A DNA stretch of 64,000 nucleotides from assembly GCA_029243605.1 (NCBI GenBank), contig JAQWRT010000092.1, positions 1-64,000 on the forward strand, given 5' to 3'. A model generated the notes under the pieces. The model was not told where the DNA came from, searched no databases, and saw only the letters and a list, made by a program, of their open reading frames with translations. Made by a program: the position numbers and the translations under genes. Positions within the stretch are counted from its first letter, which is position 1, and each line of letters starts with the position of its first letter. Origin of the DNA: Myxococcota bacterium. GTDB lineage: Bacteria; Myxococcota_A; UBA9160; UBA4427. Shown here in pieces: positions 1 through 64,000 of the stretch.

Positions 1-2
1 TC

Positions 3-146
3 GACACCGTGGCGGTGGAGGATGGAAGCGGCAGCATGATCGTGTACCTCAACTCGGGCCCGGGAACGGTTTCAGCTACTCCCTTCATGACGAACGTGCC
101 CACGGACTGGGAGGTTGCCAACTTCACCGGGATGTCGGCGAACTAG
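3..146 (+). CDS. C-terminal fragment of a protein truncated by the window edge (…VYLNSGPGTVSATPFMTNVPTDWEVANFTGMSAN*)
   Basis: Open frame from the window start to TAG at 144-146, followed by a rho-independent terminator. Confidence 0.5.
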   Translation, partial: DTVAVEDGSGSMIVYLNSGPGTVSATPFMTNVPTDWEVANFTGMSAN

Positions 147-199
147 TAGACGCATCGATCTCTTGGGAGGCAAGCGCCGAGCCCCAAGCGATGAAAAAC

Positions 200-235
200 T
201 GCCCGGCTGCCCAAAAGGGCAGTCGGGTTTTTTTG
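200..235 (+). terminator. Rho-independent terminator
   Basis: CCCGGCTGCCC-AAAA-GGGCAGTCGGG followed by TTTTTTT; one G-T pair in an 11-bp stem. Confidence 0.9.
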
Positions 236-268
236 TCTGGGCGAGCAGATCTTTTCGGGACGACCCCT

Positions 269-3200
269 ATGACATCAGCGCTCGATCCCGCATCTATTGA
301 GGCCGTTGGCCGGCTCTTCGACCAATCCTGGTACGCCGCTCGCTATCCCGAGGTGGGCGCTTCTGGGCTGAGCCCTCTGGCCTACTATCTCGAGGTCGGA
401 GATGCGGCAGGCCATTGGCCGCACGAGCTCTTTGACCCCGCTCATTATGCGGATCAGCTCCCTGAGCTCCCCACCGAGGGAGGGGTTCGTTTCGGTCACT
501 ACGCGACCGTGGGCGGGCGCGATGGCGCCGACCCGCATCCGCTCTTTCATTCCCAGCACTATCTTGACCAGTGCAGTGATGCGATCCAACCCGGGCAGAC
601 GGGGTTGGCGCATTACCTTGCCGAAGGGGAAGCTCGGGGGTGGACGCCCAACCCCGTCTTTCTTCCGAGCTTCTATCGAGCTGCCCATCCCGACCTTGTC
701 GGCGTGTCCTGCCTGCTCGCTCACTACGTTCAATCCGGAGCTCGTGAGGGAAGGGCGCCGAACCCGCTTTTCGCTCCGGATTTCTACTACGAGGGGGTCC
801 GAGGGGAGGTTTCGGGGGTTGGCGAAATCTTGGCCCATTACCTTGCGTCAGGTGAGGTCAATGGATTTCGGCCCCACCCACTCTTTGATCCGGTCTATTA
901 CGCCGCGGGTGTAGAAGGCTTGGCGCCGGGAAAGGGTAAAAGCCTTGCCCATTATTCCGAGCATGGGGGGCTCCCCGGTGCGGCTCCTCACCCGTTATTC
1001 GACCCCCGCTATTTCGCCCAACAGCTCAAGGCGGGCTTGCCCCCGGGCGAAACCCTCCTCGCCTACTACCTGGGTTCCGGCGAAAGGCAGGGCCTAAAAC
1101 CAAACCCACTTTTCGACCCGCTCTTTTATGCGGAGCACGGGGAGATTGGGGACGCTTCAGAACTCGAGCACTATGTCCGGCATGGAGGCGACGCAGACCT
1201 TTCCCCCATCTCCCTCTTTGACTCCAGATGGGTTCGCGAGCAGCTTCCACTCTCGGAACGGAGGAAGGGAACCCCTCTCGCACACTACCTCGAGAGTGGG
1301 GGGAGCCTCGAAAAGGGACCGCACCCGCTTTTTGATGCCAGTTGGTATGCCTCGGAATATTTAGGAGCTGACGCTTCCGAGTTCGATGCGTTCGTTCATT
1401 TCGTAGAAGAGGGCGCCGGGTCGGGCTCCGATCCGAACCCACTCTTCTACTCGGCTTGGTACCGCGATTTCTACGCCGAGCATTTCGCTCGAGAAACTCC
1501 ATCAATCACGCATTATCTCAAAATTGGTCATGTCCGGGGCCTCTCTCCGAACCCCCTATTTAATCCTGATTACTATCTCGCTCAAGCAGGAGTCGATCTT
1601 TCTCCGGGCGAGACCGCCTTGACCCATTATTTCCGAACGGGTATGAAGAGGCAATATCCCCCCTCCGAGCTCTTCTGGTTTTGTCTCCAGTTTTTTCGCA
1701 GCAAGACCGGCCAGAGAGATCGCCGGGATGGGAATCCCGCGGCTGGCTATCTGATGGATAAATTTTCAGATTTTTTCAGCCCCGATGCGGAGATAGAGAT
1801 CAACTTACCCGCGGTGCATACGCCAGATGTCTCGATCATTATTCCTGTCTACGGCCAGATTTCTTACACCCTCGCTTGCCTTCGCTCTATTTCTCGAGCT
1901 GAAAACGAAGCCACTTTCGAGATCATTATCGTGGATGATCATTCACCGATTTCCGAGTTTCGGCCGCTCGTCGAAATCGAAAACCTGAGGATCAAGAGAA
2001 ACGCGAAAAACGTGGGGTTCGTGCACTCGTGCAACCGAGGCGCGAGTGAGGCTCGAGGCCGAGATCTTGTTTTTCTCAACAACGACACGCTGGTGACGGA
2101 TCGCTGGCTGGATCGATTGATCGAAACTCGAGAACCCTTCCCGTCAGCCGGTTTGGTCGGGAGCCAGTTGGTATTTCCCGATGGAAAGCTTCAGGAAGCG
2201 GGCAGTATCGTCTGGTCTGACGGGAGCGCTCACAATTACGGATCGGGCGACGATCCCTCGGACCCCCGCTACTCTTTTGCGCGAAAATCCGACTACGTCT
2301 CGGCCGCCTCCGTCCTGATTGACCGAGAGTTTTTTGAGAGCCTTGAAGGCTTTGAAGAAGTCTATGCGCCCGCATTCTATGAGGACACGGATCTCGCCTT
2401 CAAGGTTAGAAACGCAGGGAAAGAAGTTATCTATCAGCCCGGCTCCGTGGTTATTCATTTTGGTGGAGCCAGCCACGGTCGTGATACGGATTCTGGCCTG
2501 AAGCAGCACCAGGTCTTTAACCGAAGTACTTTCCGAGAGCGTTGGGAAAGTGCGCTAGAGGCTCAGCCCGTCCGAGGTTCGCGTGTCGACTCTGCGGCGA
2601 CCTCAAGAGGTGAATCGCACGTTCTCGTCATCGACGCGACAATGCTGACGCCCGATCGAGACGCGGGCTCCCTCCGCATGTTCAACCTGATCAAAGTTCT
2701 CAGGGGAATGGGCTATGTCGCGACCTTCATTCCCAACGATCTCTCGTGCGACGAAGAAGGAATCGACCTGCTGAGCCGATCAGGAATCCAGGTCATTTCC
2801 TCGCCTCATTACCAGTCGATAGAGCGATTCCTCCAATCTTCGGGCGCTCAATTCGATTTGGTTATCGTGAGTCGGCCGGACAGCGCGGAAAATTGCTTGG
2901 ACATGGCGAGACTCTACTGCCCAAAGGCGCTGATTCTCTACGATACCGTCGACCTTCATTTTCTGAGACGAGAGCGAGAAATAGCTCTTACGGGAAGCAG
3001 CACAACAGCCCCTTCGATTCCGGAGAAAGAGTTGAGAGCTTGCTCTCGGGCCGATGCGGCGATTACGGTTAGCGACTACGACCGATCCCGACTCCTCGAA
3101 AAAATTCCGGGGGCGACTGTCCATGTTGTCAGCTTGATCGACGAAGTGCGCCACCTCTCGCAATCGTTCGACGAACGCGATGGGCTCCTCTTTATCGGGG

Positions 3201-3727
3201 GGTTCAGACATCCGCCCAATGTCGATGCTGTCGTCTGGTTCCTAGACGAAGTCTTTCCCATTCTCAGCGATTGGATCCCCGGGATCCGCTTTCATATTGT
3301 CGGGCCGGATCCCCCCGAAGAAATCCGGAATAGGGCGAGTGAAACCGTGGTGGTAGAGGGGTACCTCGAGAGCATCGAAGCTCAGTATGCAAACAGAAGG
3401 GTTTCGGTCGCTCCTATTCGTTACGGGTCAGGGGTGAAGGGGAAGATCAATCAGGCTATGGCCTATGGATTGCCCTGTGTAGCCACTCCAGAAGCTGTCG
3501 AAGGAATGGACCTTGATCTTCAAGAGGAGATTCTGGTCGCGGCGAGCGCTCAAGATTTTGCAGAGTCGGTTGCAGAGTTATACGAAAGCGAAACGCTCTG
3601 GCTCGATCTGTCGAGGAAATCGACGCGTAGTATAGAGCGTTCCTATTCCCCGGCGGTCGCCGAAGAGAAGATGAGGCAACTTCTTGAAGCGCACGGCCGG
3701 ACTCCCCCCCTTGATGAGTCGACGTAG
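269..3727 (+). CDS. Glycosyltransferase with about 12 N-terminal 'NPLFDxxYY…HYLxxG' repeats, a GT2 domain and a C-terminal GT4-like domain
   Basis: GT2 motifs VSIIIPVYG, IIIVDDHS, LNNDT; GT4-like LLFIGGFRHPPNVDAV…APIRYGSGVKGKINQAMAYGLPCVAT. The listed ATG at 191 lies at the terminator, so ATG 269 is preferred. Confidence 0.9.
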   Translation: MTSALDPASIEAVGRLFDQSWYAARYPEVGASGLSPLAYYLEVGDAAGHWPHELFDPAHYADQLPELPTEGGVRFGHYATVGGRDGADPHPLFHSQHYLDQCSDAIQPGQTGLAHYLAEGEARGWTPNPVFLPSFYRAAHPDLVGVSCLLAHYVQSGAREGRAPNPLFAPDFYYEGVRGEVSGVGEILAHYLASGEVNGFRPHPLFDPVYYAAGVEGLAPGKGKSLAHYSEHGGLPGAAPHPLFDPRYFAQQLKAGLPPGETLLAYYLGSGERQGLKPNPLFDPLFYAEHGEIGDASELEHYVRHGGDADLSPISLFDSRWVREQLPLSERRKGTPLAHYLESGGSLEKGPHPLFDASWYASEYLGADASEFDAFVHFVEEGAGSGSDPNPLFYSAWYRDFYAEHFARETPSITHYLKIGHVRGLSPNPLFNPDYYLAQAGVDLSPGETALTHYFRTGMKRQYPPSELFWFCLQFFRSKTGQRDRRDGNPAAGYLMDKFSDFFSPDAEIEINLPAVHTPDVSIIIPVYGQISYTLACLRSISRAENEATFEIIIVDDHSPISEFRPLVEIENLRIKRNAKNVGFVHSCNRGASEARGRDLVFLNNDTLVTDRWLDRLIETREPFPSAGLVGSQLVFPDGKLQEAGSIVWSDGSAHNYGSGDDPSDPRYSFARKSDYVSAASVLIDREFFESLEGFEEVYAPAFYEDTDLAFKVRNAGKEVIYQPGSVVIHFGGASHGRDTDSGLKQHQVFNRSTFRERWESALEAQPVRGSRVDSAATSRGESHVLVIDATMLTPDRDAGSLRMFNLIKVLRGMGYVATFIPNDLSCDEEGIDLLSRSGIQVISSPHYQSIERFLQSSGAQFDLVIVSRPDSAENCLDMARLYCPKALILYDTVDLHFLRREREIALTGSSTTAPSIPEKELRACSRADAAITVSDYDRSRLLEKIPGATVHVVSLIDEVRHLSQSFDERDGLLFIGGFRHPPNVDAVVWFLDEVFPILSDWIPGIRFHIVGPDPPEEIRNRASETVVVEGYLESIEAQYANRRVSVAPIRYGSGVKGKINQAMAYGLPCVATPEAVEGMDLDLQEEILVAASAQDFAESVAELYESETLWLDLSRKSTRSIERSYSPAVAEEKMRQLLEAHGRTPPLDEST
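299..1670 (+). repeat. Protein-level tandem repeat, about 12 units of 35-43 aa (x-P-LFDxxYY…LAHYLxxGxxxGxxP)
   Basis: Recurrent HPLFDP/NPLFDP, HYL..G and P.P motifs along the translation. Confidence 0.85.
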
Positions 3728-3749
3728 AGGCGATGTTGCAAATGGCCGA

Positions 3750-3796
3750 GCCTAGGGGCAGGAGTCGAGAAAATTCGACTGGCCTCTGATTTAGGC
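3750..3796. terminator. Possible terminator-like nested hairpin between convergent genes
   Basis: GCCTA…TAGGC outer arms and AGTCGA-GAAAAT-TCGACT inner arms; no long T tract. Confidence 0.35.
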
Positions 3797-3818
3797 GTGT
3801 GTCACGCGGGAGGAGCAC

Positions 3819-5213
3819 CTAGGGAAGGGAGGAAAATTCGGTCCTCGGTGACGATGCGGTGAGATCGACTCTGCCCGTCATGCGATCGTTTTCGGTGAAT
3901 TCGACTCGGAAAGCAAGGGCATCGAGAATCCGGTGCAGGTAGATGGCCTCACCGTTTTGAGCGGCCATCACACCGGCATTAACGAAGTATACGCCCGAAT
4001 TCAGATTGACCCGAAAGGGCAAATAGACCCGAGCTCGATTTTGGCCCGGTACATGTTCGATTATTTCGTCGGCGGAATGAGAGACCTGTCCGGCGATTTC
4101 GAGTCCAGTCGCCGCTTTGATCATCATCCCGAAGCGAACGCCGTAGGCGCTCTCAGAGAAAACGACGTCGTAGGCGTAGGTGTACTCGCCTCCCCGGTTG
4201 AGAACATTGACGACTTCGTCCCTGGAGTCGAGGATGCGAACGTTCTGGATCTGAGCGCCGAGTTGCTGGTATTCGCTCGTGCTCTCGGGCAGAAGACCGG
4301 GATCGTATTGGCCCAGGTTTCGGACATCGGTGCTGGGTGGAGAGAGCCCCTTGGAGTCCGTGCTTTCAGCCACACCCGTTACATCGAATTTCCGAATCTC
4401 GTCGATCAGCGAATCATGAGCGCTCTCCTCGGCATAGAGGAGCTTGTGATAGTAAGCCACGGTGTCTCGCGGGTTTGCTGTCAGTATGCGCTCCCCGGCT
4501 TCGATGAGAATGGCGCGGTCGCAGAGTTCGATCACCATTTGTGAGCTATGCGAAACAAAAAGAATTGTCGATCCGGCTGATTTCAGCTCCTCGAGTCGGG
4601 CAAAGCATTTTCGAGCGAAGGCTTCGTCGCCCACGGAAAGAACTTCGTCGATCACCAGAATGTCAGGATCGGAGTTGATCGCTACGGCAAAAGCCAGCCG
4701 AGAATACATGCCGGATGAGTAGAGTTTGACCGGACGGTCAATGAAATCGCCGATACCCGAGAATTCAATGATTGAGTCGATACGATCGTTGATATCGGAT
4801 TTCGACAGGCCTATGACCGCGGCATTCATTAAAGCGTTTTCTCGCCCAGTGAATTCGGGGTCAAATCCCGCACCCAGGGTCAGGATCGGGGCCAGGTGTC
4901 CCGTGACATGGAGCTCTCCAGAAGTAGGCTCCAGCGTGCCGGCAATCAGATTCAAGAGGGTAGATTTACCCGATCCATTGCGACCGACGATGCCCACCGT
5001 TTCGCCCTGATAGATCTCGAGGTTCACGTCTCGGACGGCGAGGAATTCGTCGGCCCTATTTCTTTTGCTTGGCCAGATCAGTTGCTTCAGGCGCTTGGCC
5101 GGGTTGTCATCGAGTGGATAGGCTTTCGTCAGGTCGTTTGCCTGGATGACGATGGGCTTCGAACCGTCACTGCTCGCCGCTTCCCTTTTTTGGTTTCCCT
5201 TCTTAGACAACAT
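3819..5213 (-). CDS. wzt: Polysaccharide ABC transporter ATP-binding protein (Wzt type, with C-terminal Wzt_C-like domain)
   Basis: Walker A VGRNGSGKSTLLNLIAG, ILVIDEVLSVGDEAF, C-terminal beta-rich extension. ATG at 5213 overlaps the permease end. Confidence 0.9.
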   Translation of the reverse strand: MLSKKGNQKREAASSDGSKPIVIQANDLTKAYPLDDNPAKRLKQLIWPSKRNRADEFLAVRDVNLEIYQGETVGIVGRNGSGKSTLLNLIAGTLEPTSGELHVTGHLAPILTLGAGFDPEFTGRENALMNAAVIGLSKSDINDRIDSIIEFSGIGDFIDRPVKLYSSGMYSRLAFAVAINSDPDILVIDEVLSVGDEAFARKCFARLEELKSAGSTILFVSHSSQMVIELCDRAILIEAGERILTANPRDTVAYYHKLLYAEESAHDSLIDEIRKFDVTGVAESTDSKGLSPPSTDVRNLGQYDPGLLPESTSEYQQLGAQIQNVRILDSRDEVVNVLNRGGEYTYAYDVVFSESAYGVRFGMMIKAATGLEIAGQVSHSADEIIEHVPGQNRARVYLPFRVNLNSGVYFVNAGVMAAQNGEAIYLHRILDALAFRVEFTENDRMTGRVDLTASSPRTEFSSLP

Positions 5214-6015
5214 CGGGGAAGCCCTTCTTGGAGTGTATGAACCAGAGGTAGCCAAGCCAGGCAAAAGTCCAGCTTCCGATCAGCAGGAAAACAAAGGTTT
5301 GCCAATGCGGAGGCGAGCCTTGGAAAAGAGCCGCCTTCGACATGTTGAGAATGGGGACGAAGGGATTGACTGAATAGTAGAGTTGGAAGGAGTCGGGAAC
5401 CGCACTCGCGGGATAAAAGATCGGACTCAGGAAAAGAAGAGCCGTAGTCATGAGGCCGACTACATGGGTGATATCCCGCAGGTAGAGTCCCAGAGAGGAG
5501 ATAAACCACACGGTGCCCACAGTGATGAGGGCTACGGGAAGCGCGATCACGGGCATAAAGAAAGCGGTTAATGGGGGGAGTCCCATCACCGCGCAATAGA
5601 AGAATATTAGGATCAGCCAGTTGATCAGGAAATTGAAAAGGGATGTAAGAACGCTGACCCACGGAAGAATTTCGGTTGGAAAGACTAGTTGCTGGATGTA
5701 GAGTTTGTTCTCCCTGAGCAGTGAGGGCGCCTCGTTCACGCACTCGGAAAAAATTAGATAGAGGATCAACCCGGAGAAAAGAAAGAGGGCGAAATTGGAC
5801 TGGTTCTCTTCGGCACCCCCCCATTTACTCTGGAAGACGACCGAAAAGATAAACGTATAGATCCCCAGCATGATTAAGGGGGTGAGAATCGCCCAGAGCA
5901 TCCCGAGCACGGATCCGCGATAGCGCGAAGCAATTTTTCTACGAACCAGGGGTGCGATCAGTCCGCGATATTTCCAGGTGATCAGGCCTGGAGCGAGTGG
6001 GCTGTGGAGACGCAA
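5203..6015 (-). CDS. wzm: ABC-2 type polysaccharide/polyol phosphate export permease (Wzm type)
   Basis: KIASRYRGSVLGMLWAILTPLIMLGIYTFIFSVVF and several TM segments; overlaps wzt. Confidence 0.9.
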   Translation of the reverse strand: MRLHSPLAPGLITWKYRGLIAPLVRRKIASRYRGSVLGMLWAILTPLIMLGIYTFIFSVVFQSKWGGAEENQSNFALFLFSGLILYLIFSECVNEAPSLLRENKLYIQQLVFPTEILPWVSVLTSLFNFLINWLILIFFYCAVMGLPPLTAFFMPVIALPVALITVGTVWFISSLGLYLRDITHVVGLMTTALLFLSPIFYPASAVPDSFQLYYSVNPFVPILNMSKAALFQGSPPHWQTFVFLLIGSWTFAWLGYLWFIHSKKGFPDVV

Positions 6016-6253
6016 AGTTTTTCTCCCGGCAGCGCCGGCGGTTGTGGGTTGGCTTTCTCTCTTCGGATCCGACCGATTCGGAAACCCCAGAACGGGCTTA
6101 TGGGCTTCCGGTGAAATCGGCTGGACTGGAGAATTTCGCCACGCTGGAGGATAATGAAGTCCTCAAAGAATTTCCCGGTCCAGCCAAAGCCGGGCGGGAG
6201 GGCATCAAGAGCCCTCCCCATGCTGGAAGGTCAATCCTTCCGAGGGGACTTGA

Positions 6254-8260
6254 GTGATTGGGAAGAGGGGAATTGCCTGGCTTTTGTTGATGGCCTGGGG
6301 GCTACTGTCCTGTGGATTGGAACCGACTTCCGATCCCTGGTCACCCCCGCCGGGAGCCGCCAAAGCCAAGGCGATCGCTCCGCGCGAGGAATGTCGGGTG
6401 AAAGTCGCGGAGAAGCAGCCGCTCTTCGGTGATCTCCATATCCATACCGGCATTTCCATGGATGCCAATTCCCTGGGCACGGTGACCGGGCCGGAGGATG
6501 CGTATCGCTACGCCAGGGGAGAGCCCATCGAGGTCTTTTCGGGCGACCCTGCTCAGGGCATGCGGCTGGCCCAGATAGACCGGCCGCTGGATTTTGCAGC
6601 GGTGACCGACCACGCGGAATGGATGGCCGAGGTATCCCTGTGTACGACCCCGGGCTCCCCGACCTACGATTCTACGGGCTGTCGGATCTATCGAGGCGAG
6701 GACGAGTCTTGGCTCGCCCGGATCCTGGGTTTGACCGGCTTCCGCGCGCGAATAGGGGGCCTGATCGACTTATTCGGCCGACGCTCGGATGTGTGTGGTG
6801 ACAACGATGAGATCTGCCGATCGGAGCTCGCCACGGTCTGGCAGGCCAACCAGGTGGCTACCGAGCGCGCCTACGACCGTTCCGAGGCGTGCTCTTTCAC
6901 GAGCCTCCATGCCTGGGAATACAGTCATTCGCCCTACGCGACAAAGGTCCATCGCAATATCATTCTGCGCAACGAAATCGTGCCCGAGTTACCCATCTCC
7001 TCCTTGGAGACGCCAATAGAGATCGACCTGCGCCATCAGCTCGTTGATCTTTGTAACGATAATGGGAGCGGCTGCGAGGCCATTGCTATTCCTCACAACC
7101 CGAATCTTTCAAATGGTCAGATGTTTCGGGTCGAGTACGCAGATCTTCCTCTGGAGGAGCAACGCCGGGAAGCTGCCCTGCGGGCTCGGCTGGAACCCAT
7201 CGTCGAAATGATGCAGATCAAGGGTGAGAGTGAATGTCGGAACGGCATGTACGGTGTCGTGGGGGGCGAGGACGAGCTCTGCAATTTTGAAAAGATCCGA
7301 GATCTTGGCCTCCAGGAATTCGAGGACTGTGAAGAGGGTGCGGGTCAAGGCGCGCAGGCGGGTCGTGGCTGTTCCTCGAGAACCGACTTCGTTCGCTACG
7401 CGTTGCTGGAGGGAATCAGGGAAAAGAAGCGGATCGGGGTTAATCCCTACGCGTTCGGCTTCATTGGGAGCACCGACAACCACATGGCCACCCCCGGATC
7501 GGTGAGCGAGTACGGAATTCCGTACAAGTTCGGCGTGACCACCGAACGACTGCTCACGGTTGGAGACGAAAAAAGAAGCCCCGCTTTTTGGAGCCCAGGT
7601 GGCCTGGCGGGCGTATGGGCCGAGGAAAATACACGGGACGCCATCTTCGATGCTTTGAAGCGGCGGGAGACCTTTTCCACCAGCGGCCCGCGCATCGTCC
7701 CTCGCTTCTTTGGCGGTTGGGCCATGGACCCCGAAATTTGTGCCGAGTCAAATTTTGCAGGGGTGGCCTACGAAAAGGGTGTTCCCATGGGCTCGGAGCT
7801 TCCGCCCCGGCCTGAAGGGCAGGGGGCACCAGTCTTCGCGGTTTCAGCGTTGGCAGACCCCGGGAGCCCGGGCCGGCCGGGTGGGCTTCTCCAACGAATT
7901 CAGATCATCAAGGGCTGGGTCGGCTCGGATGGACTTTTCCATCAGGAAGTGCACGAGGTTGCTGGGAGTCCGGATAATGGGGCGGGGGTCGATATGGCGA
8001 CCTGTGCACCCCAGGGCGAGGGGCACAGCGCGCTTTGCGGGATCTGGCGAGACCCGGAGTTCGACCCGGAAAATGATGCGGTCTACTACGCTCGGGTCAT
8101 CGAGAACCCGAGCTGCCGCTGGTCGTCGAGGCTCTGTCTCGAAACGCCCAACGCCAGCGAATTAGACGGGTGTACCTCCGACCGGTTGCCGGAAACGATT
8201 CAGGAGAGAGCCTGGACCTCACCCATTGGTTATGCACCCGAGGCTGCCGGAGCATCCTGA
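6254..8260 (+). CDS. DUF3604 domain-containing lipoprotein
   Basis: Lipobox GLLSCG; LFGDLHIHTGISMDANSLGT, AVTDHAEWM, FIGSTDNHMATPGS motifs typical of DUF3604. Confidence 0.85.
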   Translation: MIGKRGIAWLLLMAWGLLSCGLEPTSDPWSPPPGAAKAKAIAPREECRVKVAEKQPLFGDLHIHTGISMDANSLGTVTGPEDAYRYARGEPIEVFSGDPAQGMRLAQIDRPLDFAAVTDHAEWMAEVSLCTTPGSPTYDSTGCRIYRGEDESWLARILGLTGFRARIGGLIDLFGRRSDVCGDNDEICRSELATVWQANQVATERAYDRSEACSFTSLHAWEYSHSPYATKVHRNIILRNEIVPELPISSLETPIEIDLRHQLVDLCNDNGSGCEAIAIPHNPNLSNGQMFRVEYADLPLEEQRREAALRARLEPIVEMMQIKGESECRNGMYGVVGGEDELCNFEKIRDLGLQEFEDCEEGAGQGAQAGRGCSSRTDFVRYALLEGIREKKRIGVNPYAFGFIGSTDNHMATPGSVSEYGIPYKFGVTTERLLTVGDEKRSPAFWSPGGLAGVWAEENTRDAIFDALKRRETFSTSGPRIVPRFFGGWAMDPEICAESNFAGVAYEKGVPMGSELPPRPEGQGAPVFAVSALADPGSPGRPGGLLQRIQIIKGWVGSDGLFHQEVHEVAGSPDNGAGVDMATCAPQGEGHSALCGIWRDPEFDPENDAVYYARVIENPSCRWSSRLCLETPNASELDGCTSDRLPETIQERAWTSPIGYAPEAAGAS

Positions 8261-8280
8261 GCGGCTGAGTTTTTCAGAGG

Positions 8281-8308
8281 CGAGGGAGTCGGGGCAAAGA
8301 CTCCCTCG
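8281..8308. terminator. Terminator-like hairpin between convergent genes
   Basis: CGAGGGAGTC-GGGGCAAA-GACTCCCTCG perfect 10-bp stem, then tcttgtcctttcc. Confidence 0.55.
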
Positions 8309-8326
8309 TCTTGTCCTTTCCCCCAC

Positions 8327-9415
8327 TCAGATAGAAGAGCCGGCTGGATTCCGGGGCAGGTGATCGAAGACAGCCTGGGGTCGGGTTCGACGGTATTCGT
8401 CGAGGATCGGCTCGAGTTGCTCGGGGCTGGCTCCATGCAGAATGACTCCGTCGCATCCCAGCTCGAATTGCCCACGAATCGCGTCGACGCATTGGGCAGG
8501 GCTCCCCTGAGCGGCAGGAGCCAACCATTCTTCGGGAAGAAGGGTGGCCACGTGCTCGAGTTCCTCGGGGGTGGCCGTCATGTCCAGACCCCCTCGAAAA
8601 TTCTGGACAAAATCATCGGCCCTGAATCGGTCGAGCACCGATTTGTCCCAGCCATTGGTTTTGACCATGAGGTCTCCATAGCCCTGAAGATAAGTTGCCA
8701 GACGCCCCACGGTCTTCTTGAGCCGCAACTCCTCGGGAAGATGGTCGCCGATGGTTGCAAAGCAGGACCAGACCCGGACGCTACCTGGATCTCGGCCAGC
8801 TTTCTCCGCGGCCCGCTTGATCGCCTTGACACAGCGTGCGGTGGTCTCGTCGCTGAAGAAGGTATGGAGGACAACGGCATCGAAAACCCGACCGCCGAGA
8901 TCCAGGGAATTGGGACCGAAAGCGGTAAAAGTCAGGGGGATCGCCGCATCGTATTGGGGCCCCATGCTGAGCAAGGGATATTTTCCGGCGGGTCCATCGT
9001 GGCCGACCACGAGCTCGCCCCTCCAGATTTTCCGCATGAGGGAGACGAAGTCCTCGATCTGAGCGGTCTTGATCGGATCGATTCCGTAGGCACGGAACAT
9101 GGGGGCGATCCCCCTGCCCAGGCCAAGAGAAAAACGCCCCTCGGTCAGGGTGTGCATGCTCATGGCCATTGCGGCGGTGACCATGGGGTGCCGGGTCGAG
9201 TGGTTGGTGGCGGCGGTGGCGATGCCAATTTCGCTCGAAACGGCACCGACCGCGCCTGAAAGCACCGCGGCTTCCTTGATATTGAAGCGCTCAGAAATGA
9301 AGCAGGAGCCGATTCCCATGGCCTCGGCGGCTTTGACCTCATCGAGCAACTCTCGGGGGCTCTCGGGTTGGCCGGCAAGGGTATAGAAGCCGAGCTCGTT
9401 CATGGATTGAGGCAA
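8327..9415 (-). CDS. LLM class F420-dependent oxidoreductase
   Basis: LLM-type N-terminus MNELGFYTLAGQPESPRELLDEVKAAEAMGIGSCFISERFNIKEAAVLSGA…LTEGRFSLGLGRG. Confidence 0.85.
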   Translation of the reverse strand: MPQSMNELGFYTLAGQPESPRELLDEVKAAEAMGIGSCFISERFNIKEAAVLSGAVGAVSSEIGIATAATNHSTRHPMVTAAMAMSMHTLTEGRFSLGLGRGIAPMFRAYGIDPIKTAQIEDFVSLMRKIWRGELVVGHDGPAGKYPLLSMGPQYDAAIPLTFTAFGPNSLDLGGRVFDAVVLHTFFSDETTARCVKAIKRAAEKAGRDPGSVRVWSCFATIGDHLPEELRLKKTVGRLATYLQGYGDLMVKTNGWDKSVLDRFRADDFVQNFRGGLDMTATPEELEHVATLLPEEWLAPAAQGSPAQCVDAIRGQFELGCDGVILHGASPEQLEPILDEYRRTRPQAVFDHLPRNPAGSSI

Positions 9416-9543
9416 GACTTGGCTCCTTTAAGAACAAAGAGAAACGGGACTCTTGGGCTGCCTCGGCTTCTTTTTCGCTCTCGAAGGGGCAAGCTGTGAA
9501 TTTCGGCTAGAAGCTAGAGTCGATCGGCCGCGGCCTCTTTGCG

Positions 9544-10488
9544 TCAGGCAATTCGAAAATGACTGGCCTGGGTATCCTCTGCGCCCAGGTCAGTAAAGTT
9601 GTCGTCGATGCGAGCTTGGATGAACTCTTTCCAGGTAAATGGCCTGTAGTGGGGGGCGGAATCGCCGATTCCCGGAATCGGTTGGATAGTCGCGTCTAGC
9701 GGCGGGTTGTAGAAGTAGGGAATGCTGTAGCGGGCCTTTTCTGTCATGGGGACCACTCGATGAACCGAAGCGCGGTAGCGATCGTTCGTCCACACCTGAA
9801 GCGAGTCGGCAAGATTTACGACGATCGTGCCCTCGATGGCTGGAATATCGACCCAGCCATGAGTGCGCGAGTGGGTCTGCAGCCCGCCTGTTTGATCCTG
9901 GAGGAGCAGGGTCAGAACGCCCGGATCCGTGTGGTGCCCCAGGGCAGTTTTGCCCAGGCCCGGAAGAGTGCCTCGCTCGGTTTGGGGAACCGGATCCTCG
10001 ACGGGGTAGTAGTTGAGACGAACCGTGCTGGTCTTCGCGCTCCCAGGGTAGGTACTCGCGGTGTCACTCCCCGAGCCTAGAGCCGTGTGAACGAGATGCA
10101 GGGTTTTCTCCGCGAGTTCAGAGAAAGCTTTGAAATATTCGTTCTGGAATTCCTTGAAGCCCGGGAGAGCACTGGGCCAGCGGTTTCGCGACTCGCCGAT
10201 TGAGCCTCCAGGGTGCATGTAGTCGAAGACTTCCTTGCAGTCCCGGTCTTGCTTGGTCAGCTCTCGATCGAACCAGCCCAGGGGCCTGTCCTCTGTTCGG
10301 CGTATTTTCTCCTTGATTTCAGAAGGCGCCGAAAAGAAGCGGCGAGTTTCCTGCCAGTTTCGTTCGATCATCGCATCGAGCCCATGGCCCCGGATCAGAA
10401 AAAATCCGTGATCGCTGCAGGCAGAATCCACGGCATTCAAGTCTGCCGCGCTGGGTTGACCGATATCGACTGTGGGCACGAGATCCAT
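9544..10488 (-). CDS. 2-oxoglutarate/Fe(II)-dependent oxygenase (isopenicillin N synthase-like)
   Basis: VPTVDIGQPSAADLNAVDSACSDHGFFLIRGHG, GHHTDPGVLTLLLQD…VNLADSLQVWTNDRYRASVHRV. Start moved to ATG 10488 because the ORF-track start overlaps the upstream gene. Confidence 0.9.
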   Translation of the reverse strand: MDLVPTVDIGQPSAADLNAVDSACSDHGFFLIRGHGLDAMIERNWQETRRFFSAPSEIKEKIRRTEDRPLGWFDRELTKQDRDCKEVFDYMHPGGSIGESRNRWPSALPGFKEFQNEYFKAFSELAEKTLHLVHTALGSGSDTASTYPGSAKTSTVRLNYYPVEDPVPQTERGTLPGLGKTALGHHTDPGVLTLLLQDQTGGLQTHSRTHGWVDIPAIEGTIVVNLADSLQVWTNDRYRASVHRVVPMTEKARYSIPYFYNPPLDATIQPIPGIGDSAPHYRPFTWKEFIQARIDDNFTDLGAEDTQASHFRIA

Positions 10489-10553
10489 GCTGTGAGCGTG
10501 CCACAGCCGGCTTGGCTGCGCACGGGTCTCGAGTGCCGGCCGCCAGAGTGGTC

Positions 10554-12023
10554 TCAGGGGTGAGGTGATTCCGAAACCACGTAGGACTCGTCGTCGGCCG
10601 CTTCGAGTTGCTGCTTGAGTTCGCTCATACGGTGCGGCCACTGGGTGACCACCCGGCCGCTCGCTGAACGATAATAGTCACCACAATTGGACTGCCAGGG
10701 AGCGATTGCTCGAATGTCTTCTTGGAGTTTTTCGTTATAAGCCGCCATGCTTTCAGCGCGTACATCGATCGCTGCGGAACCCTGGTCGATGAGCCGGCGT
10801 ATCTGTCGAACCGCGAACTCGACTTCGTACTCGATGGTCGTGATAATCGAATCTCCGTTGGTATTGGGGCCATAGAGCATGAAAAGGTTTGGAAACCCCG
10901 AGGTCATCACTCCCTTGTAGGCCAGAGCACCATCGCGCCAGGCTTCCTCAAGACGCACCCCCTGACGCCCAGACACCTCGATGGCCGAAAGGAAAAGAGT
11001 CGTCTGGAATCCGGTGGCAAGAACGAGCACATCGACTTTTCGCTGCTTCCCGTCGACCATAACGACCGCATCCCGCGAAATTCTATCGATGGGATCGGTG
11101 ACGAGCTCGAGATTGGGACGGTTGAAGGCGGGGTAATAGTGGTTCGAGAGGAGGGGCCGCTTGCAGCCCCAGGGGTGATCGGGGAGGAGCTTCTTCCGGA
11201 GTTCAGGGCTCTCGACCAAGTCTAGATTGGTGAGGCAGGCCGCCTCCATTTCCTCGCGGATGGCTTCAAAGGCTCCCGCTCCCCCGGCATCCGTCACATT
11301 GTGAATTTCTTCTCGGGCCCCTCGCGGCGCATTGGGATCGCTTTTGAAATATTCAAGTTGCTCGGGGGGGAAAGGTGCATCTTCTTTGGGAAGAACCCAG
11401 TTGGCTGTTCGCTGGAAGAGATCAACCGATGCAGCGGTTTTTGCGATCTCTGGAACGAACTGCACAGCGCTGGCAGCGCTTCCAATGACGGCGATTTTTT
11501 TATTTTTGAGATCGTAATTCCAATCCCAACGCGCCGAATGAAAGCGGGCGCCCTGAAAATCATCGAGACCCGGAATATCGGGGTAGTTGAGTTCATTGAA
11601 CATCCCGAGGGCGCTGATCAAGAACTGCGAATCAATAATGCCTCCAGACGCGAGCCTGGTTTCCCAGCGCTTCATTGAATCGTCCCATCTTGCTCCAATG
11701 ACGGAGTCGTCGAATCGACAATGTTCGAGAAGGCCGTATTTCTCCGCGCAATGTTCGAAGTAGGCGAGAATTTCGGGTTGGGGCGGATAAAGTCCAGACC
11801 ATTCGGGATTTAACTCGAAGGAATATGAATAGAGAGGCGCCGGTATGTCGCAGGCACAGCCGGGATAGCGGTTGTGGTTCCAGGTCCCGCCGACGCCGCT
11901 ACTTTTTTCGAGGATTACGAAGTCCTCGATTCCCGCTTGCTTGAGGCGGATCGCCATGCAGAGGCCGCCGGGGCCGGCACCGATAATCGCCACTCGGAAA
12001 GGCTGGTTAGCATTGCTCGTCAT
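10554..12023 (-). CDS. FAD-dependent flavin monooxygenase (Baeyer-Villiger-like)
   Basis: GAGPGGLCMAIRLKQAG, SSGVGGTWNHNRYPGCACDIPAPLYSYSF, second dinucleotide motif VIGSAASAVQ. Confidence 0.92.
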   Translation of the reverse strand: MTSNANQPFRVAIIGAGPGGLCMAIRLKQAGIEDFVILEKSSGVGGTWNHNRYPGCACDIPAPLYSYSFELNPEWSGLYPPQPEILAYFEHCAEKYGLLEHCRFDDSVIGARWDDSMKRWETRLASGGIIDSQFLISALGMFNELNYPDIPGLDDFQGARFHSARWDWNYDLKNKKIAVIGSAASAVQFVPEIAKTAASVDLFQRTANWVLPKEDAPFPPEQLEYFKSDPNAPRGAREEIHNVTDAGGAGAFEAIREEMEAACLTNLDLVESPELRKKLLPDHPWGCKRPLLSNHYYPAFNRPNLELVTDPIDRISRDAVVMVDGKQRKVDVLVLATGFQTTLFLSAIEVSGRQGVRLEEAWRDGALAYKGVMTSGFPNLFMLYGPNTNGDSIITTIEYEVEFAVRQIRRLIDQGSAAIDVRAESMAAYNEKLQEDIRAIAPWQSNCGDYYRSASGRVVTQWPHRMSELKQQLEAADDESYVVSESPHP

Positions 12024-12049
12024 CGAATCCTACCTCGTGCGGGGTTGAT

Positions 12050-13033
12050 CTAGCGGCTTTGAGATTCTATTGGCTCGTCTAGGGTGGCGAGCATCATGTC
12101 GGCTTCACCCTGTAGGACGACCTCTTCTCTTTGGTTCAGAATTTGGAGTCCGAAGGTGGTGACCGCAAGGTGGGGCCGGCTTCGGGTGCGGCGCGCGTTC
12201 AGCGGGCGGTGCCGCAGTTCAAGAGTGTCGCCGGCGAATACGGGGGCAACGACTTGCCAGCGGTCTCCCAGGTGCCCGGCCTCGGAAGGAATCCCAGGCA
12301 TGGGGAGCTTCATTAATTCGCTCAGCCAGACGGAAAATCCGAGAGAAAAAGAGAGCATGGGAGAGGCCGTGGTGGAACCGAAGATCGCTTTTTTCGAAAA
12401 TTCGGCATCAAGAGAAAGAGGATTTGGATCGCCGCTGAAATTGGCGAAATTGACGATATCCGTTTCTGTGATCGATCGTATGGGGAGTGAGCCCCGAGGA
12501 CCCAATTCGACCATTTCCTCCGCTCCCAGGGCGCGCGATGAAGAGGGCGGTGGGGACTTTTCCAGGGGCCAGGATTGCGTTAAATCAGCCTTCCATGGGC
12601 TCGGGCTGGTTCCCACAGGGCGCTTTCGAATACCCAGGCTTCCCATGGCACTGACCGCGCCCCGTTGGTTCGCCAGGGAAAAATTCAATTGCCTTGTCTC
12701 CCCGTCTTTCTGCAAATCAGAAGGGCCGACTTCTTGGCAGGCAAAGGCGAGCGTGTCTCCAAAGCGAACGGGTGAATGAAAGCGAATCGAAAAATTTGAG
12801 ACGTAGCTGTCCGGGTCGGCGCGGCCGATGAGGTCTCCCGCACACCGGGTCATAGACCCCAGGGCCCAGCTCGCCGAAAGGAGACCGTGCGCAAAGCCCG
12901 TGCCGAGGGGCGAGCTGGCGCCGAAGTGTTGATCGACGTGGATACGAGAGAAGTCCCCGGTGAGGGAGGCGAAAGTGGCGACCGCCTCCGCGGTCACCGT
13001 ACGGTGTCCGAACCATTCGGCCTGATCTTTCAT
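12050..13033 (-). CDS. MaoC-like dehydratase / double hot-dog protein
   Basis: FASLTGDFSRIHVDQHFGASSPLGTGFAHGLLSASW and a second hot-dog half FANFSGDPNPLSLDAEFSKKAIFG. Confidence 0.85.
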   Translation of the reverse strand: MKDQAEWFGHRTVTAEAVATFASLTGDFSRIHVDQHFGASSPLGTGFAHGLLSASWALGSMTRCAGDLIGRADPDSYVSNFSIRFHSPVRFGDTLAFACQEVGPSDLQKDGETRQLNFSLANQRGAVSAMGSLGIRKRPVGTSPSPWKADLTQSWPLEKSPPPSSSRALGAEEMVELGPRGSLPIRSITETDIVNFANFSGDPNPLSLDAEFSKKAIFGSTTASPMLSFSLGFSVWLSELMKLPMPGIPSEAGHLGDRWQVVAPVFAGDTLELRHRPLNARRTRSRPHLAVTTFGLQILNQREEVVLQGEADMMLATLDEPIESQSR

Positions 13034-13128
13034 GTCCGCTCTCTCATGTCCGCTCTCTCATGTCTGCTCTCTCGTGTCCGCTCTCTCATGTCCATTCTCT
13101 CCTGTTCAGTCTTTCATGCCGGGTCTTT
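13031..13128 (-). repeat. Tandem repeat of 14 bp x 7 decaying copies (minus strand AGAGAGCGGACATG)
   Basis: + strand copies: catgtccgctctct x2, catgtctgctctct, cgtgtccgctctct, catgtccattctct, cctgttcagtcttt, catgccgggtcttt. Confidence 0.95.
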
Positions 13129-13305
13129 CGTGGAAGACGCCCAATTGGGTCCGGGTGGAGTCGAGGAGAGATGCCCCCGTTTTTGATACCCTGCAAGAGT
13201 ATCAACTCCGAGCCGATAATTCGGCATGGAAGCGGGCAGGGGGCTCTCCCGAAATTTTCGGCCAAGAGCTTCCACCCAACGCAATATGCGGAGATTGTAT
13301 TCCGA

Positions 13306-14535
13306 ATGATACGCGCCCCTTCAGCACCGGGTCGGCCCGCCGAGCTCCTCGAAGCGTCCACTATCGAGGATCCCCATCCCTTTTTGAGGCGAGTCCGAGA
13401 GGCGGGCCCCATCTCGCGTCTGGGCGAAACGGGTGTTCATCTGATCGCGGATTGGGAGGGGATTCTTGAGGTTCTTGACCGCGAAGAGGATTTCTCAGCC
13501 AACCTGACAGGCGTTTTGGTGCGGGCCCAGCAAGACCAGGTCGGGGTCTTCGAGCTTCCGGCGGGCGAGGGCACCCAGGTGATCGCGACGGCAGACGAGC
13601 CTCGGCACGCCGTACACAGGCGCTTGCTCAAACCCGGGATGTCCTCCCGGGGAATGGCCGCCCTGGAGCCCATGATGCGTGATTGGGCCCGGGAGGCGAT
13701 TCGCGATTGGTTGCGTTCGGGCGCAGTCGATTTTGCTCCCGTCGCCGAGATTCTTCCTGCCCGGGTGGTGGGTCACCTACTCGGCTTGCCCCCGGGCGAT
13801 GTCGAGCGTCACCGGGAGTGGGCTCTGGTTGGGGGCGAGATCCTGGCCGGCGATATTTCGGCCGAAAAGTTGGAAAAGCTCGCTCGCGATACGGGCGCGA
13901 TGGCCGAGTATCTGGCCGCTCACCTCGAGATCGCTGGTCGATCGCCGGCACGGGATGATCTGCTGAGTGGCTTGGCTGCCGGGGTCAAAGCGGGCCGGGT
14001 GACGAGCTCCGAGGCGACGGGGATCGCCCTCGTGCTCTTCGGAGCCGGCGGAGAATCGACCACCGCTCTGATTGGCTCCTGCATGAGGTTGCTGGCCGCA
14101 GACCCTGGGCTGTGCGAGAGGCTGAGGAAGGATAGGGGTCTGGTGCCGCGTTTCGTCGAAGAAGTTCTCCGCCTAGAGCCCCCCTTCAAGTTCCATTACC
14201 GCGCGGTGCGTCGGGAGTGCGAACTCATGGGCTATTTCCTCGAGCCTGGCGATCGGCTGATGCTGCTCTGGGCCGCGGCGAATCGCGACCCCGAACTTTT
14301 CGAGGACCCAGATCGAATCCGCTTGGACAGGAAATACCCGAAGCATCACCTGAGTTTCGGCCGGGGAGCGCATTTTTGCCTGGGTGAGCAGGTCGCCCGG
14401 TTGGAGGTGCGAGTGATGCTGGAAGAGGTCCTGAAGGCGACGCGCGAATTCTCCCTGGATCCCGCGTCTCCTCCGGTTCACACTCGGAGCATCTTTGTTC
14501 GACGCCTGGAGAAGCTGCCGATCCAGCTGGGCTGA
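13306..14535 (+). CDS. Cytochrome P450
   Basis: Heme motif FGRGAHFCLGEQVARLE, ExxR in EEVLRLEPP, I-helix GAGGESTT. ATG 13306 preferred because the longer ORF runs into the 14-bp repeat. Confidence 0.92.
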   Translation: MIRAPSAPGRPAELLEASTIEDPHPFLRRVREAGPISRLGETGVHLIADWEGILEVLDREEDFSANLTGVLVRAQQDQVGVFELPAGEGTQVIATADEPRHAVHRRLLKPGMSSRGMAALEPMMRDWAREAIRDWLRSGAVDFAPVAEILPARVVGHLLGLPPGDVERHREWALVGGEILAGDISAEKLEKLARDTGAMAEYLAAHLEIAGRSPARDDLLSGLAAGVKAGRVTSSEATGIALVLFGAGGESTTALIGSCMRLLAADPGLCERLRKDRGLVPRFVEEVLRLEPPFKFHYRAVRRECELMGYFLEPGDRLMLLWAAANRDPELFEDPDRIRLDRKYPKHHLSFGRGAHFCLGEQVARLEVRVMLEEVLKATREFSLDPASPPVHTRSIFVRRLEKLPIQLG

Positions 14536-14568
14536 GAGTCTGGCCCTGACCCCTTGGGTCCGGGTGGC

Positions 14569-15861
14569 TCAGGGTGCGGTTGTCTCGCCGGGGGGAAGCG
14601 AAATCAGCGGGCTCCACTTGAGCCACCGCCCCTTGCTCTCCTTGGCGAGGTCGAAGAGCGCCCCGGCTTCGACAGCCTTACCCGGTTTGTCCGGAGTCGC
14701 GAAGGCGACGGCGCCCTTGATCAGGGCTTCGAGGGACGAAACCTGGACGTGAAGGCCAGTAAAGCCCAGGTCCGAGTGAATTCCGCTGGCGTTCCAGAAC
14801 ACGCTGTTTTCCCGCACGAGGGTCGCATAGCGAGAATCGATCTGAACGCGAAGTAGGATATCTCGCCCATTTTCATCGAGATCGTGGGAGAGGACCCGGC
14901 CGACGACTGCCCCCCGGTAGAGAATAGAGTCCCCGTCGGTGACCGACTCGAGGCGCGGGGTTCGTAGAAGGATGTGCAGGCCCCGGCTCTCGCGGTATTC
15001 GCGGCTGGCATCTTTTTCGTGGTCGAAGAGTGTGAACTGATCGCCGAGGACCGCGGGCTTGCCGACTTCTCCGAGGGTGTCAAAACTGACGCCCCCCGTG
15101 AGTGCGGTGGCGATGGAAGCGATATCGACATCGATTCCCTGGAGGCTTGCACTGATGTCGACTCCGCTCGAGTTCCAGAAATGCGTATGGCTGTGGACGC
15201 GATCGGCGTATGCGGGTTTGATAGAGATTTGGATCGTGGCCCCTGTATTGGGCTTTCCGAGCTTGAGGCTGGTCACTTGGCCCACCCGGATTCCCTTATA
15301 AATCACGGGACTCCCCTGACTGAGGCCAAGAGTGCCTGCCATGCTGGTGAGGGTGAGGTGAAGCCCCTTGTCGTTTTTTAGCAGATCGGGCGGGTCCGCA
15401 AGGCCTTCGAAACTACGCTTCAAAGGACCGCCCAATTTACCGGGATCCACCGCGATATAGGCGCCGGAGACGATGGTGGTCAATCCCGAGATGCCCTTGG
15501 GCCCGATGCGCGGGCGCTCGATCCAGAAGCTTGTCTCCCCAACCAGGAGGCGCTCGCCGTTCTCGTCGATCTGCGCCTTGACGATGATATGACTGAAGTC
15601 TTTGCTGAGGCGAACCTCCTCGACGGTTCCAATGACTACGTCCCTGTAGCGCACCGTTGTCTTGCCCGCGTCGACCCCACTGGCATCGGCGAAGGTAATC
15701 TCAATGCTCTTCCCCCGGCGTTCGAAAGTGGCGTAGAGCAGAGCCAGCGCCACCAGGGCAGCGATGATGGGGACGAGCCAGACGATCTGGAAACCGTGGC
15801 GACCGGCGACGACAGCTTCTGGAACTTCTTCTTGGGAAAGGCCACCGTTGGGTTCGCTCAT
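14569..15861 (-). CDS. pqiB: Intermembrane transport protein PqiB (MCE/MlaD domains)
   Basis: N-terminal TM then ITFADASGVDAGKTTVRYRDVVIGTVEEVRLSKD; repeated MCE motifs (GSPVIYKGIRVGQVTSLKL, GDSILYRGAVVGRVLSHDL). Confidence 0.9.
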   Translation of the reverse strand: MSEPNGGLSQEEVPEAVVAGRHGFQIVWLVPIIAALVALALLYATFERRGKSIEITFADASGVDAGKTTVRYRDVVIGTVEEVRLSKDFSHIIVKAQIDENGERLLVGETSFWIERPRIGPKGISGLTTIVSGAYIAVDPGKLGGPLKRSFEGLADPPDLLKNDKGLHLTLTSMAGTLGLSQGSPVIYKGIRVGQVTSLKLGKPNTGATIQISIKPAYADRVHSHTHFWNSSGVDISASLQGIDVDIASIATALTGGVSFDTLGEVGKPAVLGDQFTLFDHEKDASREYRESRGLHILLRTPRLESVTDGDSILYRGAVVGRVLSHDLDENGRDILLRVQIDSRYATLVRENSVFWNASGIHSDLGFTGLHVQVSSLEALIKGAVAFATPDKPGKAVEAGALFDLAKESKGRWLKWSPLISLPPGETTAP

Positions 15862-16469
15862 TAGTTCTCCTCTGGGATCGCCCATAGAGTATGGGGGTCG
15901 AAGCTTCGGGCCGCCAATATCGTCAGGATCACCACCATGGCGAAGCATGCGGCTCCGGGGCCCGGTGAGAAACTCGCGAGCCTTCCGAACTGAACCAGGG
16001 AAATCGTGAGAGAGACGACAAAAACGTCGATCATCGACCAGGGCCCGATGGATTCTATGGCCCGGTAAAGGCGCGTGGATGCAAGCCTGGCCTGAACGCT
16101 GCCCAGTCGGGATGTGCTGATCAGTAGAAAACCGAGGCCCAGGATTTTGAGCAATGGAATCACGATACTCGCCAGGAAAACGATGGCGCCCACAAACCAC
16201 ATCCCCGAGCCAAAGAGATCGGCGATCCCTCCGAGAATCGTGTCGCTGCTCGGGCGACCGAGGAGTTCCATGTCGAAGATGGGGAGCAGATTGGCAGGGA
16301 CGTAGAGGATCGCGGCGGCGATCAGCAGGGCCCAGACCCGGCTGATGGAATTCTGCGGTGTGGAGTTCTCGGTCAACGGTGCTTTGCAGCCCGGGCAAAG
16401 GAGTCTTTTCCGTGCCTCTTCGGGCACCCCACAGACGCCGCCGCATCGAGGGCAGATGACTCGTTTCAT
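15861..16469 (-). CDS. pqiA: Paraquat-inducible protein A (PqiA)
   Basis: CPRCGGVCGVPEEARKRLLCPGCKAPL zinc-ribbon-like motif, NLLPIFDMELLGR, IGPWSMIDVFVVSL; stop overlaps the pqiB start (TAATG). Confidence 0.9.
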   Translation of the reverse strand: MKRVICPRCGGVCGVPEEARKRLLCPGCKAPLTENSTPQNSISRVWALLIAAAILYVPANLLPIFDMELLGRPSSDTILGGIADLFGSGMWFVGAIVFLASIVIPLLKILGLGFLLISTSRLGSVQARLASTRLYRAIESIGPWSMIDVFVVSLTISLVQFGRLASFSPGPGAACFAMVVILTILAARSFDPHTLWAIPEEN

Positions 16470-17074
16470 CGTCCCGACCGCCGGGGTCGAAAATCTTCGA
16501 TCACTCCCTCGAGATCGAGGGATCCCAGGCCAATGACCCAGAGGAGGGCAAAGGCGCCAAAGCAATAGAGCCCCGGGCCCGGAGTCAGGGTAGCGAGTTG
16601 GCTGAGCTTGACCGCCGCAACGAAGGCGCCCACGAGATAGACCCCGGGCATGGAGCCGGGAGCGATGAAAGCGAGGAGCCGGGAGAGGGGGCGCAATCTA
16701 CCCCCTGAAACCCCTCTCCTGAGGGCGAGCATCAGCCCGCAGGCCAGGCTGAGCTGCAGCCCGGGAATGGCGATGCTTGTCATTCCCACGAGCACGCTGA
16801 GAAAATATTGATGATCCATCCAGAGCGCTGTGACGCCGGTAAACACTCGGTTGGTTTGAATAATTCCCCCATACTCGAGGGTGATGAAAGGGATGCTGTT
16901 GGCCAGCGCCCAGAAGATCAGTGCAGCGAGGCAGAGGGCCAGGGGAGCATCGAGGGACAGGGTGGGTCCGCGAGCTACTTCGGATTTGCATCGGAAACAG
17001 AGAGCCCGCCGGCGAGGCTCCAGCGAGGGAAGCGACTGGGTGGCGCCACACACTTCGCAACGAATGGCGTCCAC
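16466..17074 (-). CDS. pqiA: Paraquat-inducible protein A (PqiA), second copy
   Basis: CEVCGATQSLPSLEPRRRALCFRCKSE, NSIPFITLEYGG, APGSMPGVYLVGAFVAAVKL. Confidence 0.88.
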   Translation of the reverse strand: MDAIRCEVCGATQSLPSLEPRRRALCFRCKSEVARGPTLSLDAPLALCLAALIFWALANSIPFITLEYGGIIQTNRVFTGVTALWMDHQYFLSVLVGMTSIAIPGLQLSLACGLMLALRRGVSGGRLRPLSRLLAFIAPGSMPGVYLVGAFVAAVKLSQLATLTPGPGLYCFGAFALLWVIGLGSLDLEGVIEDFRPRRSGR

Positions 17075-17086
17075 CCGGTCTCTTCC

Positions 17087-19651
17087 CTAGTAGCTTGCGC
17101 CGATCCGAATACCCCAGGTGCGCGGAGGTTCATAGGCGCCATATACGGGGTAGCCCAACAAACCACTACCGACGGTTCGTGTGGAGCGGACGTCGACATC
17201 GGTCAGGTTCTCGCCAAACCCTTCGACGAAAAGATCGTTCGCGTCAGATTCCCAGCGCATGCGGATCTGCAATTTTCCAAACGAGGGTTCCAGGTCCTCA
17301 GGCCGATTCGAAGCACTAAAGTAGATTTTCGAAGAATACGTGTATTCGAGTCGCGGGATCAGGGCGCCATAGGAGGAGCCAAGCTCCCAGAGGTACTCGG
17401 CTGCGAGTGTCGCCGTGTGTTTCGGGGCGCGAACCATAGTATGTCCAGAGAAGTCCTGATCGGGAGTTGATGTCGCAAAGTCGTAGGCGCCTTCGTACTG
17501 GACGTACTTCGCATCCAAGTAGCCATAGACCACACTCAGTGAGAGGTTGTCTGCAAAGGTCGGTTGCCAGATGCCCTCAAATTCAACCCCCCATGTTCTC
17601 GCCCTCTGGGCATTGCTGATAAAGGTCGTATTTTGGGCTTGGGATCGCACTTGAAGGTTGAGGTAACGGTTGTAAAACCCGGTCAGATTGGCTTGAACTG
17701 AGTTGTCGAAGAAGCGATTCTTTGAGCCCAGTTCAAAGGCGTAGACGACCTCCTCCTTTGCGGGGCCCTGAAATTCTGGGGGCTTGGTGCAATCTAGGTT
17801 CACGGTAGCGCCGTTGATGTAGCCCGGCTTCCAACCACGCGTCGCCTTGCCGTATACCATATTTTCATCGGTGGGCGTGTACTCCAAATTCAGATCTCCG
17901 GTCACGCCGTTCCAATCCTCTGTCTGCGTGGTGCTGTATGCCGGTTGCACACATCCAATGATGGTATTGGTCACCTGGTTACCCTCCCGGCGCCCCGTCT
18001 TCTTGTCGTAATTGAAGCGAAGTCCCATCCCGAATCGCAGAGTTTCCTCCAACATCAGAAGGCGGGTGTGCGCATAGGGCGCCAGGCTCAGGTTGGAGTT
18101 GCTCCCCGAGACGCCGGCGCCAGTCAAGATAATCGGGTCAGGAATTAATGCAGTCTGTTGACAAAAAGGGCCGAGATATATGCAAGGATTAAAGAGGAGG
18201 AAGTCCTGTCCCGGGCCGGGAAGATTGGTGGTCAGTTCGCCATCCGCATCCAAGAAAAAGAAGCCGACGAGCCATTCTATTTTGGCCGCTTCTCCCAAGT
18301 CGACAGGATCCATATTTCGGATATGAGCATCCACCACTCGGTCCTGCGTGGACGCAGTCGTGTTGGCTGTCAGCATCGGTGCCTCTGTGCGGTCGGCATC
18401 GAAATTCTGTTCTCGGGTTTCCGATCGATACGAACCCACGACATTGACCGAAACCTTATCCTGAATATTCCAGGTCAGTGTCCCGTTGACATCCCAGGTG
18501 TCGATGTTTTGAAACTGTTTTGTATCGTTCCGGGTCTGGCGATCGGAGTTCGGTTTAGGAAGGATGGTACTGGGCGTAGCAGGCGTAACGACTGTGGCAT
18601 ACGGATTGACGTCGAGTATGAAAGGGGCGTTCGGCGGTTCTACGAAATTATACTGACCCGGATAATCGCCTTGGATCAGATCATTCCACCCCACCCCGCC
18701 CTGGTGGTTGTAGCCGCCGCGCATGGTGAGGGACATCTCATCGGTGATCTCGAAGAGGAGTTGCGGGCGGATTCCCCAGTTGTCGGCGTCGTTGGCGTCG
18801 TATTCATTTCCCGGGTAGTAGAGGTTTTCTTGATAGCCGTCGCGCTTATCGAAGTAGGCGGCGGTTCGCATGGCAACCCGGTCGGCCAGGATCGGCACAT
18901 TGACCACGCCGCGCCCGGACCATTGATTGTAGGACCCGTAGAGTATGTCACCGAAGATCTCGAATTCGTGCTCGGGTGCGCGGGTCGAGACATTGATGGC
19001 TCCGGCCGTGGAATTTCGGCCCCAGAGCGTGCCCTGGGGACCACGCAAGACTTCCACCTGGGCGATGTCATAGAAGGTCAGGGCGCTCGCTGCAGTGGGA
19101 TTGTTCTGGTAGATGCCGTCAATATGAAAAGCTGTGGACGGATCCGCAAAACCCTCACTTGAGATACCGCGAATCGTGAGCCGCGCGATTCCAAAATTCT
19201 CGCCGTATTGAAAGTTGGGAACCTGGGTGGCCAGGGATTCGACGTTGTAGATGCCGCGGTCAAAGAGTTGCGCGCCGCTCAGCGCGGTGATCGCCGTGGG
19301 GGTTTCCTGGATATTCGTCGACCGTTTCTGGGCGCTCACCATGATCTCCTCGATCCCGCCGTGCTCGGGGGTCGGGGCTTCGCCGGCCGGGGTGCCCGCT
19401 TCGATCAGGTTCGGGTCGGCTTCAGGGGTGGTGTCCCGGAGGTCGCCTTCAGCAGCGGCCTTGATTTCTCCAAGGTCGTCCGAAGTGGGTTCGGAGAGTG
19501 AAGCGCTAGGAAGAAGCGCAAGCGCGGTGATCAGGAGCAGGGAAGCCAGGAGGCGAGGCTTGCACCAAGACGGCCCGGTCGGAAACGCTTGGCTGGTCGT
19601 AACGCGTATCTCGTTGGCGAAGCCATTCATGCATGCTCCTCTTCTATTCAA
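17087..19651 (-). CDS. TonB-dependent receptor
   Basis: TonB box IEEIMVSAQKRSTNIQETPTAITALSG, plug RLTIRGISSEGF, VEVLRGPQGTLWGRNSTAGAINVSTR, C-terminal barrel strands. Confidence 0.95.
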   Translation of the reverse strand: MNRRGACMNGFANEIRVTTSQAFPTGPSWCKPRLLASLLLITALALLPSASLSEPTSDDLGEIKAAAEGDLRDTTPEADPNLIEAGTPAGEAPTPEHGGIEEIMVSAQKRSTNIQETPTAITALSGAQLFDRGIYNVESLATQVPNFQYGENFGIARLTIRGISSEGFADPSTAFHIDGIYQNNPTAASALTFYDIAQVEVLRGPQGTLWGRNSTAGAINVSTRAPEHEFEIFGDILYGSYNQWSGRGVVNVPILADRVAMRTAAYFDKRDGYQENLYYPGNEYDANDADNWGIRPQLLFEITDEMSLTMRGGYNHQGGVGWNDLIQGDYPGQYNFVEPPNAPFILDVNPYATVVTPATPSTILPKPNSDRQTRNDTKQFQNIDTWDVNGTLTWNIQDKVSVNVVGSYRSETREQNFDADRTEAPMLTANTTASTQDRVVDAHIRNMDPVDLGEAAKIEWLVGFFFLDADGELTTNLPGPGQDFLLFNPCIYLGPFCQQTALIPDPIILTGAGVSGSNSNLSLAPYAHTRLLMLEETLRFGMGLRFNYDKKTGRREGNQVTNTIIGCVQPAYSTTQTEDWNGVTGDLNLEYTPTDENMVYGKATRGWKPGYINGATVNLDCTKPPEFQGPAKEEVVYAFELGSKNRFFDNSVQANLTGFYNRYLNLQVRSQAQNTTFISNAQRARTWGVEFEGIWQPTFADNLSLSVVYGYLDAKYVQYEGAYDFATSTPDQDFSGHTMVRAPKHTATLAAEYLWELGSSYGALIPRLEYTYSSKIYFSASNRPEDLEPSFGKLQIRMRWESDANDLFVEGFGENLTDVDVRSTRTVGSGLLGYPVYGAYEPPRTWGIRIGASY

Positions 19652-19901
19652 TTTTTAGTCCCGGCTGTTGTTGGATTCGTCTCCAACTTCATAGGGTTCA
19701 GGATATGACAGGTGCGCTGAGGGGCAAAAGGTTTTGTCGTACTGAATCACATCGGTCCGGGTTGGCTCTTGGAGAGTCGAAGCAAGCTGTTTTTGGGGGT
19801 GATCCTCCACCCGCGTACCGGGGTCGGCACGGTGGCTGCGGATGATGCGGTGCGTCATCGGGGGGCTCGATAAAGGCGGCAGGTCTTCGTGGCGGTTGGC
19901 T

Positions 19902-19925
19902 ATTATGGAACGAAAGGTTCATAAT
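19902..19925. promoter_or_regulatory. Imperfect inverted repeat ATTATGgaacgaaaggttCATAAT, candidate operator of the adjacent TetR regulator
   Basis: 6-12-6 inverted repeat in the intergenic region between the divergent TonB receptor and tetR, about 30 bp upstream of the tetR ATG. Confidence 0.5.
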
Positions 19926-19955
19926 TAAAAAGCCCCCCTCGAGGAGTCCTGACAG

Positions 19956-20549
19956 ATGGCGCGACCCGTCGAATTTGACCGAGACGCGGCCCTGGAGGCG
20001 GCCATGCGGCTTTTTTGGGCTCAGGGCTATCTCGCCACTTCGGTGGAAGAGTTGTTGAAAGCCATGGGGATCGCTCGCTCGAGCCTCTACGCCGCCTTTG
20101 GGGATAAGCGTTCCCTCTTCGTCGAGGTGCTCCGGCTCTTTTCGGATCGCACCCGGGCGATGTTTACCGAGGCCTGGGCGGAGACGGAGAGCCTTGAGGC
20201 CGTCCCTCGCTTCTTTCGCACTACCCTGCTCGAGGTCCCCCGTCGACGAGCTGGGCGGGGCTGCCTTATGGTGAATACGATTCTTGAGCTCGCTGAAGTC
20301 GATGCGGGGCTGAGCGGCCTGGCGACGAAAGAACTCGCTCGCGTCGAGGCCGCCTTCACGGAATGCTTCAGCAGGGCTCAGGCTGCGGGGGAGTATCCCA
20401 CCGAAAGGTCCGCCGAAGCGTTGGCTGCCCATCTGATGCTTGTCAACCAGGGCCTGCGCGTGGCCAGTCGCAAACGCACTTCCCCGAGCGAACTCGGTGA
20501 GCAGATCGATACGGCGCTCTCGCTCCTGGAACTTCCAGGGGTCCCTTAG
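19956..20549 (+). CDS. TetR/AcrR family transcriptional regulator
   Basis: MARPVEFDRDAALEAAMRLFWAQGYLATSVEELLKAMGIARSSLYAAFGDKRSLF. Confidence 0.92.
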   Translation: MARPVEFDRDAALEAAMRLFWAQGYLATSVEELLKAMGIARSSLYAAFGDKRSLFVEVLRLFSDRTRAMFTEAWAETESLEAVPRFFRTTLLEVPRRRAGRGCLMVNTILELAEVDAGLSGLATKELARVEAAFTECFSRAQAAGEYPTERSAEALAAHLMLVNQGLRVASRKRTSPSELGEQIDTALSLLELPGVP

Positions 20550-20612
20550 CGAAATCAAAGAAGAGCGCCGCCGCCCCAGGTCCTCGGGCCCCTAGAAGAC
20601 AGAAAGGTCCCA

Positions 20613-21491
20613 ATGATTTCAGCAGAGTTCCCCTTCGAAAAGAAATTTCAGGAAGTCCATGGCAAGCGGATTGCCTACGTGGATCGGGGCGAAGGTGACC
20701 CGGTTGTCCTACTCCACGGCAACCCGACCTCGTCCTACCTTTGGCGCAATGTCATTCCCGAGCTCGAAGGCTGCGGCCGGGTGATCGTCCCCGATCTCAT
20801 CGGTCAGGGGGATTCTGAGAAATTGTCCGCTAGCGAAGGCCCCGATCGCTACAGCTTCGGGGTGGCTTACGATTACCTGGACGGTCTACTTCAGGCCCTT
20901 GACCTTGGGCAGAATATCACTCTGGTCATTCACGACTGGGGCAGCGGCCTGGGCTTCGAATGGGCTCGGAGGCATCCCGACGCCGTTAAGGGCATCGCGT
21001 ATATGGAGGCCATCGTTCGTCCGGTCTCCTGGGAGGATTGGCCCGAGAGCGCCCGGGGGATCTTTCAGGGCTTTCGATCCGAAAAGGGAGAAGATCTGGT
21101 CTTGAACCGAAATATGTTCGTCGAAGGGGTGCTCCCCTCGGCGGTGCTTCGAGGGCTTACCGATAAGGAGATGGAGTATTACCGGGCCCCCTTTGCCACC
21201 CCAGACGATCGCCAGCCCACGCTGAACTGGCCGCGTCAGATTCCCATCGAGGGTGAGCCGAAGCCTATGGTCGAATTGGTCGAGGCCTACGCGGCCTGGA
21301 TGGCGAGCAATGATCTTCCGAAGCTCTTCATCAACGCCGATCCCGGTTCGATCCTGACGGGACCCCAGCGCGAGTTTTGCCGCACTTGGTCCAACCAGAC
21401 CGAGGTGACGGTGGCGGGCTCACATTTCGTCCAGGAGGATTCGCCTGTAGAGATCGGCCGAGCCGTTCGCGAGTGGCTCAAGGGCATCTGA
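20613..21491 (+). CDS. dhaA: Haloalkane dehalogenase, type II-like alpha/beta hydrolase
   Basis: LLHGNPTSSYLWRNVIPEL, nucleophile elbow IHDWGSGLGF, YMEAI acid region, catalytic His GSHFVQEDSP. Confidence 0.88.
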   Translation: MISAEFPFEKKFQEVHGKRIAYVDRGEGDPVVLLHGNPTSSYLWRNVIPELEGCGRVIVPDLIGQGDSEKLSASEGPDRYSFGVAYDYLDGLLQALDLGQNITLVIHDWGSGLGFEWARRHPDAVKGIAYMEAIVRPVSWEDWPESARGIFQGFRSEKGEDLVLNRNMFVEGVLPSAVLRGLTDKEMEYYRAPFATPDDRQPTLNWPRQIPIEGEPKPMVELVEAYAAWMASNDLPKLFINADPGSILTGPQREFCRTWSNQTEVTVAGSHFVQEDSPVEIGRAVREWLKGI

Positions 21492-21579
21492 ACCTCTATT
21501 TATTGGAGCCAAGTGCCGCGGGCCTTGGTAACCGAACAATTTCATCCAACTCACCGATCAAGACAGAGGAGTCGAGCGC

Positions 21580-21891
21580 ATGGCCGAAACGCCGGTTTAT
21601 ATGGTTGTCAACCTTCATATCGAGGACGAGGAGCGTTACCTCCAATACGAGAAGGGCTTCTTCCCGATTCTGAAAAAACACCAGGGCCAGTTCGTCACCT
21701 ATGACGACAAGATCGAAACTTTCGAAGGTTTCACCCCTCCGGAGGGGCGAATCGTGATCTTCAGCTTTCCGTCCGAGGAGGCCGCCAAGGGCTGGTACGA
21801 CGACCCCGACTACCAGGCCCTCTCCGAGCACCGCCGAGCCGGAACCCGCCTCGAGTTTCTCACCATGGTTCACGGCCTGCCGCCGCGCTGA
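21580..21891 (+). CDS. DUF1330 domain-containing protein
   Basis: VYMVVNLHIEDEERYLQYEKGFFPILKKHQGQFVTYDDKIETFEG…PDYQALSEHR. Confidence 0.8.
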   Translation: MAETPVYMVVNLHIEDEERYLQYEKGFFPILKKHQGQFVTYDDKIETFEGFTPPEGRIVIFSFPSEEAAKGWYDDPDYQALSEHRRAGTRLEFLTMVHGLPPR

Positions 21892-22136
21892 TCGAGTCGA
21901 ATGCGGGGTCGATCCTCTCGTAGGCCCCTGTTAGTCCCCAACATTTTTTGCGATCATCCCCAAGCGGACTCGTGCGCGTGTCTGAAGGGCAAGCGAGGGG
22001 AACCGACTCTGAACCGGGTGCGTCCGGCCCAAGACCTTGGCCAGATTCGCCCGGTCTCGCGAATTTTCCGCATATTACGAACGCACGCATTGTTTTTACC
22101 GTTCGCGTCGCAGTCTTTTGCGGGGCAGGAATCTTG

Positions 22137-23546
22137 ATGTTTCGGACTCTTGGGGTTCGAAACATCGAGTCAAAATGGGGGGGTCGGATTCACATGTTTC
22201 GCGCTCTAAAACCGCGGATTTTTGTTAAAGCTGCAACGAAGTCACGATTCAGCTTTCTGCTGCCGCTGCTGGCCGCTCTGGCGCCCGCCACGGCGGTCGC
22301 CGACGACGGGCTCGATACCGGGGATACCGCCTGGGTCTTGGCCTCGACTGCTCTCGTTCTCTTCATGACGATTCCCGGGCTGGCGCTTTTCTACGGGGGC
22401 TTGGTTCGGACCAAGAACGTACTTTCCGTTTTGATGCAGTGCCTAGCGCTTACGGCGTTGATGACGATCCTCTGGTTGCTCGTTGGCTATTCGCTCGCTT
22501 TTGATACCAGCGGGATGGTCGCCGGGCAGACCACCCTGAATTCCTTCATCGGTGGGCTGGGCCGTGTTGGGTTGATGGGCGTTAATGCGGATACGCTCTC
22601 CGGGACAATTCCCGAGATCCTCTTCTTCGCTTTCCAATGCACCTTCGCGATCATTACGCCGGCCTTGATCGTCGGCGCATTCGCCGAACGCATGCGCTTT
22701 TCCGCAGTGCTGCTCTTCTCCGCCTTCTGGCTCATCTTCGTTTACGCCCCGATTTGCCACATGACCTGGGGAGGGGAGGGCGGCTTCTTCGCCGATCTGG
22801 GTGTGTTCGATTTCGCCGGGGGCATCGTCGTACACGTGACGGCCGGTGTGGCCGCCTTGGTGGCTTGTATCATGGTCGGTCCTCGGCACGGTTACCCCAA
22901 GACCCCCATGCCGCCGCATAATCTCACTATGTGTGTGACCGGAACGGGAATGCTTTGGGTGGGCTGGTATGGCTTCAACGGGGGCTCGGCCTTGGGTGCG
23001 AATGGAGCCGCCGCCATGGCGATTACCGTGACCCAGATATCCGCCTCGACCGCTGCTCTGACCTGGATGGCCATCGAGTGGCGAAAATATGGCAGGCCGA
23101 GCGTTCTCGGCATGGCAACAGGCGCGATCGCGGGTTTGGCGGCGATTACGCCGGCAGCGGGAGTGGTTGGACCCATGGGTGGTCTGGCTATCGGCTTCAG
23201 TTCCGGCCTCGTCTGTTACCTCGCATCGACGGCCATGAAGCGCAAATTCGGGTACGACGACAGTCTTGACGTCTTTGGGGTTCACGGAGTGGGCGGCTTC
23301 CTGGGAACGGTCATGGCCGGGATCTTTGGAGCAGCGGTTCTCGGTGGGAACCAAGAGGGGCTGGCGATCGGTTCACAAGTCGGGATTCAATTGTTCGCCG
23401 CTACGGTCACCGCTCTGTGGGCCGGAGTTGCGAGCTTTGTCCTTCTTAAAGTCGTCGATGCCATGGTTGGCTTGCGTGTCACCGAAGATGACGAGACCGT
23501 GGGCTTGGACGTGGTCCTGCACGAGGAGAGCGGGTACAACCTTTAG
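22137..23546 (+). CDS. amt: Ammonium transporter (Amt family)
   Basis: GDTAWVLASTALVLFMTIPGLALFYGGLVRTKNVLSVLMQC, HMTWGGEGGFFADLGVFDFAGGIVVHVTAG, VHGVGGFLGT. Two in-frame starts possible: ATG 22137 (AGGA upstream) or ATG 22194. Confidence 0.93.
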   Translation: MFRTLGVRNIESKWGGRIHMFRALKPRIFVKAATKSRFSFLLPLLAALAPATAVADDGLDTGDTAWVLASTALVLFMTIPGLALFYGGLVRTKNVLSVLMQCLALTALMTILWLLVGYSLAFDTSGMVAGQTTLNSFIGGLGRVGLMGVNADTLSGTIPEILFFAFQCTFAIITPALIVGAFAERMRFSAVLLFSAFWLIFVYAPICHMTWGGEGGFFADLGVFDFAGGIVVHVTAGVAALVACIMVGPRHGYPKTPMPPHNLTMCVTGTGMLWVGWYGFNGGSALGANGAAAMAITVTQISASTAALTWMAIEWRKYGRPSVLGMATGAIAGLAAITPAAGVVGPMGGLAIGFSSGLVCYLASTAMKRKFGYDDSLDVFGVHGVGGFLGTVMAGIFGAAVLGGNQEGLAIGSQVGIQLFAATVTALWAGVASFVLLKVVDAMVGLRVTEDDETVGLDVVLHEESGYNL

Positions 23547-23597
23547 TCTGCACAGTTCCCAGGCCCCCGGACCGGAGCGAGGCAGATGATAAATAGG

Positions 23598-23645
23598 AAA
23601 GAGGCCAGCCTCCAGGTATATCGGAGAGCTGGCCTCTTTTTTTTT
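23598..23645. terminator. Bidirectional rho-independent terminator
   Basis: AAAGAGGCCAGC…GCTGGCCTCTTTTTTTTT between convergent amt and GST genes. Confidence 0.9.
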
Positions 23646-23680
23646 CGGCAGTCCGTGGGGCGAGCGGGCCTCGAATGTGC

Positions 23681-24289
23681 TCAGGCGTTGATAGCGGTCT
23701 GGAAGGCAGGCCTGGCCTCGATACGGTTTACATAGGCGCGGAGATTCTCGAGTTCCTCACCCACCGCGCCGAAGTTATTCGCCATGAAACAGGAATGGCC
23801 GAGCATGATATCGGCGGCGGAAAATTCGCCAACCAGGTATTCCCGACCCTCGAGAGCCTCGTTGATCGGGGCCAGGGCCCGGGAAAGAAGCCGCTCGGCC
23901 TGGCCGAGGGCTTCCTTGTTCTGCCTCTCCGGGGGCAAGAGGATGGTCTGGACCACGATGGTGTTCATTGGAGGCATGACCATTCCCTCGCAATAGTGGA
24001 ACCACTGGAGATATTGGGGGAAAAGAGGCGAATCAACTGCCGGCTTCAAGGCGCCGTCGGTATGCCGCGCCAACACATACTCGACAATCGCGCCGGATTC
24101 CCAGAGGCGGATATCGCCGTCATCGAGGACGGGAACCCTGCCCAAGGGGTGTCGTGCGCGATGCTCATCGGATTTCAAATCCTTCGGGTGAAAATCCATG
24201 CGATTGAGCTCGTAGTCGAGGCCCAGTTCCTCAAGAAGCCAAACGATTCGTCCGGCGCGTGAGTTGGGAGCGAAGTGTAAGTTGAGCAC
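23681..24289 (-). CDS. Glutathione S-transferase family protein
   Basis: LHFAPNSRAGRIVWLLEELGLDYELNRMDF…LGRVPVLDDGDIRLWESGAIVEYVLAR. Confidence 0.9.
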   Translation of the reverse strand: MLNLHFAPNSRAGRIVWLLEELGLDYELNRMDFHPKDLKSDEHRARHPLGRVPVLDDGDIRLWESGAIVEYVLARHTDGALKPAVDSPLFPQYLQWFHYCEGMVMPPMNTIVVQTILLPPERQNKEALGQAERLLSRALAPINEALEGREYLVGEFSAADIMLGHSCFMANNFGAVGEELENLRAYVNRIEARPAFQTAINA

Positions 24290-24366
24290 GTGGGTCTCCT
24301 TGATAGGGGGGTAAGTTTGGTTGGGAGTTGCAGAAGGCTGTCTTGGTCTTGGTCAGGGTCGAGGGA

Positions 24367-24861
24367 TCAGCTTACATCCTTCACGGCGAAAAGGGTTTCC
24401 CCGCGCGGGAGGTCGATGGAAAATTCTTCGCCCCTTTCCCGGCCCACAAGCATTCGGCCGATGGGAGAGAGCGGGGAAATAACGCGAATGGTGCTTCCAT
24501 CCAGGGTGACGGATTCGCCGCCACCGAAGGGGAGCAGGAAATAGACGGAATCTCCCCGACCCTCCTCCTCGATCCGGACGAGCGCGCCGGGTTGTGCGGG
24601 TTCTGTCCCGTCCAGAAGGGCAGGGGCGAAGGCATCGAGGCGTTCGAGATCACTGCGAAGGCTTTCGGCCCGTTCGGCCAGTCCCCGGGCGAGGTAGGAG
24701 GCTTCGGTGGCTCGAGTATCCTTGGCACCTTCCGCCCGAGTTTCCTCGTGGACGGCCCCCTCCTGGGTGGCGCGCTGGGAGGCCAGAAGCCCCTGAAGCT
24801 GGACTGAGATTCTCTGCCTTATGGCGGCCAGGAGCGTCTTTTTATCGATCTGCGAAAGCAA
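24367..24861 (-). CDS. GreA/GreB-type transcription elongation factor family protein
   Basis: EGAKDTRATEASYLARGLAERAESL coiled-coil and C-terminal ISPLSPIGRMLVGRERGEEFSI. Confidence 0.75.
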   Translation of the reverse strand: MLSQIDKKTLLAAIRQRISVQLQGLLASQRATQEGAVHEETRAEGAKDTRATEASYLARGLAERAESLRSDLERLDAFAPALLDGTEPAQPGALVRIEEEGRGDSVYFLLPFGGGESVTLDGSTIRVISPLSPIGRMLVGRERGEEFSIDLPRGETLFAVKDVS

Positions 24862-24980
24862 GAGGTCCCCGATTACGGGTTCGAGCCGAAAAGGTCTAGG
24901 AAGAGTCCAGAAAGAAAAAGCCCTCTGATTTTATCGCGCTCTCCCAGGGAAGGGCAGCCCAGGAGCGAGTTCTCCGGCCG

Positions 24981-26978
24981 CTACTTGCCGAGACCCATCA
25001 GGCGGGCGAGTGGGCGGAAGAGGCGGGTGAGGCCCGCCTTCCGCAGTCCCAGGCCGAGGTAGCGAAAGGGCAGCGTGATTCGCCAGCTCACGGACCTTTC
25101 GAAGGAGTGAATGGCTCGATCCCGTTCCTGCAACTCCTCCCGGAGTCGTTGTTGATCGCTGCCCAAATGGGAGACCCGTTCCTCGAGGGTCTTGTTTTCT
25201 CGATCCCGAGCTTCAAGTTCACGGTTGGTCTCGAGAAGGTTTGCGTCGATTCGCTGTAGTTTTTCTTCGAGTTCTTGGCGGCGGGTGAGTTGAGTTTGGA
25301 GTCCACGGTTGGCTTCGAGGAGGTTCTCGTTGCTTCCCTGTAGATTCTGTTCGAGTTCTTGACTGCGAGCGAGTTGGGTCTGGAACTGCTCTTTCAGCTC
25401 GTTCGATGTTCGCTCAAGCCTGTCTTCCGAAGCGCTCAAGTTTTTGCGCAGATCGGCATCACTCTTTTCGGCCAAAGCCAACTCGTCGAAGCCCTCTTCC
25501 ACGAGTTGTTGCTTCTCCGCGACTTGGGTTGCCAGCAGCTTGATTCGATCCTCGCATGCCTTGTTTTCGTCTTTTAGAACCTCATTTTCTCTCTGGGCAT
25601 CCAAAAGCTCGATACGGTGCTGTCCTTCATCTCTCGCTTTTTCGCGGCTCTCCGGATTTGCTGGGCCTAGGGGTGCTCGTCCGATTCCTCGCCGCTGGGG
25701 ATGCACGCCCTGGGTCTCAGCCCGGAAGTCGTTTGAATCCTGATAGCGCTTGAGCCCTTCCATCGCGGTTTGCGCGATGGAAGATGAATCCGATGTGTCC
25801 ATCGCCGTCAGCAGAAGTTCGAGCTCCTCGCTTGAGGAATTGCTCCCGGGGGCGCGACTGGCGATCCAGATAAGCATGAGCTTGATGCAATCGATCAACT
25901 CCGCGACCTGATTTTCCTTTGCTTCAAGGCGGACCTGTACCCTCCCCGACTCATCATTGAGCGGGACAAGGCTGGCCTCGAGTTGATCACGCTCGTCGGT
26001 AAGTTCGCTGATCGCTTTGCTCATCTCTTGGGTAGTAGCGTTTGAGTCTTCTCTTGCGACTTGCATATGGGCAAGAACCGGACCGAATGCCTTCTCTGCT
26101 TCGGCGAAAGCCAGCCGCAACTGATCGATTTCGGAAGCGGGCTGAGGGTTGCCCGCGATGGCCATACTCATCCAGTCAAACGTGGTCTTGGCCCAGCTCA
26201 AGAGGTCTCCACGGGCACGAAACTCCTCAGCAGAGACGGAGTGATTGCGCAGGTGGACATCGAGAAAAGAATCGATCTCGACGGAAGAGCGCCGGCCCAG
26301 GCGAGGGAAGGTAATCGAGAGGTCGCTGCTGACCTTTTCGACTACGCCGCGCCAGTTGGCCAGGAGTGCTTCGTAGTCAACGAAGCACCTTGGGTATCCG
26401 CGCGAGTCGTACTCGGCTTGGAGAACACCGTTGAGCCAGAGAAGAAGGCCATGTTGTGGATCGAGGCCTTCTGCTTTTTCGAGAGAGCCGGCGACTTCCA
26501 TTGGATTACGGATGGGAAGAACAAAGTGAGGAAGGATTTCCATTTTCTCGAGGACGGCGAGCCAGAAGGGGATTAGCCGGCAGATTCTTGGGTCTTTGAC
26601 GATGAAGAGAGAGGCGTCTCCATACTCGCTAGCCACGAGATCGACCATCTTGTCGACATAGTTCGCGGCCATGGAAGAACTCATCCACCCATTGGGAAGA
26701 GGGGCAAGATCATGCCAGGACGACCCAAGCTCCCCGAGGAGTTCCTCGTGCAGCTCAAAGATCCGTTGAGACTCGAAGAAGCCACGCGGATTGATTGCAG
26801 TGGGCTGCATTAGGGTTTCGGGCATACTGGCCCCGCATAGTCCCAATACTTGGGTTAGCGCCGAAGTACCACTCCGGTGCACCCCTAAAACGAGGATGGC
26901 ATGAGACCTCCCGACCCCGGTCGAATCGGGCCTGGGGGTCGGTTCGACTCGCTTGTTCACGGTCTCGTCTGAGTCCAT
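24981..26978 (-). CDS. Sulfotransferase-family protein with long coiled coil and C-terminal SxSWRxTxPxR motif
   Basis: PAPS-type loop VLGVHRSGTSALTQVLGLCGA, FIVKDPRICRLIPFW; coiled coil; C-terminus SVSWRITLPFRYLGLGLRK. Confidence 0.82.
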   Translation of the reverse strand: MDSDETVNKRVEPTPRPDSTGVGRSHAILVLGVHRSGTSALTQVLGLCGASMPETLMQPTAINPRGFFESQRIFELHEELLGELGSSWHDLAPLPNGWMSSSMAANYVDKMVDLVASEYGDASLFIVKDPRICRLIPFWLAVLEKMEILPHFVLPIRNPMEVAGSLEKAEGLDPQHGLLLWLNGVLQAEYDSRGYPRCFVDYEALLANWRGVVEKVSSDLSITFPRLGRRSSVEIDSFLDVHLRNHSVSAEEFRARGDLLSWAKTTFDWMSMAIAGNPQPASEIDQLRLAFAEAEKAFGPVLAHMQVAREDSNATTQEMSKAISELTDERDQLEASLVPLNDESGRVQVRLEAKENQVAELIDCIKLMLIWIASRAPGSNSSSEELELLLTAMDTSDSSSIAQTAMEGLKRYQDSNDFRAETQGVHPQRRGIGRAPLGPANPESREKARDEGQHRIELLDAQRENEVLKDENKACEDRIKLLATQVAEKQQLVEEGFDELALAEKSDADLRKNLSASEDRLERTSNELKEQFQTQLARSQELEQNLQGSNENLLEANRGLQTQLTRRQELEEKLQRIDANLLETNRELEARDRENKTLEERVSHLGSDQQRLREELQERDRAIHSFERSVSWRITLPFRYLGLGLRKAGLTRLFRPLARLMGLGK
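25220..25390 (-). repeat. Approximate 84-bp direct repeat (2 copies, 28 aa) in the coiled-coil coding region
   Basis: FQTQLARSQELEQNLQGSNENLLEANRG / LQTQLTRRQELEEKLQRIDANLLETNRE. Confidence 0.7.
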
Positions 26979-27239
26979 CTCGACCAAGTTGTTCTGAGCC
27001 TTTCCACGAGCCGGATCTTTGACTAAAAGCTTGCTCACCCGGCAGGGGCTCGGAGGAGTGGTGCCCTTCTTCGCCCGTGAGTCTACCACGGGTGAAGTGG
27101 CGCTACATCGCAGCGAGGGAACAGGGCCACCTCGCACCCACCGCCTGGCCGCCGGCTGAGACGCCCACCCCCTGGCCTTTGCCGTCTTTGGTGTTTCGAG
27201 CCCGAAGCGCGCGCTCGTAGAGAATGGGGGGGCTTTCTA

Positions 27240-28211
27240 TCAGGGGTTTCTGGGAAGGATCTTGTCGACGACTTCAGCGAGTAGTTCGATCCGTTCGGTG
27301 TTGTGGCCATTGATAGGCAGGTCAACGGTGAGGCCATCGAGCCCATGTGCGACAGCGTCCTGCAGAATTTCGCCGACAGTATCGGGATCGCCAGTGATTA
27401 GAGCAGCCTTCGCTCCGTCCACCTGAGCCTGGCTCCAACCCTTGGTCGTGGCAATTGCCCGAAAATCAGCCTCGAGTTCTTCCTGAGTGGGTGCGATGGC
27501 GATCATCTGCAGTTTTGTGACGACAATCTCGCTCCGGTCCCGGCCAAGGTTCTCGCAATGCTTTTCGATGGCTTGAAGTTTGCGAGGAATCGCCGCGTTG
27601 TCTCCTACCAAATTAGATTCGTCGGCGTACTGAGCCACCATGCGAAGAGTTTTCTTTTCCCCTTGGCCACCGATCATGATCGGGATTTGAGCGATTGGTG
27701 CCGGTGAATTGATCGCATCCTTCACAGCGTAATATTTTCCATTCAGAGTAGGAGATTGACTGCGTAGCATCGGAATGATGATCTGGAGTGCCTCCTCGAG
27801 CTTTTCGAAGCGATCCGTGAAAGTCCCAAATTCGAAGCCTAGGTCGACGTGCTCTTTTTCGAACCAACCGCAACCGATTCCCAGGGTTGCCCGGCCGCCC
27901 GAAACATGATCGAGAGTTGTCAGCGTCTTGGCGAGGAGAGCAGGGTTTCGGTACGTGTTGCCTGTGACCAACGCCGAGAGGCGCACACGCTCGGTGTGCT
28001 GTGCCAGGGCCGATAACATCGAGTAGCACTCGAACATGGGTTCTGCCGGGGCGCCGATGCCGGGAAGTTGATAGAAGTGATCCATGACAAACACCCGGTC
28101 GTATCCCGCAGCCTCGGCGGCCTTGGCTTGTGCGACGACATTCTCGAAGATATCGCCGGGGGCAATGTTGGGATACGTGAAATTGGGAATCTGGTAACCG
28201 AGTCGTGTCAT
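27240..28211 (-). CDS. LLM class F420-dependent oxidoreductase
   Basis: TRLGYQIPNFTYPNIAPGDIFENVVAQAKAAEAAGYDRVFVMDHFYQLPGIGAPAEPMFECYSMLSALA…RATLGIGCGWFEKEH. Confidence 0.88.
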   Translation of the reverse strand: MTRLGYQIPNFTYPNIAPGDIFENVVAQAKAAEAAGYDRVFVMDHFYQLPGIGAPAEPMFECYSMLSALAQHTERVRLSALVTGNTYRNPALLAKTLTTLDHVSGGRATLGIGCGWFEKEHVDLGFEFGTFTDRFEKLEEALQIIIPMLRSQSPTLNGKYYAVKDAINSPAPIAQIPIMIGGQGEKKTLRMVAQYADESNLVGDNAAIPRKLQAIEKHCENLGRDRSEIVVTKLQMIAIAPTQEELEADFRAIATTKGWSQAQVDGAKAALITGDPDTVGEILQDAVAHGLDGLTVDLPINGHNTERIELLAEVVDKILPRNP

Positions 28212-28694
28212 CTTTGCGTAACCCCTTGAATCCCGTCACCCCTTAGGGGCCGGAGGCTTCTGAGTTTGGGCTCAAGAAAGTCGGACTCATCCCACTCGTT
28301 GCCCAGGAAAAATTTGAGAATCGGTACCCTGTCGCATCCGACTGAGCGGTCGAATTAGCCCAAGCCGCCTAGAAGTGCAATCTCGGCACGCCTGGGCACG
28401 CTTCACCTGGAGTGCGCGGCTGGGGACGCTCGGTCCAATCCCCTGGGGTAGAAGTTTCTGATCGTTTTATCGGGTTGGCGATCGAATCCCTGGGATTGCC
28501 GGAAGGCGTTGGTCGAGCTTTCCGAGTCGGCAATATCCGCCGCGAGTGGGGGAGCGAGGTTGAGAGCCTGCGCCAGAGGGAGCGTGCCTCGTGGCGCTCC
28601 TTGAGTGGTGCTATTGACTCGTCGCCTGATCGGCGCGGTTCCCGGTGCGGCACTTCATCATCTCAACTCTGACGGCCTGCAGGTGCCGCCTTGA

Positions 28695-29062
28695 GGAACT
28701 TGAGCTTCGAGCGCATGGCGAGTTACTCTCCCTTTACTCCTCTCCGCCTGGGACGTGGCCCAGCTCTGAAGAAGCGTTTTGTGTTGGCGCCGCTGACGAA
28801 TTCGCAAAGCCATTCAGAGCGTTCGGCTCTCGGCAGAGCTCTTCGGAATAGAGCTCGGAGATGGGATAGAGGTCGCTCAGCGTCTGATGGATGAGGGAAA
28901 GATCGATTTTCTGGACATGTCAATGTGGAATGTCTTCAAAGAGCCTGCCGGGGAATCCTTTGGCGGCCGGTCTCTTCTTTCCTATTTCGCAGAACTCGAG
29001 CGTGGTAATGTCCGGCTAGGGTCGGGTTTATGGACCCGGCTCCCGATTGAACTGATTCGGTA
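28695..29062 (+). pseudogene. Remnant of an Old Yellow Enzyme-type NADH:flavin oxidoreductase (internal deletion, frameshift, truncation)
   Basis: YSPFTPLRLGRGPALKKRFVLAPLTNSQSH in one frame, then FGIELGDGIEVAQRLMDEGKIDFLDMSMWNVFKEPAGESFGGRSLLSYFAELERGNVRLG in another. Confidence 0.7.
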
Positions 29063-29121
29063 AGCGTTCTTCTGGCGATCTTCCGCGATCCACCCGGGTC
29101 ACACTAGAAGGTTGAGATTCG

Positions 29122-30615
29122 ATGTTCGATTCGACGAAAAAAGTCGACTCGCACGGCAGTGCCCGAATGCGCTTCTGGGCTGCTGGGATTATTTGTGCCC
29201 TGGCCGCGGGCCTTTGGGTCTTGGGCCATCAAGATCTGCCCTTCATGTTCGTCTCGGGAGACGAACGAAATTACGCCGAGATCGCTCGACGTATCGCCAC
29301 CGGGAGAGGTTTTACCACGGGTGTCATTTTTCCGATTGAAACCGAGTGGGGTGTGCACGCTCTACATCCATCGATCTTACGGCCTCCCCTCTGGCCGCTG
29401 GTTTTGGCTGGCGCTTTTACGATTGGCCCAGCAGCCGAGGTCTCTGCGCATATGGCGGTCGGCGTTTGTTTTGTAGTCACCTGCCTTATCGCCTTCTTGA
29501 TCGGTGCCCGACTAGGGGGGAATCTGACCGGCCTTGTAGCGGGAACTGCGACGGCTACGACTTCTTATATGAGCAGCTACGCGATGTTGGCGGGGACCGA
29601 AATGTTTCTCGCTCTCTGGATTGCATTAGTCGCTCTGCTGCTTGTTTATCGGGCGAACGCTTTCTGGGTTGGTGTCGTCTGCGGACTCGCGTACCTCACG
29701 CGCTACAACGCGGGACTGCTTCTGGTCACCAGCTTAGTTTTCCTCCCGATGGGTGCGCCTCGCTGGAAGCCCCACGCTCTGTGTCTCGGAGGGTTTATTC
29801 TGGTGGGTACGCCGTGGTGGCTGCGAAACTTTATGGTGACCGGAGATCCATTCTATTCGCTTTACACAGCGACTCTCTGGGCAGAACCTGGGGTTGTCCC
29901 GGGCAGCGTTCTTTCGATGGTCGAAGCGCCTGAAGTGGTGCTGTCTCACCCGCTCCTGCGAGCCTACGAGGCTGTCCCTTCAGCGCTTCTCATTTGGCCT
30001 GTGCCCGCAGCCAATCTAATGGCCTTTGCCGGACTCCTTCTCGGCTGCGTCTATCTGAGCCGTCCCCATCTGGCGATTGCTGGCGCCTATTTTTTGAGCA
30101 AGCTGGCGATCACCTTTGTTGTGATCCGGAGCCGCTACTTGATCCCCTTTATCCCTGCCGTGATCTCTCTGGGCTCTGCGGCGTGGGTGATCTACGGCGG
30201 GCGGTTTGGGAAGGTTGCACTGGGGTTGGTTCTGCTGATGCCGTTGGCACCGACAATTCCCGTACCCGACGTCTTTGAGGGCCTGATGAATCAGGCCATC
30301 AACCAAGTAAGAGAGCGTGAGCGGAGCCATGGCGATGCGTCCGAATTCGTTCTTCGTGATATGCGAGTTCTGGCGACCTGTATGGACGACACAAGTGTGG
30401 TGCTGACCAGCGACGCCACGGCTTCGGCCTGGTTTGTCGACAGTATCGCCATTCAGATGCCTCAGAGCGAGGAGGACTTTTGGCGACTGGCCGACGCACA
30501 CTCCGTAGAGTTCATCGTTGGACCCGCTCCGAATCGCGTGACTAGCGCACGGTTCCAGAAAGCATTCGCCCGACGCCCCGATTGTGGGCCCTCTACTTTT
30601 GAACGAAGAAGCTAA
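29122..30615 (+). CDS. Integral membrane GT39/ArnT-like glycosyltransferase
   Basis: SGDERNYAEIARRIATGRGFTTG, HPSILRPPLWPLVLAG and multiple TM helices. Confidence 0.7.
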   Translation: MFDSTKKVDSHGSARMRFWAAGIICALAAGLWVLGHQDLPFMFVSGDERNYAEIARRIATGRGFTTGVIFPIETEWGVHALHPSILRPPLWPLVLAGAFTIGPAAEVSAHMAVGVCFVVTCLIAFLIGARLGGNLTGLVAGTATATTSYMSSYAMLAGTEMFLALWIALVALLLVYRANAFWVGVVCGLAYLTRYNAGLLLVTSLVFLPMGAPRWKPHALCLGGFILVGTPWWLRNFMVTGDPFYSLYTATLWAEPGVVPGSVLSMVEAPEVVLSHPLLRAYEAVPSALLIWPVPAANLMAFAGLLLGCVYLSRPHLAIAGAYFLSKLAITFVVIRSRYLIPFIPAVISLGSAAWVIYGGRFGKVALGLVLLMPLAPTIPVPDVFEGLMNQAINQVRERERSHGDASEFVLRDMRVLATCMDDTSVVLTSDATASAWFVDSIAIQMPQSEEDFWRLADAHSVEFIVGPAPNRVTSARFQKAFARRPDCGPSTFERRS

Positions 30616-30642
30616 GCGAGACAATCTTCGCGGCCGAAGCCC

Positions 30643-31797
30643 TTAGCTAGCAATTCGCTCTTTTCTCAAGAGGAAGGGGCGTTCGATAAATCGATAGGTC
30701 AGCCCGCTCAGGGCGAGGGAAGCGGCAAACGAGAGGCCGATTGCGGCAGCCAGAGCGGTCCTGCCTCCCGAGCCTGGGTCGGCTGAAGAGATCCCCAGGA
30801 CGCTTCCCACCCCGACGATAACGGGCAGGTGCCACAGGTAGAACGAATAAGAGACGACGCCGAAGGCCTCAAGGGGGCGGTTTACCAAGAGGGCCCTGGA
30901 ACGAAGGGGCAGCACGAGAAGACCGATAATGAAAGCGGACCAGAGGACAGACTCGGGGATATGCCAGGCATGCCACGCAATTTCTGCCGGCCAGGTCCCG
31001 ATGGTTTCGACTTTCATCAGCATGAGACCGATTCCGATCAGAACGACGATGATCACGCCGTCCCCGCCGCCATTCTTGAGCCAGGCGATCCGTGCCAGCC
31101 GCTCTCGCCAGACTTGGCCGTATCGGTGGTATAGGAATGCGGCCAGGGCCCCGAGAAGAAATGACCAACCCCGACCGAAAAGGGAAACTCGAATGGAAAG
31201 CATCGAGGCAGGGTCGGTTATGCCAAATTCTGTAAAAAGGAAGATTAGATAAGAGGCCGCGTATAAAACCAAGAGAGCTGCCAAGATCTTCGAACCAAAG
31301 CGCTGGGCGCCGATTAAGCCGCAGAGACTGAGCACAAAATAGAACTGGACTTCGGTGGAGAGGCTCCACCAGACATAGCTGAAGGGCTCGAGATGGGTAA
31401 CGAAGCCCCAGAAGCTTTGACCATAGACGAGGTAGACGAGGCCATCCCCCCAGCCCTCCCATCCCTCTGCATTCCAGGCCGTGGCCACCAGGACCGCGAA
31501 GGCGTAGAGAGGCCAAAGCCTGAGAAAGCGGCGGGCGAAAAAGCGGCTGATCGAAGTCCGACCTTTTTCGAAAAATGGGGGAGCCAGAAGAAAGGCACTG
31601 AGAACGAAGAAGAGTGTGACGCCAGTTTGGCCACCCAGGGCCAGGGAATAGAAAAAGCCGGGAGGGCCCTGCTCGAGGTCGATGCCCACGTAGCGTCCGG
31701 CTATATGGCGGGAGAAAACCAATAGGGCGGCGATGGCGCGGACGACTTCGAGTTCCCGGGAATAGGCGGTCCGTACGCCGGCCGGCCGACTCATCAT
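30643..31797 (-). CDS. Acyltransferase 3 (OafA/YrhL-type) membrane protein
   Basis: YSRELEVVRAIAALLVFSRHIAGRY, GVTLFFVLSAFLLAPPFF, YSFYLWHLPVIVGVGS. Confidence 0.9.
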   Translation of the reverse strand: MMSRPAGVRTAYSRELEVVRAIAALLVFSRHIAGRYVGIDLEQGPPGFFYSLALGGQTGVTLFFVLSAFLLAPPFFEKGRTSISRFFARRFLRLWPLYAFAVLVATAWNAEGWEGWGDGLVYLVYGQSFWGFVTHLEPFSYVWWSLSTEVQFYFVLSLCGLIGAQRFGSKILAALLVLYAASYLIFLFTEFGITDPASMLSIRVSLFGRGWSFLLGALAAFLYHRYGQVWRERLARIAWLKNGGGDGVIIVVLIGIGLMLMKVETIGTWPAEIAWHAWHIPESVLWSAFIIGLLVLPLRSRALLVNRPLEAFGVVSYSFYLWHLPVIVGVGSVLGISSADPGSGGRTALAAAIGLSFAASLALSGLTYRFIERPFLLRKERIAS

Positions 31798-32226
31798 GAC
31801 CGTCCTCGCGCTTTCCTTAGAGAAAATAACCATCGGAGAAGGGATGCGACGAACCAGCGGTGCTGTGCCCTGGCCCTCAATCCTCGCCCTCCATTACTCG
31901 CGGCTCCCGATCCCAGCCTCATCAAAGCCTGTTTCGCTCAGCGCCCTGGGAACCGAAAGATAGCGGTGCCTAGCGGAATCACCCGTATCGCGGCTCGGCT
32001 CCCGCGCCTAGAGCCTGGTTTGGGCAGATCTGTCGGGATCCCAAAAACTTCCGTTGATTGTTGCGGCTAGGAAAGTCAGGGGGTGCTCTCACGGGCCTAT
32101 CCAGAATAAATCTATTCTGTAAAATGCTTCTCGTGTCTCGGTCAGATAAACCAAGAGTGATGAATCGCTCGATCAGACCGATATCTTTGGCTGGTAGGGC
32201 TGTTGCAACGGGGGAGAGGACTTTTC

Positions 32227-33264
32227 ATGAGCTACACGAAGCACTGGACGGAGGACGGGCGAGAATTTGTTCGCACCCCAGATGAGTTCTTTGTGGATTT
32301 ACCCGATTTCCCCTACTCGCCCAATTATGTTGAGGTCGACGGCTTGCGGATGCATTTCGTTGATGAAGGTCCGCGGGATGGGGACGTAGTCCTGCTCCTG
32401 CATGGCCAGCCCGATTGGTCTTATCTCTATCGAAAAATGATCCCGCTGCTTGTTGAGGCTGGCCACCGGGTAATTGCACCCGATATGATCGGCATGGGCC
32501 GATCCGACAAGCCCACGGATATTCACACGCATACGATCTACGCCCATGCCGCCTGGTGGGTCGAGATGATTGAAAAGCTTGGACTAAGCGATATCACCCT
32601 ATTTTGCCAGGACTGGGGCGGCTTTACGGGTCTGCAGGTCGTTGCCAGTCATTCGGAGCTATTCCGTCGAGTGCTTTGCTCCAACAGTTCTTTGATCCTG
32701 ACACCCGATCCGGTCTTGAATGTGCCCCAGGGTCTCCAGCGTGAAAAATATCCGGTCGATCCCAAGGCCCAGATCAGGACCTTTGACGATTTCTCCTCTG
32801 ATTGTGCCAAGAGGGGACTGATTAAAGAAGATATGTCGGAGTTCTTCCATGCCTGGATGCTCTACGCCCTGACCGGCCCGGAACTCAGGGCCAGTGATAA
32901 TCTGCGTCGAGATTTCGGTGGCCTGGAGCTGACCGACGGTGAAGCACGCGCCTATGACGCGCCTTTCCCTGAAGAGATCTATATGACGGGCATCAGAACT
33001 CTGCCCAGTATGGGGTCGCTGGTTGATAGGGAAAAGTCGCTGGCGGCTTGGGAAGCGCTGAAGAATTTTGACAAGCCATTCCTGACGGTCTTCGGCCAGT
33101 TCGACATGTTGGCCGGGTCTGAGAAGATGCAGAATTGTCTCATCGACAACATTCCCGGAGCCTCATCTCAGCCACACGACCGAATTCCTGCCGGGCACTT
33201 TATCCAAGAGAGTCAAGGCGAAGAGATGGCTAGGCGCTTGATCGAATTCATGGCGACTCCATAG
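32227..33264 (+). CDS. Haloalkane dehalogenase, type I-like alpha/beta hydrolase
   Basis: LLLHGQPDWSYLYRKMIPLLVEAGHRVIAPDMIGMGRSDKP, nucleophile CQDWGGFTGL, GHFIQES. ATG 32227 preceded by gggggagagga. Confidence 0.87.
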   Translation: MSYTKHWTEDGREFVRTPDEFFVDLPDFPYSPNYVEVDGLRMHFVDEGPRDGDVVLLLHGQPDWSYLYRKMIPLLVEAGHRVIAPDMIGMGRSDKPTDIHTHTIYAHAAWWVEMIEKLGLSDITLFCQDWGGFTGLQVVASHSELFRRVLCSNSSLILTPDPVLNVPQGLQREKYPVDPKAQIRTFDDFSSDCAKRGLIKEDMSEFFHAWMLYALTGPELRASDNLRRDFGGLELTDGEARAYDAPFPEEIYMTGIRTLPSMGSLVDREKSLAAWEALKNFDKPFLTVFGQFDMLAGSEKMQNCLIDNIPGASSQPHDRIPAGHFIQESQGEEMARRLIEFMATP

Positions 33265-33322
33265 CCAAGCGCTGCTGAAGCAAGCGTATCTGTCTAATTC
33301 CCTGGGAGCGCCCTCTTGAAGC

Positions 33323-34024
33323 TCAGCGAAGTAGCCGCCCCGCACCGGGAACGCTGTCCGCGATGCCGGCGGAGCGTAGCCCCTGCCAATACGATGCCTG
33401 ATTGCTCGTCACGACCGGTCGGTTGTGCCTCTTTTCCAGTTCTTCGATGAGATGAAGCGTTGGAAGGCCAGTGCCGACTTGTACCAGCACATCTGCACCG
33501 CTCTCGGCGATTTCGCCGAAGGCAGCGCCGGTTTCTTCGTCCGTGGTGTTCGCGATCTGGTCAAAGCTCGGGCGCGCGAGCCCGGCTATTGCCTTCACCT
33601 CGAAGCCGCGCTCTTCGTAGGTGGCCCGGACAAGGTCGTTGCCAGCATGGTCGAAGGGCGTGACGATGCCAATGGCATGGGCGCTCAAGTGGGCGAGGGC
33701 ATCGTGAACTGCATAGGAGGCCGTGTGCACGGGCAGGCCGGTACGCTCACGCAGGATTTCGATGCCTTGGTTCATGAGCTCAAGTCCATTCGCGAACGAA
33801 TCTGTGGCAAGGCCGATGATCCAGGACTGAATCCCGCTTGGCCGAAGGCGTTCCGCAGCGCTCGCGAGATGCTCCAGCACGGCAGCATCCAAAGGAAATC
33901 GTGTCGTCTGGTTGCTGACGCCAGCGATGCGCATGTCTGCTAGCTCGGGTTCGACCACCGAGTTGAAATCGGGAACGAGGACCCCAAAGATATGCCGGCA
34001 CCCAATGCGATTTTTGACAGTCAT
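33323..34024 (-). CDS. Maleate isomerase / arylmalonate decarboxylase-like (Asp/Glu racemase superfamily) protein
   Basis: GVLVPDFNSVVEPEL, AHAIGIVTPFDHAGNDLVRATYEERGFEVKAIAGL, DVLVQVGTGLPTLHLIEELE. Confidence 0.78.
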   Translation of the reverse strand: MTVKNRIGCRHIFGVLVPDFNSVVEPELADMRIAGVSNQTTRFPLDAAVLEHLASAAERLRPSGIQSWIIGLATDSFANGLELMNQGIEILRERTGLPVHTASYAVHDALAHLSAHAIGIVTPFDHAGNDLVRATYEERGFEVKAIAGLARPSFDQIANTTDEETGAAFGEIAESGADVLVQVGTGLPTLHLIEELEKRHNRPVVTSNQASYWQGLRSAGIADSVPGAGRLLR

Positions 34025-34189
34025 GAAGGAGTGTTGACTCTTTCTCTGTTTTTTCGCAAGGGGACGCCAGTGAAAAGCCAGAGGCCTTCGTGCCAGATCG
34101 GCTTTAGGATCCTTGGGATGTCTGGTTAATGGATCGGTTAAATACGCCAGGAGAGCGCGAAGCAGTCGACCGTTCAGGCCGGGAAGCCG

Positions 34190-35812
34190 TCAGTCTGCTT
34201 CGTTTTTGGGTGCGAGTCGGACGCGCCCCCACGGCGTTCCGTAGTGAATACGGCTCGATTCATCAATTTCTGTTCCCGAAAATAATGGGTTGTAGCGCTG
34301 GCCGCCGATGACAGTGTGGTAGGCGCTGCTTCCATCGCTCCATTCAAGTGCCTCAAGAGTCCACGAATCGTCGCGAGCTCCGATCAGATAGACTCGATCG
34401 CTGGGGTAGCTCACTACGGGGACGCAACTCGGAGAACTTACCTCGCGATTGACCCAGGCATCGCGAAGTGTTTGCGTCGTGGGGTCCCATGCGAATTTCT
34501 GAACGCCAAAGGGCTGGTATTCGGGCTCGCTCCCGAGGTAGCTGATGAGCAGGCTTCGGGCACGCGAGGGCAAATACCACGGGGCGTTGCGCGGGACATT
34601 GTTGACCACAAGGGCTCCATAGCCCGCGACGACCACGGACTGTTCGGACTGAATCTCCAAGAGATCGGGGTTCCCCATATCTGCTGGAAGCATCCCCGCA
34701 ATCCTGCGGTCCGGGGCATCTGGGAGTTTGGTCCAGTTCTCGGGAATCGCGTCTCGCCAAAATAGGACCACGTTCATCAAAGGCTCGCCGTCAGTAATGA
34801 CGACGAAGCGGTCTTCATCGCCGAACCCCATCAAGGATGGAGTTGCCCCGGTGCCGTGGGTCCAACTATTAAGGTAGGGAGAAGCCCAAGCACCATCCGC
34901 CGGGTCTGTCGAAAGTCGGGTTCCAGTCCAGACAAGCTTGTGCATGTGGTCCTGGGAGGCGATATACAATCCGCCTTCCTCGTCGATCGCTACGCCGTTA
35001 CGAACCCACCCGTATCCAGTGTCTCGAGTGGCTTTGTTCTCGGCCCCCTCGCTGTGCAACATCCGAATCACATGATGAGCCGTGAAGTCTCGAGAAACAG
35101 CCACTACGTAGCCGTGCTCGGTGGGGATAATTAGCCAGCCATCGAATGTCATATTCATACCCAGGGTTAATCCAGTGACTTCGGGTGGGAGTTGAAATGA
35201 GGCTTTTTCGATAATCGGCGAACTGGGGTCGTTCGGGTCGGCATCGCCGTAAGCGGTTATCAAACCCGTTTTGTTTCCGACGTAATACGTATTATCACGA
35301 TCGAGCACGGTATAGATGCTCGATAGTTCTCGCAGTTTCGAGGCCTGCTGGAACGCCTGGTAAATCGAACTGATGCCCTCGTTGGATTCGTTGAATCGGG
35401 CGATCGCCGGTTCGGCATCTTCTTCGGTCCAGCGGCGTGCGCCTTCGATCCAGTACGTCGCAAGAGTCTCGAAGCTGTCGAAGTCAACTTTGACGATTCG
35501 ATCGAGTCCGTTGCTCCAGATGACTCGGCGCCCATCGGGGTAGGGGCTGGACGTGTAGGCACCAAACTGGCCGGGGCCCGTATGGTTGTACTGAATTTCA
35601 TCTTGGCTCAATGCGGGCCCGGGATTCTCTGGGCCGGGAACGGGCAGAGCATCCTGCTGGCCCGAATCACCGTGGCCCAGGGGGTAGACCGAATTGGCCA
35701 GAAATGGATTGCGGGGAGGGAGATTCGCACCCGATGCCGTACCAGCAAATATCAGCAGGAATCCGAGTGCGCCCAAATAGGCGAGGGCAGGGAGTGTCAG
35801 GAAACGATGCAT
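34190..35812 (-). CDS. Secreted beta-propeller-like protein of unknown function
   Basis: Signal peptide MHRFLTLPALAYLGALGFLLIFAGTASGA; repeated beta-rich segments. Confidence 0.65.
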   Translation of the reverse strand: MHRFLTLPALAYLGALGFLLIFAGTASGANLPPRNPFLANSVYPLGHGDSGQQDALPVPGPENPGPALSQDEIQYNHTGPGQFGAYTSSPYPDGRRVIWSNGLDRIVKVDFDSFETLATYWIEGARRWTEEDAEPAIARFNESNEGISSIYQAFQQASKLRELSSIYTVLDRDNTYYVGNKTGLITAYGDADPNDPSSPIIEKASFQLPPEVTGLTLGMNMTFDGWLIIPTEHGYVVAVSRDFTAHHVIRMLHSEGAENKATRDTGYGWVRNGVAIDEEGGLYIASQDHMHKLVWTGTRLSTDPADGAWASPYLNSWTHGTGATPSLMGFGDEDRFVVITDGEPLMNVVLFWRDAIPENWTKLPDAPDRRIAGMLPADMGNPDLLEIQSEQSVVVAGYGALVVNNVPRNAPWYLPSRARSLLISYLGSEPEYQPFGVQKFAWDPTTQTLRDAWVNREVSSPSCVPVVSYPSDRVYLIGARDDSWTLEALEWSDGSSAYHTVIGGQRYNPLFSGTEIDESSRIHYGTPWGRVRLAPKNEAD

Positions 35813-35940
35813 GAGAGTTCCTTCTTTGTGGGTGAGAGGCGGTGACGTCCTCTTTCGGTCGAAAAATGTAACACTGCCTAAAAGATGACAGGTGTTTGAG
35901 CGCCGGGTGCTTGAGAAGAGTGCGGCGACTTTTCCCCAGT

Positions 35941-37572
35941 TCATTGACAGAGCCCGCCACCCAAGATCGAATAGGGCTCGCAGTCGTAGATCAGGCGGCC
36001 GGCCTCGCCGTGCTGGAAGTCAAGGATCGGAATCGCGTATTCGGGTGCCATGCCCGGCGCGGTATCGCTTTGCAGCTGATCAATGGGGTCGGGATAAGTG
36101 CTCCAATCTTTTGGCGCCCTCCAGCCAGGCGGCGGAGTGAGGGCGTGGCGAGTTCCCGAGACCGGATAGAGACTTCGCCATGCGAGTATCGCATCAGACA
36201 TCTCCGCCACGATCTTAGGGTTGGCCTCTGCGAGATTATTGCGCTCGTTAGGGTCGTCGCTCACCCGAAAGAGGTGCGCCGTGACATCGGCTGAGAGCCA
36301 TCCCCGGTCGATCTCCTGGACAAGTTTCCACTCGTCATTGAAGGCAGTGATATTGAAATGCCCGCGAATCGGGGTCTCCGACGCGAAAAACAGGTAGTCA
36401 GAGCGCGCGACGTGGCTGCCTGCCACGAGTGCATCCGACAAATCTCGCCCGTCGAGTTCGAAGGGCGATTCAACCGAGATACCCGCAGCGCCAGCAAGGG
36501 TTGGGAGAACATCCATAGCACTCATGATGCTGGCGTTGACGGTGCCCGCTGGAAACTTCGCCGGCCAGCGCATCACCGAAACAACTCGAATTCCGCCTTC
36601 GAAAGTATCACCTTTGCCGCCGCGTAGGGGCACGTTGTCGGCGCCACCCGTGGCGTAGGCTGCGCCGCCATTATCGCTAAAAAAGAGGACAATCGTGTTT
36701 TCGGCGACGCCTTCCTCGTCGAGAGCGTCGAGTACCATGCCGACGGCCTGATCCATTCCATCGACCACTGCCGCATAGGCTGGCCGGGCGCTCGGCTGCA
36801 GTATTAAGCGGGAAATTCGCCGCGAGTCATCACTCTGCGCGCTGCGCGTGGGCTTGCGATCATCTTCCATGTCCTTGTACTTCTCGAGGAGGTCTTCGGG
36901 TGCCTCGAGCGGAGTGTGGGGCGCGATAAATGGCATATATAAAAGAAAGGGTTTGTTTTTGTCGCGTTCGCGGATCCAACGCGCGCCTTCTCTTCCGAGA
37001 AGAAAGGTTTCATAGCCCTCGTCGTCGATGGTCTGCCCGTTGCGCTGAAAATCACGCCCGCCCTGATTGGCAAAGGGTGGAAAATATCCGACTTCGGTAT
37101 GAAGGTGGCCGTAGAAGTGCTCAAAGCCCCGTCTGTTAGGGTGGTAGGTCTCCTGGGCATGCCCGAGGTGCCACTTGCCGACCATTGCAGTTTGGTAGCC
37201 CGCCCGCCGAAAAGCCTCGGGAAGCATGACCTCGTCGGGATGGATTCCGTTGGTATCCCAGGCCATGATGACGCCGTAAGCGACGCCAAGTCGCATAGGG
37301 TCTCGACCCGTCATGAGGGCGGCGCGAGTCGGGGAGCAGATGGGTGTCGAGTAGAACCGATCGAGTTGAACGCCCTCGGCAGCGAGTCGATCGATGGAAG
37401 GGGTCTCGATTACTTCTTCGCCGTGGAAGCCAACGTCGGCCCATCCCAGATCGTCGGCCAGAAAGATCACGATATTGGGTCGGTTTGAGTCGGCCTCTAC
37501 GCTGACGCCTAGGGCAAGGCTCGCCGTAATTAGAAAGGCGCAGGTGAATTTTTGAAAAGCCGAAGAGGTCAT
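35941..37572 (-). CDS. Arylsulfatase-type sulfatase
   Basis: RPNIVIFLADDLGWADVGFHG; sulfatase signature CSPTRAALMTGR (type I formylglycine site); VGKWHLGH. Confidence 0.95.
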   Translation of the reverse strand: MTSSAFQKFTCAFLITASLALGVSVEADSNRPNIVIFLADDLGWADVGFHGEEVIETPSIDRLAAEGVQLDRFYSTPICSPTRAALMTGRDPMRLGVAYGVIMAWDTNGIHPDEVMLPEAFRRAGYQTAMVGKWHLGHAQETYHPNRRGFEHFYGHLHTEVGYFPPFANQGGRDFQRNGQTIDDEGYETFLLGREGARWIRERDKNKPFLLYMPFIAPHTPLEAPEDLLEKYKDMEDDRKPTRSAQSDDSRRISRLILQPSARPAYAAVVDGMDQAVGMVLDALDEEGVAENTIVLFFSDNGGAAYATGGADNVPLRGGKGDTFEGGIRVVSVMRWPAKFPAGTVNASIMSAMDVLPTLAGAAGISVESPFELDGRDLSDALVAGSHVARSDYLFFASETPIRGHFNITAFNDEWKLVQEIDRGWLSADVTAHLFRVSDDPNERNNLAEANPKIVAEMSDAILAWRSLYPVSGTRHALTPPPGWRAPKDWSTYPDPIDQLQSDTAPGMAPEYAIPILDFQHGEAGRLIYDCEPYSILGGGLCQ

Positions 37573-38186
37573 CGTGGTTGAACTCCGGAAGCGGGGGCTT
37601 CGAAGCCGCCGGTGAGGAAGTCGAGAAGAGAGGACACATGGGTGTCGAAGTCGCCGTTGGCCGGCGGCTCACCGTGGGCAAGATTCTGAAGCATCAGTTC
37701 GACCATGAGGTTGAGGCGAAACTGAATGAGGGAGAGGGGAAGGTCGGGGTTGGCCTGCTGCAGGAGTGGTTGCAGGCGCTCGACGCCACCGGGCCAACGG
37801 TCGATCACAAATTCAGGGTCGAGATTGCGATCGGCTTGGAGGCGATGGATCAGCCGTACGTAGCGGAGCCCCTTATCCCAGTCCTCGAGCATGAACTCGA
37901 CCATGGGCATCACCAGGGCCGCGAGTACATCGCGAGTTGTGGGGGTGTGATCGGCTTCGCTGAGAACGTCGAGTAGCCGACTGCGCCGCTTCATCAATGA
38001 CGGCATTCGCCGTTCGAGCATCGCCTCGAGCAGGGCCTGTTGGGTTCCGAAGTGGTAGTGGAGGGCGGCTGGAGACAGGCCCGCCTCCAGGTTGATAGTG
38101 CGGAGCGAGACGCCCTCGAGGCCGTGTTGGCCGAAAAGGCTCTCCGCACAATCGAGTAATTTGTCTCGGGTTGAGGGGCGTCCCAT
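37569..38186 (-). CDS. TetR/AcrR family transcriptional regulator
   Basis: GRPSTRDKLLDCAESLFGQHGLEGVSLRTINLEAGLSPAALHYHFGTQQALLEAML; ATGA overlap with the downstream sulfatase. Confidence 0.92.
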   Translation of the reverse strand: MGRPSTRDKLLDCAESLFGQHGLEGVSLRTINLEAGLSPAALHYHFGTQQALLEAMLERRMPSLMKRRSRLLDVLSEADHTPTTRDVLAALVMPMVEFMLEDWDKGLRYVRLIHRLQADRNLDPEFVIDRWPGGVERLQPLLQQANPDLPLSLIQFRLNLMVELMLQNLAHGEPPANGDFDTHVSSLLDFLTGGFEAPASGVQPR

Positions 38187-38199
38187 GGCCCGAAATTTA

Positions 38200-38230
38200 A
38201 CTTATCATATGATAAGATCAACTGATAAGT
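38200..38230. promoter_or_regulatory. Palindromic operator region, probable TetR binding site
   Basis: Perfect 16-bp palindrome CTTATCATATGATAAG (38201-38216) and wider ACTTATCA…TGATAAGT pair, between divergent tetR and oxidoreductase. Confidence 0.8.
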
Positions 38231-38290
38231 AACTATTCGGTGTTCCGAGGTAATCTGATGCCTCCACTATCGGGCGCGGGAGAGGGAACC

Positions 38291-39877
38291 ATGACGGACA
38301 CGGGCAGCGAGACGCACACCGACGCCCTTGTGATCGGAGGCGGCCACAATGGCTTGGCCGCTGCCGCAGTTCTGTCGAAGCAGGGCCATTCGGTGATCGT
38401 GCTCGAGAAGAATGGCTATGTCGGCGGCATGACCGGCACCCGCTAGATCCTCCAGGGTTGTCGCAACGAGGTGGGTGCCAGCGTGCTTTTTCCTCTGGCC
38501 ACGGAAGTCACCGAGGCTCTGGATTTCGAGGGCAATGGTGCTGAATTTATCGACCTGCCGGTTATGGCGATCAACCTGCCAAACCCAGGCGCCAAGCCCT
38601 TGCTCTTCTACTCCAATCGGCTCAAGCAGCTTAGACACCTTCTTTTCGACCACGGTCCCCGGGCGATGCTCGGGTTTCTCAAGCTGATGCGATTTTGCGA
38701 ATATCCCGCAGCCGTAATGGACCGGTTCACCGCGGGGCATCTCCCCAAGACCATCGAAGAGCTGCTCGCCGAGGCACCCAGCGTCGCTGCCCGCGACCAA
38801 CTCAAGCTCGTCTTCGAGGGATCGGCGATGGATTTGATCGAAAAGTTCTTCCCCGACCCCGTCAAACATCAAACCTTCCGCGCCCTGCTTTCCTTCGCAG
38901 CGATTCAATCGACCTACAAGGGGCCTTATACGCCGGGGTCAGCATTTTGTCTCGTGTACACCATGGCGCTTAATGGCAGTGGCGGCCTGATGCGGCGGGT
39001 AAAAGGCGGCATGGGCTCACTTTCCGAAGCCCTCGAACGTTCGATCGTGAAGTACGAGGGTGAGGTTCGGCTGAAGCAGGTCGTCAAACGGATAGTCGTC
39101 GAAGAAGGTCGAGCGGTCGGCGTTGAGCTTCGAAACGGGGAGATATTGCGCGCCCGTGTTGTGCTTTCGAATCTCGACAAGCCCGCAACCTTTACGCGAC
39201 TTCTCAGTGAAGAGAACATCCCTCCGGAGCTGAGCGCAGAAGTTCGGGCGATCGAGCATAAGGGCGCCTGGGTGCACTTGCTTTTCAAACTCAAGGGATT
39301 ACCCGAGTATGGCGGCGAGTGGGAAGGCTTGAATCACGATCGCTATGCACGCTTCGGGGGCGCCATGGTGCCCGATCCCGATCAGATGCAAGCCAGCTAC
39401 GACGCTTGCGGGCGCGGTGAGCTTCCGAGTCATGTGCCCATTGCTTTCCAGATTCCCACAGTCGTCGATCCCAGTCTCGCGCCAGAGGGGGCCCATATAG
39501 CGAGTGCCTATGGCTTCTTCTTTCCCTGTGATGCGCCCGACTCCGAGCGCGGCAAGCTACGCGATGAGATGGCAGAGCAAGTGATCGATCGGATCAGCCG
39601 GTACATGCCGAGTTTTCGTGACCTGATCGTGGAGCGTGCGGTTTTTTCGTCTGATCACTTTGCGGCGATGCACGGGGCTACGAACGGCGATTTTACCCAC
39701 GGCTTGATTCATCCGGAGCAAATGCTCGCGGCGCGTGCTCTGGTGAAAGGGTCTGCCCACGCGACGCCCATCGCCGGTCTCTATTTGTGCGGTGCCTCCT
39801 GTCATCCCGGGCCAGGAGTGACCTTCCTGCCCGGCTACGGCTGTGCCCACGAAGTCTTGGATAAAGAGCTTCGTTAG
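38291..39877 (+). pseudogene. NAD(P)/FAD-dependent oxidoreductase (phytoene desaturase-like) interrupted by one in-frame TAG
   Basis: ALVIGGGHNGLAAAAVLSKQGHSVIVLEKNGYVGGMTGTR*ILQGCRNEVGASVLFPLATEV… both halves in the same frame, TAG at 38444-38446. Confidence 0.88.
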
Positions 39878-39882
39878 GGCTG

Positions 39883-41103
39883 ATGCAGGTATCCGAATTT
39901 CGAGGGCAACTCAGCCTGGGCGCGCGCTTGGCCGGATCGCTTGGACGAATTGCTCTTGACCGGGTCGTAGAGGGTTTAGGCCATTCCTTGCCTCGAACTC
40001 AGTCACAACTCGCAAACCCTGAAGCCATCAATCAGCTTTTTCGCGAGTTTACTCCTCTGGGGCAAAGTCCCCTCCCATCGGTGCAAAGCGTCGCGCTTTC
40101 GGGAGTCGACTTCGAAAGCAGTAATTGCACGAATTTCTTGATCGATCTCGAGTTCGGAGACCTCAGCCAGGACAAGCCAAGTACTGCGTATGTAAAAATA
40201 CCCTGCCCTGAGATTGCGACCCGAGCGTTCGCGAACGCCGTCGGCTTCTGGGAGGTCGAGGAGGCTTTTTGCGAACGCGTGGCTTCGCGAGTTCCGATAC
40301 GGGTCCCTCGCGTCTACGCGGTCGCTCGACGGGGTGCGCGATTTGTCTTGTTGTTGGAAAATTTGGGAGAAATTCCCGGCACCCGGATGTTCATCAATCG
40401 CGATATGGCAGCGGGAACCACCATCGAATGCGCTCGTATGTGCTTGCAAACCTTCGCTGAACTTCATGCAGAGTTCTGGGATTGGCCCCAAGACGAGCAA
40501 GAAGCACTTCTCCCAAGGCGTCTGCACGTTTACCTCGCACCGGGTGGTCGCGCGAGGACTCAAGCCTTGAACGCGGCGTCTATCGATCCTGCGCACCGCT
40601 CAGCGCCCGAAATCTTCACCCGAGAAGATGTGGCAGTGTGCCGACGCGCGATACAGAAATGGGACGCGCTGGTGGATTACTGGTACGACGGGCCGCTGAC
40701 ACTCGTCCACGGAGACAGTCATCTCGCCAATTGTTTTGAGTACCCGGGCCCCCATGGACCGCAAATGGGTATGATCGATTTTCAGGGGATGCATTGGTGC
40801 AAGGGAATCCGTGATGTTCAGTATTTTCTGATCAATTCGCTCGAGCCAGAGGTTTTGGTCGAGCACGAGGCGGAGTTGATCGATTTCTATATCGCCGAGC
40901 TTGCCATGCGGGGTGTGAGCCTCGATCCGATTGACGCAAGAGATCAATATTGTGGGTATTCCTTCCAGACTCTGATGGTCGCATTGACGTCGATTGGGCT
41001 GGGAACGCTCACGGAAAGAGATGAAACCGTGCGGACGATCCTACGGCGCAGTGTTGCGGCCATGAATCGCCTGGACTTCGCGTCATGGCTCGATCGGCTG
41101 TAG
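39883..41103 (+). CDS. Phosphotransferase / aminoglycoside phosphotransferase-like kinase
   Basis: LTLVHGDSHLANCFEYPG…MGMIDFQGMHWCKGIRDVQYFL. Confidence 0.83.
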   Translation: MQVSEFRGQLSLGARLAGSLGRIALDRVVEGLGHSLPRTQSQLANPEAINQLFREFTPLGQSPLPSVQSVALSGVDFESSNCTNFLIDLEFGDLSQDKPSTAYVKIPCPEIATRAFANAVGFWEVEEAFCERVASRVPIRVPRVYAVARRGARFVLLLENLGEIPGTRMFINRDMAAGTTIECARMCLQTFAELHAEFWDWPQDEQEALLPRRLHVYLAPGGRARTQALNAASIDPAHRSAPEIFTREDVAVCRRAIQKWDALVDYWYDGPLTLVHGDSHLANCFEYPGPHGPQMGMIDFQGMHWCKGIRDVQYFLINSLEPEVLVEHEAELIDFYIAELAMRGVSLDPIDARDQYCGYSFQTLMVALTSIGLGTLTERDETVRTILRRSVAAMNRLDFASWLDRL

Positions 41104-41232
41104 AAGAGAGAAATGAACCGATGGAGAGAGGGTTTCCTCTTGGGGTCTGGCTCTCTACCGTCTTATAGGACTGGGCCGTGCCCGGGTACGGAACTGGCGA
41201 TATTGGGTAGGTTGGCGTAGTCGGAGACCGCT

Positions 41233-42612
41233 GTGCAAACCGATGTGTTGATAGTGGGGGCGGGGCCGACCGGCTTGACCGCCGCGATCGAGTGCTTGCG
41301 TCAGGGTTTGTCGGTCCGTGTGGTCGACAGGCGCGAGCAGCGCGCCGAAGGTTCAAAGGCTCTCGTTGTACATGCTCGGACTATGGAAGCCTTTCGAGCC
41401 ATGGGGGTCGCCGAAGAGATTCGTTCGATTGGTATTCCATTCGCTGCACTGAATGTTTTCCCAGATGCGCGCCCACCGGGGATTCGGGTGCCCCTGGGTC
41501 ACGAAGCCGATTGGGGTGATACGGAGTTTCCCTACTGGCTTTCCGCGCCCCAAGTGGAAGTCGAAGAGTGCCTCGAGCGTCGGCTGGGCAGTTTGGGAGG
41601 AAAGGTTGAGTGGGGCCAGGGGCTGCTGGATATGAACCAGAATGGCAGTGAGGTGCACGCCCAATTGGCAGGCGGGGAATGCGATGCACGCTGGCTGGTG
41701 GGTTGTGATGGCGGGCGGAGTACGGTGCGCGAGTCGTTGGGGATCCAAATGCAGCGTCGAGACGATGGCCAGCTCTTCGTGCTCGCCGATGTGCTGACCC
41801 GGGATGGGTTTCCCGACGACGAAGGTCGGGTCTATCGCAGCCGGAAGGGGCTGACCCTCATCGTCCCGATGCCGGAACCCGGGCGGTTTCGCTTGATCGC
41901 CCACCTTCCTCGTTTAATTGAACCCCCTTCGATTGATGCCTCTTTCGTCGATCAGTTGGTACTCGATCGCACAGGGGTGGCTCTCGGCGCGCATTCGGTC
42001 GGCTGGACTTCACATGTCTTTCTGAGCCATGGACAGTCCCAAAAAATGCGAAGTGGGCGCGCCTTTCTTGCGGGTGATGCAGCGCACCTCCACAGTCCGG
42101 TTGGGGGACAGGGGCTGAACGCGGGCGTCCTGGACGCGCATGGTTTGATCTGGAAAATTGCAGCCGCCGAGCGCGGTGCTCCAGGCTGGCTTGAAAGCTA
42201 CGAGGCCGAGCGCAGCCTGCTTGCCGGGCGATTGGTTCGAGCCGTGACACTCGCCACCCGCGTGATGACCCTCCAGCATCTCGTTCCCTGGGCCTTGACC
42301 GCGGGGGTAGCCCGGGTGGCTCTCTCGACGGGTGTTCTCAAGAGGCAACTCACCCGGAGGATGGGGATGTTGGAGCAGGAACTGCCACCGGGCCCCGGGG
42401 TGGATAAAACGCCTTGGGCAGGCCGACGCCTACCCAACCCCTTTGTCGATGGGGAGCGGATGCACGATGGGGTTGACGCGCTGCGCCCCAGCATCGTCGA
42501 ACTTCCAGAGGGAGACGTGGTCGTCGTTCGTCATGACCGAGTCGTAGTAGGACGCTACCCGAGCGCGACGGCGATCCCCCCCCGGATACGAAGCTTGCTG
42601 GTCGACTCCTGA
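41233..42612 (+). CDS. FAD-dependent monooxygenase (PHBH-like)
   Basis: DVLIVGAGPTGLTAAIECLRQGLSVRVVDRR, GCDGGRSTVRESLGI, RAFLAGDAAHLHSPVGGQGLNAGVLDAHGL. Confidence 0.95.
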   Translation: MQTDVLIVGAGPTGLTAAIECLRQGLSVRVVDRREQRAEGSKALVVHARTMEAFRAMGVAEEIRSIGIPFAALNVFPDARPPGIRVPLGHEADWGDTEFPYWLSAPQVEVEECLERRLGSLGGKVEWGQGLLDMNQNGSEVHAQLAGGECDARWLVGCDGGRSTVRESLGIQMQRRDDGQLFVLADVLTRDGFPDDEGRVYRSRKGLTLIVPMPEPGRFRLIAHLPRLIEPPSIDASFVDQLVLDRTGVALGAHSVGWTSHVFLSHGQSQKMRSGRAFLAGDAAHLHSPVGGQGLNAGVLDAHGLIWKIAAAERGAPGWLESYEAERSLLAGRLVRAVTLATRVMTLQHLVPWALTAGVARVALSTGVLKRQLTRRMGMLEQELPPGPGVDKTPWAGRRLPNPFVDGERMHDGVDALRPSIVELPEGDVVVVRHDRVVVGRYPSATAIPPRIRSLLVDS

Positions 42613-42860
42613 AGCTAGGTCGCAGCCTGCACCTCGGAAAAAATGTCGAGTGTTGCCCGGGGGTGGCGTTTGTGACGTTCGAACCCTGGGTCATCAAACG
42701 ACGATTACCCAAGGCGTCCGGGCCGCCGCGCCCGAGGCATTGCCGCCGATGCTAGTGTTCGCGGGGCTAAAGGGACTTGCTAGAGCCAGGTGTGATCGCC
42801 GAGTCCCCGGTCTGCAATCCCGGAATCTTGAGCGTCGATTGTGAAAATAGGAGGCAAATA

Positions 42861-43907
42861 ATGAAGACGGCAATTTCCGTAGGAAGCGCCTATTACAACG
42901 GTGAAGACTGGGAATCAATGGTTGAGTTGGTCGAAGCCGCCGATCGCCTCGGAGTCGATTCTGTCTGGTCTGCCGAGGCCTGGGGAATGGAGGCGGTCAG
43001 CATGCTCGGCTACCTCGCGTCGCGTACGAGTCATATTCGTCTCGGCACGGGAATTATGCAGATCAGTGCGCGAACCCCCGCCTCGACTGCGATGACGGCG
43101 CTTTCGCTTTCTCGGATATCGAACGATCGCTTTACCCTCGGGTTGGGGGCCAGTGGGCCCCAGGTCGTCGAAGGCCTGCATGGCGCTGCCTTCGCCAAAC
43201 CCCTCACCCGAATGCGCGAGTACGTCGCGATCGTCCGACGGGCGATGTCTGGCGAACGAGTCGAATACGAAGGTGAACAATTCGTTCTTCCTCGCAAGGG
43301 GGGAGAAGGGAAAGCACTTCGCTTGTCGATGCCTCCCAATCCTGATATTCCGATCTTCCTGGCGACTCTCGGCGAAAAATCTCTCGAGATGACCGGCGAG
43401 ATTGCAGACGGTTGGCTCGGCACCTGCTTTATCCCTGAGCGAGCGGAGGTCTTGCTCGGGCCGATTGAGCGTGGGGCCAAACGGGCGGGTCGCAGTCTTG
43501 ACGCGATCGAAATTGAGATCAATGCGCCCCTTTCTGTCTCGGAAGACGTCGAGGGCCTGCTCGATCACGCCCGCCAACGCATGGCGTTTACGCTCGGGGC
43601 GATGGGTTCGGCGAAAACGAATTTTTACAATGCTGCCTTCTGTCGAGCCGGCTATGAGGATGTTGCCAAGGAGGTTCAAGGTCTCTGGATCGAGGGTGAT
43701 CGAGGGAAAGCGGTTGCTGCGGTTCCCGACGAGATGCTCCTCTCGGCATATTTGATTGGAACAGAGGATATGGTTCGCGAACGAATTCGAGCCTGCCGGG
43801 AAGCGGGGGTCAATGTTCTTCGGCTCGGGCCAGAAGGAAAAACTGCAAAGGAGCGGATCGCAAACCTCGAGTACAGCCTTGATCTGATTCGTTCGGAATC
43901 TACGTGA
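42861..43907 (+). CDS. LLM class F420-dependent oxidoreductase
   Basis: EAADRLGVDSVWSAEAWGMEAVSMLGYLASRTSHIRLGTGIMQISARTPASTAMTALSLSRISNDRFTLGLGASGPQVVEG; RBS ggaggc before ATG 42861. Confidence 0.92.
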   Translation: MKTAISVGSAYYNGEDWESMVELVEAADRLGVDSVWSAEAWGMEAVSMLGYLASRTSHIRLGTGIMQISARTPASTAMTALSLSRISNDRFTLGLGASGPQVVEGLHGAAFAKPLTRMREYVAIVRRAMSGERVEYEGEQFVLPRKGGEGKALRLSMPPNPDIPIFLATLGEKSLEMTGEIADGWLGTCFIPERAEVLLGPIERGAKRAGRSLDAIEIEINAPLSVSEDVEGLLDHARQRMAFTLGAMGSAKTNFYNAAFCRAGYEDVAKEVQGLWIEGDRGKAVAAVPDEMLLSAYLIGTEDMVRERIRACREAGVNVLRLGPEGKTAKERIANLEYSLDLIRSEST

Positions 43908-45409
43908 GCCATCCCGGCGTACACGCCCTGGAACGACCCGATGCGCCCGCTCTCATTCGAGCTTCGGATGGAGAGATCATCACCTGGCAACAGCTCCATT
44001 CGCGAGCAGTTGCCGCCGCTAATTACCTCACCGAGCTCGGACTTCGTCAAGGCAGCGCACTCGCGATATGCGTTGAAAATCGCTTTGAATTTGTCGTCTT
44101 TGTCTGGGCGTCGCAGTACGCCGGATTTCGCTACACGCCGATTTCGACTCGACTCGGCCCCTCTGAGATTGCCTATATCGTCGCTGATTGCGAGGCCGAA
44201 GCTCTTGTCGTTTCAGATCAGACGGTTCAGTCCGTAGACTCGACCACGAGTGAGGGGAGCGCACCTACTCTCCTCAACATCGACAGGCTCGACTTGTTCA
44301 GAGGTGATCTTGAGGCGGCCCCGCGTTATGAGCGCGCTGAAGGTGTCCCAATGCTTTATTCCTCGGGGACCACGGGCCGACCCAAAGGGGTGTGGAATAG
44401 CGCACCGCCTGAGCCCATTGAGGAAATGCCCCAGCGGGTCGCCTTTATCGGTCGGCTTTATCAGATCGACTACGAGACTGTCTACCTGTCACCAGCTCCT
44501 CTCTACCATTCAGCCCCGCTCTCTTTCCTTCTTTGGTTGGGTCGGCTGGGCGGCGCGACGGTGATCATGGAAAAATTTGATGCCGCTGAGTCGCTCGCTC
44601 TTATCGCACGGCATCGGGTGACCCATAGCCAATGGGTGCCCACCATGTTTGTCAGGCTTCTGCGGCTCTCGGAGCAAGAGCGTCAGGCAGATGATCTCTC
44701 GAGCCATCAATTTGCCATCCATGGCGCGGCGCCGTGCCCGGTTGGGGTGAAAGAGGCAATGATTGACTGGTGGGGGCCGGTCATACACGAATACTACGCC
44801 GGGACCGAAGGCGCAGGCACCTGCATGATTGGTCCCGAAGATTGGATCACGCATAAGGGTTCCGTGGGTAAAGCACTCGGCGGAGTCGTTCACATTCTAA
44901 GTGAAGACGGTCGCGACCAGCCCAGAGGCGAAGTGGGTGAAATATGGTTTGAGGGCGATGCCTCATTCGAATATTATAAAGACCCTGAAAAAACCGCCGC
45001 CGTTCGTCGCCAGGGCCGCGCTACGTTCGGCGACCTTGGGTACCTCGACGAAGACGGTTTTTTGTATCTAACTGACCGCAAGGCGTTCACAATCAACGTC
45101 GGTGGCGTGAACGTCTACCCGCGAGAGGCCGAAGACGCCCTCATTATGCATCCGCTCGTTGCCGATGTAGCTGTTTTTGGGATTCCCCAGCCGGAATATG
45201 GCGAGGAAGTCAAAGGAGTGGTCGAGCTTCTCCCGGGCACTGCTGTGTACCCAGGTCTCGACTCGGAGCTAATCGAGTTTTGTCGGTCTCGGATCTCGGG
45301 AGTAAAATCTCCCCGATCCATCGATTTCGAAGTCTCTCTTCCCCGGCACCCGAACGGAAAGTTGTACAAGCAAAGCCTGCGAGATCGATATTTGAAAGTC
45401 GTCAAATAG
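43904..45409 (+). CDS. AMP-binding acyl-CoA ligase/synthetase
   Basis: MLYSSGTTGRPKGVWN, YYAGTEGAG, FGDLGYLDEDGFLYLTDRKAFTINVGGVNVYPREAE; GTG start overlaps the preceding stop (GTGA). Confidence 0.95.
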   Translation: MSHPGVHALERPDAPALIRASDGEIITWQQLHSRAVAAANYLTELGLRQGSALAICVENRFEFVVFVWASQYAGFRYTPISTRLGPSEIAYIVADCEAEALVVSDQTVQSVDSTTSEGSAPTLLNIDRLDLFRGDLEAAPRYERAEGVPMLYSSGTTGRPKGVWNSAPPEPIEEMPQRVAFIGRLYQIDYETVYLSPAPLYHSAPLSFLLWLGRLGGATVIMEKFDAAESLALIARHRVTHSQWVPTMFVRLLRLSEQERQADDLSSHQFAIHGAAPCPVGVKEAMIDWWGPVIHEYYAGTEGAGTCMIGPEDWITHKGSVGKALGGVVHILSEDGRDQPRGEVGEIWFEGDASFEYYKDPEKTAAVRRQGRATFGDLGYLDEDGFLYLTDRKAFTINVGGVNVYPREAEDALIMHPLVADVAVFGIPQPEYGEEVKGVVELLPGTAVYPGLDSELIEFCRSRISGVKSPRSIDFEVSLPRHPNGKLYKQSLRDRYLKVVK

Positions 45410-45516
45410 GCCAGCTCGGTGCGAGTTGCTAATGCTGGGCCCGCAGTAATTTTATTTTTACGAGGACCTTTCTCGCTCGATACAATGTGACTGTTTTGGA
45501 ATGAAGGGGTGACAAG

Positions 45517-46503
45517 GTGGGTGAAAAAAAAGAACGCCTTGCCTCGGCAATTGCGAAAGAGGACATCGATCGGCCCCCGGTCACCCTATGGCGGCACAAT
45601 TTTCTTCGCGAATGGTCTGCGGGCGACTTGGCCGACGAGACGATTGATCTCTATCGCCGATTCGATTGGGATCTGATCAAGCTGAATCCTCGCTGGAGCT
45701 ACTTTCCAGAGGCTTGGGGTAATATTTATGAGCCACCGACTGAGCAGCGTTTCCAGGCTGAAATCAGTCGAGTGGTACGCGAGGCTCGTGACCTGGATGC
45801 GATTGAACCCGCCGACCCGAATCATCCTGCGCTTCGCGAGCAGCTTGATGCGCTCCAGCGTGTGGTGCGTGAGGTGGGAGACGAAGTCGACGTCATTCAC
45901 ACAGTCTTCTCGCCGCTCGCGGTTGTCGGACTGATTGCAGGAGGCATAGGCCCGCCCCTGGTGAGCTACGCCGAAGAAAACCCGCGCGGGCTCGAGCGTG
46001 CGCTCGGGGCCGTCTGCGCGACAATTTCTGGCCATATTCAGGACGCGCTCGACCGGGGTGCTGCGGGGTTTTTCTTTGCGCCGCTGCAATGGACCAGCCT
46101 TGATGTTTGCAATGCCAGCCTATACGAGCGCTTTGGGCGTCCCTATGACCTTCAAGTTCTTGAAGCAGCGGAAGGAGCCAAGCTTAACGCGCTGCACGTG
46201 TGCGGAAACGAAATCGGCATGGAGCGCTTCCTCGACTACCCAGTCGACGTACTCAGTTGGGACGACGGTGGGAAGGGAAACCCGAGTCTCGTTGAGGTGG
46301 CGGCAAAAACTGACCGGGCGGTTATGGGAGGGATTCCTCATAAGCGGATTCACAAGATGACCCCCCCCGATCTTCTGAACTCGGTGGAAGAATCCGTGGG
46401 GCAACTCGAAACGGGGTTCATTCTGGCGGGAGGGTGCGCTGTTGGGGCTTTGCTGGACGATGCCTCTATGCGAGGCGTCCGAGACCTCGCCGGAAATCTC
46501 TAA
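45517..46503 (+). CDS. Uroporphyrinogen decarboxylase-family protein (MtaA/CmuA-like methyltransferase candidate)
   Basis: URO-D fold pattern (KERLASAIAKEDIDRPPVTLW…); NALHVCGN and LAGGCAVG. Confidence 0.8.
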   Translation: MGEKKERLASAIAKEDIDRPPVTLWRHNFLREWSAGDLADETIDLYRRFDWDLIKLNPRWSYFPEAWGNIYEPPTEQRFQAEISRVVREARDLDAIEPADPNHPALREQLDALQRVVREVGDEVDVIHTVFSPLAVVGLIAGGIGPPLVSYAEENPRGLERALGAVCATISGHIQDALDRGAAGFFFAPLQWTSLDVCNASLYERFGRPYDLQVLEAAEGAKLNALHVCGNEIGMERFLDYPVDVLSWDDGGKGNPSLVEVAAKTDRAVMGGIPHKRIHKMTPPDLLNSVEESVGQLETGFILAGGCAVGALLDDASMRGVRDLAGNL

Positions 46504-46928
46504 ATGTTCGTGGCCAAGACGAGTGGCAAGGCATGGAAGCAAGTTTATCCCCAGCTGCTTTTTGGTTCCGGGGTAGGCGGGTCTCTGTGCGACCGAAGGC
46601 TCCCCAAGGGAAATCAGTACAGAGGCTGGAGCAAAGTGAGTCGCACTATTTGGGTGGAGAGGAGCCGAGCATTATCGGTCTCCAGATGTTCGGGATTATT
46701 TAATGCCATTGCAGAATTCTCTATAAGCCCTTGATCGAAACGATCCAGTCCGACGCTTCACTTGCCAGGTACAGAGATTGGATAGCCCGGATGCAAACCT
46801 GTTGTTTTTTGATTATCTGCATCTCTTCTCGGGCGAATATTTCGAGCCGAACTCAAGGCAGCCTGTGCCCGCAAGGCTCTGGGAAAGATCGGATTTTTGG
46901 GCGGGTGCCGCCGCGATGCTCGTGTTCT

Positions 46929-47360
46929 TCACCGGCTGGATTTTCGGGCGAGGAAGAGGGCGCCGAGAACCATAAGAGATAACCCTGAAAACGAGACGAT
47001 ATTCGCATCCAGGCCACCGAAAACGGGCGGCACTCCACCCCCGTCAGTGAAAGCGCCTCCGTAAAGCGGATGAGTCGCCGCCGCAACAAAGAAGCCGGCC
47101 AGGATCGATCCGACGAGTGCGGTCGCCATGAGGATAGCCTCCCGGGTTCCGGCCCACGCTCCTCGCCAAAGGATCCATAGAGAGAGCAAGCTGATTAAGG
47201 AATTCGACGAGATCAGCCAGGCTGTGTGGAGCCTCGCATGGCCAGTCCAGGCGGGGTTGAGAAGGTGCGTCGAGTTCAGGTCGACTAGCGGCGGCACGAT
47301 CGCCAAGAAGAGCGCGGGAATCGTGACAAGGAGTCGTGCTTGGGTGAGGCTTTTTGTCAT
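46929..47360 (-). CDS. Small integral membrane protein of unknown function
   Basis: 143 aa with about four hydrophobic segments. Confidence 0.6.
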   Translation of the reverse strand: MTKSLTQARLLVTIPALFLAIVPPLVDLNSTHLLNPAWTGHARLHTAWLISSNSLISLLSLWILWRGAWAGTREAILMATALVGSILAGFFVAAATHPLYGGAFTDGGGVPPVFGGLDANIVSFSGLSLMVLGALFLARKSSR

Positions 47361-47520
47361 GGGGTGAGTCTAGGCCACTTCTTGGCAGGCTTACCTCATG
47401 GGTAGCCTGGCTAGGCGAAATGTCGTGTATCCAGGCACATGGGTGGGGCCACCAACGTCGGGCCGAATCGCTACTATTGAGATTCCCATGAAAGGGAAAG
47501 AACCCCCATAGGAGAAGTTG

Positions 47521-47889
47521 ATGTTTAGCCACGTGATGATTGGTGTGAGCGATATCGAAAAATCAAAACAGTTCTATGATGCTGTATTCGCGACGCTGGG
47601 CCTGGGGCCGGGCGTCGATAATAACGGCCGGTACTTCTATATTAGCCCGGGCGGCGTTTTTGCGATCACTGTCCCGATTGACGGTGAGCCCGCGACCCAT
47701 GGGAATGGAAGCACCATTGGCTTCCGGGTCGAGTCCTCGGAGCAGGGCGATGCCTGGCACGCGGCCGGGGTCGCCAATGGAGGGAAGGCCATCGAGGATG
47801 CGCCGGGCCTCCGTGAAAACGGGATGTACCTCGCCTATCTCCGGGATCCCGACGGAAATAAGATCTGCGCACTCCAGCCGCCGGGCTGA
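47521..47889 (+). CDS. VOC (glyoxalase/bleomycin resistance) family protein
   Basis: FSHVMIGVSDIEKSKQFYDAVFATLGL…LRDPDGNKICALQPP. Confidence 0.92.
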   Translation: MFSHVMIGVSDIEKSKQFYDAVFATLGLGPGVDNNGRYFYISPGGVFAITVPIDGEPATHGNGSTIGFRVESSEQGDAWHAAGVANGGKAIEDAPGLRENGMYLAYLRDPDGNKICALQPPG

Positions 47890-47924
47890 CTCGGGCGCTA
47901 GCCCTGTTCATTCTGAACCCGCCG

Positions 47925-47965
47925 GCAGATCATGGAGCGCTACAAGGTTTCGCTCCATGATCTGC
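47925..47965. terminator. Strong perfect hairpin downstream of the VOC gene (terminator-like but lacking a T tract)
   Basis: GCAGATCATGGAGCG-ctacaaggttt-CGCTCCATGATCTGC, 15-bp perfect stem. Confidence 0.55.
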
Positions 47966-48077
47966 TTCGGCGAGTCAGTGCGGGCTCGTTCTTCGGCTGA
48001 AGTCTAAGAGGCAGTCAGGGGAACGTAGAATTTTCGTAAGGCCGAGTCGCGAAGGTCGTCAAAAGGGAAGATGTCTC

Positions 48078-49016
48078 ATGAAGCTCCAGAAGCCGCCGCC
48101 GGAAATAGCCCGAATGGGTCTTCGCGGGATGAAGATGGTGGTCAACGCCGACGGCGAATTCCATTCCCTTGAGCGGGGACTTATGAATGCGGTGCAAAAG
48201 AACATCTTGGGCACCGAATTCGATCTCGACGACCTCGAAGACATCACGCCTCGGGAACTCGCCGAAGGCCTACCGGAAGTCTTTCAGGAGCAGTTCTTCA
48301 ACGGCTGCTTGATTGCGGCGCTCATCGACGGCGAAGCATCGATCTCCGAAGGTGCACTGCTCGATGAATACTCTTCGGAATTTGGCATAAAGAGCCCAGA
48401 GCTCAAAAATTTCCACCGAGCAATTGACCATCACCTTTTACTTTTCCGGTTCGATGTCGCCCGCCGATCTTTCTTGGGGCAACGCCTCAAGAAGCGCGTC
48501 CAAGAAGAGGGGATTCGAGGTATTACAAGCTTGGTTCGTGGATTGGTTAAAAGCCATGAGCCCAAGTTGGCTGACCGCTATCGAAGCCTCGAATCACGTG
48601 CTGAAGGCACGTTGGGGCGGAGCTATTTTGAGTTCGTTCGGAATAATCAGTTCTCGCTCCCGGGCGAGGTGGGTGGGCCCCCCGAGCCAATCGTATTTCA
48701 CGATTGCCTTCATGTGCTGGCTGAATACGAGACATCGCCGCTAGAAGAGACTCAGATCGCTTCGTTTCAGGCGGGGCTGCTCAGAGAACAGCCCATGTTC
48801 GGATTATTTTTCATGTTGGCGCAGTTTCAATTGGGGATTCAGGTCACACCCATTACGGGGGCCGAGTCCAACCAGGTAGATCCGGAACTGATGATCAAAG
48901 CGCTCGTGCGAGGCACACACGTCAATCGCGATCTGACCACGAACTGGGATCCGTGGGACGACTTCGACGAGCCAATCGTGGATTTGCGGCACAAATACAA
49001 CATTTTGCCTCGATAG
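48078..49016 (+). CDS. TerB-like N-terminal region fused to a Coq4-like HDxxH-x11-E domain
   Basis: VVNADGEFHSLERGLMNAV (TerB-like) and IVFHDCLHVLAEYETSPLEETQIASFQAGLL. Confidence 0.6.
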   Translation: MKLQKPPPEIARMGLRGMKMVVNADGEFHSLERGLMNAVQKNILGTEFDLDDLEDITPRELAEGLPEVFQEQFFNGCLIAALIDGEASISEGALLDEYSSEFGIKSPELKNFHRAIDHHLLLFRFDVARRSFLGQRLKKRVQEEGIRGITSLVRGLVKSHEPKLADRYRSLESRAEGTLGRSYFEFVRNNQFSLPGEVGGPPEPIVFHDCLHVLAEYETSPLEETQIASFQAGLLREQPMFGLFFMLAQFQLGIQVTPITGAESNQVDPELMIKALVRGTHVNRDLTTNWDPWDDFDEPIVDLRHKYNILPR

Positions 49017-49248
49017 AAGTTTCTTTCGGGAGAAGCACTAGGCGATCTCGAGTAAGACTCTGCGGACAAGCTCTTTCGCTTGCCGCTCGCGATGGTTTCC
49101 TCGCCTGTTGAGTCAAGGGTATAGGTGCACTCCCTGCCCCTCGGCCCCCCTTCTTCCATGACTTCTCGATCCAGGGCCCCGGGCTGTGGACTTGCGAAGA
49201 GGGCCCAATCACTCCATCTTCGGGTACTACCGAGAGCAGGAGATTGGT

Positions 49249-50091
49249 ATGCCTGGCAAGTCGAGTTCGCAGGGGGCGGGAGAAGTCCTTTATGAAGTCG
49301 ACGGTGCCGTCGCGCTAATCAGCCTCAACCGTCCGCGCTACCACAATGCCCAGAGCTGGAAGCTTCTCGACGAGCTCGACAGTGCCCTGGATCGCGCGAT
49401 GGAAGACCGCGCGGTCAAAGTCGTGGTGGTGAAGGGTGTGGGCGATGACTTTTCTTCGGGACATGACCTGGGTACTCCCGAGCACAAAGCGGACCAGGAG
49501 GCGAGGGGTGTCGCGGATCGGCGTGGCCTGCGCTTTTACCAGGAATTCCGGAAATACAATCTCGACCTGACCCATAAGTGGCGAAACCTGCCCAAGCCTA
49601 CGATCGCAATGGTGCATGGCTATTGCATTTTAGGCGGCTGGGTAATCGCGGGGGCGATGGATCTGGTTTTCGCATCCCCCGATGCGCGATTCCTGGCGGG
49701 ACTGGTCGAGTATTTCTCCGTCCCCTATGACATCCACCCACGGAAGGCTAAGGAACTGATCTTCGAGAGCCGTTTTCTTGCGGCCGAGGAAGCCTGTGAA
49801 CTCGGCTTCGTGAACCGGGTGATTCCGCGAGAAGATCTCGAACGCGAGACCCTCGCCTATGCCCACCGGGTGGCCGAGAACGGCCTCACGCTTCTGCGTA
49901 TGGCAAAGTTGGCCATCAACAAAGCACAGGACCAGCAGGGTTTTAGTTCGGCGATGGAGGGAGCTTTCGCCGATTTCCTCGTGCTGGTCTCCACCGGGGG
50001 GGATGGTCGCCAGGAGGGCGAACGCAGGCTCGGGCCTGTTGAACTCGCGCTCCGCCATGCTCGGGGTGAGCGGTATGGGCTGGAGGGATGA
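49249..50091 (+). CDS. Enoyl-CoA hydratase/isomerase family protein
   Basis: VALISLNRPRYHNAQSWKLLDELDSALDRAMEDRAVKVVVVKGVGDDFSSGHDLG…HGYCILGGWVIAGAMDLVFASPDARF. Confidence 0.93.
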   Translation: MPGKSSSQGAGEVLYEVDGAVALISLNRPRYHNAQSWKLLDELDSALDRAMEDRAVKVVVVKGVGDDFSSGHDLGTPEHKADQEARGVADRRGLRFYQEFRKYNLDLTHKWRNLPKPTIAMVHGYCILGGWVIAGAMDLVFASPDARFLAGLVEYFSVPYDIHPRKAKELIFESRFLAAEEACELGFVNRVIPREDLERETLAYAHRVAENGLTLLRMAKLAINKAQDQQGFSSAMEGAFADFLVLVSTGGDGRQEGERRLGPVELALRHARGERYGLEG

Positions 50092-51239
50092 TGATTCGGG
50101 TTGTAGCCCGACTTTCGGGGAGCCGACGGTACCGACTGCGAGGCCTTGTGACCGCTTTGGCCGTGGTTTTGGTGGTGATGGGGTGTGAGGAAGAAAACGA
50201 GCGCTTTCTGACCCAACCGATTGATCGAGGGCCCATCGAGGCAACGGTGAGCGCCACGGGGACGCTCAACCCAGTGCATATGGTGGAGGTGGGAACCTAC
50301 GCATCGGGCCGCATTGAAAGCGTGGAGGTCGATTACAACTCCCCGGTTACGAAAGGCCAGTTGGTCGCGAAGATCGACCCGGCGAATGCCCTAGTGAGAG
50401 TCCAGAAGGCCACCGCCAATGTCCTGTCCGCCCGGGCTCGGCTGAAGGGCGCTCAGGCCGACCTTGGCCTCAAGAACGAGCAACTCGAGCGCCAAGAGAA
50501 GTTGCACGCCCAGACGACGGTTTCCCAAGATCGTTTCGAGTCTTCCGAGACCGCTCAGGCCAGGGCGGAGGCCCAGGTCGAGATTGAGCGCGCCCAACTG
50601 GCCGAGCGCCAGGCGGAACTCGAGGATTCGAAGGTGAACCTCGCCCACACCGATATCCGATCGCCGGTGGATGGGATCGTGCTTTCGCGCAATATCAACG
50701 TGGGGCAGACCGTCGCCGCCAGTTTTCAGACGCCAACACTTTTCTTGATCGCTCAGGATCTGCGCCAGATGCAGGTCAACTCAGATGTCTCCGAGGCGGA
50801 TATCGGCCTTGTGGCCCAGGGGCAACTCGCGCGCTTCAGCGTAGACGCATTTCCCGATCGAATTTTCGAAGGTCGAGTTCGTCAGGTTCGCAACGCCCCC
50901 ATTTCGGTGCAGAATGTCGTGACCTATGACGTGGTCGTTGATTTCGACAACACCGAGCTTCTTCTTCGGCCAGGAATGACGGCCACCTTGACGATTATTA
51001 CGGCTGCACGGGACGATGTTCTGAAGGTGACGCGGCGTGCCCTGCGTTTCCGACCCCGCGACGAGGCCGCGCTCGTCTCCCAGGGCAGCCTCCGCCGTCT
51101 CTGGATTGAGGGTGAAGACGGAAAGGTCGAGGCTGTAGAGGTCAGGGCCGGCTTGCGCGACGACGAGTTCGTCGAAGTCTCCGGCCCCGGCCTCCAAGAG
51201 GGCGGATCGGTGATCGTCGGGTATCGGCGAGACCCATGA
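50088..51239 (+). CDS. macA: HlyD/MacA-type efflux periplasmic adaptor (lipoprotein)
   Basis: Lipobox VVMGC; TVSATGTLNPVHMVEVGTYASGRIESVEVDYNSPVTKGQLVAKIDP; coiled-coil hairpin; IRSPVDGIVLSRNINVGQTV. Confidence 0.9.
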   Translation: MMIRVVARLSGSRRYRLRGLVTALAVVLVVMGCEEENERFLTQPIDRGPIEATVSATGTLNPVHMVEVGTYASGRIESVEVDYNSPVTKGQLVAKIDPANALVRVQKATANVLSARARLKGAQADLGLKNEQLERQEKLHAQTTVSQDRFESSETAQARAEAQVEIERAQLAERQAELEDSKVNLAHTDIRSPVDGIVLSRNINVGQTVAASFQTPTLFLIAQDLRQMQVNSDVSEADIGLVAQGQLARFSVDAFPDRIFEGRVRQVRNAPISVQNVVTYDVVVDFDNTELLLRPGMTATLTIITAARDDVLKVTRRALRFRPRDEAALVSQGSLRRLWIEGEDGKVEAVEVRAGLRDDEFVEVSGPGLQEGGSVIVGYRRDP

Positions 51240-51982
51240 ATCCGCTCATCGAGACCCACGGCCTCGCGAAGGAATTCGCTCGCGGCGATATTCGGGTGCT
51301 CGCCTTGCGGGGAGTCTCGGTCTCTATTCAGCGTGGTGAATTTGTCGCCATCGTTGGGAAATCGGGGTCGGGAAAATCGACTTTCATGAATATCCTTGGT
51401 TGTCTGGATCGGCCCAGCGAGGGGAAATTTGTCCTCGAGGGACAGGATGTCGCCGGGCTCTCGAAGGATGAGCGGGCCGAATTGCGGGGGCAGAAGATCG
51501 GCTTCGTCTTTCAGGCCTTCAACTTGATTCCGCGGACATCCGCTCAGGAGAACGTGGAACTTCCTCTGATCTATAGCGGCGTATCTCGAGCCGAGCAGGC
51601 GCGGCGGGCTCAGGAGTCACTTGAGCGACTTGGCCTAAGGGATCGATCCGAGCACCACCCGAGCCAGCTTTCGGGGGGCGAGCAGCAAAGGGTGGCCATT
51701 GCTCGGGCGCTGGTGAACCACCCGCAGTTGCTGCTGGCAGACGAGCCGACCGGCAATCTGGATACGCGTACCAGTCTTGAAATTATGAAAATTCTCATGC
51801 AGCTCAATCGGGCTGAAGGGCTAACCGTCATTCTTGTGACTCACGAGCCCGAGATCGCGGCCTTCGCGGATCGCGTGCTCACGTTCAAGGATGGCGAAAT
51901 CGTAAGCGATGAGCCGGGCTTATCGGGGGAAGGCGTTTTACCGGCTTCTCTTCCTGAGGAGAAGGAGGCTAAGGAGGCGTGA
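51236..51982 (+). CDS. ABC transporter ATP-binding protein (MacB/LolD type)
   Basis: [57 protein letters not shown]. Confidence 0.96.
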
Positions 51983-53211
51983 AGTTTCTCCGCATGACCC
52001 TAGTCGCCGCCCTGCGAGCCCTGCGTCGAAACAAGATGCGGTCGGCCTTGACGATTCTCGGCATCGTCATCGGAGTCGCTGCGGTGATCACCACGGTAGG
52101 TCTCGGTCAGGGCGCTTCGGAGGCGGTCCAATCCCAGATCCGTAGCCTTGGGACGAATCTTCTGGTTGTTGTTCCGGGGACCCGGACTCGGGGCGGTGCA
52201 CACTCGGGATGGGGGGGAGCTTCGACCCTATCGGTGACGGATGCCCGGGCTCTCGAGCGGGAAGCAACGGGCATACGGGCCGTCAGCTATATCCGGCGGG
52301 GGAGCGCCCAGGTTCTCTACGGAAATTCGAATTGGAGGACGACGATCCAGGCGACCACGCCGTCCTATCTCGACGTGAGCGACTCGGCGATGGCCCAAGG
52401 CGATTTCTTTGACGAGCGGGACATGAAAAATGGAGCCCGGGTTGCCGTCTTGGGTGGGACCTTGGTAGGACAACTCTTCGAGGTGGGCGAGGACCCCATC
52501 GGGGCGGTGCTCCGCATCAAGGAGGCGTCATTTCGTGTAATCGGTGTTCTCGAGTCCAAGGGCGGCTCGAGTTTCGGGAGCGACCGAGATGATCTCCTAC
52601 TCGTACCCTTTACCACTGGGGAGCGAAGGATTCTGGGGGCGACGCTCCCCGGTGTGGTCGAGCAAATCATCGTATCGGCTCGGACCGGGGCGAGTGCACA
52701 CGAGGCCTCCCTGGAAATCGAAGACATTCTTCGCCAACGGCATCGGCTCCGCCCGGCCCAGGAGAACGACTTCACCGTGCATTCTCAGGAGGAGATCGCC
52801 AATACCATGGGGAGCGTGACGCGGATCCTCAGCTCGGTTCTGATGGGGATTGCCTCGATCTCGCTGCTGGTGGGAGGCATCGGCATTATGAACATTTTGC
52901 TGGTCTCGGTGACCGAACGAACCCGCGAGATCGGTATCCGCATGGCGGTGGGGGCGAAGGGCAGTCATATCCTGGTGCAATTCCTCGTCGAGGCGATGAT
53001 CCTGAGTATGATCGGTGGGATGATCGGAATCATCCTGGGCCTGGTAGGGACTCAAGTCATCGCTCATTTCGCCGAGATTCCCTTTGTGTTCTCCCCAGGC
53101 GCAATCGTCGGCGCGGTCTTGTTTTCGGGCAGCGTTGGGATCTTCTTCGGTTTCTACCCCGCACGAAAAGCCTCGAACCTCGACCCCATTGCTTCGCTCC
53201 GATACGAGTGA
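51979..53211 (+). CDS. ABC transporter permease (MacB/FtsX type)
   Basis: ALRALRRNKMRSALTILGIVIGVAAVITTVGLGQGA; ERTREIGIRMAVGAKGSHIL; ARKASNLDPIASLRYE. GTG start overlaps the ATPase. Confidence 0.95.
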   Translation: MKFLRMTLVAALRALRRNKMRSALTILGIVIGVAAVITTVGLGQGASEAVQSQIRSLGTNLLVVVPGTRTRGGAHSGWGGASTLSVTDARALEREATGIRAVSYIRRGSAQVLYGNSNWRTTIQATTPSYLDVSDSAMAQGDFFDERDMKNGARVAVLGGTLVGQLFEVGEDPIGAVLRIKEASFRVIGVLESKGGSSFGSDRDDLLLVPFTTGERRILGATLPGVVEQIIVSARTGASAHEASLEIEDILRQRHRLRPAQENDFTVHSQEEIANTMGSVTRILSSVLMGIASISLLVGGIGIMNILLVSVTERTREIGIRMAVGAKGSHILVQFLVEAMILSMIGGMIGIILGLVGTQVIAHFAEIPFVFSPGAIVGAVLFSGSVGIFFGFYPARKASNLDPIASLRYE

Positions 53212-53444
53212 GCGATCCAAATTGGACGCACGGTCTGGGTCCTGAGACTCGTTCGGGGAGAGCGTTCAAGGGTGAGGGTTTCTAAAGTTTCAACCCTGAT
53301 ACCGCCTGGCGGAGTGGGGTATTCTGTCTCTCGGCGCCGGAAGGTAGAGCCTAGGCTCGCCGCTTCTTGGAACTGACTGGGCGCGGCACTCGATGCTCTC
53401 ATACCTGGCTGGGGGCGATGAGAAGCCCAGGACAGGGAGGCTCG

Positions 53445-54503
53445 ATGATCTGGAGAAGAGAGCCGGTGGCAGGCATCTCGCGGAAGCGAGGTGATACCCC
53501 TCGGAGTCTGATCCGGCGCGCTTGGGTAGTTGTGGTAGCGGTGGGAATTTCGCTTTCTGCCTGCCAGGTTGAAGAGGTCGAGCCCCTTGGCAGCCTTTCC
53601 GCTGAGGAAATTCAAAGCGCGGGTGTAGAACGAGAAGCTCGTTTGATTGCGGCCAGTCGCGGCCTTGAATGGTTGCTCGATAACGCGGACGAGATGCCTC
53701 CGGGCTGGGCGCCTTTCTTCCTATTGCGACTCCACCGTGCAACATCGGAAGCAGAGACGGCCAGTCGGATAGAAAGAGTTATTCGCGATGATTCGGCACC
53801 CTCACGCCGCTTCCCGCTTCCGGATGATTTGGGGGATCCGAAGCTGCTCAGGAGCCCCAACCTCATGTCGGTTCTTTTTGAATTGAGGCGTCGCAAGGCA
53901 GTAGGCGAACCCTATGAGGCACAGGCCGAGGTCGTGAGGAAACTCCTTGAGTCACGCGGCCAACAATTCTGGCCCCGAGTTCGCCTTACCCAGAGGATCG
54001 TTTATCTATATCAATTTCGCGAACTCGGATGGGAGGCTCCGTTCGAGTTTGAGGAACTCGTTAGGCAGGTTGGGATGTCGGCGAAATCTAGGCAGTGGAG
54101 AGGCGGTGCCCAAGATCAGCCAACCCTTTATGCGATTACTCATCTGATTCTGGTAGAAGGACGTTATTTTCAGGAGTATGTTGACCCGGAACGATACAAA
54201 TCGATGGTTCCGTTTCTGCTTCTCAGCCTGAAACGTTTGACGAGTGAAGGATTGCGTGGGGAACGAGAGCTCGATATTGCAGCAGAGATTCTGGCGTCCC
54301 TGGCTTTGATCCGATATCCAGATAACGATCTCACTCGCGACGTACGAAAACGGATCATCGCAGCCCAGAACCCCGATGGGAGCTGGGGGGATGGAGACGG
54401 GGTCACGGCTGGGAAGGTCCACGCCACGGCCTTGGCGGTCTGGGCAACAATGATTCTTCCGAGCGAACTCCGTTCTGATCCCGACCTTGCGATTCGCCCG
54501 TGA
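53445..54503 (+). CDS. Lipoprotein with terpene-cyclase/prenyltransferase-like alpha-alpha repeat (unknown function)
   Basis: Lipobox SLSACQ; IAAQNPDGSWGDGDGVTAGKVHATALAVWAT. Confidence 0.6.
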   Translation: MIWRREPVAGISRKRGDTPRSLIRRAWVVVVAVGISLSACQVEEVEPLGSLSAEEIQSAGVEREARLIAASRGLEWLLDNADEMPPGWAPFFLLRLHRATSEAETASRIERVIRDDSAPSRRFPLPDDLGDPKLLRSPNLMSVLFELRRRKAVGEPYEAQAEVVRKLLESRGQQFWPRVRLTQRIVYLYQFRELGWEAPFEFEELVRQVGMSAKSRQWRGGAQDQPTLYAITHLILVEGRYFQEYVDPERYKSMVPFLLLSLKRLTSEGLRGERELDIAAEILASLALIRYPDNDLTRDVRKRIIAAQNPDGSWGDGDGVTAGKVHATALAVWATMILPSELRSDPDLAIRP

Positions 54504-54536
54504 AGCCCCCTTGTGGGGTGATCCGGGGGTGGGCAC

Positions 54537-55241
54537 TCAAATGGGCCAGTCGAACCAGCCCTCCCTCGCCCCGGGTGTCAGGCCGTGGGAGAGGTCGTCG
54601 GTGCAATGAGAGGCGAGCCTCAGAGTGAAGGGCGCTTCGGATACGTTCGCGTCGACCAGTGCCGTGGGGATCAGGCGGTACTCGGGGAACAGAACTGCCA
54701 GATCCGAGAGGGCTTCTTCGGACAAATCGGCGCGATCGAAGGGGTAGGCTCCAGCGGGGAATGCGAAATCGAGATTGAGAACCATACGTCCCCGACCCCG
54801 ACGGTTGGTCCAAAAGCCATTGGGCGGTGTGGGGCTGCCATTTCCTGGGCCCGTTGCGGCCAGCAACTCTTCCAGGGCAGTGGACGGAGCCAGAGGGGTT
54901 GATCCCCCCCCGGTGATCGGGCTTCCTCCGAAGGCCCAGCCATCTCGATCAGTCCCCTTGAGACGGAGCCAAACTGTGTAGAGGGTATTGGGGCGTCCGT
55001 TGCTGAGGTGGATCCGTAGGCGCGTTCGCCCGTCTTCTTGTGCCCAGCGTAGGGAAGCGCGTGCCTCGGGGAAATCTCCTCCGCAATCGTAACGGACGCT
55101 ATTGCCCGATCCGCTCGGTGCCTCGGCGGGAAGGCGGACGAAGGGTTGGCGCCGGTCGTCATCGCCGAGTGCCGTTCCAGCAAGCAGGGCAGAAAGAGAG
55201 AAAGAGAGCAGAATCAGTATCGGCGTAATCAGCTGGCGCAT
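54537..55241 (-). CDS. Secreted protein of unknown function
   Basis: Signal peptide MRQLITPILILLSFSLSALLAGTALG, 234 aa, coherent ORF. Confidence 0.6.
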   Translation of the reverse strand: MRQLITPILILLSFSLSALLAGTALGDDDRRQPFVRLPAEAPSGSGNSVRYDCGGDFPEARASLRWAQEDGRTRLRIHLSNGRPNTLYTVWLRLKGTDRDGWAFGGSPITGGGSTPLAPSTALEELLAATGPGNGSPTPPNGFWTNRRGRGRMVLNLDFAFPAGAYPFDRADLSEEALSDLAVLFPEYRLIPTALVDANVSEAPFTLRLASHCTDDLSHGLTPGAREGWFDWPI

Positions 55242-55403
55242 TTGGGTAGTTCCTCCTTTTTCGACTCAGTAGTTGGGGCTGAGTGCAGGGCCCAAGGGCC
55301 GAGCACTCGCTCACTCGGCCTGAGTTCCACTGCGGGCTGCACCCTGCGCGACTCCTCTGGCGGCCGGTTCTCTCACTCCTTTGCGGAGTGGAATTCTGGC
55401 CTT

Positions 55404-56450
55404 CTATGAGAAGAGAGTCGGAACTCTGGCCGAATTCGGATCAACCCGGCTCCTGGGCAGGGTCACGTCGGGTCTAGCGCTCTCCCCTAAGGGATGGGGA
55501 GGGCGTCGGCGGCTAGATGTCGAGGGCCGTGATGGTTCGCTTTTGGTCTGGCATCCGTCCGAAGACTCGGCACCCGGAGGCTGAAGCGCTGGCGGTTGGC
55601 ATAGGCCCCGGCGAAACATATTCGTGACCGCCTTCTGGACCGCCCGACTCTCGGCCCGAGCCGTTGAGTCGCGAACCGAGGCATTTTTCTGCCAGATGCC
55701 CGCGACCTCGACTGTGCAAGAGATGGCACGCTCCAGATTTTGTCGAACTTCATCGATATTCGACGCGGAATAGGGATCAAAGAAGACGATTTCGCGGAGG
55801 TAGAAAAAATCAAATGCGCCCACGCGCTGCTCCCAACTCTCGAGGGATTCGAATCGCCGCATCGCTTCGGCCACCGAGTCCTGGTTTGCCTTGGCAAGTT
55901 CTTCGTCGCCTCGCTCTCGCCCATTGGCTTGAATCGCCGCTGTGGAAAACGTCACCGCCGGATCGCCGAAGCTTGAGAAATGCTGCGCCGAATAGCTCCC
56001 GGAAAGGGCTTCTGCGAGGAACATGTCCGTCACCGTCTCATGCAGATGATCCCAAGTGGCTCCAACGCCCGGGGGCAGGTCTCCCTCGGCTTGGTAACCG
56101 ACTTCGTCTTGCGGCAGATGGGAGCCGAAACCCCGGCTATAGGCCAGGGCGTCGAATTCTCCGCTGGTGGGGGCAGGGTGCTCTAGGGCGTACCGAAGCT
56201 GGAAGTTGGCATAGTCGAAGCCGTGCAGACGATGGTCCCCGTCGAGGTAGAGCTTGAAGGCATCGGGGGCCGAACTCCCCAGCACGAGGCTCGTGCGGGC
56301 GACGGTGGCGAAGCAGGTCGAGCCGTCCAAGCCCAGGATTCGGCAGCCAGAGAGCTGATGATTGATGGGACCCCATGCCAGGCCTTCAAAAGCCACGGCG
56401 AGGGCCAGCAGGGAAATGAGCGAGAAAGGCAGAGAGCGAACGGGTTGCAT
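55404..56450 (-). CDS. Secreted zinc-dependent phospholipase C-like protein
   Basis: Signal peptide then WGPINHQL, LGSSAPDAFKLYLDGDHRLHGFDYANF, GFGSHLPQDEVGY, DHLHETVTDMFL. Confidence 0.7.
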   Translation of the reverse strand: MQPVRSLPFSLISLLALAVAFEGLAWGPINHQLSGCRILGLDGSTCFATVARTSLVLGSSAPDAFKLYLDGDHRLHGFDYANFQLRYALEHPAPTSGEFDALAYSRGFGSHLPQDEVGYQAEGDLPPGVGATWDHLHETVTDMFLAEALSGSYSAQHFSSFGDPAVTFSTAAIQANGRERGDEELAKANQDSVAEAMRRFESLESWEQRVGAFDFFYLREIVFFDPYSASNIDEVRQNLERAISCTVEVAGIWQKNASVRDSTARAESRAVQKAVTNMFRRGLCQPPALQPPGAESSDGCQTKSEPSRPSTSSRRRPPHPLGESARPDVTLPRSRVDPNSARVPTLFS

Positions 56451-56476
56451 AGGGGAGCGTGGCTCTCCTATTCCAA

Positions 56477-56553
56477 TGGCACCCCGGGAGGGATTTGAAC
56501 CCCCGACCCGCTGCTTAGAAGGCAGCTGCTCTATCCAACTGAGCTACCGGGGC
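56477..56553 (-). tRNA. tRNA-Arg (TCT)
   Basis: Full cloverleaf GCCCCGGTAGCTCAGTTGGATAGAGCAGCTGCCTTCTAAGCAGCGGGTCGGGGGTTCAAATCCCTCCCGGGGTGCCA, encoded CCA. Confidence 0.96.
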
Positions 56554-56697
56554 ACTGGTGGCCGATGACGCGCTCTGGGGCGCGTTTCGCGATGGCTGGC
56601 GGACGATATAGCAGCCCTGGAAGCAGAAAGCGGGCGCCTGGGTGGGGGCACGTTGACACCCCTGGGACTGGTCGATAGGCTCCGGCCTCCCTCGGTG

Positions 56698-56774
<77 letters not shown>

Positions 56775-56962
56775 AGGTCCGCTCTTTCCCCTTGCCGTTC
56801 TCCTGATTTTACATCATTAAAATCAGATACTTAGGGGATTCCTCGATCGGCCAGGCAGATATCCCCGGGGGTAATGAAAGTGCTCGGGGTTCTCGGGCTA
56901 CAGCGGCCCGGCGGCTCGGCGGCGCTATCATGAGGGCGAGCGACCCCCCTGGCAAGGACACG

Positions 56963-57211
56963 ATGAACCGGATTCGCGCGGCACGACAGGCATTGGGCTG
57001 GACCCAAGATCAACTCGCCCAGGCTGCGGGTGTCTCGCCGCGAACGGTTCACGCCGTGGAACAGGGCAAGCCCTGTCGCCAGACCACCAAGCGTTGCCTG
57101 CTCAACGCGCTTTCGGTCTCCTGGGAGTATCGCGACGAGTATTTTGTGTCGGCGCGCAGGGTCCGTCCCAAGCTCGCATCCGAGTCGAGATCCGGCGCCT
57201 ACGGCGCCTAG
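56963..57211 (+). CDS. Small XRE-type helix-turn-helix regulator
   Basis: MNRIRAARQALGWTQDQLAQAAGVSPRTVHAVEQGKPCRQTTKRCLLNALSV. Confidence 0.75.
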   Translation: MNRIRAARQALGWTQDQLAQAAGVSPRTVHAVEQGKPCRQTTKRCLLNALSVSWEYRDEYFVSARRVRPKLASESRSGAYGA

Positions 57212-57300
57212 GTCAAGATCCGCCGCTTGGGTTTGCGACTCCATCCCGTCGCCCGGGAAATCTGGCTAGTCTAGAAGGCCGACTTGCCAAGGAGATCGCT

Positions 57301-58494
57301 ATGCCCGCACTCGATGGAATTCGTATCCTCGATATGACCCAATACGAGGCGGGTCCCTCGTGCACCCAGGCCATGGCTTGGATGGGGGCCGACGTGGTGA
57401 AGATCGAGCCCCCGGGCCACGGTGAGCCCGGACGCTCGTTGGCCGTGGGCGGTGATTATTCCCCCTATTTCTGCAATTGGAACGCCAACAAGCGCAGCCT
57501 CGCCCTGGATCTACGAAAGCCCGAGGGTCGAGACGTCCTGCTCCGGATGCTGCCCCAATACGACATCTTCATCGAAAATTACGGCCCCGGGATTATCGAG
57601 CGCTTTGGTCTCGAGTACGAAACCCTGAAGGCGATTCATCCCGGGCTGATCTACGTCCAGCTCAAGGGTTTCGGGAGTTCGGGCCCCTACGCGAATTACA
57701 AATCCTACGACATGGTCGCCCAGGCTGCGGCGGGGGCCTTCTCGGTGACGGGTGAGCTCGGCGGCGGTCCCCTTCTCCCGGGCCCCACCACCGGGGATTC
57801 GGGCACGGGCATGCAGGCCGGCATGGCCATCCTGGCCGCCTATATCCAGCGCCTGCGCACGGGCAAGGGCCAGCATATCGAGCTCTCGATGCAGGAAGCC
57901 ATGACGTATTATATGCGCACGCGGATCGCCTTTGGGGCCAATTGGGGCGAGCAGGCCTGCCCGCGCCTGGGCAATCTCATGGGGGGCGCCCCGACGGGTC
58001 TCTATCCCTGCAAGGGGGGCGGGCCGAACGATTTCGCTTACGTGATCGTCGTCACGGATCGCCATTGGGATCAGCTCTGCTTGGCCATCGACCGGCCGGA
58101 CATGGTGGTGGACGAACGCTTCTCGACCGGCGAACAGCGTGCGCTGCACGGCGCCGAGCTCTTCGAGGAGATCACTCCATGGACGCTTAAGCACGAGAAA
58201 TACGAGGTGATGCGGCTTCTCGGGGAAGCCAGCGTGCCGTGTTCGGCGGTGCTCGACACCCGAGACCTTTACCGCGACCCACACCTGGTCGAGCGCGATT
58301 TCGTGAAATACGTCGAGCATCCGGAACTCGGTCAGGCGCCGGTTCTCGGGTTTCCCACCCGCATGTCGGACAGCTCGGTGGAGATCACGCGTGCCCCCTA
58401 TATCGGTGAGCACAGCGACGAGGTTCTCCGAGAGGATCTCGATATCGGCGAGTCCGAACTCGTGTCCCTGCGCGACTCGGGAATCCTGGGCTGA
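57301..58494 (+). CDS. CaiB/BaiF family CoA-transferase
   Basis: LDGIRILDMTQYEAGPSCTQAMAWMGADVVKIEPPGHGEPGRSL…KRSLALDLRKPEGRDVLLRMLPQYDIFIENYGPG. Confidence 0.96.
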   Translation: MPALDGIRILDMTQYEAGPSCTQAMAWMGADVVKIEPPGHGEPGRSLAVGGDYSPYFCNWNANKRSLALDLRKPEGRDVLLRMLPQYDIFIENYGPGIIERFGLEYETLKAIHPGLIYVQLKGFGSSGPYANYKSYDMVAQAAAGAFSVTGELGGGPLLPGPTTGDSGTGMQAGMAILAAYIQRLRTGKGQHIELSMQEAMTYYMRTRIAFGANWGEQACPRLGNLMGGAPTGLYPCKGGGPNDFAYVIVVTDRHWDQLCLAIDRPDMVVDERFSTGEQRALHGAELFEEITPWTLKHEKYEVMRLLGEASVPCSAVLDTRDLYRDPHLVERDFVKYVEHPELGQAPVLGFPTRMSDSSVEITRAPYIGEHSDEVLREDLDIGESELVSLRDSGILG

Positions 58495-58513
58495 GACCGG
58501 CCTGATCCGGCGA

Positions 58514-59281
58514 CTAGACCAGGCGCCCGCCGTCCACGATGATGGTCTGCCCGGTCATGAACGAGGCCGAGGGGCTGGCGAGGTAGACGGCGGCGCCGGC
58601 GATTTCGTCGGGCTCACCGATCCGGTGCAGCGAGGCTTCGGCTTCGGAGGACCGGCGTATTTCGTCGTTGTCCCAGAGCGCTCGGGCGAACTCGGTCCTG
58701 ATCAGACCCGGGGCGATGCAATTGACCCGGATCTTGTCCGCTCCCCAGCTCTTGGCCTGGACCTGGGTCAGCATGGTGACCGCGGCCTTGGAAACCGAGT
58801 AGCCCCCGATTACATCCGAGGCTCTGTAGGCACCCACCGAGCCAATATTGATGATCGAACCCCCGCGGCCGCCCTCGACCATGGCCTCCCGCGCGAAATT
58901 CGACAGAAAATGGAGCGCCTTGACGTTGGTGTTCATGATCATGTCCCAGGCCCCTTCATCGATGTCTTGGACTGGGCCGAAGACAGGGTTGGTACCCGCG
59001 TTGTTGACGAGAATATCGAGGCGTCCGAATTCATCCCGGGTGCGATCGACCAGGGCCTTGAGGTCGGCGATGCGTCGTACGTTGGTGGGGACTCCTACGG
59101 CTCGCCGTCCCGTTGCCTCAACGGCCTCGATGGCCTCGGCAATATCGCCGGGCTTGCGCGCTGCGATCACGATATCCGCGCCGTGCTCGGCGAGCCCCAC
59201 TGCGATCGAGCGGCCGATGCCTCTGCTGCCTCCGGTCACGATGGCGACCTGATCTTTCAGCGAGAAGTCTGCAACGGTCAT
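58514..59281 (-). CDS. SDR family oxidoreductase
   Basis: QVAIVTGGSRGIGRSIAVGLAEHGADIVIAAR, NNAGTN, YSVSKAAV. Confidence 0.96.
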   Translation of the reverse strand: MTVADFSLKDQVAIVTGGSRGIGRSIAVGLAEHGADIVIAARKPGDIAEAIEAVEATGRRAVGVPTNVRRIADLKALVDRTRDEFGRLDILVNNAGTNPVFGPVQDIDEGAWDMIMNTNVKALHFLSNFAREAMVEGGRGGSIINIGSVGAYRASDVIGGYSVSKAAVTMLTQVQAKSWGADKIRVNCIAPGLIRTEFARALWDNDEIRRSSEAEASLHRIGEPDEIAGAAVYLASPSASFMTGQTIIVDGGRLV

Positions 59282-59336
59282 GGAGCCTCCTGGAATTAGT
59301 TGGGAAAGCCGGCGATTCCCTTGGAAACCGACTGTC

Positions 59337-59804
59337 TTACGCGCCCGATTCGGGTTGAGTGATATCGGTATCTTCCAGAGCCCAATAGCCACGGAGAGCC
59401 TTCAGTTTTCCGGCTTCGTTGACACGGTAGGTGAAGATCCCGTTGAGTTTCATGCTGACGCCGTTGGCGAATGTGGTGGTTAGGGTCATGCGGTGGGCGG
59501 ATTCGAGACCCGCCGCGAAGGATTCGTGGGTTTCGATCCGAATCGTGGTTGGGGCGATATTGTCGTCCCAGAACTGATCCATGGCCGGCTTGCCGCGCAC
59601 ACCCTGGCCATCGGGGTTGGTGGGGGCCAGGCCGATGGGGTCTTCGATGCAAATGTCTTCGGCCATGAGGCCGAGCCAGGCCGCCTTTTCCTTCGCCTGG
59701 ACGGCGCGCCATGAAGCCTGAGCAGCGAGCAGGGCGGGGTGGTTGGGGTCCACGGCTTTTTCTCCTCGTTCCTGGGATTTCTGTCGGGCCCTGAATTCTT
59801 TCAA
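59337..59804 (-). CDS. Nuclear transport factor 2 / SnoaL-like (ketosteroid isomerase-fold) protein
   Basis: LGLMAEDICIEDPIG…RMTLTTTFANGVSMKLNGIFTYRVNEAGKLKALRGYW. Confidence 0.8.
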   Translation of the reverse strand: MKEFRARQKSQERGEKAVDPNHPALLAAQASWRAVQAKEKAAWLGLMAEDICIEDPIGLAPTNPDGQGVRGKPAMDQFWDDNIAPTTIRIETHESFAAGLESAHRMTLTTTFANGVSMKLNGIFTYRVNEAGKLKALRGYWALEDTDITQPESGA

Positions 59805-60056
59805 GCTGACCGCTCGGCGTCAAGATGGCGGTTCGGCGGGGTAGGGCGCAAGGCTCGGGTTGGCCTGGGGATACCCAAGGACCGTTTCCGGCGTATCCCA
59901 TTCTAGAACTCGTCCCAGAGGGATGGGCGGGGGACCCGGGATAAGCGCCGGATTGTATGCGACCCTCTGCCGAGTCAGGCGCACCGGATCTGCCGGGGGC
60001 GCATGGGCCACTCGACCGGTATTGGAAAACTCGAAAAAACGGGGAAAGGAGCCTTC

Positions 60057-60434
60057 ATGGCCGGCTTTGTCGTTCGCATGGCGCTCAATATTCTCGGCCT
60101 CTGGGTGGCCGACAACCTCGTCGCAGGAATCGAAATTCGCGATGCCTGGAGCTTCGTGATGGCCGGTTTCGTGCTCGGCGCGGTCAACGCCCTGGTCAGG
60201 CCGATTCTCCTGATCCTCACCTTCCCCTTCACCATCGTGACCCTGGGTTTTTTCGTGCTCGTGGTCAATGCAGGAATGCTGGGTCTGGCCGCTGCCCTTG
60301 TGGGCGGGTTCTATGTCAGCGGTTTTTGGGCGGCCTTTTTCGGTTCGCTGGTGGTCAGCTTGACGAGCTGGGGCGCTTCGTTCTTGATCGGTCCCGGGGG
60401 CTCTTTCGAATACCTGGAAATGAACGAGCGCTGA
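60057..60434 (+). CDS. Phage holin family (mycobacterial 4-TMS type) membrane protein
   Basis: ALNILGLWVADNLVAGIEIRDAWSFVMAGFVLGAVNALVRPILLILTFPFTIVTLGFFVLVVNAGML. Confidence 0.83.
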   Translation: MAGFVVRMALNILGLWVADNLVAGIEIRDAWSFVMAGFVLGAVNALVRPILLILTFPFTIVTLGFFVLVVNAGMLGLAAALVGGFYVSGFWAAFFGSLVVSLTSWGASFLIGPGGSFEYLEMNER

Positions 60435-60463
60435 AATAAGGGCGCTGAGATCTGAAGAGGCCT

Positions 60464-61219
60464 TCAATCCAAGAGGCGATCGGCCAGGCGCGCTCGAGTG
60501 GCGGCATCGATCCCCGAAGTCTCGGCCCAGCCCTCGGCGGAGCCGTAGGTTTCGCGCATCCGGGCGAGAAATCTCTCCATGCAGGCCGGGTCGGCGTCGT
60601 AGGCGCCTTCGGGAAGATTGTGCATCAACTTCTGGTAGGTGCCGCTGCTATCGAGCCGGGCGTTGATCCGGTCGATATTCTGGCGGCTGAAGGCGTAGTC
60701 GAGAATGATCGTCTCGTCGGGGATGCCGAGAAGAGAGAGGAGTAGGGCCGAGATCACCCCGGTACGGTCCTTGCCGGCGGCGCAGTGAAAGACCGCGGGT
60801 GTGTCTAAATCGGCGAGGAGACGAACCACCTCGACGATGGGCTTCTGGGCGGCGACGAGCATCAGATAGTAGAGCTCGCCCATATCCGAGGGCATCTCGA
60901 AATTTTCCAGGGCCTGGCTGCGATGAGCGCCGGTTTCGGGGAAGAGGGGGAGGGGATAGAGGGTTGTCTGCTCGACAATCAGCCCGAGGCCCGATTCATC
61001 GACCTCAAGCGTCGAGCGAAGATCGATGACCGAGGCCAGCCCGATTTCGTCACGGAGTTTCGTGAGATCGGCCGGGGTCAGAAGTTGGAGTCCATCGGAT
61101 CGAAAGACCAGGCCGGTGCGAAAGTGCCGCCCCTCGGCGGTTCGGTAACCGCCAAGATCGCGAAAATTGAAGCAGCCCTCGAGTTCGATCCAGCTGGCCA
61201 GCACTTCCCCGTCGTTCAC
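60464..61219 (-). CDS. Tyrosine-protein phosphatase (Y_phosphatase3 type)
   Basis: CFNFRDLGGYRTAEGRHFRTGLVFRSDGL; VFHCAAGKDRTGVISALLLSLLGI. Start uncertain (GTG 61219 or up to 61387). Confidence 0.87.
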   Translation of the reverse strand: MNDGEVLASWIELEGCFNFRDLGGYRTAEGRHFRTGLVFRSDGLQLLTPADLTKLRDEIGLASVIDLRSTLEVDESGLGLIVEQTTLYPLPLFPETGAHRSQALENFEMPSDMGELYYLMLVAAQKPIVEVVRLLADLDTPAVFHCAAGKDRTGVISALLLSLLGIPDETIILDYAFSRQNIDRINARLDSSGTYQKLMHNLPEGAYDADPACMERFLARMRETYGSAEGWAETSGIDAATRARLADRLLD

Positions 61220-61493
61220 ACGGACGCTCCTTGCTTTGCCCGGCTCCGTCACGGCCCGGGTTCCATGGTTTCGCCACCTCGCTCCGAGCTCGGCGACCGG
61301 GTCGAGGGTAGCGAGCGCCGCCGTCAATGCGAGATCGAAGAGGGGAGGAGCAGATCTAGGGGTTGGCAGCCACAGGCTCCCCCACATGCCAATGGCCCCG
61401 GGGCACAGGGTCTGATAGCCTCCTCTTCAGTCGGTGCTTCACCGCACCGAACCCCAGGTCGTTTCTCCCGTTCACCCGATCGGGAGTCCGTGC

Positions 61494-61570
61494 GCGCCGG
61501 TAGCTCAGCTGGATAGAGCATCAGGCTTCGAACCTGAGGGTCGGGGGTTCGAATCCCTCCCGGCGTGCCA
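61494..61570 (+). tRNA. tRNA-Arg (TCG)
   Basis: GCGCCGGTAGCTCAGCTGGATAGAGCATCAGGCTTCGAACCTGAGGGTCGGGGGTTCGAATCCCTCCCGGCGTGCCA, encoded CCA. Confidence 0.96.
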
Positions 61571-61920
61571 TTGGAATCAAGGGGTTATCGGATTCCAAAA
61601 AGTCCGCGCCTGAAGATGGGGCCCTATACGGCCGTTTGGGTGCGCCGATGGCCATTCGAGGTTCGGCAGGCTCGACGCTGAATTCAGCGAACGAAAGCTC
61701 GGTTTCTTCCTCCGGCATCAAGTGCGCGCAGGTTCGAAGCGTAAACGCCGGATCTGCGTGGCCGATCTGGTCCGAGACCCAGCGGATGTTCTTGCCCGCG
61801 GCGATGGCATGGCTCGCCCATGTATGCCGAGCATCGTGGAGACGAAGCGGTCGAACGCCTTCGGCCTGTGCCCGTCGTCGTGCGCAGTCTGATTGATTTG
61901 CTCTTGAGGACCGTCCGCCC
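61571..61920 (-). pseudogene. C-terminal remnant of a tyrosine recombinase (integrase) next to tRNA-Arg
   Basis: Minus-strand frame reads RRRAQAEGVRPLRLHDARHTWASHAIAAGKNIRWVSDQIGHADPAFTLRTCAHLMPEEETELSFAEF; no N-terminal or core domain upstream. Confidence 0.82.
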
Positions 61921-61992
61921 GGGGAAAATACTTTGTTACTCTCGCGAGTCCTACGAAGACATACTAATTCGATTGAGCCGGTGTTCTACAAG

Positions 61993-63411
61993 ATGATTTC
62001 GAAGTCAATTTTACGCATTGCCTTTGTTTGGTTCTTTGCTCTGCTAAGTCCTTTTTTGTTTCTGGCAGGTTTTGCGGGTGCTCAGCCGACGGAACTCGAT
62101 CCCCGGGCCGGAGTTGAAGATTCGGACGGCATACCCGATTCCGAGCCGCCCGAAGAAGCATACGATCCCTGGGAAGGTATCGACCGAAACGGTCGTATCC
62201 CCAAGGCCGATTTCCCAAACGATATTAAGCATCCCGACCGATGGCGTTATATCCCGGAAGGTCGCATCAAGCCCGGCAATCTCTTCCAACGGTTTCTGGT
62301 CAGCAGTTTTGTCGCTCCCTTTGCATTCAGTAATGGAGACGTGGGTACGGGTTTCGGTGTGGCCTTCACCGATATCGATTTTCGACTTCAGCGGCGGCGC
62401 GAGTTTGCCGGGCTTTTTTTGTCGTACACGACTAAGGGCCAACAGAGGTACGGCCTCAGTTGGCGCCGCATGCTCAAGACCCGGGATCTGCCAGGGGGCG
62501 GAGTTATTCAAGAGGAGCGCAGCTTTGTCTATACCCGCGTTGAGTACAGCAAAACCCTGACCCGTCGTTTTTTCGGCTATGGCCCGAACACATTGGAGTC
62601 GGCCGAAAGTAGCTATTTGGACGAGGCGGTGATCGTCTCGTTTGGCTTCTCTTCCTCTCTTCCCCAGCCAATGGACGACTTCGTTCTTGAACTCAATCTA
62701 GATGTGGAATCGCACAAGCTAGGCAATGGAACCGTCCGGGGAGTGCCCACAACCCAGCAGGCGTTTCCCACGGTTTTTGATCCTGATCAAGATCGGGTAT
62801 TCGGTCTCCTGGGAGCTGAAATGCGCTGGGACACCCGGGATAGCCAGAGAAACCCCTATTCGGGACAAGCTGTCGGATTGCGTGTGGATGCGCCTTTGGC
62901 TCAGAATGGCGGAGAGGTGGGCGCAGTATTCAAGCTCTTCGGGAGTCAGGTCTTTGAAGTCCCCGGTCTCTTCCATGGCGGTGGCGATGTTGACGAAGCC
63001 CACCCGCCTACGGATGCCATAGCTCTGGGTCTTTTTGCCCAGGCGAGTGTCGGGTCCATGCCGTTTTACCTGCTGCCCACTCTGGGCGGGACCGACACGC
63101 TTCGTGGATTTGTTGATGGCCGCTGGCGCGACAGGGCCGCGTGGCAGGCGGCCGCGGAATATCGGTTCTGGGTCATTCCTCGGGGCGTTTCGATCACGCG
63201 AAATGTCCGTATCGAACGGTTGGGGCTGGCCTTATTCTACGAAGTTGGTGCTGTCGCCGAGGACGTCGGCGCAATTTTCCATTCACGGGTCGCACAGAGC
63301 TATGGGTTCGGCTTTCGTATCGGCCTCGAACGCGCGGCCATTTTTCGCCTCGATCTGGGTTTTTCCGAAGACGGCAGCAATTTTGCGGCCGGCTTCGGAC
63401 TCAGCTTCTAG
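61993..63411 (+). CDS. BamA/TamA-type outer-membrane beta-barrel (surface antigen) protein
   Basis: Signal peptide MISKSILRIAFVWFFALLSPFLFLAGFAGA; AEMRWDTRDSQRNPYSGQAVGLRV; TLRGFVDGRWRDRAAWQAAAEYRFWV; C-terminal Phe. Confidence 0.82.
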   Translation: MISKSILRIAFVWFFALLSPFLFLAGFAGAQPTELDPRAGVEDSDGIPDSEPPEEAYDPWEGIDRNGRIPKADFPNDIKHPDRWRYIPEGRIKPGNLFQRFLVSSFVAPFAFSNGDVGTGFGVAFTDIDFRLQRRREFAGLFLSYTTKGQQRYGLSWRRMLKTRDLPGGGVIQEERSFVYTRVEYSKTLTRRFFGYGPNTLESAESSYLDEAVIVSFGFSSSLPQPMDDFVLELNLDVESHKLGNGTVRGVPTTQQAFPTVFDPDQDRVFGLLGAEMRWDTRDSQRNPYSGQAVGLRVDAPLAQNGGEVGAVFKLFGSQVFEVPGLFHGGGDVDEAHPPTDAIALGLFAQASVGSMPFYLLPTLGGTDTLRGFVDGRWRDRAAWQAAAEYRFWVIPRGVSITRNVRIERLGLALFYEVGAVAEDVGAIFHSRVAQSYGFGFRIGLERAAIFRLDLGFSEDGSNFAAGFGLSF

Positions 63412-63517
63412 ACCGAGAGGGGATGGGGCGTTGAAGTCTTTTTTGGGTACAGACTCGAGTTCATCCGATTCTTCGTCCCGTTGAATGCCCCGGCGAATGG
63501 ACCGCCAACCTCAATAC

Positions 63518-64000
63518 CTAGAGGACAAACATATGGGGGCCGGGCTCGGGCTCGGGGATGCCGAGTTCGGCGCGGACTTCGGCGAGCGGCCGGGAAAGCA
63601 AGGCTTGGTGGTCCCCTGCGATATCGCCGTGGCATTGCAGGCCACGTTCGATCGCCGTGGCGAAGAGTTCTGCGGCATCGGGTCGGCCGAGCACCGCCGT
63701 CACGGGCTCGATATCCGGGAAGGGCAGCATGCCCACTTCGAAGAGCAAGAGGGATGCCAGCAACGATGAAAAATGGCTCTCACCTCGGGCGGCGCCCACG
63801 AGGAAACCCTGGAGTGCGACTTCTGCTTCGGGCGTAGTCCCGTATCCCGCGAGCACGTGGGTGAGATCGTGGGGGATCAGGTTGTCCTGGTCGTCGTCGG
63901 AAATCCACGGGAAACCGTTGCGGCGGTAGAAGTCGAAGAGCCCCCGGCCGAGAGAGCCCGCGGGTAGCTCGCCCAGGGCCTCCATCTTTTGGGTGATGGC
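63518..64000 (-). CDS. Coq4-like (ubiquinone biosynthesis) protein, truncated by the window end
   Basis: LIPHDLTHVLAGYGTTPEAEVALQGFLVGAARGESHFSSLLASLLLFEVGM; frame open to the window edge. Confidence 0.72.
   Translation of the reverse strand, partial: AITQKMEALGELPAGSLGRGLFDFYRRNGFPWISDDDQDNLIPHDLTHVLAGYGTTPEAEVALQGFLVGAARGESHFSSLLASLLLFEVGMLPFPDIEPVTAVLGRPDAAELFATAIERGLQCHGDIAGDHQALLSRPLAEVRAELGIPEPEPGPHMFVL

Follow-up and report, generated by a model that had tools for sequence, protein, structure and literature searches.

Results

A 14-bp tandem array lies directly upstream of a MaoC-like gene

The stretch of DNA analysed here, called the window below, is 64 kb long (64,000 nucleotides) and comes from a Myxococcota bacterium. 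It carries on the minus strand a MaoC-like dehydratase gene (PF01575, PF13452; positions 12050-13033), downstream of which come genes for a BVMO-like flavin monooxygenase, a 2OG-Fe(II) oxygenase and a luciferase-like monooxygenase (8327-12023, minus strand). A divergent cytochrome P450 gene is found on the plus strand (13306-14535), its start being placed by orthologues at about 13306. Directly 5′ of the MaoC start, on the minus strand, TRF detects a tandem array of period 14 bp (13026-13105, 5.7 copies, 87% matches, score 118). The 14-bp repeat that the initial annotation had placed before the MaoC gene was thus confirmed, in sequence and coordinates. Its head-to-tail copies stand well above chance, as in a minisatellite or VNTR: the best TRF score in 60 dinucleotide-preserving shuffles of the 64-kb window was 67, versus 118 for the array.

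When the register is set by the MaoC ATG (13033), sequence and TRF together lay out seven upstream 14-bp units (13034-13131, minus strand), the two most distal of which are degenerate, and the MaoC start forms the eighth unit. From upstream to downstream, the units read ACGAAAGACCCGGC, ATGAAAGACTGAAC, AGGAGAGAATGGAC, ATGAGAGAGCGGAC, ACGAGAGAGCAGAC, ATGAGAGAGCGGAC and ATGAGAGAGCGGAC, then ATGAAAGATCAGGC at the MaoC start. Each unit had been described as an AGAGAG stretch about 5 nt before an ATG: the stretch is indeed present, but an in-register ATG is retained in only 4 of the 7 upstream units (at 13117, 13089, 13061 and 13047). One more ATG, off register, occurs at 13095. Genome-wide pattern searches found no other array of this unit, merely isolated matches with 3 mismatches.

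Copy number differs by whole units in a sister species

The sole near relative found was a sister Myxococcota species of the same genus, represented by a metagenome-assembled genome (isolate ANT-51, JAPKBZ010000074.1). Its MaoC is 83% identical to that of the window, and the gene order P450 / MaoC / flavin monooxygenase / 2OG oxygenase / luciferase-like monooxygenase is conserved. The array is present, with upstream units ATGAAAGACCAGAG, ACGAAAGACCGGAG and ATGAAAAACCAGAG, then the CDS ATGAAAGACCAGAC. This makes 3 upstream units, exactly 4 fewer than the 7 of the window; since both assemblies are draft, metagenomic or similar, assembly may have influenced the precise counts. In the alignment of the two intergenic regions, the sister array is shorter by a net 56 bp (4 units), and a single-base gap is found in addition. 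The initial annotation had proposed a comparison of copy number across related genomes, and it turns out not to be constant (7 versus 3): the difference is one of whole units, as expected of a VNTR, and lies between species. The array is known in these two genomes only, one per species. It was not found upstream of MaoC in 12 more distant homologues, and a search for the intergenic region in three other genomes of the genus gave no match, the P450 orthologue being retained there at 63-67% identity.

The sister units differ by 1, 3 and 2 mismatches from the start of their own CDS (11-13 of 14 nt identical), and by 4-5 nt from the ATGAGAGAGCGGAC units of the window. The three ATGAGAGAGCGGAC units of the window are identical to each other, so that units resemble each other more within a species than between species. 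Given the close match between the sister units and the sister's own MaoC start, we conclude that the start region of MaoC gave rise to the array, an origin already suspected from the window, where the probable source is the opening 14 nt of the coding sequence (13020-13033, minus strand). The simplest reading of these sequences is that the array would have been seeded by the gene start, and would then have undergone concerted evolution within each species.

In the sister genome (L007:4694-4736), where one ATGA has been lost, the array's most distal ATG shares the reading frame of MaoC, and no stop intervenes. This ATG could add 14 residues to MaoC, and automatic annotation may overcall the protein by that length.

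Most decoy ORFs terminate at a start codon further downstream

All window units with an in-register ATG read ATGA, i.e. a start codon and a TGA stop together, a feature overlooked in the initial annotation. Because the period is 14 nt (3n−1), ATGA puts the TGA in frame, and the decoy ORFs opened by these ATG, all on the minus strand, terminate with one exception at the start codon of a unit further downstream. A first decoy, M-R-E-R-T-stop (13030-13047), has its TGA overlapping the MaoC ATG as ATGA, and a second one of the same sequence (13044-13061) overlaps the ATG of the next unit. A longer decoy, MRERTRESRHERADMRERT-stop (13030-13089), exists because one unit has an ACG and is read through; it also ends on the MaoC ATGA. 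Only the distal decoy, M-K-D-stop (13106-13117), has a TGA of its own and does not end on a start codon. An upstream stop therefore overlaps a downstream ATG at MaoC (13047-13030 and 13089-13030) and at the next unit (13061-13044), and overlaps of this kind couple translation by termination-reinitiation in bacteria and archaea (PMC6728339). When 1 to 8 ideal units were computed, each decoy ended on the next start, and the last decoy on the CDS. This chained geometry arises automatically from a 14-bp unit with ATGA, and is therefore no proof of selection.

A frame switch, as in phase-variable contingency loci, was not found: whatever the copy number, the last unit contains the ATG of the CDS itself. 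Gain or loss of whole units leaves the MaoC frame unchanged, which means that an on/off switch is not expected, and at most a tuning. It had been argued that, 14 not being a multiple of 3, successive ATG fall in different frames and only every third shares that of the gene. This argument was incomplete, as the decoys end on a later unit's start, and the MaoC frame is independent of copy number. One could go further and propose a self-chaining leader, in which decoy mini-ORFs would relay ribosomes to MaoC and copy number would adjust the output of the operon in a graded, frame-safe way; we consider this highly improbable.

The unit as a ribosome-binding and start module

The reading initially put forward was that the unit is a duplicated ribosome-binding/start module, whose decoys would draw off ribosomes or fall in another frame as the copy number changes. 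The AGAGAG stretch about 5 nt before the ATG, and the presence of this ATG in 4 of the 7 upstream units, speak in its favour. Iteration of such a module would conserve both its SD-like part and its ATG over the copies. Among the ten upstream units of the two species, a number that gives little power to column conservation, the T of ATG is kept in 6, which places it among the least conserved columns; ATG is lost in 4, and the purine scaffold AnGAnAGA is kept in 9-10. Against the 16S anti-SD, taken as the usual bacterial sequence (this genome's own may differ), the unit is predicted to pair at −7.2 kcal/mol, with an interrupted helix. This value is equalled or bettered at 33% of unambiguous starts (n = 169) and at 21% of random sites (n = 1,220). 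With pairing that looks ordinary, an ATG that variable, and decoys that end on a later start codon and leave the CDS frame independent of copy number, a duplicated module is very unlikely. What stands of the initial interpretation is the origin in the start region and the copy-number difference; the case for a ribosome-binding module is weak. Retention of the array in both species, together with the kept purine scaffold, could mean selection.

Leader, divergent region and palindrome

The predicted leader is less structured than all of 200 shuffles (z +2.48), which makes a modest effect on translation plausible; judging from the sequence, the effect of the array on the MaoC gene is probably modest. 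A sigma-70 promoter scan of the region found none, and an Rfam search of it gave no match up to E = 1. If transcription started inside or below the array, the array would not be in the mRNA, or not wholly.

The array had also been described as lying at the divergent promoter of the P450 gene. It does lie in the divergent intergenic region, but more than 170 bp from the P450 start, as orthologues place the latter at about 13306, and it adjoins MaoC only. An N-terminal extension of the P450 through the repeat (plus strand ORF, 13060-14535) was rejected: genus orthologues align only from about residue 83, no excess of third-position substitutions is seen upstream of 13306 (7, 11 and 3 of 40 at positions 3, 2 and 1), and the 1-nt gap between the sisters counts against it.

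Since the array is located between divergent genes, with a fixed spacing that could suit a multimeric binder, its units might be DNA sites for a regulator of the MaoC/P450 promoters. However, a period of 14 bp does not correspond to a whole number of helical turns, coding sequence forms part of the array, and the unit has diverged as a whole between the sisters. A nearby palindrome of the same intergenic region, TTGATAC-N9-GTATCAA (TTGATACCCTGCAAGAGTATCAA, 13183-13205), has remained identical in the sister, within a longer identical stretch. For this reason the palindrome is a better operator candidate than the array, and we regard a regulator-binding role of the repeats as extremely unlikely. 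The palindrome itself is a likely operator, at the level of a candidate, for some regulator of the divergent genes. A search for a corresponding regulon found an exact match at this locus only in each of the two species, and few matches with 2 mismatches.

Other arrays in the genome

To place the MaoC array against its background, 1.25 Mb of the same genome, sampled in stretches and with mechanical gene calls, were scanned with TRF. Distinct arrays numbered 75 at a score of at least 50, 25 at a score of at least 80, and 9 at a score of at least 118. Of 30 intergenic arrays, 6 reach into the last 30 nt before a called start, with 6.3 expected by random intergenic placement. Start-proximal arrays are no commoner than chance.

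Two such arrays were found at other genes of the same genome. One (L113:9374-9441) is a 13-bp array (CAACGTGAATCAA, 5.2 copies) whose end lies about 11 nt upstream of the ATG at which its gene probably starts; the sister shares it, with a different, homogenised unit, and it has diverged in concert. The other (L108:15764-15822) is a 14-bp array (TGGACCTGCCCTAC, 4.1 copies) located 22 nt upstream of a start, and is absent from the sister. It follows from these two arrays and the chance-level placement that turnover of start-proximal minisatellites between species is ordinary in this lineage. The top-scoring tandem repeat of the window is another one, an 84-bp tandem duplication (25216-25384, 2 copies, 78% matches).

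These data bear on the possibility that the array is an expression rheostat, in which the number of purine-rich leader units, varying by slippage, would determine how much mRNA the MaoC operon yields or how strongly it is translated. The different copy numbers of the two sister species, the conserved AnGAnAGA scaffold and the unstructured leader agree with it, as do the precedents discussed below. But array density near starts is at the chance level, the comparable array at the L108 gene is absent from the sister, and metabolic oxygenase genes are, to our knowledge, not typical contingency targets. Altogether, a rheostat seems rather unlikely.

Discussion

The explanation that we prefer, with a probability of roughly 0.7, is a lineage-specific minisatellite, born by slippage from the MaoC start, frame-safe and tolerated, with at most a mild tuning of translation. 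Before the window species and its sister diverged, replication slippage or unequal exchange would have duplicated the first 14 nt of MaoC in tandem; expansion, contraction and homogenisation would then have proceeded separately in each species. A transcript starting upstream would carry a run of tiny ORFs, most of them closing on the start of a unit further downstream and, at the end of the run, on the MaoC start, so that ribosomes caught by a decoy would be handed on by termination-reinitiation and not lost. As the final unit would always supply the genuine MaoC start in the right frame, and most decoys would hand over to it, the array would be tolerated. A change of copy number by whole units would at most tune translation, through the unstructured, purine-rich leader.

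Several known systems resemble the array in part. In Moraxella catarrhalis, AGAT repeats in the 5′ UTR of uspA2 have been mutated with an effect on expression (Attia and Hansen 2006, as reported in PMC4679880). According to the same report, this is also a purine-rich tandem repeat 5′ of a start codon, between promoter and start, and its copy number differs, in that case between strains; its unit, however, is of 4 bp and has no start codon, whereas the MaoC unit is of 14 bp, includes one, and is known from sequence alone. In Haemophilus influenzae, heptamer repeats in the 5′ UTR of the P2 transcript of hmw1A act on the expression of a surface adhesin (PMC8262952). As at MaoC, a non-triplet tandem repeat stands upstream of the start codon, but hmw1A has a known promoter and encodes a surface adhesin, whereas the MaoC array precedes a metabolic gene for which the sigma-70 scan found no promoter. 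These two cases are the precedents that favour a rheostat. The TAACTGA repeats of Beggiatoaceae (PMC4679880) are likewise short direct repeats immediately 5′ of start codons; there, one conserved heptamer is found at many genes, whereas the MaoC unit is specific to one gene, and its array occurs once in the genome. Finally, the decoys share with ATGA stop-start overlaps (PMC6728339) an upstream ORF whose stop overlaps the next ATG by 4 nt, but such overlaps are known for real gene pairs, whereas here they join tandem decoys of 5 codons or slightly more. A literature search for repeated start/SD modules, or for a repeat unit containing a start codon, gave no direct precedent within the part of the literature covered.

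By its sequence, the array would be classed as a minisatellite, a known kind of repeat, with a mildly interesting geometry of chained ATG. It illustrates cleanly how a start codon can seed a minisatellite, and the sister genome reveals the source. It also leads to a prediction: a unit of 3n−1 nt with ATGA should do no harm however many copies are present, as every decoy ORF leads into the start that follows. Should expression turn out to be tuned by copy number, the array would act on a metabolic operon as a rheostat that is frame-safe, beyond the host-adapted pathogens where such repeats are best known.
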